Assembly (NCBI GenBank): GCA_020628085.1
Contig: JAHDFQ010000038.1
Span: forward strand, 1 to 32,457
Length of the DNA: 32,457 nucleotides
Direction: 5' to 3'
Source of the DNA: Saprospiraceae bacterium
Lineage (GTDB): Bacteria; Bacteroidota; Bacteroidia; Chitinophagales; Saprospiraceae
The position numbers and the translations under genes are program-made. The notes under the pieces were generated by a model. That model ran no database searches, was not told where the DNA came from, and worked only from the letters and a program-made list of their open reading frames with translations. Positions 1-32,457 of the stretch are shown piece by piece; the first letter of the stretch is position 1, and every line of letters starts with the position of its first letter.

Positions 1-2
1 TT

Positions 3-170
3 ATACTATCTCATAACCATCCATCAGGAAATGTACAACCAAGTACAGCAGATATTGAGATTACTAAAAAACTAAAAATAGCAGCAGAGTTTCTGGATAT
101 GTCAGTATTAGATCACTTGATAATAACTAGAGATGGATATTATTCTTTTGCAGATTCAGGTATATTATAA
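3..170 (+). CDS. RadC/JAB-domain protein, C-terminal part only
   Basis: The first bases are the last 55 codons of a RadC-family (MPN/JAMM-like) protein; the 5' part lies outside the window. The visible frame begins with a JAMM metal-binding signature, L-S-H-N-H-P-S-G-N, followed by a Ser and Asp (S-T-A-D) at the usual spacing, and ends with the family's typical H-L-I-I-T-R-D-G-Y-Y-S-F run before a TAA. RadC-like proteins are common cargo of Bacteroidota integrative elements and prophages, and the biochemical role of the family is not settled. Its position immediately before a tRNA-derived att-like junction suggests that it belongs to an integrated element extending to the left. Family assignment is firm; the role is inferred. 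Confidence 0.85.
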   Translation: MLSHNHPSGNVQPSTADIEITKKLKIAAEFLDMSVLDHLIITRDGYYSFADSGIL

Positions 171-204
171 ACTATAAAATTTATTAAATAAATATTCTCA
201 TTAT

Positions 205-310
205 GGTATCAGTTTAGGTAACTTATCTATACATCATGGGGATGAACCTTGTAATATGAACTTTAATAATAGGTATCCAAAAAGGTATCCTATCTATTTT
301 TATAGGTATC
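205..310 (+). repeat. Four GGTATC direct repeats near the att-like junction
   Basis: GGTATC occurs at 205-210, 272-277, 284-289 and 305-310. The last three are extended to AGGTATC, two of them to TAGGTATC. They sit 36 to 141 bp from the tRNA homology, where tyrosine-integrase arm sites usually lie. The spacing is irregular and the motif is short, so integrase binding is only a possibility. Confidence 0.35.
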
Positions 311-345
311 TTATGGAAAACAGACATCTTGTAAGCCCTTATTAA

Positions 346-410
346 TCAGCTGGTAGAGCATCTCACTTTTAATGAGAGGGTCCTGGGTTCGAGCCCCAGC
401 CAGATCACCA
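346..410 (+). tRNA. tRNA-Lys(UUU) 3' fragment, lacking the 5' acceptor and D strands (probable att site)
   Basis: The fragment has a good anticodon arm (361-365 pairs with 373-377; loop CTTTTAA; anticodon TTT at 368-370). A 5-nt variable loop follows, then a perfect T-arm (383-387 with 395-399, loop TTCGAGC), the acceptor 3' strand at 400-406, discriminator A407 and encoded CCA at 408-410. The 5' side fails: the D-stem 5' strand would be AATC (344-347) against GAGC, with only two pairs, and the 5' acceptor strand that should read GATCTGG is absent. This gene cannot fold as a whole tRNA. It looks like the 3' half left behind when an element integrated into tRNA-Lys; an intact copy would be expected at the far left end of that element. 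Confidence 0.8.
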
Positions 411-413
411 ACA

Positions 414-452
414 AGTCTTCATTCAGTTTTGAATGAGGGCTTTTGTTGTTTT
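414..452 (+). terminator. Terminator of the displaced tRNA-Lys gene
   Basis: A 12-bp stem with a few G-T pairs (414-425 with 430-441, loop GTTT) is followed at once by a T-rich run (TTTGTTGTTTT). It lies 3 nt after the CCA of the tRNA fragment, where the native tRNA terminator would be. This supports the view that 346 onwards is the original chromosome. Confidence 0.7.
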
Positions 453-479
453 ACCCCATACCGTATCCATACCCTGGAG

Positions 480-570
480 CATAATCTTTAGATTGTGCCG
501 AAAAATACTCAAAAAACGCTCTACCTTTGCCTACCCCGTATTACAACCATCAAGTTGTGCCGAAAATACT
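480..570 (+). repeat. Two related hairpin-plus-tail repeats upstream of the R-M gene
   Basis: Copy A: a 7-bp stem, 480-486 with 491-497 (one G-T pair), loop TTTA, followed by GCCGAAAAATACT-type sequence. Copy B: stem 543-547 with 554-558 around a 6-nt loop, followed by the same TGCCGAAAATACT tail at 558-570. The tails are nearly identical, while the stem bases differ but still pair, so the hairpin itself seems to be kept. A third hairpin of the same 16-nt size, 13 of 16 identical to copy A, is at 7129-7144. The rest of the 411-678 gap shows no gene and no clear promoter. Confidence 0.5.
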
Positions 571-678
571 ATTTGACCTCTAATTTAGTTTTTGTATATT
601 GCGACACTATGAGAGCTTTAGCGGAGTCATTCGGCTAGGGCTTTCTGTGTTACATAACCATAAATTAAGCAAAAACAC

Positions 679-3600
679 ATGGCATTGTTTCAAAAGTCTG
701 TACTACAGAAGCATTTAAAAACACTAGAAGGTAACGCAAAAATAGAAAAAGCCTACTCGGATTTTGTAGCCTATTTCCATAATCCTACCATTCAAGAAAA
801 TATCCGCAAATCTAAGGAAGAGCAATTTCAAGCAGGTTTTTTGAGAGCCTTATTTGTGAAAAATTTGGGTTATACGCTCAATCCTGATCCTGATTTTAAC
901 CTGACGACCGAGCTTAAAAATGTCAAGAATAGTAAAAAAGCCGATGGCGCAATTTTACTAGACGGCAAAGCGATAGCAGTAGTGGAGTTAAAAGGTATGA
1001 ATACGCCTGATCTTTCTAAAGTAGAGGCACAAGCATTTGGTTATAAAAACAATCAACCCGATGCGGTTTATGTCATTACTTCTAATTTTCAAAAATTGCG
1101 ATTTTACATTGACAATGCCATTGAGTTTATAGAGTTCAATTTGTTTACGCTTACCAAAGAACAATTCTATCTATTGTGGCTATGTTTGGCAAAGGAAAGT
1201 ATTTTTAAACATCTTCCTAAAAAAGTCAATACGGCTTCGGTGATGGAAGAAGAAAACGTCACCAAAAAGTTATACAAAGATTATTCTGCCTTTAAAAATG
1301 CGTTGTTTAACGATTTGGTGCGCCAAAATCCAGATATAGATCAACTATTGTTGTTCAAAAAATCACAAAAGCTCATTGATCGGTTTTTGTTTATCTTTTT
1401 TGCGGAGGATAAAGGCTTATTACCGCCCAATTCGATTACTCAAATTGTCAAAACTTATGACACTCTCAAACAAGCCGATTTTGAAAAACCCTTATACGAG
1501 GTCTTTCAACAATATTTTGGTTATATCAATAGTGGACGACCAGCCAAAGGTGATAAAGCCGAAATATTTGCGTTCAATGGTGGTTTGTTTGCCCCTGATC
1601 CAATGTTGGATGAACTCATTATTTCTGATAGTATTTTGATGAATCATACCTTGGTATTATCGGGTTATGATTTTGAAACAGAAGTAGATGTAAACATCTT
1701 AGGTCATATTTTTGAACACTCACTCAATGAGATAGACGAAATGACCGCCCAGCTCGAAGGGCAAACCATCGACAAAAGCAAAACCAAACGTAAAAAGGAC
1801 GGTGTGTTTTACACGCCCAAATATATCACCAAGTACATTGTAGATAATACCGTTGGAAAACTTTGTCAAGATAAAAAAACGGAATTAGAACTCTTAGAAG
1901 TTGACTACTCCAAGAACTATATCAACGCTAAAAAACGAACTAATAAAGACGGTAAAAAAACCAACCTTTCGGTAGAAGGAGAAACGATTTTAGAACACCT
2001 ACGAAGCTATCGAGCATATTTGTTGGAACTGACGATTTGCGACCCTGCTTGTGGTAGTGGTGCGTTTCTCAATCAAGCCCTCGACTTTCTGATAAAAGAA
2101 CACCAACACATAGACGAACTAGAAGCCCAACTGCTAAATGTACCTATGGTCTTATCCGATATTACCAATGATATTTTGGAGCGTAATATTTATGGTGTAG
2201 ACATCAACGAAGAATCCGTAGAAATTGCCCGTTTGTCCTTGTGGCTACGATCCGCCAAAAAAGGTCGTGCCTTGACCACGTTGAGCAATAATATCAAATG
2301 CGGTAATTCGCTCATAGATGATCCCGAAGTAGCGGGTGACAAAGCCTTTCATTGGGAAACGGAGTTTCCGAGTGTGTTTAGACTCAAAGAAAAACAGGCT
2401 TTTCATGTGGTGTTGACAACACACAATAGTCGAACATCGCAGCGTATGATTGATTATGGTATTGAAAAAGGTGAACCCATAGAATTAGGTTTGGAGGAAG
2501 AAATTGAATTGACGAAAATCTTTGCCACTTTAATGCTTGAATACAATTACCATTGTTTAGCTTATAATGTGTGTAAAGATCATGTGCATCTGATATTGGT
2601 GTGTGAAGCGAATGAAATAACGGATATTGTTCAAAAACTAAAATCTATTAGTAGTAAAGAGTTTAGGCGGTTGGATATTTCAATGGGTCATGACCCATTG
2701 GAGCATAAGGGTTTCTGGTCGCAAAAATTCTATTATGCAGCACTGGACGAATGGACATTGGCTACCACCGCTACTCGATCGGGCTATTTGTACAACGATG
2801 CGCATTTGGGCAATGCCATCGCCTATATTCAAACCAATCGTCAAAAACATGATCTTCCTGAAAGTACTGAACTCCAAAACATCATCGACACATTTATTAC
2901 GACGCAAGACCTCGCTTTCGCCCCCGAATATACAGGTGGTTTTGATGTGGTGATTGGGAATCCGCCTTATTTAGGTGGGAGAGATTGGAAAAAAGAAGAT
3001 GGCAGAGATTATGAATATCTAGTTTCCAAGTATGAAGTAGCTGAATATCAATTTGATATGTATGTTATTTTTTGGGAAAGAGGCTTGAAAATATTGAAAA
3101 AAGATCGTCTTTTAGGTTTTATCACGCCTGTCACATGGCTAAATAATCAGAAAACAAAAAAACTTAGAAAGTATATTCTAAATCAAACGTCCATTTTAGA
3201 AATTTTAGATTTTTCCAATGTGAATGTTTTTAAAGATGCAGTAGTTCTCACAATGATAGGTATTATTAAAAATGAAAATAATGAGAAAGATAATAAAGTG
3301 AGAATTGGAGTCGCAAATTCAGAATCAATACCAATGGAGTTTAATTACTTGCAGCAAAAAAATTGGATTGATGAAGAACTTAGTATTATTAACACAAATT
3401 TGAAAGAAGAAGACATAATAATTAAGAATAAACTAGAATCGTTAGGTAAACCTTTAGAGGTTTTTTCATTAGTTAAATTTGGAATCAAAATCTATGAAAC
3501 GGGTAAAGGAAATCCTCCTCAAAATAAGAATGCAGCAAAAGAGAAAATTTTTGAAGCTACTAAGCAATTAGAATCTGATTATAGACCTTACTTAGAAGGA

Positions 3601-4311
3601 AAGGACATTGATACTTATGTTATCAAATATCAGGATAGATGGCTTAAATATGGTAAAAACTTGGCAGCACCTAGAACACCAGACTTATTTGAAGGTGAAA
3701 GACTTTTAGTTAGACGAATTGTCGGTAAAGGTTTGATAGCTATGTATGTAAATACAGATTATGTTACGAGCCAATTATTGCAAATAGTAAAACCTTATGA
3801 CAGTAAAAATTCAAAGTATTTATTGGGGATACTAAATTCTTCTTTGATTGGCTTTTATTTTAGAAAGAAGTATAATAGAGTAGATAAAACTTTTCCTGAG
3901 ATACGTATATATGAATTAAGAGCTTTACCAGTAGTTTTTGGAACTGATAAAGAACAAGAAAAGCTAGCAGCCAATGTTGATAAAATAATAGGACTTAAGA
4001 AAAATGAATTTGTTTTAGCTTCCAAATTCACCCGTCTCCTTCAGCGCAAATTCACCCTCGAAAAACTGCCCAAAAAACTTCAAAGCTGGCATACCTTGAC
4101 CTTTGCAGAGTTTGTCAAAGAACTCAAAAAGAAAAAGATCAAGCTTGGTTTGGCAGAGGAAGCCGAGTGGGAGGATTATTTTGAAACCGAAAAAGCCAAA
4201 GCACTCGCCATACAAAGCACCATCGATCAGACGGACAAAGAAATTGACCAAATGGTGTATGCGTTGTATGGTTTAACGGAAGAAGAAATACGGATAGTGG
4301 AGGAACGTTAG
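679..4311 (+). CDS. Type IIG (Eco57I-like) restriction-modification enzyme with an inserted Y1/RAYT-type HUH transposase domain
   Basis: This 1210-residue single-chain enzyme should cut DNA and methylate adenine. The N-terminus has a PD-(D/E)XK nuclease core (Asp89, then Glu103-Leu-Lys105 after a hydrophobic strand). The gamma-class N6-adenine methylase follows: motif X around G-V-F-Y-T-P (375-380), motif I D-P-A-C-G-S-G (455-461), an Asp-containing strand Y-G-V-D (505-508) and motif IV N-P-P-Y (761-764). A specificity domain occupies about 950-1130, with a C-terminal helical tail. Between motifs I and IV, residues about 570-745 are a foreign Y1/REP-associated-transposase-like domain with an HUH motif (H635-V-H637) and a candidate nucleophile Tyr716 in A-Y-I-Q-T-N-R-Q-K-H. 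No separate methylase or specificity gene lies nearby. The stretch coding for the specificity domain is clearly more AT-rich than its flanks. The R-M class is firm; activity of the inserted domain is unknown. Confidence 0.9.
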   Translation: MALFQKSVLQKHLKTLEGNAKIEKAYSDFVAYFHNPTIQENIRKSKEEQFQAGFLRALFVKNLGYTLNPDPDFNLTTELKNVKNSKKADGAILLDGKAIAVVELKGMNTPDLSKVEAQAFGYKNNQPDAVYVITSNFQKLRFYIDNAIEFIEFNLFTLTKEQFYLLWLCLAKESIFKHLPKKVNTASVMEEENVTKKLYKDYSAFKNALFNDLVRQNPDIDQLLLFKKSQKLIDRFLFIFFAEDKGLLPPNSITQIVKTYDTLKQADFEKPLYEVFQQYFGYINSGRPAKGDKAEIFAFNGGLFAPDPMLDELIISDSILMNHTLVLSGYDFETEVDVNILGHIFEHSLNEIDEMTAQLEGQTIDKSKTKRKKDGVFYTPKYITKYIVDNTVGKLCQDKKTELELLEVDYSKNYINAKKRTNKDGKKTNLSVEGETILEHLRSYRAYLLELTICDPACGSGAFLNQALDFLIKEHQHIDELEAQLLNVPMVLSDITNDILERNIYGVDINEESVEIARLSLWLRSAKKGRALTTLSNNIKCGNSLIDDPEVAGDKAFHWETEFPSVFRLKEKQAFHVVLTTHNSRTSQRMIDYGIEKGEPIELGLEEEIELTKIFATLMLEYNYHCLAYNVCKDHVHLILVCEANEITDIVQKLKSISSKEFRRLDISMGHDPLEHKGFWSQKFYYAALDEWTLATTATRSGYLYNDAHLGNAIAYIQTNRQKHDLPESTELQNIIDTFITTQDLAFAPEYTGGFDVVIGNPPYLGGRDWKKEDGRDYEYLVSKYEVAEYQFDMYVIFWERGLKILKKDRLLGFITPVTWLNNQKTKKLRKYILNQTSILEILDFSNVNVFKDAVVLTMIGIIKNENNEKDNKVRIGVANSESIPMEFNYLQQKNWIDEELSIINTNLKEEDIIIKNKLESLGKPLEVFSLVKFGIKIYETGKGNPPQNKNAAKEKIFEATKQLESDYRPYLEGKDIDTYVIKYQDRWLKYGKNLAAPRTPDLFEGERLLVRRIVGKGLIAMYVNTDYVTSQLLQIVKPYDSKNSKYLLGILNSSLIGFYFRKKYNRVDKTFPEIRIYELRALPVVFGTDKEQEKLAANVDKIIGLKKNEFVLASKFTRLLQRKFTLEKLPKKLQSWHTLTFAEFVKELKKKKIKLGLAEEAEWEDYFETEKAKALAIQSTIDQTDKEIDQMVYALYGLTEEEIRIVEER
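2386..2913 (+). mobile_element. Y1/RAYT-like HUH domain inserted in frame in the R-M gene
   Basis: Residues about 570-745 of the R-M protein follow the REP-associated tyrosine transposase pattern. They start with F-H-V-V-L-T-T-H-N, then comes the HUH strand D-H-V-H-L-I-L, a helix ending S-S-K-E-F-R-R-L, an aromatic G-F-W-S-Q-K-F-Y-Y block, and a final helix with A-Y-I-Q-T-N-R-Q-K-H holding the candidate catalytic tyrosine. It fills the loop between E-F-P-S-V-F and G-G-F-D-V-V-I-G-N-P-P-Y, which in ordinary Eco57I-like enzymes are close together. The frame is open throughout and the key residues are kept, so it has not decayed. Boundaries are approximate. Confidence 0.75.
2681..2700 (+). repeat. 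REP-like palindrome, copy 1, in frame inside the HUH domain
   Basis: A perfect 20-bp palindrome, CAATGGGTCATGACCCATTG, encodes part of S-M-G-H-D-P-L-E. It falls in the loop between the S-S-K-E-F-R-R-L helix and the G-F-W-S-Q-K block of the inserted transposase-like domain. The same 20 bases recur in the intergenic DNA at 7227, so the palindrome is a dispersed repeat and not merely a result of coding. Confidence 0.85.
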
Positions 4312-4778
4312 TACACCGTGCAACTCAAGTTAATTTCAGTTATAAGTTAATTAGAGTATTGTATTTCAAGGGGTCATGACCCCTTGGGACAATCTACCAA
4401 GTATAAGAAACTTATTTTATATAATATTCAAAGTGGTTTTAACCCCCTTGTTGTTCAATACATTACAATGAGCTAAAGCCACATTGGGGTTTTAATTTAC
4501 ATTTATTACATGGTATTAGAAACAGACAGGAGAATCGGTCTAACTGCGTAAGGTATTATTTACTAAGGCTCTTAAATTAAAACAAACTGCCAACCACAGG
4601 AAGGCGCAAAAAACCACCCTTCGTCGAAAAACCTACTTCATTCAACGGTATTTATACAATCGTGGCAAGCGAAATGATTAATTATGCGTTCCAATTAAAA
4701 ATAACATCAAATGCTTAACTTTTGTGAGAATCTGGTGTTCTTTTTCTGTTATTTAGATAAACCATAAGAAAATCAAAA
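4312..4778. other. Intergenic region between the R-M gene and the TonB receptor
   Basis: This 467-bp gap holds REP-like copy 2 and a possible RNA structure at 4441-4491, where AACCCC pairs with GGGGTT around an inner CAATG/CATTG stem and a T-rich stretch follows. It also holds a 45-codon open stretch without an ATG (4544-4681) that codes for a very basic peptide and may be a gene remnant. A near-consensus -7 element (AACTTTTG, 4717-4724) about 55 bp before the receptor gene is a weak promoter candidate. Confidence 0.5.
4367..4386 (+). repeat. REP-like palindrome, copy 2 (variant)
   Basis: CAAGGGGTCATGACCCCTTG is a perfect 20-bp palindrome that differs from copies 1 and 3 only by a compensated T/A to G/C change in both arms. 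Like the others it is preceded by TTT and followed by G. It lies 55 bp after the stop codon of the R-M gene. Confidence 0.85.
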
Positions 4779-7115
4779 ATGTATAAAGCGCTACTATTTT
4801 TAATGCTATTTGGCTATTCGATAATTGCCTCTGCACAAGAAAATTTCACTATCAGTGGTTATGTCAAAGATGCTTCCAATGGCGAGACGCTAATCGGTGC
4901 AAATATCTACAACAAAGATAATGCTGCACAAGGAACAAGTTCAAATATCTATGGATTTTACTCCCTGACTTTACCAAAAGGAACCTACACTTTGGTGTTT
5001 TCCTACCTCGGTTTTTCCGATCAAGAAAAAGTAGTTGAACTGACCGAAAATAGGCGAGTCAATGTCGAAATGTCGGAAGGCGTAACATTCCAAGAAGTGG
5101 TGGTAACGGCAGAAGAACAAGACAAAAATGTAGAAAGTACCGAAATGGGAACGGTAGAGTTGCCGATGGATAAAATCAAAAAGATTCCTGCTCTGATGGG
5201 AGAGGTAGATGTGTTGAAAACGATTCAATTATTACCTGGTGTTTTGTCAGCAGGAGAGGGAAACTCTGGATTTTATGTGCGTGGTGGTGGACCAGATCAA
5301 AACCTGGTTTTATTGGACGAGGCGGTGGTGTATAATTCGGGTCATTTGTTGGGGTTCTTCTCTGTTTTTAATGCTGATGTCATCAAAAATACGACACTTA
5401 TAAAAGGTAGTATGCCCGCATATTATGGTGGTCGTTTGTCTTCGGTGGTCGATATTCAAATGAAGGACGGTAATGATAAAAAGTTTGGTGTAGAAGGTGG
5501 AATTGGCTTAATTTCTTCACGACTAACCGTCGAAGGGCCCATCAAAAAAGAGCAAAGTTCTTTTATTGTTTCAGGACGTCGAACCTATGCTTTGGACTTA
5601 GCGCAACCTGCTATCAATAATACAGATTTCGCTGGAACAAACTATTATTTTTACGATTTGAATGCAAAAATCAATCATCGTTTTTCTGATAAAGATCGTT
5701 TGTTTTTGAGCGGTTATTTTGGTCGTGATGTACTGATCTACAACTCCAATGAACGTGATTTCTTTTTAAGGATGCCTTACGGAAATACAACGGCAACCCT
5801 ACGTTGGAATCACCTATTTACGGATAAATTATTTATGAATGTATCGGCTATTTATAACGATTATGATTTCTCGTTTGATGGTGGACAAGCCGATTTTAGT
5901 GTCGGTTTATTTTCAGGTGTACGCGATTATAATTTTAAAATAGACTTTGATTATTTCCCAAAACCTGAACATCAAATTCAATTTGGTATCAATTATACTT
6001 ATCATAGATTAACTCCGAATATTACGACTGCTTCCAATGGAGAGGTAGAATTTTCAAATGATATTTTACCAAAATACGCACACGAATATGCAGCCTTTAT
6101 TCAAGACGAATGGAAAGTCAATCAAAAATTGACATTAAATATTGGATTGCGTTTATCCGCATTCACGCAAGTGGGACCATACACCAGTAAGATAGACGGG
6201 AGAGAGTTTGATGATCTAGAACCCGTTAAAACATATAGTGGAATTGAACCACGAATCGGTTCAAAATATAGTTTAGATGAGACGTCTTCTATTAAAGCAG
6301 GTATTGCGATTACCAATCAATATGTACATTTAGTAAGTAATTCAACGAGTACTTTGCCCTTGGATGTTTGGGTGCCGAGTAGTGAATTGGTTGAGCCACA
6401 ACGAGGGATTCAATATGCTGTTGGTTATTTCAAAAATCTAAAAGATAATATGTATGAAACATCTGTAGAGGTATATTATAAAGATTTAAGAAATCAAATA
6501 GATTATCGTGAAAACTATGTCAATGACGTAGCAGTCGAAGTGGAAGATGAATTTGTTTTTGGAAAAGGACGTGCATACGGGGTAGAATTTTTTGTAAAAA
6601 AGGCGAAAGGTAAGTTAAATGGTTGGATTGGATATACCTTATCTCGTGCTGAACGTACGTTTGATGACATTAATGACGGGAATACCTTTCCAGCTATCTA
6701 TGATCGAACACATGATTTGTCCATAGTTGCGAATTATGAATTGAGTAAAAAATGGGAATTTGGAGCAGCTTTTATTTATGGAACAGGAAATGCGTTCACC
6801 CCTGTTAAAAGTCTATATTTTATTGATAACAATCTGACGACTGAATACGGTCCAAGAAACAGCGCAAGAGTTCAAGACTATCACCGTTTAGATGTGTCGG
6901 CAACCTACACACCCAAGGCCGATAAAGAGAAAAGCTTCCAATCCGATTGGACATTTTCTGTATATAACATTTACAATAGACAAAATCCTTTTTTCTTGTA
7001 TAATGATTTTGAGACTAATTTAAGTGAAGGAACAGCAAAAGCATCTGCCTTTAAAGTTTCGTTGTTTCCTATTATTCCATCGGTTACTTGGAATTTTAGA
7101 TGGAATCAGAAATAA
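4779..7115 (+). CDS. TonB-dependent outer-membrane receptor with carboxypeptidase-regulatory-like N-terminus
   Basis: This 778-residue protein is an energy-coupled outer-membrane importer. It starts with a clear signal peptide (cleavage near A-S-A-Q, about residue 19-20). A carboxypeptidase-D-regulatory-like domain (about 24-105, I-S-G-Y-V-K-D...G-E-T-L-I-G-A-N) follows, then a plug domain (about 130-235, including V-R-G-G-G-P-D-Q-N and a Y-Y-G-G-R-L-S-S-V-V strand) and a 22-strand-type barrel to the end. It is shorter than SusC proteins, and no SusD-like partner is present. Instead it is followed after 179 bp by a DUF4249-type lipoprotein, a recurrent pairing in Bacteroidota. The substrate cannot be read from the sequence. 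Confidence 0.92.
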   Translation: MYKALLFLMLFGYSIIASAQENFTISGYVKDASNGETLIGANIYNKDNAAQGTSSNIYGFYSLTLPKGTYTLVFSYLGFSDQEKVVELTENRRVNVEMSEGVTFQEVVVTAEEQDKNVESTEMGTVELPMDKIKKIPALMGEVDVLKTIQLLPGVLSAGEGNSGFYVRGGGPDQNLVLLDEAVVYNSGHLLGFFSVFNADVIKNTTLIKGSMPAYYGGRLSSVVDIQMKDGNDKKFGVEGGIGLISSRLTVEGPIKKEQSSFIVSGRRTYALDLAQPAINNTDFAGTNYYFYDLNAKINHRFSDKDRLFLSGYFGRDVLIYNSNERDFFLRMPYGNTTATLRWNHLFTDKLFMNVSAIYNDYDFSFDGGQADFSVGLFSGVRDYNFKIDFDYFPKPEHQIQFGINYTYHRLTPNITTASNGEVEFSNDILPKYAHEYAAFIQDEWKVNQKLTLNIGLRLSAFTQVGPYTSKIDGREFDDLEPVKTYSGIEPRIGSKYSLDETSSIKAGIAITNQYVHLVSNSTSTLPLDVWVPSSELVEPQRGIQYAVGYFKNLKDNMYETSVEVYYKDLRNQIDYRENYVNDVAVEVEDEFVFGKGRAYGVEFFVKKAKGKLNGWIGYTLSRAERTFDDINDGNTFPAIYDRTHDLSIVANYELSKKWEFGAAFIYGTGNAFTPVKSLYFIDNNLTTEYGPRNSARVQDYHRLDVSATYTPKADKEKSFQSDWTFSVYNIYNRQNPFFLYNDFETNLSEGTAKASAFKVSLFPIIPSVTWNFRWNQK

Positions 7116-7128
7116 CATTAACCGTACT

Positions 7129-7144
7129 ACAGTCTTTAGACTGT
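7129..7144 (+). repeat. 16-nt hairpin related to the 480-570 repeats
   Basis: ACAGTCTTTAGACTGT forms a perfect 6-bp stem with loop TTTA, 14 nt after the TonB-receptor stop codon. It matches the hairpin at 481-496 at 13 of 16 positions, and the differences keep the stem paired. No T-run follows, so it is not a typical terminator. It shares this intergenic gap with REP-like copy 3. Confidence 0.5.
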
Positions 7145-7226
7145 AAAGTCTCTATTTGTTGACGTTTATGAGCTTACAAGGCTGAACTATTACTTGAAAA
7201 AATAGACGTTATTCTAAAGTTTTTTT

Positions 7227-7246
7227 CAATGGGTCATGACCCATTG
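7227..7246 (+). repeat. REP-like palindrome, copy 3
   Basis: CAATGGGTCATGACCCATTG, identical to copy 1, is preceded by a T run and followed by G. It contains an ATG in frame with the lipoprotein gene downstream, which lengthens that open frame by 22 codons. This is a by-product of the repeat and not a real start. Confidence 0.85.
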
Positions 7247-7294
7247 GATTTAAAACAGTTTTTATTAGAATATTTAATAATAAATTCTAAACCA

Positions 7295-8230
7295 ATGAAT
7301 TTTCTAAAATATACCTTTTTCTTATTGACAATCAGCATTATTTTAATCTCTTGTGAAGAAGAATTTACACCAGAAATATCAACCGCTCCACCCGAAATTG
7401 TAGTAGAGGGATATATCGAATCGGGTGATGAAGCGAATCCACCGTTTGTCTTATTGACCAGAAGTTCGCCCTTTTTTTCAGAAATAGATTTAGATGAATT
7501 TGATAATTTCTTTGTACACGACGCTGAAATTACTATTTCTGATGGTTCAGATGAAGTGGTGTTAACAGAGTTGTGTTTGAATGATTTATCAGGCGAGCAA
7601 AAAGAGATCGCAGCCGAATTATTTGGTTTAGATACTGATAGTTTATCCGTCAATTTTTGTGTCTATTTAGATTTGACATTTAGTATGATGGGAGAGGAGG
7701 GAAAAACCTACGATTTGACAGTTTCGGTAGAAGATAAGGTGTTGACTTCGACTACCACGATTCCAATGCATGTCCCACTAGATTCTTTGTATTTACGACC
7801 TGCACCAGGTGAACCTAACGATACATTGCGTCAAATGCTCGCTTTTATTGATGATCCTGCGGGTGTCATTAATTATTATCGGGTTTTTTCAGGCGTCAAT
7901 GGTGAACAACCCTTCGCAGGATTCGGTTCTGTTTTTAATGACGCTTTCTTTGATGGAATTGAATTTGAATTTGTACTACCAAAAGCTGAACGGATTGATA
8001 CAGATAGAGAATTTGATGAATTGGGTTTATTTTTAGTTGGAGATACGGCTACCATCAAATGGTTCAATTTAGATAAAGAACATTACGATTTTTGGAATAC
8101 ACTGGAATTTAATGCTGCCAATCAAGGTCCTTTCAGTTCCTACACACGTATTGCCAGTAATATTGAAGGTGGACTCGGCGTTTGGGGTGGTGCATCCGTT
8201 TCATATTATGAAATTATTGTCGAAGAGTAA
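7295..8230 (+). CDS. DUF4249-type outer-membrane lipoprotein, partner of the TonB receptor
   Basis: This is a 311-residue lipoprotein. I start it at 7295 because that gives a proper lipoprotein signal (M-N-F-L-K-Y-T-F-F-L-L-T-I-S-I-I-L-I-S-C, lipid-accepting Cys20). The frame stays open upstream to an ATG inside the REP-like palindrome, but that would put 22 mostly non-signal residues in front. After Cys20 comes E-E-E-F-T-P-E and then the E-I-V-V-E-G-Y-I-E-S-G...P-P-F-V-L-L-T-R-S strand, typical of DUF4249 proteins. Such proteins commonly sit next to TonB receptors and are thought to be surface or periplasmic accessory factors, by analogy with SusD-like proteins; their ligand is unknown. Confidence 0.8.
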   Translation: MNFLKYTFFLLTISIILISCEEEFTPEISTAPPEIVVEGYIESGDEANPPFVLLTRSSPFFSEIDLDEFDNFFVHDAEITISDGSDEVVLTELCLNDLSGEQKEIAAELFGLDTDSLSVNFCVYLDLTFSMMGEEGKTYDLTVSVEDKVLTSTTTIPMHVPLDSLYLRPAPGEPNDTLRQMLAFIDDPAGVINYYRVFSGVNGEQPFAGFGSVFNDAFFDGIEFEFVLPKAERIDTDREFDELGLFLVGDTATIKWFNLDKEHYDFWNTLEFNAANQGPFSSYTRIASNIEGGLGVWGGASVSYYEIIVEE

Positions 8231-8348
8231 AATGGTTGAATAAATTGTGCTTATACAAAGCAGCCGAAACGTATTGTAAATGCAATTAATATCATGTAGG
8301 AGAATGCTATTCTTATTACCTAAACAACACATTTTGTAAACCTAATTA

Positions 8349-8379
8349 TTTCAATTTCAATTGATTTTGTTTACTTTTG
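8349..8379 (+). promoter_or_regulatory. Bacteroidota-type promoter for the 1539-aa secreted protein
   Basis: TACTTTTG at 8372-8379 is a full match to the -7 consensus TAnnTTTG. TTTC at 8349-8352, 19 nt upstream, is a 3-of-4 match to the -33 element TTTG. Transcription would start about 105-110 nt before the start codon at 8495. Confidence 0.5.
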
Positions 8380-8494
8380 TACTATTGAAAACACTCTCCT
8401 CGCATTAAAAATAAAACAAACCCTTTCTTAAACCGATTTAACTGATGTAATTTAGTCCCTGCATATCACTAGAACTAAATTATAAAACCATTTT

Positions 8495-11400
8495 ATGCAA
8501 CACATATTTTGGTGTTTATTGATAATGAGCTTTACGCTCATTGGAAATGCAAGAACGGTGATAAGTACGTCTTTGGATAAAGAACATACTTCTACAACAA
8601 CGACTAAACCGTTTATTTGTAACAATGCACCAATTCTTCTGGGCTCTACAAATCCAACAACTCAATCTATTGAGTTGAATTGGGCTAGTACTAATATACC
8701 TCAAGAAACCGAATGGGAAATAGAAATAGTTCGTTCTACTGACACCTTTTCAGGAATACCTACACATACTAATATCAATCAAAACCCAGTCTTAATATCC
8801 AATCTTGATGCTGGAACGCATTATTGCTACCGAGTAAGAGCATTATGTGGGTCAACGGTGAGTAGTTGGTCGAATGCTATTCATTGCTTTCAAACTCATA
8901 TCATCAATCCATCCAACTGCGGAATTAATTTTCCAATTGTTGATAATAATTGTGGTATCGGAAATGACTATCCAATCGTCGTAAATAATGCACCTGGTTT
9001 TGTTATTGGTGGTGATGTGATGTTGCGAGAAGTTCGATTAGTGATCGATCATGTTTGGGAACAAGATATACATATTGAATTAACAGCTCCCAATGGCTCA
9101 ACCGCTATTTTGAGTGCTGATAACGGCGGAGCTTCAATTGCACCGCCTTATGGAGAATTTAGTAATCAAGATTGTACCATTCCAACCGTTTTTAAAAATG
9201 AACAACTTGCTTGCTTTCCACATGCTAAAATTGATGATATAAATGCGGTTAGTTTTGCAGGAGATTTTTTTCCACAAGATAACTTAGATGTGTTCACGGG
9301 AAGCCTTGCTAACGGTGACTGGACATTAACGCTCTGTGATGATGCACCTGCAAATGTTGGTTCATTGGAATACATCGAACTGGTTTTTGAACCATTTAAT
9401 TGTATGAAGCCAACCAGCGTAGAGGTATCAACACTAACGACATCTACTGCTCTTGTGAATTGGGTATCTAATATGCCTAATGCCACAAGTGAGGTTGAGG
9501 TCATTCCAATCAACGATCCAATGGGTTCAGGTCAAATGGTGAGTACGAATGTTGCGCCTTTGCAGATCAGTAATCTAAATGCAGGTGCATCCTATTCTGT
9601 AGTTGTTCGAGAACGTTGTTCTAATGGCTTATTTTCTGAACCTTCTTGCCCAGTTTATTTTACTATTCCTTGTGATAATACGATCCCAACCGAGACAGAA
9701 AATTTTGACACTCAAAACAGTTGTACCGCATCTTGTATAACAGATTGTGAACTAACGGGTACTTGGAAAAATGCTGATGGAAATACCCATCAATGGTTAG
9801 TCAATTCAAACGAAACAATAACTCCAAATACGGGGCCATTGACCGATAAAAGTGGGATAGGGAACTATATTTATGTTGAATCCAGTAATGGCATTTGTGA
9901 AAATAGTGAAGTTGTTTTGCAATCGAATTGTATATTGGTCAACACCAATAATGGAGGATGTGATTTTTCTTTTCAATATCATATGTTTGGAAACGATATA
10001 CAAAATTTACAACTCGAAATATTAGCCGAACAATCACTAATTTGGCAACCGATCTGGATGCTGTCGGGCAATCAAGGCAATTTTTGGAATCAAGTATTTT
10101 TGGATTTGAGTACCTATGATAATCAAGTGGTTCAATTTCGATTTGTTGCACAAACAGGCAGTGGTGGAACAGGAGATATTGCATTAGATGAACTCATTTT
10201 TTATGGTTCAACTGACGCTGGTACAGCTAGTTTTATACACTATTTAGATGGTGATAATGACGGCTTTGGAGATGCTGGCATTTCTTATATTTCTTGTTCT
10301 AGTAATTCCCCGTTAGGTTATGTTAGTAACGATTTAGATTGCAATGACACTGACCCATTTATCAATCCAGCTATAGCTGAAATTTATTGCAACGGTTTAG
10401 ATGAAAATTGTAACGGAATACAAGATGATTCCATTTTACCTACTCCCTTATTGGTTGGTGAAAATGCTGTTTGTATGGACGAAAGAGCCACAGGTTCAAT
10501 ATTGACAAATCCAAACGGAACGCATCAATGGTTCGACGCCCCAACAGGAGGAAATCTACTATTTGAAGGAGATAATTTTATGACTTCTGCCTTAACGGAG
10601 ACGGATACCTTTTATGTAGAAGATAATTTTACTGTTTATGCTGGATTGAAGATTACAGAGGCGGTATTGAGTTTTTCCAATTCTGGTGTGGAGTTACAAA
10701 ACTTTGATGTAGCTATGGACTATACAGGTTGGAAGGTTGTTTTAGGTGCTGATAATACCAATATCAACAACCCTGTTTCTATTCCTTGGAATTTGGGTGC
10801 TTTTTCTGAGAACGAAATTCAAACACGCTCTAAAAATGATTGGGGAACAAATTTCAATTGGTTGAGTATTTGGAAAGGATGGATTCTTCTAATTGATGAC
10901 AATAACCAAGTATCAGATGCCATGTTTTGGAATTGGACGGCTGCTGATATTTTAAATTTTAATATTAATTTTGAAGGGATCAATTATACGAATACCGACT
11001 TGCCTTGGAATAATGCAGGTATTAATGTACTTGGTTTTTGTGGACAATCACTTTCTTTTGAAGGGTCAACAGATACCAATTCTGCTAGTAATTTTACTTG
11101 TGGTTCGAGTACGCTTGGAACTGAAAATCCAAATGTCAATCTGATCTCAACTTGTAAAAGTGAACGGATTCCGTATATCGTAACGGTATTTGAAGAGATG
11201 TCGCTTTCTACCGAAGAATTTCTTCAATCTTGTGATGAAAGTTTTGGTTCTGTTATGCTGACAGTGGAAGGAGGAGCTCCACCTTATAATTATCAATGGA
11301 GCAACGGAACACAGACTCAAAACCTACTTTTAGTTCCATTTGACGACTATAATGTTACCGTTACAGATGCGAATGGATGTACACAAACCTTAGATTTTCC

Positions 11401-13114
11401 CGTTAGTTTGGTTGGTCCAACACAAACCTTCGGAGTACAATTGGTTGAGTTTTATGATGTAACTTGTCATGGTCAAAATGATGGTTTTTTGATGGCTGAA
11501 ATAACTGGAGGTATTCCACCTTATCAATACAATTGGAGTGAAGGTGTGGAATACGATTTAATGAATCCTGTAGATTCTTTAATGCAGTTATCAGGAGGTG
11601 CTTATGATTTAACCATTACGGATAGTCAAGGTTGTGTGGAAGTTTCCAATGTAGTTATTATTAATGAACCTAATCCTCTTCAATTTACTATGACCAATAG
11701 TACTGATATTGATTGTATCGGAGATAGTACGGGAACATTAACGGTGAGCGCAGAAGGTGGAAGTGGTGTGTATGATTATCAATGGTCAAATGGTGCAACG
11801 ACAAGTACTGTTAATAATGTATCAGCTGGAAGTTATGCCGTTACTATTACAGATCAGAATGGATGTGTTATTTCTGCGTCTAATATTATAGTCGAAGAAC
11901 CGTCAACTGCGGTAGGTGTTCAAACACAAAGTAGTAGTGATGTAACCTGTTTTAATCAAGCAGATGGTACTATACAAATTCAGGCGAGTGGGGGCGTTGC
12001 TCCATATTTGTATGACTGGGGATTTACGACTACCAATCAAGGAAATTTGAACAATTTATCAGGTGGAACATACCAAGCCACGATCACGGATAACAATGGT
12101 TGTGTTACTGTTTCTGATCCAATTACAATTGTAGAAGCTACGAATGAGTTAGCGGTCAATCCAACCGTTAATGATGTGAATTGTACAGGTTTTAATTCTG
12201 GTGATATTAGTTTGAATGTATCAGGTGGTGTTGCGCCTTATATGTATAAGTGGAGTAATGCAGCATCAACGGCAAATATCTCAAACCTTGAAATGGGATT
12301 TTATTTCTGTACAATTCAAGATGCAAATGACTGTTTTTTCACAACAGACGCCATATTTGTTAACTCTTCAATGGATACGGAAATTACAGCGGATGTAGTT
12401 CAAATGATTGAGCCGAATTGCCATAATAGTAGTGATGGAATTATAGATATTAATGTTATAGGTGGTGTACCACCCTATACCTTTAATTGGAATAGCGGTG
12501 TTATAACAGAAGATTTACTGGCAGTTGATGGTGGCTTATATCGCTGTACCATTACAGACAGCAATTTTTGCGAAGGTTTTGTAGATAACATAGTACTATC
12601 AGAACCGTCACCTATTACTATTGATTCAGCTACTATTGTTGATGATACTTTAGGTGCAAGTGATGGAAGTATTTTACTAGAAATAGTAGGAGGGCAAGCA
12701 CCTTATACATTTATTTGGGACGATCCTTCACAACAAACGGATTCACTTGCTACTAATTTAAGTCAAGGAACATACCAGGTAACCATCGAAGATATTAACG
12801 GTTGTTCAACAGTTGAAAGTTTTGAAGTTGATGGGAGTACGGCTACTCAAGCACCGACTCAATTGTTAGATTGGACGGTTTACCCAAATCCGACTTCTGA
12901 TATGATACAAGTTAATATTGATTTAGTTGAATCCTCTACTGGTGGCATTACTATTTTTAATGTAATGGGACAACAAATGCAGCAGTTCAATTTTAACAAT
13001 CAAATGAATATTCAAGAAAAAGTGAATGTTCAAGACTATCCGTCAGGTATTTATTTTATACAACTCACCATCGGAAAAGCGCAAATTACACAACGCTTAG
13101 TCGTTAGCTATTAA
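8495..13114 (+). CDS. Large multidomain T9SS-secreted protein with SprB repeats
   Basis: This 1539-residue protein is exported and probably surface-anchored. Domains in order: signal peptide (1-19); fibronectin type III (about 43-135); proprotein-convertase-type P-domain (about 150-300, with W-E-Q-D-I-H-I-E-L-T-A-P-N-G and G-D-W-T-L-T-L-C-D); a second FN3 (303-392); a MAM-like domain (about 400-570); a MopE-type metal-binding segment (583-645, D-G-D-N-D-G-F-G-D and C-N-G-L-D-E-N-C-N-G); a lamin-tail-like domain (about 715-880); seven SprB-type repeats (913-1450), each with G-G-x-x-P-Y-x-Y-x-W or a close variant; and a T9SS type A sorting domain (about 1456-1539, V-Y-P-N-P-T-S...L-V-V-S-Y). 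SprB repeats are known from the gliding adhesin of Flavobacterium, so adhesion or surface interaction is likely. No enzyme domain is visible. It ends 4 bp before the glycosyltransferase gene. Confidence 0.88.
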   Translation: MQHIFWCLLIMSFTLIGNARTVISTSLDKEHTSTTTTKPFICNNAPILLGSTNPTTQSIELNWASTNIPQETEWEIEIVRSTDTFSGIPTHTNINQNPVLISNLDAGTHYCYRVRALCGSTVSSWSNAIHCFQTHIINPSNCGINFPIVDNNCGIGNDYPIVVNNAPGFVIGGDVMLREVRLVIDHVWEQDIHIELTAPNGSTAILSADNGGASIAPPYGEFSNQDCTIPTVFKNEQLACFPHAKIDDINAVSFAGDFFPQDNLDVFTGSLANGDWTLTLCDDAPANVGSLEYIELVFEPFNCMKPTSVEVSTLTTSTALVNWVSNMPNATSEVEVIPINDPMGSGQMVSTNVAPLQISNLNAGASYSVVVRERCSNGLFSEPSCPVYFTIPCDNTIPTETENFDTQNSCTASCITDCELTGTWKNADGNTHQWLVNSNETITPNTGPLTDKSGIGNYIYVESSNGICENSEVVLQSNCILVNTNNGGCDFSFQYHMFGNDIQNLQLEILAEQSLIWQPIWMLSGNQGNFWNQVFLDLSTYDNQVVQFRFVAQTGSGGTGDIALDELIFYGSTDAGTASFIHYLDGDNDGFGDAGISYISCSSNSPLGYVSNDLDCNDTDPFINPAIAEIYCNGLDENCNGIQDDSILPTPLLVGENAVCMDERATGSILTNPNGTHQWFDAPTGGNLLFEGDNFMTSALTETDTFYVEDNFTVYAGLKITEAVLSFSNSGVELQNFDVAMDYTGWKVVLGADNTNINNPVSIPWNLGAFSENEIQTRSKNDWGTNFNWLSIWKGWILLIDDNNQVSDAMFWNWTAADILNFNINFEGINYTNTDLPWNNAGINVLGFCGQSLSFEGSTDTNSASNFTCGSSTLGTENPNVNLISTCKSERIPYIVTVFEEMSLSTEEFLQSCDESFGSVMLTVEGGAPPYNYQWSNGTQTQNLLLVPFDDYNVTVTDANGCTQTLDFPVSLVGPTQTFGVQLVEFYDVTCHGQNDGFLMAEITGGIPPYQYNWSEGVEYDLMNPVDSLMQLSGGAYDLTITDSQGCVEVSNVVIINEPNPLQFTMTNSTDIDCIGDSTGTLTVSAEGGSGVYDYQWSNGATTSTVNNVSAGSYAVTITDQNGCVISASNIIVEEPSTAVGVQTQSSSDVTCFNQADGTIQIQASGGVAPYLYDWGFTTTNQGNLNNLSGGTYQATITDNNGCVTVSDPITIVEATNELAVNPTVNDVNCTGFNSGDISLNVSGGVAPYMYKWSNAASTANISNLEMGFYFCTIQDANDCFFTTDAIFVNSSMDTEITADVVQMIEPNCHNSSDGIIDINVIGGVPPYTFNWNSGVITEDLLAVDGGLYRCTITDSNFCEGFVDNIVLSEPSPITIDSATIVDDTLGASDGSILLEIVGGQAPYTFIWDDPSQQTDSLATNLSQGTYQVTIEDINGCSTVESFEVDGSTATQAPTQLLDWTVYPNPTSDMIQVNIDLVESSTGGITIFNVMGQQMQQFNFNNQMNIQEKVNVQDYPSGIYFIQLTIGKAQITQRLVVSY

Positions 13115-13118
13115 TGAT

Positions 13119-14327
13119 ATGCGAATTGTTCAATACAACGATACCTACGAGCAAGTTGGTGGAACGGAAACCTATTGTAATGATGTATTATTAAATTTAG
13201 AAAAAAGGGGGCATGATGTTTATATGGTTGCCAATGGTGATAAAGCCCCACGTGCTGACAATCATTTAATTTTACCCGCTACCAAAGGAAAAATAGCGGA
13301 TTTACGTTCTAAATATTTTTTCAATCCTACCTTTTATCAACATTTTAAGAATACATTTTCAGAACTTCAACCTGATGTCGTTCACTTGCATCATAATCGC
13401 TATCACACCTATGAGTTGTTTAAAGCTTTAGCTGAATTACACATTCCTGTTGTACAAACTATACATGACTACACCATTTTATGTCCCTCACAATATTATC
13501 CGCAACCTTACTTTAAGAATGCCAAACCCTGTTCTATGGGGAAAGAACATGTAATTTGTTCACAGAACACTTGCGTACCGCTGTCCAGACGTCTTTTTTA
13601 TCCTATTTTACACGATAAAAAGAGAACTATTGTACGAAGCAGAATAGCGACGTTTATTGCTCCGACAACCAAAATTAAATCTTTTTTAGAACGAGCAAAT
13701 TTTAAGAATGTAGTACATTTACCTTTCTATATCAATCCAGAAAACTGGTCTTTTGATGCCAATAGAACGGTTAAAAATACGATTCTTTTTGTGGGTAGGG
13801 TAGAAGAAAACAAAGGTATTCATGTTTTAGTTAATGCGGTCGTAAAACTTCAACAAACCATTCCAGATATACAGTTATTGATTATTGGAAAGGGAGCGGC
13901 ACTTTCCTCAATAGAACAGCAAATTCAACACCATCAACTTTCATGTATTCAATTGTTAGGAACAGTCAGTCATCATGAAGTTAAAAACTATTTTACCAAA
14001 GCAAATGTTTGTGTTGTACCAACATTAGACATGGAACAATTTGGCTTAGTCGGCATTGAAGCAATGGCTTCTGGAACAGCCGTTATCGGTAGCGATCGAG
14101 GTGGGATTCCAGAATGGTGTATCCACGAACAATCGGGTCTATTGTTTGAACCTACAGAAGAAGGGGCAATACTAAAAAGCCTAAAACGAATGTTAACGAA
14201 TCATCCACTTCGTATGAATTTAGTCCGTGGTGGAATGGAGCTGGTCAAAAATAAATATACAATGCAGCAACATTTTGAAGGTTTATTAGATATTTATAGA
14301 AATGCGAAAGCGTTAAAGAGTGTATAG
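13119..14327 (+). CDS. GT4-family glycosyltransferase (GT-B fold)
   Basis: A 402-residue cytoplasmic retaining glycosyltransferase of the GT4 (glycosyl transferases group 1) type. The N-terminal acceptor half carries V-G-G-T-E-T-Y (13-19), with H-L-H-H and T-I-H-D-Y motifs. The C-terminal nucleotide-sugar half carries F-V-G-R-V-E-E-N-K-G (224-233) and the E-x7-E signature (E306 to E314, E-Q-F-G-L-V-G-I-E), followed by G-S-D-R-G-G-I-P-E. There is no signal peptide. The gene starts 4 bp after the stop of the large T9SS cargo gene, so the two are very probably one transcript. A role in glycosylating that cargo or its anchor polysaccharide is an inference; it could equally act in cell-surface polysaccharide synthesis. 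Confidence 0.9.
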   Translation: MRIVQYNDTYEQVGGTETYCNDVLLNLEKRGHDVYMVANGDKAPRADNHLILPATKGKIADLRSKYFFNPTFYQHFKNTFSELQPDVVHLHHNRYHTYELFKALAELHIPVVQTIHDYTILCPSQYYPQPYFKNAKPCSMGKEHVICSQNTCVPLSRRLFYPILHDKKRTIVRSRIATFIAPTTKIKSFLERANFKNVVHLPFYINPENWSFDANRTVKNTILFVGRVEENKGIHVLVNAVVKLQQTIPDIQLLIIGKGAALSSIEQQIQHHQLSCIQLLGTVSHHEVKNYFTKANVCVVPTLDMEQFGLVGIEAMASGTAVIGSDRGGIPEWCIHEQSGLLFEPTEEGAILKSLKRMLTNHPLRMNLVRGGMELVKNKYTMQQHFEGLLDIYRNAKALKSV

Positions 14328-14410
14328 ATTCATAAATTAATTACATAACTGATACCTGTGGAACAAATGATCGACTAAAAATTGACTTTCTTTGCAGAAA
14401 TTTAAAATAC

Positions 14411-16399
14411 ATGTACCGAAACGATATAAATACATTTCTAAAAATACTACGTGTATGTTCAGTAATTCTATTTGCTGCAACAATACCGCTGCTTGCACAA
14501 GCACCCCTCGAAATTTGGGAGATACAAGGAACAACAGAACGTTCCCCATTTCATAATAATTTCGTGCGCTCTGAAAACAATATTGTTACTTCTGTAAAAG
14601 GTGATTACTTTACTATTCAAACACCCTTAAATCGTTCGGATGATAATATCCAAAGTTCGGATGGCATTTTGGTTTCAGAAATAGATACAGAGGTTCAAGT
14701 CGGTGATTTGGTCAATGTAGAAGGTTTTTTGACGGAATCTAATGATGGAACAACAATTCTGTTGGTTGAAGATGACCCAACTATTGTGTTAAGTAGTGGA
14801 AATGATGTACCGCCAGCTCTTCTGATTACGGATGATTATCCATTAGATGAAAATAGGGAAGTTCCTGTGTGGGAATGGGTCGAAGGCATGTTGATTGATT
14901 TGAGTAATTTTTCAGTAACTGCACCTTCAAATGAGGATGGTTTTTGCTACGTTACACCAAGAAAAGAACGAGCCTTTAGAGAAGCAGGTATTGAGTACCC
15001 AAGTTTTAGTAATTTACCAGAATGGGATGGAAATCCAGAAGTTATACCTTTTTTTCCTACCGTGTTTGGACTTTCTCCCAATGAACAATTGGGTGGTGGA
15101 ATGGGATTAAGTGGACGAGGAATTGTGTTGGGTAGTGGAACGAACTATGTGATTGCACCATTAATTTACGCTGTTTCTGGTGATTATATTCAGTATTCAG
15201 CTCGAGCAAAAGAAGATCAAGAAGCAACGATTGGAAACATCAACACTTTATTGATGTTCGATGACAATTCTAACTATAATTTTCGGTTAGAAAAATTGGC
15301 TAAGTATGTTTTGGAAGGCATGGGAGCGCCCGATATTGTTGCATTTCAAGAAGTTGGTAGTCTTAGTGTTCTCAATGATTTGGTAGATCGAATACAAGAA
15401 TTAGATGCCGATCAGGTATACACGGCAGATTTACGGCAGGGTAGCGGAAGTATTCAAACTGGTTTTTTAGTAAAAAATACAGTGACAATCGTCGAAATTC
15501 AGCAACTCGGAAGCGGAGAAAGTTTAAGTATTGGTGGTCGAAAACATGACCGTCCACCTTTGTTACTTAAAGCAAATTTAAATACCAATCCTCCAACACC
15601 CATTGCAGTTCTAAATGTACATATGCGCTCGTTAAATGGAATTGAGGGAAGCGATCAAAATTTTGTTCGTGTCAAACGTCACGAACAAGCGATTTCTGTG
15701 GCAGGTATGGTAGAAGCCCTACAAACGCAATATCAGAATATTTTTGTAGTAGGAGATTTTAATGCGTTTCAATTTAGTGATGGATACGTGGATATTGTTA
15801 ACCAAATTACGGGTCAACCAAGTCTAGGGGCGCAGTTTGAACCAGTTGAAGTCTTGGATGAACCTTTGACAAATTATAGTTTGACCGTTCCTGATGAAGA
15901 ACAATATTCGTATGTATTCAGAGGTAACTCGCAAATACTCGATCACTGTTTAGGAACAAGTGATTTGTTTCAAATGCAGTTTGATGAATTGCAATACATT
16001 CGTGGAAATGCGGACGTACCAGAATTTTTACAAAATGTTGATACTCAATTAAGGGTATCGGATCATGACGGGTTTGTAGCGTATTTTGATTTAGAAAGTG
16101 CCTTATCTACTGAAGAAGTAGTTGTTGCACCACCTTTGACGCCATCAGATGTTGCTATTAGTCATCCAAACCCTTTTGTAGCTGGAAACGTTATTCAATT
16201 CAATTTAAGTAAAAAAGAAAATATAAAATATGAACTTGTTTCTATGAATGGAGTCGTTGTTCAATCGGATGATTTGGGTTCTATAGAAACGGGAATTTAC
16301 GAGCTTCCAATCGAACCTTCAATGGTTACTGGTGTTTATATATTAAAGATACGAGGTAGCGAAACGGACTATATTACGAAGATATTTATTGTAAATTAA
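14411..16399 (+). CDS. T9SS-exported endonuclease/exonuclease/phosphatase-family nuclease
   Basis: This 662-residue protein resembles the extracellular nucleases of the ExeM/NucH/YhcR kind. It has a signal peptide (1-30, ending L-L-A-Q-A), an OB-fold-like segment (about 64-130, D-Y-F-T-I-Q-T-P and G-D-L-V-N-V-E-G-F-L), an EEP catalytic domain (about 272-560) and a T9SS type A sorting domain (about 580-662, S-H-P-N-P-F...K-I-F-I-V-N). Catalytic signatures are complete: F-Q-E-V with Glu314, N-V-H-M-R-S with His404, G-D-F-N with Asp449 and Asn451, I-L-D-H (Asp511-His512) and S-D-H-D (Asp551-His552). It likely degrades extracellular DNA or RNA for phosphate and nucleoside supply; phosphodiesterase activity on another substrate is possible. 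It follows the glycosyltransferase gene after 83 bp. Confidence 0.87.
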   Translation: MYRNDINTFLKILRVCSVILFAATIPLLAQAPLEIWEIQGTTERSPFHNNFVRSENNIVTSVKGDYFTIQTPLNRSDDNIQSSDGILVSEIDTEVQVGDLVNVEGFLTESNDGTTILLVEDDPTIVLSSGNDVPPALLITDDYPLDENREVPVWEWVEGMLIDLSNFSVTAPSNEDGFCYVTPRKERAFREAGIEYPSFSNLPEWDGNPEVIPFFPTVFGLSPNEQLGGGMGLSGRGIVLGSGTNYVIAPLIYAVSGDYIQYSARAKEDQEATIGNINTLLMFDDNSNYNFRLEKLAKYVLEGMGAPDIVAFQEVGSLSVLNDLVDRIQELDADQVYTADLRQGSGSIQTGFLVKNTVTIVEIQQLGSGESLSIGGRKHDRPPLLLKANLNTNPPTPIAVLNVHMRSLNGIEGSDQNFVRVKRHEQAISVAGMVEALQTQYQNIFVVGDFNAFQFSDGYVDIVNQITGQPSLGAQFEPVEVLDEPLTNYSLTVPDEEQYSYVFRGNSQILDHCLGTSDLFQMQFDELQYIRGNADVPEFLQNVDTQLRVSDHDGFVAYFDLESALSTEEVVVAPPLTPSDVAISHPNPFVAGNVIQFNLSKKENIKYELVSMNGVVVQSDDLGSIETGIYELPIEPSMVTGVYILKIRGSETDYITKIFIVN

Positions 16400-16863
16400 T
16401 ATAGTGAATGTCACAAATCTGAATTTTACAGCATAATTGGTACAATATTCTCTATTATATTTATTATAGAACCTAATTATTACTTTTCTTCGGTAAAATG
16501 TATTAATTTTGTGTTGTGATTTTAAAGTGAATTTAGAAAATGATTATCTCATAATCTGACTAAGTTAAAAAACAAAGTACTTTTAACACTTTTTAAGACG
16601 CATTTAAGTTTCTTTTAGGAATTTTGTCCGTCTAAATAAGCGTTATTTGTTTACATAACGTTGTAACAATAAAGAAAATTAAATTTCTAAAAACCAAATT
16701 TATTTTGGTTAACGTATATAACGATATAAAGAACTTTTATTTACAGCAAGACGCTAGATCTATACCCAAGAAAGACTCAGTGGTATTCGGAAATCATTCG
16801 TGTGTTCTTTTGAACTCCAAAGTGATTTTTGAATGCCGCTACACTTTAAAATTATAATCCACC
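16400..16863. other. Intergenic region / long leader before the Lys-rich small protein
   Basis: No gene is visible in these 464 bp. A full-match -7 element TAATTTTG lies at 16504-16511, with only a weak -33 (TTTT, 16484-16487). If used it would give a leader of about 345 nt. That leader contains short hairpins, CGTTAT/ATAACG and AACCAAA/TTTGGTT, within 16640-16720. No riboswitch class is recognised. Confidence 0.4.
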
Positions 16864-17415
16864 ATGATAAAGAACTTAGCATTAACGCTTATGTTAATGG
16901 GTACACTTGTACTTATTAGCGAAGCACAGATTAAACGTCAGTATCGAGATAACTCTAATTTAGCATCAGTCGTTGTCGTTAAAAACTCAGACGATGTTAG
17001 CGATATTGATATACTCAACTCTAATTTCGATCTTGCCAACGTAAGTATGGGTGATGAAATTAGAATTACAACAGAAATGCTGAACGCAATGGCAAATGAG
17101 CCAGAAACGACAGCAGAAAAGGAAGAAATTGTTGCAGAAGTTGCTGAAATAGAAGAAGTTAGTGTCGTAGTTGAAGTTCCACAACAAGCAGAACAAAATA
17201 ATGAAAGTATAGATGAAGTTGAACTGAAAACCGTAACCCCAGTGGTTCGTTCAGAAGTAAGTCGAGCTAATGCAGTTACAGCTAAATCAACAACAAGCAC
17301 ATCTAACAAACGATCTACGGCTTCTTTTAAAAAGAAGAAAAAGAAAAAACGTTTCTTTTTAAAGCAGAAAAGAAAAGTAAAAAAGAGACGATATAACAAA
17401 TGTTATGCGTTCTAA
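16864..17415 (+). CDS. Secreted hypothetical protein with acidic middle and Lys/Arg-rich C-terminus
   Basis: I do not recognise this 183-residue protein. It has a signal peptide (about 1-21, ending I-S-E-A). Next is a segment rich in Asp, Ser and Val (D-D-V-S-D-I-D-I-L-N). A Glu- and Val-rich low-complexity stretch follows (about 75-125), then a Ser/Thr linker, then a strongly basic tail (from about residue 155) ending N-K-C-Y-A-F with a single cysteine at 180. The charge pattern suggests an envelope protein whose tail binds an acidic surface such as LPS, nucleic acid or peptidoglycan; this is inference only. It is a monocistronic gene with a strong terminator 84 bp after its stop codon. Confidence 0.7.
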   Translation: MIKNLALTLMLMGTLVLISEAQIKRQYRDNSNLASVVVVKNSDDVSDIDILNSNFDLANVSMGDEIRITTEMLNAMANEPETTAEKEEIVAEVAEIEEVSVVVEVPQQAEQNNESIDEVELKTVTPVVRSEVSRANAVTAKSTTSTSNKRSTASFKKKKKKKRFFLKQKRKVKKRRYNKCYAF

Positions 17416-17498
17416 AATATAGCCGATTTTCCAAAACCGATTTAAACTGACTGGGTAGGACTTTATTCCAAAAATAGAGCCACTCGGTAAAAACGACC

Positions 17499-17534
17499 AA
17501 GCCCTTATACTTTTTTAGTATAAGGGCTTTTTAC
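17499..17534 (+). terminator. Strong intrinsic terminator between convergent genes
   Basis: A perfect 12-bp stem (AAGCCCTTATAC, 17499-17510, with 17518-17529) around a 7-nt T-rich loop is followed by TTTTTAC. It ends the transcript of the Lys-rich small protein. RNase R converges from the other side, and in that direction the hairpin is followed by GGTCGTTTTT, so it may serve both strands. Confidence 0.85.
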
Positions 17535-17556
17535 ATTTCCGTTGAGATTTCTTTTG

Positions 17557-19725
17557 TTATTTTTCTACGGGAGCCAACTCAATTTGTCGCTTTTCCAGAT
17601 TAGTAGCTAATACGATGACTTCAATTGGATCACCCATTTTGAGAACTCGACCTGTTTTAGTCCCAACCGCTTTTAAACGGCTATCTTCCATATTAAAACT
17701 TTCATCGAATTCGTTGAATCCAATCATACCTTCACATTTATTGGCGTTCAATTCTACAAACAAACCTCGTTCAATCATACCATTTATGGTACCCATGAAA
17801 GTTTCGCCAATGTGTTTTTCCAAAAACTCGACTTGTTTATACTTAATAGATTCTCGTTCGGCATCCATCGCTTTTCGCTCCATTGCCGAAATATGCTTAC
17901 ACATATCTTCTAGCTTTTCTTTATCTGTACGATAAGTGTCACCCAGATTTTTTTCTAAAATCCGATGTGTCAAAACATCAGAATATCGACGAATAGGAGA
18001 GGTGAAGTGTGAATAATATTCAAATCCAAGTCCGTAATGACCTATATTTTCGGTCGTATATATGGCTTTTGACATTGTTCGAATCGCCAAGGGTTCTAAT
18101 ATTCGTAAAGCAGGGTCTCTTCGAGCCATTTTCGATAGGTTATTAAACGAATCTATCAATGCTCTAGGATTATCCTTTTCAATTTTGATACCCATTTCTT
18201 TAGCAAACAATGCAAAATCTGCTACTCGATCAGGATTAGGTTCATCATGTACTCGATATACAAATGGTATTTCTTTGTCTTTTCCTTTTTTTGCGATAAA
18301 GGTAGCGACTTCTCGATTGGCCAAAAGCATAAAATCTTCGATTAACATGTGGGCATCTTTCCGCTCTTTCACATACACTTCAATAGGGACTCCATTTTCA
18401 TCCAAACGGAATTTCACTTCTTCGGACTCAAAGGCAATTGCACCGTCTTTAAATTTCTTTTTACGTAATTTATGAGCAATTCTATTAAGGATTTCTATTT
18501 CTTGGGCAAAATCTCCTTCCTTAGTTTCTATACGTTCTTGCGCCTCTCCATACGTAAATCGACGATCAGAGTGTGTGATAGTTTTTCCAAACCAACGATC
18601 AATGACTTTATCTTTTTTATCAAACGTAAACACTGCTGAGAATGTACATTTATCTTCATTTGGTCGTAAAGAACACAATCCATTGGATAATTCTTCGGGT
18701 AACATGGGCAACACTCGATCTACCAAATAAACGGAAGTAGAGCGCTCAAAAGCTTCTTTATCTAAGGCTGTATTTGGTTTGACATAATGGCTGACATCCG
18801 CGATATGTACACCAATTTCATAATTTCCATTTTCTAATTCTTCAATTGAAAGAGCATCATCAAAATCCTTTGCTGTATCGGGATCAATTGTAAACGTAGT
18901 AACGCTTCGCATATCCCTACGTTTAGCAATTTCTGCTTCTGTAATTTCGGTAGAAAGCGCATTAGCTTCCTGCATGACCTTTTTAGGAAATACTAAATCA
19001 AACCCATTATTAATTAAAATGGTTTTCATTTCAATATCACTGCTCCCTTCTGCACCTAGTACAAGTGTAATTTCTCCAATCGGTTGATGACTTGGTTTTT
19101 TAGGCCATTTGGTGACTTTGACCACCACTTTATCGCCATTTTCAGCCCCTTTTAGCTGGTCTGCATTAACATAAATTTCTACTTCATTTTGTTTATGAAT
19201 AGCATGGACAGAAGCAAATTTTCGAGTAACTTTAAGTGTTCCAATATAGTTTTCCGTAGCACGTTTGATAACATTGACTACCTCTCCCTCCATTTTTCGG
19301 CGACCTCTTGGTATATATGTCCGTATCTGAACCGTATCACCGTCCATTGCACCTTTCATATTTTTAGCATGCACATAGACATCGTCCTTCAATCCATCTA
19401 TAATAACATAGGCTGCTCCCGAACGGATCATGTCTATTTTCCCTTCTTGAATTTTGGTTTCTATTTTTTCTGAGTTTGAAGACGTTTTAGCAGATTTGTT
19501 AAGGGCGTACTTGTAGCCAGATATTTCTCGTAAGAAATCGTTTTTAACTAAATCTTTTAATGCTTCATCTACGGAAGGTTTGGTATTGGCTATTTTTAGT
19601 TTTTTGATGACTTGTTTTGCGCTAAGTCGTTTAGAATCTCTGCGGTTAAACAGTTTTGTAATAGAATATTTAAGCTGTTTTGGGGATAACTTTTTCCCTT
19701 TTATTTTTGATTTTCGTTTTGTCAT
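17557..19725 (-). CDS. rnr: Ribonuclease R (RNase II/R family 3'-5' exoribonuclease)
   Basis: This 722-residue enzyme degrades structured RNA from the 3' end in the cytoplasm. Order of domains: a basic N-terminus with a winged-helix-like segment (about 14-75), cold-shock OB domains (about 85-225), the RNB catalytic domain (about 265-600) and an S1 domain (about 640-720, G-E-T-F-M-G-T-I-N-G). The catalytic Asp cluster is intact in T-I-D-P-D-T-A-K-D-F-D-D-A (Asp281, 287, 289, 290), the signature of RNase II/R. The length and the S1 plus N-terminal extension favour RNase R over RNase II. It lies 75 bp after the hypothetical gene on the same strand with no terminator visible between them, so cotranscription is plausible. 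Confidence 0.95.
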   Translation of the reverse strand: MTKRKSKIKGKKLSPKQLKYSITKLFNRRDSKRLSAKQVIKKLKIANTKPSVDEALKDLVKNDFLREISGYKYALNKSAKTSSNSEKIETKIQEGKIDMIRSGAAYVIIDGLKDDVYVHAKNMKGAMDGDTVQIRTYIPRGRRKMEGEVVNVIKRATENYIGTLKVTRKFASVHAIHKQNEVEIYVNADQLKGAENGDKVVVKVTKWPKKPSHQPIGEITLVLGAEGSSDIEMKTILINNGFDLVFPKKVMQEANALSTEITEAEIAKRRDMRSVTTFTIDPDTAKDFDDALSIEELENGNYEIGVHIADVSHYVKPNTALDKEAFERSTSVYLVDRVLPMLPEELSNGLCSLRPNEDKCTFSAVFTFDKKDKVIDRWFGKTITHSDRRFTYGEAQERIETKEGDFAQEIEILNRIAHKLRKKKFKDGAIAFESEEVKFRLDENGVPIEVYVKERKDAHMLIEDFMLLANREVATFIAKKGKDKEIPFVYRVHDEPNPDRVADFALFAKEMGIKIEKDNPRALIDSFNNLSKMARRDPALRILEPLAIRTMSKAIYTTENIGHYGLGFEYYSHFTSPIRRYSDVLTHRILEKNLGDTYRTDKEKLEDMCKHISAMERKAMDAERESIKYKQVEFLEKHIGETFMGTINGMIERGLFVELNANKCEGMIGFNEFDESFNMEDSRLKAVGTKTGRVLKMGDPIEVIVLATNLEKRQIELAPVEK

Positions 19726-19800
19726 ATTTATGTTTTCACTGACTTTGGTCAGCTTCTGTTTTTTTGTAAAACAGGATTTGATTTAAAATTATAATTAAAG

Positions 19801-20316
19801 TTAATCGGATGAAATAATTTCTCCTGTGGCGAGTAATTCAAGATTGAACGCTTTACTACTGGTAGCATCATAAGTGGTAGCAGTGGCTTCTCCTTTTCCA
19901 GAAATGATATAAATAATCCAATCATTTTCTATTGTGGCCACTGATTGCACTAACACATCGCCATCAGAATAAGTTCCCGCCAAAACAGCTTTGTCAATTA
20001 ATTCTCCTTTTTTAGATAAGGTCGCTAAGATGTATTGATAGTTCATCAAGCCTCCTTTCCAGTATACAATCGCATGAAAATCAAGCGTATTTGGAATTTG
20101 AAAACAAGGTATAAATTCTGTAAATTCATCTGGTTCTTCTCCTTCAATAACATTGACGAGCTTAATCACCATAGCTTGTGACAGTACCCCATTTTCACGA
20201 CTAAATTCTAGTTGTAGCCCTTCACTTAATGTAACAGGTAGTTCTACTTCTGGAAATCGTTCTAGAAATTCAGGAAAACTAACTTTTTGTACTTTCTGCA
20301 CGGTATTTTTATTCAT
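19801..20316 (-). CDS. Conserved-looking cytoplasmic hypothetical protein
   Basis: I do not recognise this 171-residue protein. It has no signal peptide or membrane segment and reads as an alternating beta-strand protein: F-P-E-F-L-E-R-F-P-E-V-E-L-P-V-T-L near the N-terminus, then D-F-H-A-I-V-Y-W-K-G-G and repeated hydrophobic strands (Q-Y-I-L-A-T-L-S-K-K-G-E-L-I-D-K-A-V-L). The F-P-x-x-x-L-P-x-x-L pattern with strand repeats resembles the short soluble beta-rich proteins common in Bacteroidota whose function is unknown. It has its own promoter-like -7 element upstream and lies ahead of rnr on the same strand. Confidence 0.75.
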   Translation of the reverse strand: MNKNTVQKVQKVSFPEFLERFPEVELPVTLSEGLQLEFSRENGVLSQAMVIKLVNVIEGEEPDEFTEFIPCFQIPNTLDFHAIVYWKGGLMNYQYILATLSKKGELIDKAVLAGTYSDGDVLVQSVATIENDWIIYIISGKGEATATTYDATSSKAFNLELLATGEIISSD

Positions 20317-20360
20317 AATATATAGGTATAACGTATTATTGTCTATTGGGTTTAATAGCT

Positions 20361-20368
20361 CAAAGGTA
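20361..20368 (-). promoter_or_regulatory. -7 promoter element of the hypothetical gene (and perhaps rnr)
   Basis: On the minus strand these bases read TACCTTTG, a full match to the Bacteroidota TAnnTTTG element, about 45 nt before the start codon at 20316. No good TTTG -33 element was found at the expected distance. It lies back to back with the truA promoter. Confidence 0.45.
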
Positions 20369-20408
20369 CTAAAAGGCTTTTAAAAATGAGGTAGACTTAT
20401 TTGGGGTC

Positions 20409-20439
20409 TTTGTTATTATTAAAACAAAAGCTATTTTTG
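20409..20439 (+). promoter_or_regulatory. truA promoter, full Bacteroidota consensus, giving a leaderless or nearly leaderless mRNA
   Basis: TTTG at 20409-20412, a 19-nt spacer, then TATTTTTG at 20432-20439 fit the Bacteroidota consensus TTTG-N19-TAnnTTTG exactly. The ATG of truA begins 7 nt after the -7 element, about where transcription should start. This also rules out the longer TTG-initiated reading from 20401, which would begin upstream of the -33 element. Confidence 0.75.
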
Positions 20440-20445
20440 CTACTT

Positions 20446-21192
20446 ATGCGTTATTTTGTTGAATTAAGTTATAAAGGTACACAGTATTGTGGTTGGCAGC
20501 GACAGCCCAATGCACCTAGTGTGCAGCAGCATATTGAGGAGCAAATGAGCATTATGTTGCGTAAAGCAATAACGGTGTTTGGATGTGGACGAACAGATAC
20601 GGGGGTTCATGCCAAACAGTATTATTTACATTTTGAGTTTGATGAAATATTACCCGAATATTTTGTAGATCGACTCAATCGAATGTTGCCCAAAGATATT
20701 GCTATATATCGAGTATTTGAAGTATCCGATCATTTACATGCTCGTTTCAACGCAAACCATCGTGCGTATGAATACCATATTCATTTTGATAGAAATCCGT
20801 TTAAGCTGGAAACATCTTTTTATTTCAGTCAACAAAAACAATTGAATTTGAAGCTATTACAAGAAGCGGCTCAATTGTTAACTCAGTATACAGAATTTTT
20901 TACTTTTTGTAAAACACATACGGATGTCAATACAATGATTTGTGATATACGAAGGAGCGAATGGGAAATTCACGAAAACCGATTGGTTTTTCATATTGCC
21001 GCAGATCGGTTTTTACGTGGTATGGTTCGGTTAATTGTTGGTATGTGTTTGAATGTAGCACTCGGCAAAATAAAATTAGAAGAAGTTAAGACCGCACTAG
21101 ATCAACAAATTCGATTAAGTAAACCGTATAGTGTTCCACCGCAAGGACTATTTTTGACGGATATTCGATATGACTTTGATGAGAAGAAATAA
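20446..21192 (+). CDS. truA: tRNA pseudouridine(38-40) synthase TruA
   Basis: This 248-residue cytoplasmic enzyme converts U38, U39 and U40 of the tRNA anticodon arm to pseudouridine. The N-terminus M-R-Y-F-V-E-L-S-Y-K-G-T-Q-Y-C-G-W-Q-R-Q is typical of TruA. The catalytic aspartate is Asp51 in the motif G-R-T-D-T-G-V-H-A. Further on come the conserved H-A-R-F-N-A and R-A-Y-E-Y-H-I motifs and the F-L-R-G-M-V-R strand. The ATG at 20446 is chosen over an in-frame TTG at 20401 because the consensus promoter lies between them and because family N-termini begin here. It is convergent with the barrel protein gene that follows. Confidence 0.95.
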   Translation: MRYFVELSYKGTQYCGWQRQPNAPSVQQHIEEQMSIMLRKAITVFGCGRTDTGVHAKQYYLHFEFDEILPEYFVDRLNRMLPKDIAIYRVFEVSDHLHARFNANHRAYEYHIHFDRNPFKLETSFYFSQQKQLNLKLLQEAAQLLTQYTEFFTFCKTHTDVNTMICDIRRSEWEIHENRLVFHIAADRFLRGMVRLIVGMCLNVALGKIKLEEVKTALDQQIRLSKPYSVPPQGLFLTDIRYDFDEKK

Positions 21193-21204
21193 TGGATAGT
21201 AATA

Positions 21205-21250
21205 AAACAGCCTGAACGATAATTTCTATTATCATTCAGGCTGTTTGAAA
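21205..21250. terminator. Bidirectional terminator between truA and the outer-membrane barrel gene
   Basis: A 12-bp perfect stem (AAACAGCCTGAA, 21205-21216, with 21235-21246) continues past one mismatch into a 6-bp inner stem (GATAAT/ATTATC, 21218-21223 with 21228-21233). On the minus strand it is followed by TTTTATT, so it fits best as the terminator of the minus-strand gene, and it can also stop truA transcripts. Confidence 0.75.
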
Positions 21251-21270
21251 AAGACCAGACTAGTTTTTAA

Positions 21271-21936
21271 TTAAAACTCTGTAGTTTCTTCTGTAGGTTC
21301 AATTTTACCAATTTGATAACTGATACCTACTTGTCCACCAAGTGCAACTTGTTGGTAAGATCGGTATTCAGAAAAATTCACATTTAATTGTCTCTGCCAA
21401 ATAGGAGTAATGTTTAGAACAATACGATCTTGTAATTGAATACCAATTTCAAGACTCGCATTATAGTTCATCATAAAATTTTGATAAACATCTAAATCTG
21501 ATACTTTCCCTTCGGTAGATTGACTTTGATCGAATACTATTCCGTTACTCAAACCAAGTGCTGCTCCAACTCTCAATTTGTTTGTTCTGATGAAGTAGTA
21601 CCCCACATTCATCGGAATATCGACACGATTGGCTGACCAAGTTGTCACCAATTCAGTAGACTCAGCATTTTTTTCATCTTTTTGAAAAGACGTTCCAAAT
21701 TGTCGATATTGTAGACCCGTGGTAATAAAGAAATTACTGTTAAAAATGATCCGACCATTGATTCCAAATGAGTGGTGCGATTGATCATTGTTAAAAACTT
21801 TGCTTCTGTTGGGAGTAAGTTTTTCGGAACTCATCATATAAGTTCCTTCAATTTCAAATGTTTGCTGTGCGGTAGCCGTACTAGATAATAAAAATAGTGG
21901 TAGTAGGATGGCTAGAATTGTTTTTTCGAATTGCAT
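21271..21936 (-). CDS. Outer-membrane beta-barrel protein
   Basis: This 221-residue protein has a signal peptide (about 1-23, ending T-A-T-A-Q) and then about eight amphipathic strands, for example H-S-F-G-I-N-G-R-I-I-F, F-F-I-T-T-G-L-Q-Y-R-Q-F-G and D-I-P-M-N-V-G-Y-Y-F. The pattern fits the small 'outer membrane protein beta-barrel' families (OMP_b-brl type) of Bacteroidota. The last strand, V-G-I-S-Y-Q-I, is followed by an acidic tail (E-P-T-E-E-T-T-E-F). There is no enzyme motif; a structural or porin-like role is inferred. Confidence 0.8.
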   Translation of the reverse strand: MQFEKTILAILLPLFLLSSTATAQQTFEIEGTYMMSSEKLTPNRSKVFNNDQSHHSFGINGRIIFNSNFFITTGLQYRQFGTSFQKDEKNAESTELVTTWSANRVDIPMNVGYYFIRTNKLRVGAALGLSNGIVFDQSQSTEGKVSDLDVYQNFMMNYNASLEIGIQLQDRIVLNITPIWQRQLNVNFSEYRSYQQVALGGQVGISYQIGKIEPTEETTEF

Positions 21937-22445
21937 AATAATTCTGTTTTAATAGGTTTAGTTTAATAAATGGTATAAAATAAATGGTCTGGTAACTCTT
22001 GAACTGTTTATTTGGTATTTTATTATTTGAAAGCACTAAAAGATGCCTTCATATAGTAATATACATCTCAACCTTAAAACGTTGCCTGAATCCACAATTA
22101 TATTTTTTAATTGTAAATTCAACCTTCTTTATTGGTCTTTATTTATGGATTTAAATCAGATGGTAACCTCAATCAGGCGCAAATGTATAGTATAACGGAA
22201 TACTATTGTTAGATTATTTTCTCAGAAAAGTAACTGGGTAAAAAAAGGAATAGAATATATTCTTATGTATAAGTGGCTATCTCGTTTTTGGTAAAACAAC
22301 ACCAAAGTCTCACTGGTTCAAAATTCCTATGAAGACCAGTAAGTACATCACAAGGTCGTTATAAATTAGAATTTAATAATCACTTATTTTACTACTGACA
22401 AAAAAGTGACGTGTAGTTATTGTTGTACCAAAATGAAATTTTGAC
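21937..22445. other. Intergenic region between the barrel gene and the thioredoxin-fold protein gene
   Basis: These 509 bp show no gene. A minus-strand TACATTTG -7 element lies at 22180-22187 without a clear -33 partner; if real it would give the barrel gene a leader of about 240 nt. A weak AT-rich hairpin (ACAATTA/TAATTGT) sits at 22094-22114. No convincing terminator follows the thioredoxin-fold gene, which ends at 22446. Confidence 0.4.
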
Positions 22446-25298
22446 TTAATTGGCAGTATTTTCCCTTGAAATCAATTCTTTAATTTGTACGACAAGTTGA
22501 CTGTTGCTTGGACTATTGGCTGGATAATAAGCTATTTTACCATCCTTATCAACTAATACATAGGTTGGTAATTTTTTGACTTTATATAGCTGTGCAATTT
22601 CAGATTGGTAAATATTTTCGCTGTCTGTATGTACATGGATACCAGCAACATCATGTGATTCAAGATACTTTTGCCATTTTTTCTGATCCTCATCTAAAGA
22701 AACATACAGAAATACAACATCCTGATTAGCAAAGGTTTGACTTAGTTTATGACTGTGATGCAAAGAACGGACACATGGATTACACCAAGTTGCCCAAAAG
22801 TCTAAATATACTACTTTACCTTTTAGATCACTTAAAGCAACTTTGTTACCATCGATATCATTCAAGATAAAATCTGGTGCTAGTGTTCCAGAGATTAGAC
22901 CTTTTGATTCGTTGTAAACAAAACGTAAAGCATCGTTATAACTTTCGTATGGACACTGCTCAATATATGCTTTAATAACATGACCTAAAGCCTGACTTCT
23001 GCCTCGCTTACAAGCAATACTCATCTCTTGTGCTTCTACAAAATAAACCGCCTCTTTCTCTAAAAATTGATTTGCTAAATCGACTTTGGTCATACCTAAA
23101 TGTTCTTCTTTTTCAGATTGAAAGTCTAAATATTCATTCAAAAAATAAGTGTAGTTGGCGTTAGGTAGAACACCTTCAGGTGAAAGTTCTATATCAGATA
23201 AGAAATCGTAGTAATCGTTTGGAACATTCATGCGACCATCTTTTCCTTCATAAAGTGGGCGTTCGATCGTATAATTTAATAAATGGAAGGCATACCAGTA
23301 ATCAATATCGGCTTCCATCTGAATTTCAAAGGCATTTGTGAGTCGTTTTTCTTTTTGATAACGCTGACAATATGCTCGTTTTTTCAATCGAGCTTTATTC
23401 ATAAATGCTAAAAACTCTTTAGGATTGGCATATCGAATTTTTTGTTCAAGTTCTTGATGTAGATTTTTAAAGTGTCGTTGAAAATCTAACAAATAAGTGT
23501 TGTGTAAACTACCTCGACCAGAATATTTTAAATTTTTTGATAAATGGTGATTTTCTGATACAATCACCAAACGATCACCTGGTTCGATATAGACGGGAAC
23601 TTGTTCGTCACCACGATTGATAACACCAAAAGTAGATTCTGATAAATGAATATTATGAGAGAATTTTCCATCTAATGAAAATCGTTTTTCTCTAAATAAA
23701 ACTGGATCAGTATATAAAACCAATTCAGCTTTTTGATCTTTTATATGAATAAAATTTCCTTTAATGCTGGTGGGTGTCGTTGGACGTTTTTTTGGTTTTG
23801 CGTCAATTTCTACATAGTCTGTATTTCTTGGAATATGAATACTATTTTTCTTTTTCGACAGCGTATGCTTTGGTGCTAAACCTAATGACGTTCCTTTAAT
23901 GATTGGAGTAGTCAAATTACTGTAGGAATAGGTATTTAAAAATGTGTCGTCGCCTTTTCCTTTTAGCTGTGCAATTTCATAGGCTGCCGATAAAATTTTG
24001 GTATAAACTTCAAACGGGTTTTCATCTCTAAAAATGGCTATATCTCGACCAACTTGTTGCAATTTATTTTGATTGGTTTTTTGATATAATTGTTTAGCTA
24101 AAGCATAATAAAGGGTTTCATTTTTCAAATAGGATCGAACGTCTGTATCTTTTTCAATAGAAGTCACATTTGATGTTGCCGTAATTTCTCGTTCTTTAAA
24201 TTTAATGCCCAATCCTGGCACCCAACCCACTATGCCGTTAGGTGTTTTTACCTTATAAAAATTATCAATGTAAACCAAACCATTCATTTCATATCGAAAC
24301 GTTTCAGTTGTTTTATTTCGTAAATATTCTAACTCCGTATTCCTAGATAGTACACATAGTTCTGTTTTGTCATCGTAAGGAGTTGGTCTAACCTTTAGTT
24401 GATAGGTTTTGGTTAAAATATACTTTTCAATACTTCTATGAACAGCGATTAATTGAGCTTGCGGAGTTAATTGCTGATCAGATTGGCTTGACTTAAACTG
24501 CATATACTCATCCAAAAAATCTAAATAATAATGATTATTCAGTGCAGCGTCATTACTGATTTCAATATCATCTAAAAAAGCATAATAGCTTTCAGGTAAT
24601 TCCATTGGAACGGGTTCACCCAAAATGAGAGGACGTTCAATTCGATACATCATCAAATAATAAGCCCACCAATAATCAATATCTGCAATAATGAAATCTG
24701 AAAAATCTTCGGTGAAAGAAGCTTTTAAATTAGAAGGGTAGGTTGTTAAAAACTCTAAACGCTGCTTATGTAAAGCAGATATATATGTCGTAAAATCAGA
24801 TGCTTGCCTCCGAGTAATTTCATATAAAATAAAATTTCGATCCCATCTTGAAAACTGTTGTTGAGTGGCTACATAATAATCGTTGTGAACTGCACCATCT
24901 CCAGAAAAAGTCAAACTATTAATAAAATCCTTTCCATTAAAGGATATGTATACATCGTTTTTAGGTTCTAAATAAATTTTGATAGATGATTGACCATACA
25001 TCATTTCAATAACCGTCGGCTGGGCTAATTTGAAATTGAATTCAAAACTTTGATCGGAAAGAATAGGAACATCAAAAAATTCTTTTTCAAAGGAGATCGT
25101 GTTTTTAATAACTCGAAATTGGATACTGGACTCCGTTGGATCTTCAACCTGCCCACTAATTTGCGTATCATTTTTTACTTCGCTTGTAATCTGAACAGCG
25201 GACGCTGTAAATCCACCTTGCGCTAACAAATGATTACTCCAAAGAGTCAAAAGTAGTATCGAAGCTATATAAAATCTTAACATTGGTTCTTTGTACAT
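22446..25298 (-). CDS. Exported TlpA/ResA-like thioredoxin-fold protein with internal duplication and SH3-like insert
   Basis: A 950-residue exported protein with a C-terminal thioredoxin domain (about 805-945). It carries the redox motif W838-C-N-P-C842 inside V-Y-L-D-F-W-A-T-W-C-N-P-C and a cis-Pro strand K-K-L-P-T-Y-V-L-V-D. The preceding part holds two copies of one N-terminal module (about 45-265 and 530-750). Both contain a strand block, then G-x-G-x-x-H-N-x-Y, D-I-D-Y-W-[WY]-A-[YF] and [TR]-I-E-R-P-L, then Y-Y-x-F-L-x-D-I-E. Between them lies a bacterial SH3-like segment (about 312-375, ending G-I-V-G-W-V-P-G). Bacteroidota have many such one-copy proteins; duplication is unusual. The start may be the second Met (25283), which begins a cleaner signal peptide, M-L-R-F-Y-I-A-S-I-L-L-L. 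Periplasmic disulfide reduction is inferred. Confidence 0.82.
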   Translation of the reverse strand: MYKEPMLRFYIASILLLTLWSNHLLAQGGFTASAVQITSEVKNDTQISGQVEDPTESSIQFRVIKNTISFEKEFFDVPILSDQSFEFNFKLAQPTVIEMMYGQSSIKIYLEPKNDVYISFNGKDFINSLTFSGDGAVHNDYYVATQQQFSRWDRNFILYEITRRQASDFTTYISALHKQRLEFLTTYPSNLKASFTEDFSDFIIADIDYWWAYYLMMYRIERPLILGEPVPMELPESYYAFLDDIEISNDAALNNHYYLDFLDEYMQFKSSQSDQQLTPQAQLIAVHRSIEKYILTKTYQLKVRPTPYDDKTELCVLSRNTELEYLRNKTTETFRYEMNGLVYIDNFYKVKTPNGIVGWVPGLGIKFKEREITATSNVTSIEKDTDVRSYLKNETLYYALAKQLYQKTNQNKLQQVGRDIAIFRDENPFEVYTKILSAAYEIAQLKGKGDDTFLNTYSYSNLTTPIIKGTSLGLAPKHTLSKKKNSIHIPRNTDYVEIDAKPKKRPTTPTSIKGNFIHIKDQKAELVLYTDPVLFREKRFSLDGKFSHNIHLSESTFGVINRGDEQVPVYIEPGDRLVIVSENHHLSKNLKYSGRGSLHNTYLLDFQRHFKNLHQELEQKIRYANPKEFLAFMNKARLKKRAYCQRYQKEKRLTNAFEIQMEADIDYWYAFHLLNYTIERPLYEGKDGRMNVPNDYYDFLSDIELSPEGVLPNANYTYFLNEYLDFQSEKEEHLGMTKVDLANQFLEKEAVYFVEAQEMSIACKRGRSQALGHVIKAYIEQCPYESYNDALRFVYNESKGLISGTLAPDFILNDIDGNKVALSDLKGKVVYLDFWATWCNPCVRSLHHSHKLSQTFANQDVVFLYVSLDEDQKKWQKYLESHDVAGIHVHTDSENIYQSEIAQLYKVKKLPTYVLVDKDGKIAYYPANSPSNSQLVVQIKELISRENTAN

Positions 25299-25596
25299 TG
25301 GGTAAACTGCTTCTGTTTTGCAGATAATAGTTTACGTTCATTCCGAAAAGACAAAAATCGTGCACTTTTCTTAGATGTTAACTAGAAATATGTTCAGGAT
25401 ATTATGCATGGATGTTGAAAAAGGGAGATCGGTTTGGTGCTTTGAAGTTAGTACAATAATTAGATGGAGTTTTGGAGTGTATGTTTATGTATCAAAGCGA
25501 CACAAATGTAAAATATAATTCTAAGATATTTGAATAATTGAATACTTTTTAACAGTTAAATTATAATAGCACCAAATTTTAAGCTCTAATTTAATT

Positions 25597-26718
25597 TTAA
25601 TCATCTGGTAAAATGAGATTAATCTTTTCGGACTGCTTTTGTAGGTAATACGCTGCATTTTTAATGGCATCTGTATCGTTTACTGCAATTTCCATAATTT
25701 CTAGAACTTGTCGAATACTTTTAGGTAATGGAATATGAGGATTTAAGTCATTTTTTCCTACCAATAAGATGAGTTTTTTATTATACTTTTGACATAAATC
25801 GGCTATTCCAAATATGACCTTACCTTGTAGGGATTGTTCATCCAATCGTCCTTCACCACTAATTACGATATCGGATTGACGAATATGTTCTTCTAAATGA
25901 GTAAGTCGAGCTATGGCCTCGAAACCTTTACTAATTTTTGCTTGACATAAGGCAACCAGACTTGCTCCAATGCCACCTGCTGCGCCTGTTCCAGCGATAT
26001 TCGAGACCTCTATACCTGTTTTTTGAAAAATAACTGTACTGAAATGTTGTAAACCAGCATCTAAATATTCAATCTGTCGAGAAGTTGCTCCCTTTTGGGC
26101 AGCATAGACATAAGCTGCACCATTTTTACCAAACAGAGGATTGGTCACATCACAAAAAAGAGTGATTTGGATTTTATCAAAATCAATATCAGAGCGATCA
26201 ATAATTTGATGAATATGAATTAAATTTTCTCCAATAGGCTCAAGAACGTTATTCTTTTGGTCTAAAAAATCAAAACCGAGTGCATACGCAATACCTATTC
26301 CTGCATCATTCGTTGCACTACCACCAAGGAAAATATAAATTTTTTGAAATCCTTTTTCGATAGCGTCCTTTACTAATAATCCTGTTCCAAAAGTTGATGT
26401 TTTTAATGGATTTCGCTCGGATGGATTCAATAAAACAATTCCACTTGCGCTAGCGACTTCGATAAATGCAGTATTTTTAGAAGTATAATAATCTGCTACA
26501 ATGGATTTTCCTAACGGATTTTGCGTTTGAACACTTATTTTCTCTAAAGACAGGTGATCGGATAAAATTACTAAAGAGTCATCGCCACCATCTGCCATTG
26601 GATGCTGAGTGATAGCCACATTTTTATGTACAGATTTTAATCCACTAGTAATTGCTTCACATACCTTTTTTGCAGATAATGAACCTTTGAATTTATCGGG
26701 TGCAATTAAAATTTTCAT
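25597..26718 (-). CDS. glxK: Glycerate 2-kinase (GlxK/GarK family)
   Basis: This 373-residue cytoplasmic kinase phosphorylates D-glycerate with ATP. The family makes 2-phosphoglycerate, which enters lower glycolysis. The N-terminus M-K-I-L-I-A-P-D-K-F-K-G-S-L-S-A is diagnostic. Other marks are P-M-A-D-G-G-D-D-S-L (40-49), L-G-G-S-A-T-N-D-A-G-I-G, the G-T-G-A-A-G-G-I-G glycine loop and I-S-G-E-G-R-L-D-E-Q-S-L-Q-G-K near the C-terminus. The length matches the family. It follows the sodium:solute symporter gene after 7 bp and so is almost certainly its operon partner. The GH63-type glycosylglycerate hydrolase nearby would supply its substrate. Confidence 0.93.
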   Translation of the reverse strand: MKILIAPDKFKGSLSAKKVCEAITSGLKSVHKNVAITQHPMADGGDDSLVILSDHLSLEKISVQTQNPLGKSIVADYYTSKNTAFIEVASASGIVLLNPSERNPLKTSTFGTGLLVKDAIEKGFQKIYIFLGGSATNDAGIGIAYALGFDFLDQKNNVLEPIGENLIHIHQIIDRSDIDFDKIQITLFCDVTNPLFGKNGAAYVYAAQKGATSRQIEYLDAGLQHFSTVIFQKTGIEVSNIAGTGAAGGIGASLVALCQAKISKGFEAIARLTHLEEHIRQSDIVISGEGRLDEQSLQGKVIFGIADLCQKYNKKLILLVGKNDLNPHIPLPKSIRQVLEIMEIAVNDTDAIKNAAYYLQKQSEKINLILPDD

Positions 26719-26725
26719 AAAAATC

Positions 26726-28372
26726 TTAACTTAAAATAGATGGAATCAGATAACAAATCACCAATATTATAATAAAAAATGAAAATAAAATAACAGGTTC
26801 TTTTGTCAATACATCAGAAAACTTAAAGGTATGGTGTTCAACCGAAGTAGTACTTGTTGATGCAGACGGATTCAATAAACTAACTATATATGCTATCATT
26901 ACTGTTAAGATAAAGCCTGTGAAGTTCAGCCACATCCAGAAGATGCTAAACCCAAAATCTAGTCCAAACATATTTTGCATGGTTTTTGAAAACATGAGAT
27001 TTATCAAAACGGCAATAATAATTCCTGCTTTCATGCCACTAGCATTCACTTTTCTAGAAAAAATAGCTAAGACAAAAGTAGCCAATACAGGGCCATAAAA
27101 CACCGAACCAATTGCATTGATAATTTCAATAACAGGGCTATCGCTTCCTCCAAAAAGAAAGGCTGCACCAATGCAAACAACTCCCCAAAAAACAACTGAA
27201 ATTTTGGAAATTCTCATATATTGTTGGTTGTCTAGCTTCTTACTACCTCGATTGAAGAAGTCTTCCACCGTTACAGCAGATAAGGAATTAATCGTACTGC
27301 TAAGCGAAGACATGGCAGCCGACATAATACCAATCATCAAAATACCGATCATACCATGCGGTAGATATTTTAGAATAAATACAGGAATCATCAGGTCTGG
27401 CTTAATTCCATTTTTAGCAAATTCTTCAGGAAAACTATTTTGAGTCAATAATTGAATTTCATTCATGAATTCAGTCGAAGACAAGGCCAAAGAACCAACA
27501 ATCAACCCCATCAGACAATAAACGAGTACTACAGGAAATCGTAGTAATCCGTTGGCTAATAATAGTTGTCGAATGGTTTTCTCATTTTTAGCAGACAATA
27601 GACGTTGCGCTTGTGTTTGATCGCAGCCATAATAGGACGCATATAGAAAAAAGCCTCCTACAATCATGGGTACGAGTCCATACTCTTCACCTTTTGTGAA
27701 TCCCCAATTATAATCAACAACTTGCAAACGATCAGCAGATAATATTTCGCTAAATCCACCATTTGTATCAACTAAATTCAATCCATAAAAAAGACAAATA
27801 ATCAAGCCTGCAAATAAAATAATCATTTGTATGGCATCGCCCCAAACGACTGCTTTCATACCGCCTTGCCATGAGTATACAATAGTGATAATACTAATGA
27901 TAAGTATGGTATAAACGAAATCAATATTTAATACGGCTTGTAAGATAAAGGCGATGGTATATACCATGACGCCTGTTCCAAGTGCTTTACTAATTTGAAA
28001 AACAATACTTAAAATTAAACGGGTAGAAGCATCAAATCGTCTTTCTACAAATTCATAAATACTGACGATTCCAGAACGGAATAAAGGTGGAATAATGACC
28101 AACATAATAAAAATCATGGCCAATGGAACAGCTAGTTCAAACGTTAACCATTTCATTCCTCCATTGAGTTTGAGACCAACAAAAGCAGGCGCAGAAATAA
28201 AGCTAATGGCAGATAATTGAGTCGCCATAGTGGAAAGACTTAAAGGAAACCAACCTAAAGAATTACCTCCTAAGAAGTAGTCTTTAGAGTTATCATTATC
28301 CTTAAAAAAGTAGCCTAAACCAAGGAATCCAAATATATAAATACCGATGATAATGTAATCAATGTAGTTCAT
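26726..28372 (-). CDS. Sodium:solute symporter (SSS family)
   Basis: This 548-residue inner-membrane transporter couples solute uptake to sodium entry. It shows the usual 13 or so hydrophobic segments. The first is I-D-Y-I-I-I-G-I-Y-I-F-G-F-L-G-L-G, then comes the sodium-site helix S-T-M-A-T-Q-L-S-A-I-S-F-I. SSS signatures Y-E-F-V-E-R-R-F-D, Y-S-W-Q-G-G-M-K-A-V-V-W-G-D and M-S-S-L-S-S-T-I-N-S-L-S-A-V-T are present. The exact substrate cannot be read from the sequence. The 7-bp junction with glycerate kinase and the nearby glycosylglycerate hydrolase make glycerate or a glycosylglycerate the best guess. A terminator upstream (28463-28501) separates it from the barrel gene, so it should have its own promoter, which I could not identify. 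Confidence 0.9.
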   Translation of the reverse strand: MNYIDYIIIGIYIFGFLGLGYFFKDNDNSKDYFLGGNSLGWFPLSLSTMATQLSAISFISAPAFVGLKLNGGMKWLTFELAVPLAMIFIMLVIIPPLFRSGIVSIYEFVERRFDASTRLILSIVFQISKALGTGVMVYTIAFILQAVLNIDFVYTILIISIITIVYSWQGGMKAVVWGDAIQMIILFAGLIICLFYGLNLVDTNGGFSEILSADRLQVVDYNWGFTKGEEYGLVPMIVGGFFLYASYYGCDQTQAQRLLSAKNEKTIRQLLLANGLLRFPVVLVYCLMGLIVGSLALSSTEFMNEIQLLTQNSFPEEFAKNGIKPDLMIPVFILKYLPHGMIGILMIGIMSAAMSSLSSTINSLSAVTVEDFFNRGSKKLDNQQYMRISKISVVFWGVVCIGAAFLFGGSDSPVIEIINAIGSVFYGPVLATFVLAIFSRKVNASGMKAGIIIAVLINLMFSKTMQNMFGLDFGFSIFWMWLNFTGFILTVMIAYIVSLLNPSASTSTTSVEHHTFKFSDVLTKEPVILFSFFIIILVICYLIPSILS

Positions 28373-28462
28373 TCTCGTCTTTTTAGAGGTAAGAAGGTCT
28401 AACTAAGATAGCTATTATTATTTAGGTCTTTTGATATTTGATTCTTTAATTTAATAGTATAA

Positions 28463-28501
28463 TGAAAAAATGGACTTATCCTTGTGCAGAATAAGTCCAT
28501 T
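28463..28501 (-). terminator. Intrinsic terminator after the 176-aa outer-membrane protein gene
   Basis: On the minus strand an 11-bp perfect stem, AATGGACTTAT with ATAAGTCCATT (28491-28501 with 28469-28479), surrounds an 11-nt loop and runs directly into TTTTTTCATT. It lies 21 bp past the stop of the barrel gene and separates that transcription unit from the symporter-kinase operon. Confidence 0.85.
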
Positions 28502-28522
28502 CATCTCAAAAAAAGAAAAGGT

Positions 28523-29053
28523 TTATAAAAACATAGCAAATGTGATTGCCAATTTAAAAACAGGACCACCTTCAAAGAAAATTGCACCAATGGCTGGTTC
28601 TAATGCTATATTATCGGCAATTGAAAGCGCATAGCCTGCATTAACATCCATCAATGCAGCAAAATCATCCCCACTAGACAATATACCGATAGTGGTTTCC
28701 ACTGGAACTACACCTTTGAAATAATATTTTCCTCCTACTCTAATACTGGTTAGCGAAATATCTGAAGTAATAATTCCTAGATTGAGCTTGAGCGCAAAAT
28801 TTTCTGTTAAGAAATAGCCTCCATTAAACCCTAATGTCGTAACTGTTTCACCAGTGTTAGAATTTGCAAACAGCGTTAATCCAGTGCTAGTAGATAAACC
28901 AGCGACTAAATTATATCCTGTCTCAACTAGAATTCGTCCGTCTCTTACAAATCCGTTATCATCTGATTGTGCTAGTAGGTTAGAAGATGAAAGTAATAGA
29001 ATAAGTGTAGCACCGAATAATTGAATAAGGGTTTTGACTTGAAGTAATTGCAT
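28523..29053 (-). CDS. Small outer-membrane beta-barrel protein
   Basis: A 176-residue protein with a signal peptide (about 1-29, ending N-L-L-A-Q) and a run of amphipathic strands such as I-L-V-E-T-G-Y-N-L-V-A-G-L, T-T-L-G-F-N-G-G-Y-F-L and F-A-L-K-L-N-L-G-I. It ends in a hydrophobic strand, V-F-K-L-A-I-T-F-A-M-F-L, as expected for an eight-strand outer-membrane barrel. It is flanked on both sides by glycosylglycerate-pathway genes on the same strand, but it has its own terminator and a 164-bp upstream gap. It might be a diffusion channel for that substrate, but nothing in the sequence shows this. Confidence 0.75.
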   Translation of the reverse strand: MQLLQVKTLIQLFGATLILLLSSSNLLAQSDDNGFVRDGRILVETGYNLVAGLSTSTGLTLFANSNTGETVTTLGFNGGYFLTENFALKLNLGIITSDISLTSIRVGGKYYFKGVVPVETTIGILSSGDDFAALMDVNAGYALSIADNIALEPAIGAIFFEGGPVFKLAITFAMFL

Positions 29054-29194
29054 TCTGAATATTTTTAAAAAGTTATAAAATTAGTTTAGTTGATATATTA
29101 ATGAGATTTTAAAAGTAGTTGACACATGATAACTTTTTTTAAAATAAGTACACTACTAAACCAAACTCATTAACAAAAAATTAAATATAAGAAG

Positions 29195-29215
29195 CATAAA
29201 AAACATTAAAATGTT
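29195..29215 (-). terminator. Possible weak terminator of the GH63-type hydrolase gene
   Basis: On the minus strand AACATT-TT-AATGTT is followed by TTTTATG immediately after the stop codon at 29218-29220. The stem is short and AT-rich, so termination may be partial. Confidence 0.4.
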
Positions 29216-29217
29216 AC

Positions 29218-30549
29218 TTAGTAGGAGGTTTTTTCAAGCAATAAATCTGCAGTACAAGCCGCTGTCCATGAAAAATTTCCACCACCATAACCTGTTTGTA
29301 ATTGAGTTGCTAGAGATTTTTGAGATTCAAAATATTCATAATAACCAAGTTGATCTACCAGTTTTATCAAATCAGATTTAACTATATCTGCCGTTTTATC
29401 ATAATTATATTTTTTTAAACCTTGATAAATCATCCAATTCATTTGTGGCCAAATAGGCCCTCGCCAATATCTCTTTGAATCAAATAACGGACTTTCTACA
29501 TCAAAACTAGGGCAGAGATAAAATCCTTTTTGATGCAAATCAAGTAAATATTGATTGAGTTTTTGAGCTCTATTTTCATTGGGTATTTTTGCCAACAAAG
29601 CAGTGAATCCGCCAATTTCTTTATGTAAAATCTGTTCGTTTTGACGAAGATCATACCCCACATAGGTTTGAAGTTCATCGTTCCACAATTTTTCATCGAA
29701 AACTCTTTGGGCTTGCGATTGCCACTCTTGAATTTCATGAGTATCAAACCCAAATCGCTTCCCAATACGAATCAGTGACTGATTAGAAGCAATTAGAACG
29801 GCATTCATCAGCGTATCTTGAATAAGAAAAGGGCTTTCTTCAAAGATGGCTCGTTCATCATATTTATACTTTTTACCAAGAGCTAATAAATAGACATAAC
29901 GATCGTATTGAAAATTAGTCGGTCGTTCACTGGCAGAGGCGAGTTTCAAATCTTGACGTTCATAAAATGGAAGTTCATCTTGATTAAAACTAATTCGATC
30001 AAGTGAAGCATCCCAAAGTGGTGAATTATCTCGTCCCGATTCCCACGGATGGAAAATATAAGTCAATCCTTCACGATCAGGATCACGGTAGGTATAAAAA
30101 AACCGATGATAATGTACTATTTTAGGAAAAATTGATTTGATGAAATGAATGAGTTGCTCGTTATCTGGAAATTTATTGAGTAAGTGTTCTACCACAAATC
30201 CATGAACAGCTGGTTGTGTAATACCTGATGATTTAGGTTGCTTTGGAGCACCAGTATTGACCGACGATTCCCAAAAATCATAATTAGGGAAATATGTTTT
30301 TTCATCTTCACTATGAAAAATAATATGTGGAATCATACCATTTTCCCACTGACCAGAAAATAAAGATTGTAATTCTTGAATCGCACGATCTAGCCTGAAA
30401 TGGCTAAGCCCGATACTTGTAAAACCAGAATCCCAGTTCCACTGAAAAGGATAGAGTTTACTGGTTGGAATCGTAAATCCATTTTTCCAGTTAAGGTTTA
30501 ATATCTTTTGAGCCTCTGTGAGTAGGTTATTTTTTTCCCTTGTTTCCAT
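29218..30549 (-). CDS. GH63-type glycoside hydrolase, probable mannosylglycerate/glucosylglycerate hydrolase
   Basis: This 443-residue (alpha/alpha)6-barrel enzyme lacks a signal peptide and so is cytoplasmic. It matches the short GH63 subgroup that hydrolyses glucosyl- or mannosylglycerate (about 430-450 residues in characterised members). Signatures include Y-P-F-Q-W-N-W-D-S-G-F (33-43), G-Q-W-E-N-G-M-I-P-H-I (66-76), H-P-W-E-S-G-R-D-N-S-P (167-177) with candidate general acid Asp174, Y-W-R-G-P-I-W-P-Q-M-N-W (361-372), candidate base Glu405 in Y-Y-E-Y-F, and G-G-G-N-F-S-W-T-A-A near the C-terminus. The products would be a hexose and D-glycerate, and a glycerate kinase is encoded 2.5 kb downstream. 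Trehalase- or oligosaccharide-glucosidase-like activity is the alternative. An 18-bp inverted repeat lies just before the start codon. Confidence 0.8.
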   Translation of the reverse strand: METREKNNLLTEAQKILNLNWKNGFTIPTSKLYPFQWNWDSGFTSIGLSHFRLDRAIQELQSLFSGQWENGMIPHIIFHSEDEKTYFPNYDFWESSVNTGAPKQPKSSGITQPAVHGFVVEHLLNKFPDNEQLIHFIKSIFPKIVHYHRFFYTYRDPDREGLTYIFHPWESGRDNSPLWDASLDRISFNQDELPFYERQDLKLASASERPTNFQYDRYVYLLALGKKYKYDERAIFEESPFLIQDTLMNAVLIASNQSLIRIGKRFGFDTHEIQEWQSQAQRVFDEKLWNDELQTYVGYDLRQNEQILHKEIGGFTALLAKIPNENRAQKLNQYLLDLHQKGFYLCPSFDVESPLFDSKRYWRGPIWPQMNWMIYQGLKKYNYDKTADIVKSDLIKLVDQLGYYEYFESQKSLATQLQTGYGGGNFSWTAACTADLLLEKTSY

Positions 30550-30553
30550 ATCA

Positions 30554-30571
30554 TTTGATTATAAAATCAAA
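30554..30571 (-). promoter_or_regulatory. Inverted repeat upstream of the GH63-type gene, possible operator
   Basis: TTTGATT-ATAA-AATCAAA (7-bp arms, 4-bp spacer) ends 4 bp before the start codon. It is placed where a repressor could block transcription or where an RNA hairpin could cover the start. The arms are AT-rich, so chance is not excluded. No regulator gene is adjacent. Confidence 0.3.
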
Positions 30572-30640
30572 GTACGAAAATAAGTAGAGTTTGCAGAAAA
30601 TAATGATGGAATGTTTTATAAAAGAATAGAGTCAGATGAA

Positions 30641-31291
30641 CTATTTAATTTTATTTTCCCATAATTCATGCAGAACCGTTCGATCAATTCGATGCTTTCC
30701 ATGGAATGTAGTTGTCTGAAAATCAATACCTTGTTCTTTAGCATGATTCGTTTGCCAATCTAGTAAAGTTTCATTTAAAAACTCGTCTTCGTCGCCATAC
30801 ACCCAATGTAGTTGTTTGTCTTTGAAGTAGTTCTGAAAAGGTTTGAAATCAATATCGTCTGGCATTAATCCTGCCCAAATAATAAAATGATGAAAATTAG
30901 GCTGTGCTTTCAGAATCCATCGAAATTGCGTCTGACAACCTTGCGAAAATCCAAATAAAATGATTTTGACATCTTTATTTAGTTGAGAAATAAACTCGTC
31001 GTAAATTCCTTTCAAGTAGGAGGTGTAATCTTCAATTTCATCCAAACGATGAGCGCTCGTCATCCATGTTGCTCCAACTTGTGGACGTTTCCAATAAAAT
31101 TTATTAAGAGCTTCGGGAGCAACAATCAAATGTTTTGCTGAATCAAACCCATCGAACTTATGAATGATCTGGCTAGCTAATTGCCCATATCCATGTGTGA
31201 CCAACCAAAAATAGTTGACGGTTTTACTAGGTGTACCAATGGTGTAATAATGTGCAGTCCGTTGAACAGTCTTGGTGTGTTTTTGAGGCAT
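30641..31291 (-). CDS. Alpha/beta hydrolase, phospholipase/carboxylesterase type
   Basis: A 216-residue cytoplasmic serine hydrolase of the phospholipase/carboxylesterase type. The nucleophile is Ser116 in L-F-G-F-S-Q-G, the acid is probably Asp168 in Y-G-D-E-D-E-F, and the base His200 or His197 in F-H-G-K-H-R-I-D. An early V-T-H-G-Y-G motif supplies the oxyanion-hole loop. The start at 31291 (M-P-Q-K-H-T-K) is chosen because the frame's earlier Met at 31402 would overlap the end of the gene upstream by about 90 bp and add a basic extension not typical of the family. With this start the two genes are 19 bp apart and probably cotranscribed. Confidence 0.8.
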   Translation of the reverse strand: MPQKHTKTVQRTAHYYTIGTPSKTVNYFWLVTHGYGQLASQIIHKFDGFDSAKHLIVAPEALNKFYWKRPQVGATWMTSAHRLDEIEDYTSYLKGIYDEFISQLNKDVKIILFGFSQGCQTQFRWILKAQPNFHHFIIWAGLMPDDIDFKPFQNYFKDKQLHWVYGDEDEFLNETLLDWQTNHAKEQGIDFQTTTFHGKHRIDRTVLHELWENKIK

Positions 31292-31310
31292 TTCGTTGGT
31301 ATGCTGTTTA

Positions 31311-32303
31311 CTATTTATTCTTTTTAGTCTTACCAAAAATATCTTTCCGATTTTCTCGTTTTGGATTGTCGATAAAAAGAGGTTGTTCCCGTGGTGCTTC
31401 ATCTAATATTTGATGAAACATTTTTTCTACATGTACCCATTTGCCTTCTTCCAAACGATAGCCTTCATACGTTCCATCAGGAATATTTTGCATACCGTTT
31501 TTAGAATACATTTCTTCCAAATGATCGAATAGAATCACGTCATGGACTTCATCAAAATTTAGTTTGACGGTTGAGCCTGCATAGTATTCTTGTACGACTC
31601 GAAGTTTTTCCGCTGGATGATTAATACTTTCTTCTGAGCGAACAAAAACAGGTGCTCCGAACACGGGTTGATCGTTTTTAAATGACAATACTTCTACTAC
31701 TTTTCGTTTATTAAAAAACTGATAAGCATCGTATCCAAAAAGTAAATATTTTGTACCTGCTTCTGTCTCAAAAGGCTTAATATTATAATACAAAGCTCCA
31801 TACCAGTTTTTGTTATCTAAGACCTCAAACTCTGCTGCTAAAACATCTTCCGAGCGATCCTGTAAAGGATATAGTTTTAAATCGGGCGTGTTCATTTGAA
31901 TTGCCCCATAATAGCGATATTCATCTACATCGACATATAATTGCCATGTGAATACTCTAAAAGTACTATCAGGAGGATATTGAATTGAAATAGTATTTAG
32001 ACGCTCAAATTTATAATCAAAAGAGTTTTTGCACTTTAGTGCTTCTACTAAGGATGGAATAAATTTTCGGCAACTTGCAAAGCGATTTTCTGGCATCGAA
32101 TCATTCACAATGGCATAACCCAATACACCCAGTGTATCTTCAATGGTATGAATTTTTTCAAAATCTTCAGGTGAAATGGACGGTGGACAAAAAATGGTGA
32201 CCGTTTCTTTTACCGAAGTACTATCGTTTAGTTCTTGCGCTGAAAGCACTGACATGGAGACAAAGAAAGAAAATAAGAAAAAACAGGTAATTCGGAAATT
32301 CAT
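31311..32303 (-). CDS. Secreted hypothetical protein
   Basis: I do not recognise this 330-residue protein. It has a signal peptide (about 1-22, ending S-V-L-S-A-Q) and no T9SS sorting domain or lipobox, so it is likely periplasmic. The body is beta-rich: F-T-W-Q-L-Y-V-D-V-D-E-Y-R-Y-Y-G, then N-W-Y-G-A-L-Y-Y-N-I and Y-L-L-F-G-Y-D-A-Y. The Y-L-L-x-G-[YW]-D pattern with a preceding W-Y-G-A-L strand is seen in uncharacterised Bacteroidota proteins, which is the limit of the assignment. The C-terminus is basic and disordered-looking (N-P-K-R-E-N-R-K-D). It is followed after 19 bp by the alpha/beta hydrolase gene. Confidence 0.7.
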   Translation of the reverse strand: MNFRITCFFLFSFFVSMSVLSAQELNDSTSVKETVTIFCPPSISPEDFEKIHTIEDTLGVLGYAIVNDSMPENRFASCRKFIPSLVEALKCKNSFDYKFERLNTISIQYPPDSTFRVFTWQLYVDVDEYRYYGAIQMNTPDLKLYPLQDRSEDVLAAEFEVLDNKNWYGALYYNIKPFETEAGTKYLLFGYDAYQFFNKRKVVEVLSFKNDQPVFGAPVFVRSEESINHPAEKLRVVQEYYAGSTVKLNFDEVHDVILFDHLEEMYSKNGMQNIPDGTYEGYRLEEGKWVHVEKMFHQILDEAPREQPLFIDNPKRENRKDIFGKTKKNK

Positions 32304-32338
32304 ACAGATATTTAATGATGAACGATTTTTGATGCTTT

Positions 32339-32369
32339 CAAAACGTATGAAACTAAATGGTATTGCAAA
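32339..32369 (-). promoter_or_regulatory. Promoter of the secreted hypothetical gene
   Basis: On the minus strand TTTG (32366-32369) is followed after 18 nt by TACGTTTTG (32339-32347), the Bacteroidota -33 and -7 elements with one extra base inside the -7 box. Transcription would start about 25-30 nt before the start codon at 32303. Confidence 0.45.
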
Positions 32370-32457
32370 AGAGTTGTTAAACTTTACACTAATATTTACG
32401 ACCCATGTTGACGGCCAAATATTTTCCCTAGATTAAATTTTTTGTTGAGTTCTTTCT

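What the first reader, a model, noticed from the sequence alone, without database searches (positions are those of the whole stretch)
2386..2913. Type IIG restriction-modification enzyme with a complete HUH (Y1/RAYT-like) nuclease domain embedded between methylase motifs I and IV
Seen directly: between E-F-P-S-V-F and G-G-F-D-V-V-I-G-N-P-P-Y about 175 residues carry an HUH motif (H635-V-H637) and a downstream A-Y-I-Q-T-N-R-Q-K-H helix with a candidate catalytic Tyr716, all in frame. Known: HUH/Y1 proteins nick and join single-stranded DNA at hairpins, and RAYTs act on REP palindromes. Inference: one polypeptide may combine a PD-(D/E)XK nuclease, an adenine methylase and a single-strand transpososome-type nuclease. 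This could be a domesticated mobile domain that targets structured DNA, or a selfish domain hiding in an R-M gene.
Basis: partly seen in the sequence, partly recalled or inferred. Interest (0 to 1): 0.85.

Follow-up and report, generated by a model that had tools for sequence, protein, structure and literature searches.

The report
Transposase domain nested in restriction enzyme
A bacterial restriction-modification enzyme carries, inserted next to its methylase active site, an apparently intact single-strand-DNA transposase domain of the kind that goes with short palindromic repeats, and such palindromes turn up inside the same gene in relative after relative, which suggests a defence enzyme that has become home to a small DNA-copying system.

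Summary
ORF 679-4311 (+, 1210 aa) is a type IIG restriction-modification enzyme with a 185-aa insert (aa 568-752, nt 2380-2934) that is an HUH/Y1 domain: Pfam Y1_Tnp E 2.6e-11, and its AlphaFold2 model's 30 best PDB matches are all IS200/IS605-type or REP-associated transposases. H635, H637 and Y716 are kept in 29 of 29 aligned inserts. The insert recurs at one position in diverse Bacteroidota; close homologues lack it.

New part: fusion genes carry short perfect palindromes in-frame, mostly (A)CAAGGGG-N6-CCCCTTG(T): 29 of 30 genes against 2.5 expected from synonymous shuffles; insert-free homologues 2 of 20 against 1.4. The palindrome core follows the insert's tree, not the host's (23 rows). 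A free-standing relative, sister to this insert, has such palindromes 48 nt before its start and 32 nt after its stop, the REP-rayt-REP layout. I read this as a RAYT-like domain, with REP-like palindromes, embedded in an R-M gene. DNA cleavage and palindrome copying are inferred, not shown. Ten literature searches found no report of this fusion.

The parts
679..4311 (+). Type IIG restriction-modification gene with embedded Y1 domain, 1210 aa
   Evidence: Pfam Eco57I 5.2e-45 and TaqI_C 5e-23; PADLOC REase_MTase_IIG 1.6e-280
937..993 (+). KADGAILLDGKAIAVVELK, D...ExK motif of the N-terminal nuclease; loop in which some relatives carry a palindrome insert of about 7 aa
   Evidence: the name PD-(D/E)XK is a motif reading (recalled), no fold test of this part was run
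2041..2067 (+). Methylase motif I DPACGSGAF
2380..2934 (+). In-frame insert, 185 aa (aa 568-752), Y1/HUH domain
2422..2448 (+). HNSRTSQRM, signature of this subfamily
2578..2589 (+). DHVH: HUH motif, H635 and H637
   Evidence: 29 of 29 aligned inserts
2681..2700 (+). 20-bp perfect palindrome CAATGGGTCATGACCCATTG, read as MGHDPL, in the loop between the HUH and Tyr motifs
   Evidence: 2678-2702 is 25/25 identical to the core of the dispersed element
2713..2727 (+). FWSQK motif (W680 in 29 of 29)
2824..2850 (+). YIQTNRQKH, candidate catalytic Y716
   Evidence: Y in 29 of 29 aligned inserts
2935..2970 (+). GGFDVVIGNPPY, methylase motif IV directly after the insert
3586..3933 (+). TaqI_C-like target recognition domain (aa 970-1085)
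   Evidence: this part differs strongly between otherwise close relatives
4367..4386 (+). Second palindrome CAAGGGGTCATGACCCCTTG, 55 nt after the stop codon
7196..7290 (+). Dispersed element with the same palindrome (7227-7246) at its centre; at least 13 places in the genome match it over 48 bp or more, itself included
   Evidence: 40 of 60 candidates were scored

Best explanation
The gene is a type IIG restriction-modification enzyme into which a RAYT-like (REP-associated tyrosine transposase) Y1/HUH domain has been inserted, in a loop just before methylase motif IV. Shown here: the HUH fold by prediction, conserved catalytic residues, one insertion site in many hosts, and close company of short palindromes that sit in-frame in the same gene. 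Inferred: the palindrome (CAAKGG-N8-CCMTTG, an 8-bp stem with a 4-nt loop when single-stranded) is the cognate hairpin; the H635/H637 pair holds the metal and Y716 cuts and rejoins the single strand beside it, as TnpA-REP does; repeated rounds have copied palindromes into tolerant loops of the same gene and, in some genomes, into other genes and intergenic sites. The reading frame stays open because only inserts of a multiple of three bases survive selection. The R-M parts keep their catalytic motifs, so the fusion probably still methylates and restricts. The insert itself has moved between R-M genes, most simply by homologous recombination over the conserved methylase flanks.
For: Domain. Catalytic residues: (29 of 29). 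Motifs I and IV invariant in 18 of 18 fusion segments aligned, of 30 fusions. Palindromes: 24 of 24 first fusion genes; fusions from a later search 4 of 5, three of those four being near kin; in all 29 of 30, 59 palindromes against 2.6 expected. Insert-free homologues: 2 of 20 genes against 1.4 expected, and the only family palindrome among them (L214) is in a genome that also has a fusion. Genomes: all 7 class genomes with the domain (5 fusions, one fragment, one free-standing copy) hold CAAGGGRN6YCCCTTG against 7 of 388 others, Fisher p 1.2e-11. Core class follows the insert tree (11 of 500 shuffles as low) but not the host tree (176 of 500). In G398 the fusion is the only PF01797 match, with 36 hits of the looser pattern, 11 of them in the L065 locus. 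Thirty-three loci of other Y1 genes, 9 of them in carrier genomes, have no family palindrome. Free-standing relative L073 is sister to the window insert (96/99) and flanked by two family palindromes; 0 of 200 shuffles of that locus have two. Precedent: in-frame REP inserts between HuH and Y motifs inside tnpA-REP genes of subclass 2.4 (PMC6006769, passages and two short sections).
Against: No activity was tested. The GTAG tag of classical REPs is absent: 8 of 90 contexts. The Tyr motif YIxxNR is unlike the motifs tabulated for TnpA_Y1 subclasses. Spread through the genome is not general: in G131, G219 and G185 the copies lie only in the fusion gene or its remains, and counting those three as lacking it the association is 4 of 7 against 7 of 388, p 1.1e-5; with the looser pattern 22 of 25 carrier genomes hold 1-9 hits, within the 0-11 of non-carriers. 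In the window's genome three of the four hits of the strict pattern are another palindrome. One divergent fusion, L239, has no palindrome of 16 bp or more; the readable part of fragment L014 has none of the family; L083 has a different one. G168 and G078 have perfect palindromes of this form without a fusion, those of G078 within longer inverted repeats. Other Y1 genes occur in many carrier genomes and could act in trans. The core-on-tree test is small and I assigned the labels. L073 and the window insert are long branches, so their joining may be overrated.
Confidence: 0.72

Rival explanations
1. Homing insert: the Y1 domain is an in-frame, unspliced selfish element whose own nuclease carries it into the same codon of new R-M genes, like the ShiLan insertion in phage methylases; the palindromes mark its activity.
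For: Presence or absence needs 11 changes on the N-part host tree (bootstrap 10-11, at least 7 forced), no better clustered than shuffled labels (174 of 500). Insert data reject three of the five host clades put to the AU test (p 0.0008, 0.0002, 0.00008). Same site in distant host lineages (L013 and L239 against the main group). In-frame homing insertion in a methylase has a precedent (PMC11855218, outline with abstract and passages).
Against: Recombination over conserved flanks explains the same pattern; the C part with the TRD visibly differs between otherwise close relatives. In the window no repeat marks the insert's ends. Two host clades are not rejected by insert data, and the clades were picked after the insert tree had been seen, which weakens the p-values. 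No intein motif; the two out-of-frame ORFs tested have no Pfam match.
Confidence: 0.25
2. Domesticated accessory domain: the Y1 part no longer moves anything but gives the R-M enzyme grip on single-stranded or hairpin DNA, for instance in defence against phages or plasmids; the palindrome in its gene is a binding site for self-regulation.
For: Catalytic and subfamily residues are strongly conserved; a perfect palindrome is found in one of two insert loops in most fusion genes although its letters differ; in several genomes there are few or no copies elsewhere.
Against: Up to five palindromes per gene, also in the nuclease and C-terminal parts, and dozens elsewhere in G360 and G398, look like multiplication, not like one regulatory site. 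Conserved HxH and Tyr argue for kept catalysis.
Confidence: 0.2
3. The palindromes are spread by some other enzyme and merely tolerated in this loop-rich gene; the HUH insert is incidental.
For: Other repeats use the same methylase loop: GTCATTGCGAGGAACGAAGCAATC in L032 and RITNVDD tandem repeats in L024 and L025. Other Y1 genes exist in many carriers. Two genomes have perfect palindromes of this form without a fusion (G168, G078).
Against: Of 20 insert-free homologues only L214, whose genome also has a fusion, has one of the family; 33 loci of other Y1 genes have none; G398 has no other PF01797 match; the free-standing relative of this very subfamily is flanked by them.
Confidence: 0.05

Closest known systems
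RAYT / TnpA-REP and REPtrons (PMC2817692, PMC8266576; passages read)
   Same: Y1/HUH domain with one Tyr; short palindromes; free-standing relative L073 with a palindrome on each side; core and protein appear to evolve together
   Different: Embedded in an R-M enzyme; palindrome lies inside the gene rather than on both sides; no GTAG tag; YIxxNR instead of YxxNP-type motif
TnpA_Y1 subclass 2.4 (PMC6006769; passages and sections 18, 23 read)
   Same: [quoted passage not shown] found in Bacteroidetes
   Different: NH[IFV]H and YIxNNP there, mostly DHxH and YIxxNRxKH here; described there as tnpAREP genes; the main text has no hit for methylase, methyltransferase or restriction
Type IIG R-M enzymes (Eco57I / PADLOC REase_MTase_IIG)
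   Same: N-terminal D...ExK motif, N6-MTase motifs, TaqI_C-like TRD in one chain
   Different: Carries the Y1 insert before motif IV
ShiLan insertion of phage methylases (PMC11855218, outline with abstract and passages)
   Same: Unspliced insertion without in-frame stops in a DNA methylase, between conserved residues, patchy occurrence
   Different: There an HNH nuclease is hidden out of frame; here the HUH domain is read in the host frame
Rickettsia palindromic elements (mentioned in PMC3733652, passages)
   Same: Palindromes inserted in-frame in coding genes
   Different: Not linked there to a nuclease inside the invaded gene (recalled, not tested)

Membership tests
Y1/HUH nuclease superfamily (PF01797) | HxH pair and downstream catalytic Tyr on a helix | tested here: met
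   H635, H637, Y716 in 29 of 29 aligned inserts; Y716 is model residue 155, in helix 146-157
Y1/HUH nuclease superfamily (PF01797) | Y1 fold | tested here: met
   Foldseek best 30 PDB hits all Y1 transposases; VIA Z 12.4, 2.7 A over 116 residues, 18% identity; model pLDDT 80, pTM 0.77
Y1/HUH nuclease superfamily (PF01797) | Single-strand cleavage through a phosphotyrosine | not testable with these tools
   needs purified protein
[quoted passage not shown]
   Here the domain is inside an R-M gene; palindromes lie in the gene and 55 nt after it. The free-standing relative L073 does have one on each side
RAYT / REPtron | GTAG or GT(A/G)G head next to the palindrome | tested here: not met
   GTAG in 8 and GTGG in 6 of 90 contexts within 12 nt; two purines directly 5' are the clear signal instead
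RAYT / REPtron | YxxNP-type Tyr motif | tested here: not met
   N then R in 26 of 29 aligned inserts, K in 2, H in 1, never P
RAYT / REPtron | Cognate palindromes repeated in the genome and co-evolving with the protein | tested here: inconclusive
   Many copies in G360 and G398, a dispersed element in G000, but few in most other carriers; core follows insert tree at 11 of 500 shuffles
IS200/IS605 element (subclass 1.1) | Y---Q motif | tested here: not met
   The fourth residue after Y716 is N in 29 of 29; subclass motif
IS200/IS605 element (subclass 1.1) | Subterminal hairpins at both element ends | tested here: inconclusive
   No inverted repeat at the insert ends in the window; imperfect hairpins were not searched systematically
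Type IIG R-M enzyme | Nuclease, N6-MTase and TRD in one chain | tested here: met
   by family models and motifs:
Type IIG R-M enzyme | Methylation and cleavage activity | not testable with these tools
   needs methylome or assay
Intein | Splice junction Cys/Ser/Thr at the start and Asn plus Cys/Ser/Thr at the end | tested here: not met
   Insert starts RLKEK and ends EYT before GGFD in the window; motif rule recalled

The most novel reading that the evidence does not exclude
An R-M gene serves as the vehicle of a complete REP/RAYT system: an in-frame, unspliced HUH element that homes into one codon of type IIG methylases and, from inside the host protein, writes its own palindromes (and so new peptide loops such as RGHAPL, REHAPL, KGINPL) into the gene that carries it and then into other R-M and housekeeping genes. 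A defence enzyme would thus be both host and protein scaffold of a palindrome-copying machine.
Probability: 0.3. Interest if true: 0.92.

Novelty: new variant of a known kind. Interest (0 to 1): 0.82.

Why it matters
How REPs are disseminated is called unresolved in PMC8266576 (passage). Here a RAYT-like domain is tied into one chain with a restriction enzyme, and its presumed target sits in its own gene in several natural core variants, so protein and target can be paired and tested directly. It also shows a site in type IIG methylases, just before motif IV, that accepts a whole foreign nuclease domain, and a route by which DNA repeats add loops to proteins.

Tried and rejected
Considered and rejected: chance HxH and Tyr; intein (no splice residues at the ends); a hidden nuclease in another frame as in ShiLan (two alternative ORFs, no Pfam match); an assembly artefact (same architecture in many genomes); palindrome as by-product of the peptide (synonymous shuffles).

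Led nowhere: relatives of the Y1 part in viral contigs (none; one search gave 9 loci matching only the methylase end), plasmids and phages (no match); the model of methylase plus insert plus TRD (pTM 0.47) is too poor to say how the parts are arranged; ARAGORN found no tRNA in the window although Rfam reports one at 347-407.

Corrected on the way: the first host tree and the first insert-host comparison used the whole host; one search showed that the C part with the TRD behaves differently, so and later use the N part only. The first palindrome count asked for perfect palindromes and so missed the two at L073, whose 4-nt centres do not pair.

Of its 39 loci, 19 are in the 30-gene count; L075 and L078 duplicate L012 and L015; L073 is free-standing; L085 and L087 are cut at a contig end (L085 has a family palindrome, L087 a long inverted repeat at the very end of its contig); L081 and L083 were overlooked at first and checked later, each with a palindrome inside its insert; L088-L100 match the methylase end only. 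The other 11 of the 30 are the window, four loci (L011, L012, L013, L015), L221 and five. L014 (fragment, no family palindrome in the readable part) and L016/L162 (free-standing, frameshifted, one family palindrome) are not in the 30. The 20 insert-free genes are 19 of the loci L021-L046 plus L214; L029, L041, L043 and L045 gave no readable gene and no palindrome either; L035, L039 and L040 were not used. L072 is in the palindrome count but not in the trees; L037 and the distant hosts were left out; L239 and L072 out of the core test, four near-copies set aside. The 59 palindromes include a handful outside the family.

Not in print, as far as searched: (open-licence PubMed Central only).
Full report
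What the sequence shows. ORF 679-4311 encodes 1210 residues with Eco57I (5.2e-45), TaqI_C (5e-23) and Y1_Tnp (2.6e-11) matches and a strong match to a PADLOC type IIG model. The methylase is interrupted between EFPSVF (aa 562-567) and GGFDVVIGNPPY (aa 753-764) by 185 residues with DHVH (H635, H637) and YIQTNRQKH (Y716). Of 20 insert-free homologues that could be cut at this place, 12 run straight across with two residues, three have 7 and five have fillers of 10-76 residues; those of the main group are 54-66% identical to the window protein over its N part.

Is it an HUH domain? Yes by sequence and predicted fold. A profile of 20 inserts finds IS200/IS605 transposases among solved chains. The AlphaFold2 model (20 sequences, pLDDT 80, pTM 0.77) has Y1 transposases in all 30 best Foldseek places; VIA-align gives Z 12.4 for ISDra2 TnpA and 10.5 for a REP-associated transposase with its hairpin (4er8), against 7.8 for the first unrelated chain. 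Over 29 aligned inserts H635, H637, Y716, D634, W680, N720 and H724 never vary; two divergent fusions looked at later, L081 and L083, keep HxH and a Tyr motif, read by eye, but not D634.

Where else? In 395 genomes of the class, 7 including the window's have the domain; two of the seven are a fragment at a contig end (G099) and a free-standing broken copy (G312). In 355 genomes of the phylum the profile found the window's and five more fusions at E 1.9e-32 or better; the second piece of one of these genes apart, the other hits listed are short frames (115-272 aa) at 8.6e-12 or worse. None in plasmids or phages.

One site, many comings and goings. On a tree of 41 host N parts, presence of the insert needs 11 changes and is no more clustered than shuffled labels (174 of 500). 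Insert data reject three of the five host clades put to the AU test (p 0.0008, 0.0002, 0.00008) and not the other two (0.53, 0.45); a sixth clade was already present. I picked the clades after seeing the insert tree, so these p-values are softer than they look. Recombination is plainly at work in these genes: in five of six pairs compared, N parts are 61-90% and inserts 68-93% identical but the C part with the TRD only 32-42%; the sixth pair, L080 and L082, keeps 87%. I therefore take recombination over conserved flanks as the simplest carrier and homing as an open alternative.

The palindromes. The loop between HUH and Tyr in the window gene contains the perfect palindrome CAATGGGTCATGACCCATTG; a sister copy lies 55 nt behind the stop codon. 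Nearly every fusion gene has at least one such palindrome in-frame, usually (A)CAAGGGG-N6-CCCCTTG(T), read as RGHAPL, REHAPL, KGINPL, KGFKPL and so on. Over 30 fusion genes, 29 have a perfect palindrome of 16 bp or more; synonymous codon shuffles predict 2.5 genes; 59 palindromes against 2.6. By place: loop between HUH and Tyr in 19 genes, N part in 11, loop behind Tyr in 9, C part in 7, elsewhere in the insert in 4 (in L067, whose motif reads DHAH, and in L084 the script did not assign the loop properly). Of 20 insert-free genes 2 have one (1.4 expected), one of them of this family, in genome G360, which also has a fusion. Of the five fusions from the later phylum search, not used to form the idea, four have a family palindrome, three of them near kin. 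Twenty-four loci with other Y1 genes from that search and nine in carrier genomes have none of the family.

Letters change, pairing stays. In 22 palindromes, one per gene or set, 9 of 11 base pairs change on both sides and 97.1% of cells pair; slid controls pair at 38-53%. Most rows were picked for being palindromic, so this describes the variation and is no independent proof of pairing; the synonymous shuffles are the fair test. In the L236 group NKELQLLV stands where L063 and L072 have KGLQPL, and the palindrome is still perfect. In one loop of the nuclease part the palindrome adds seven residues relative to homologues without it in L011, L012 and L214, and six in L064.

Genomes. The pattern CAAGGGRN6YCCCTTG occurs in 14 of 395 class genomes: in all 7 with the domain and in 7 of 388 others, where 6 of 9 hits are imperfect palindromes and the three perfect ones are in G168 and G078; the reversed control has 8 hits in 6 genomes; Fisher p 1.2e-11. 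The two copies of G078 lie within longer inverted repeats. In G131, G219 and G185 all copies are in the fusion gene or its remains; counting these three as lacking it, 4 of 7 against 7 of 388, p 1.1e-5. In the window's genome three of the four hits of this pattern are another palindrome. Copy number differs widely: 46 in G360; with the looser pattern CAAKGGN8CCMTTG 36 in G398, 13 in G395 (5 on the fusion contig, 8 on two contigs with long repeat-rich frames), 13 in the window's genome, and 1-9 in the other 22 carrier genomes, which is within the 0-11 of non-carriers. In G398 the fusion is the only PF01797 match; 11 of its 36 hits are in the L065 locus. Dispersed copies lie between genes and in-frame in genes, among them two MmeI-type R-M genes (G398), a methylase gene (G099), MetRS (G360) and IleRS (G406). 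In the window's genome the 12-mer GGGTCATGACCC occurs at 9 places, against none even with one mismatch for the reversed control; it is the centre of an element matched over 48 bp or more in at least 13 places, and 25 bases of the R-M gene are identical to its core.

The link to REP/RAYT. The palindrome core (CATG, TTAA, TGCA or CTAG at the centre) follows the insert tree (7 changes, 11 of 500 shuffles as low) but not the host tree (9 changes, 176 of 500) for 23 rows. The strongest single piece is L073, a Saprospirales contig: a free-standing gene of this subfamily (start 6013, stop 6520-6522, read), sister to the window's insert (support 96/99 on long branches), with CAAGGGGCTTCAGCCCCTTG 48 nt before the start and CAATGGGTTAAAACCCATTG 32 nt after the stop, the only two hits of the pattern in 12.5 kb, and none in 200 shuffles. 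This is the REP-rayt-REP layout described for RAYTs (PMC2817692, passages). Both have 8-bp stems and 4-nt centres, as the window's copies do when folded as single strands. In-frame REP inserts between HuH and Y motifs are known from TnpA_Y1 subclass 2.4 (PMC6006769, passage). The divergent fusion L083 has another palindrome in its insert with two similar ones downstream, as if a different target were in use.

What does not fit. There is no GTAG head (8 of 90 contexts); two purines directly 5' of the palindrome are the clearest flank signal. The Tyr motif YIxxNRxKH matches none of the subclass motifs that I saw in the table of PMC6006769, so the domain works like a RAYT in my reading but is not filed as one. 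L239 has the insert but no palindrome, and the readable part of fragment L014 has none of the family. Nothing here proves catalysis, copying, or an effect on restriction.

Verdict. It is best read as a RAYT-like Y1 domain of a subfamily that I did not find described, embedded in type IIG enzymes together with its REP-like palindromes. I found no report of this combination in ten full-text searches of open-licence papers.

Noticed in passing
window 7196-7290; G000 C128, C240, C39, C105, C56 and others: A MITE-like element with arms TATTCTAA... and ...TTAGAATA and the palindrome at its centre, matched over 48-98 bp in at least 13 places of the genome.
   Followed up: partly
L032, methylase loop: A close insert-free sibling of L012 carries another repeat, GTCATTGCGAGGAACGAAGCAATC, in the very loop where others carry the Y1 insert.
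   Followed up: no
L024 and L025, same loop: Seven-residue RITNVDD-like tandem repeats fill the loop in two insert-free relatives.
   Followed up: no
L013 6183-6239 and L014 1-99: 15-bp and 18-bp tandem repeats inside the insert, made of sequence like palindrome halves.
   Followed up: no
L158, L159 (G398); L213 (G099): Palindromes of the family in-frame in MmeI-type R-M genes, up to four per gene, and in another methylase gene.
   Followed up: partly
L082 and L221 (genome G411): Two fusion genes in one genome, N part 86% and insert 81% identical, C part with the TRD 36% identical.
   Followed up: partly
L083 1201, 2645, 4971: Divergent fusion with a different palindrome, AACCGACGATTTAAATCGTCGGTT, in its insert and two similar ones downstream.
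   Followed up: no
L012, L011: Two fusion genes end early (872 and 881 aa open frame); for L012 a C-terminal part lies in a separate frame downstream: decay or a frameshift.
   Followed up: no
window 347-407: Rfam tRNA match (35.2 bits) upstream of the gene that ARAGORN does not report.
   Followed up: no
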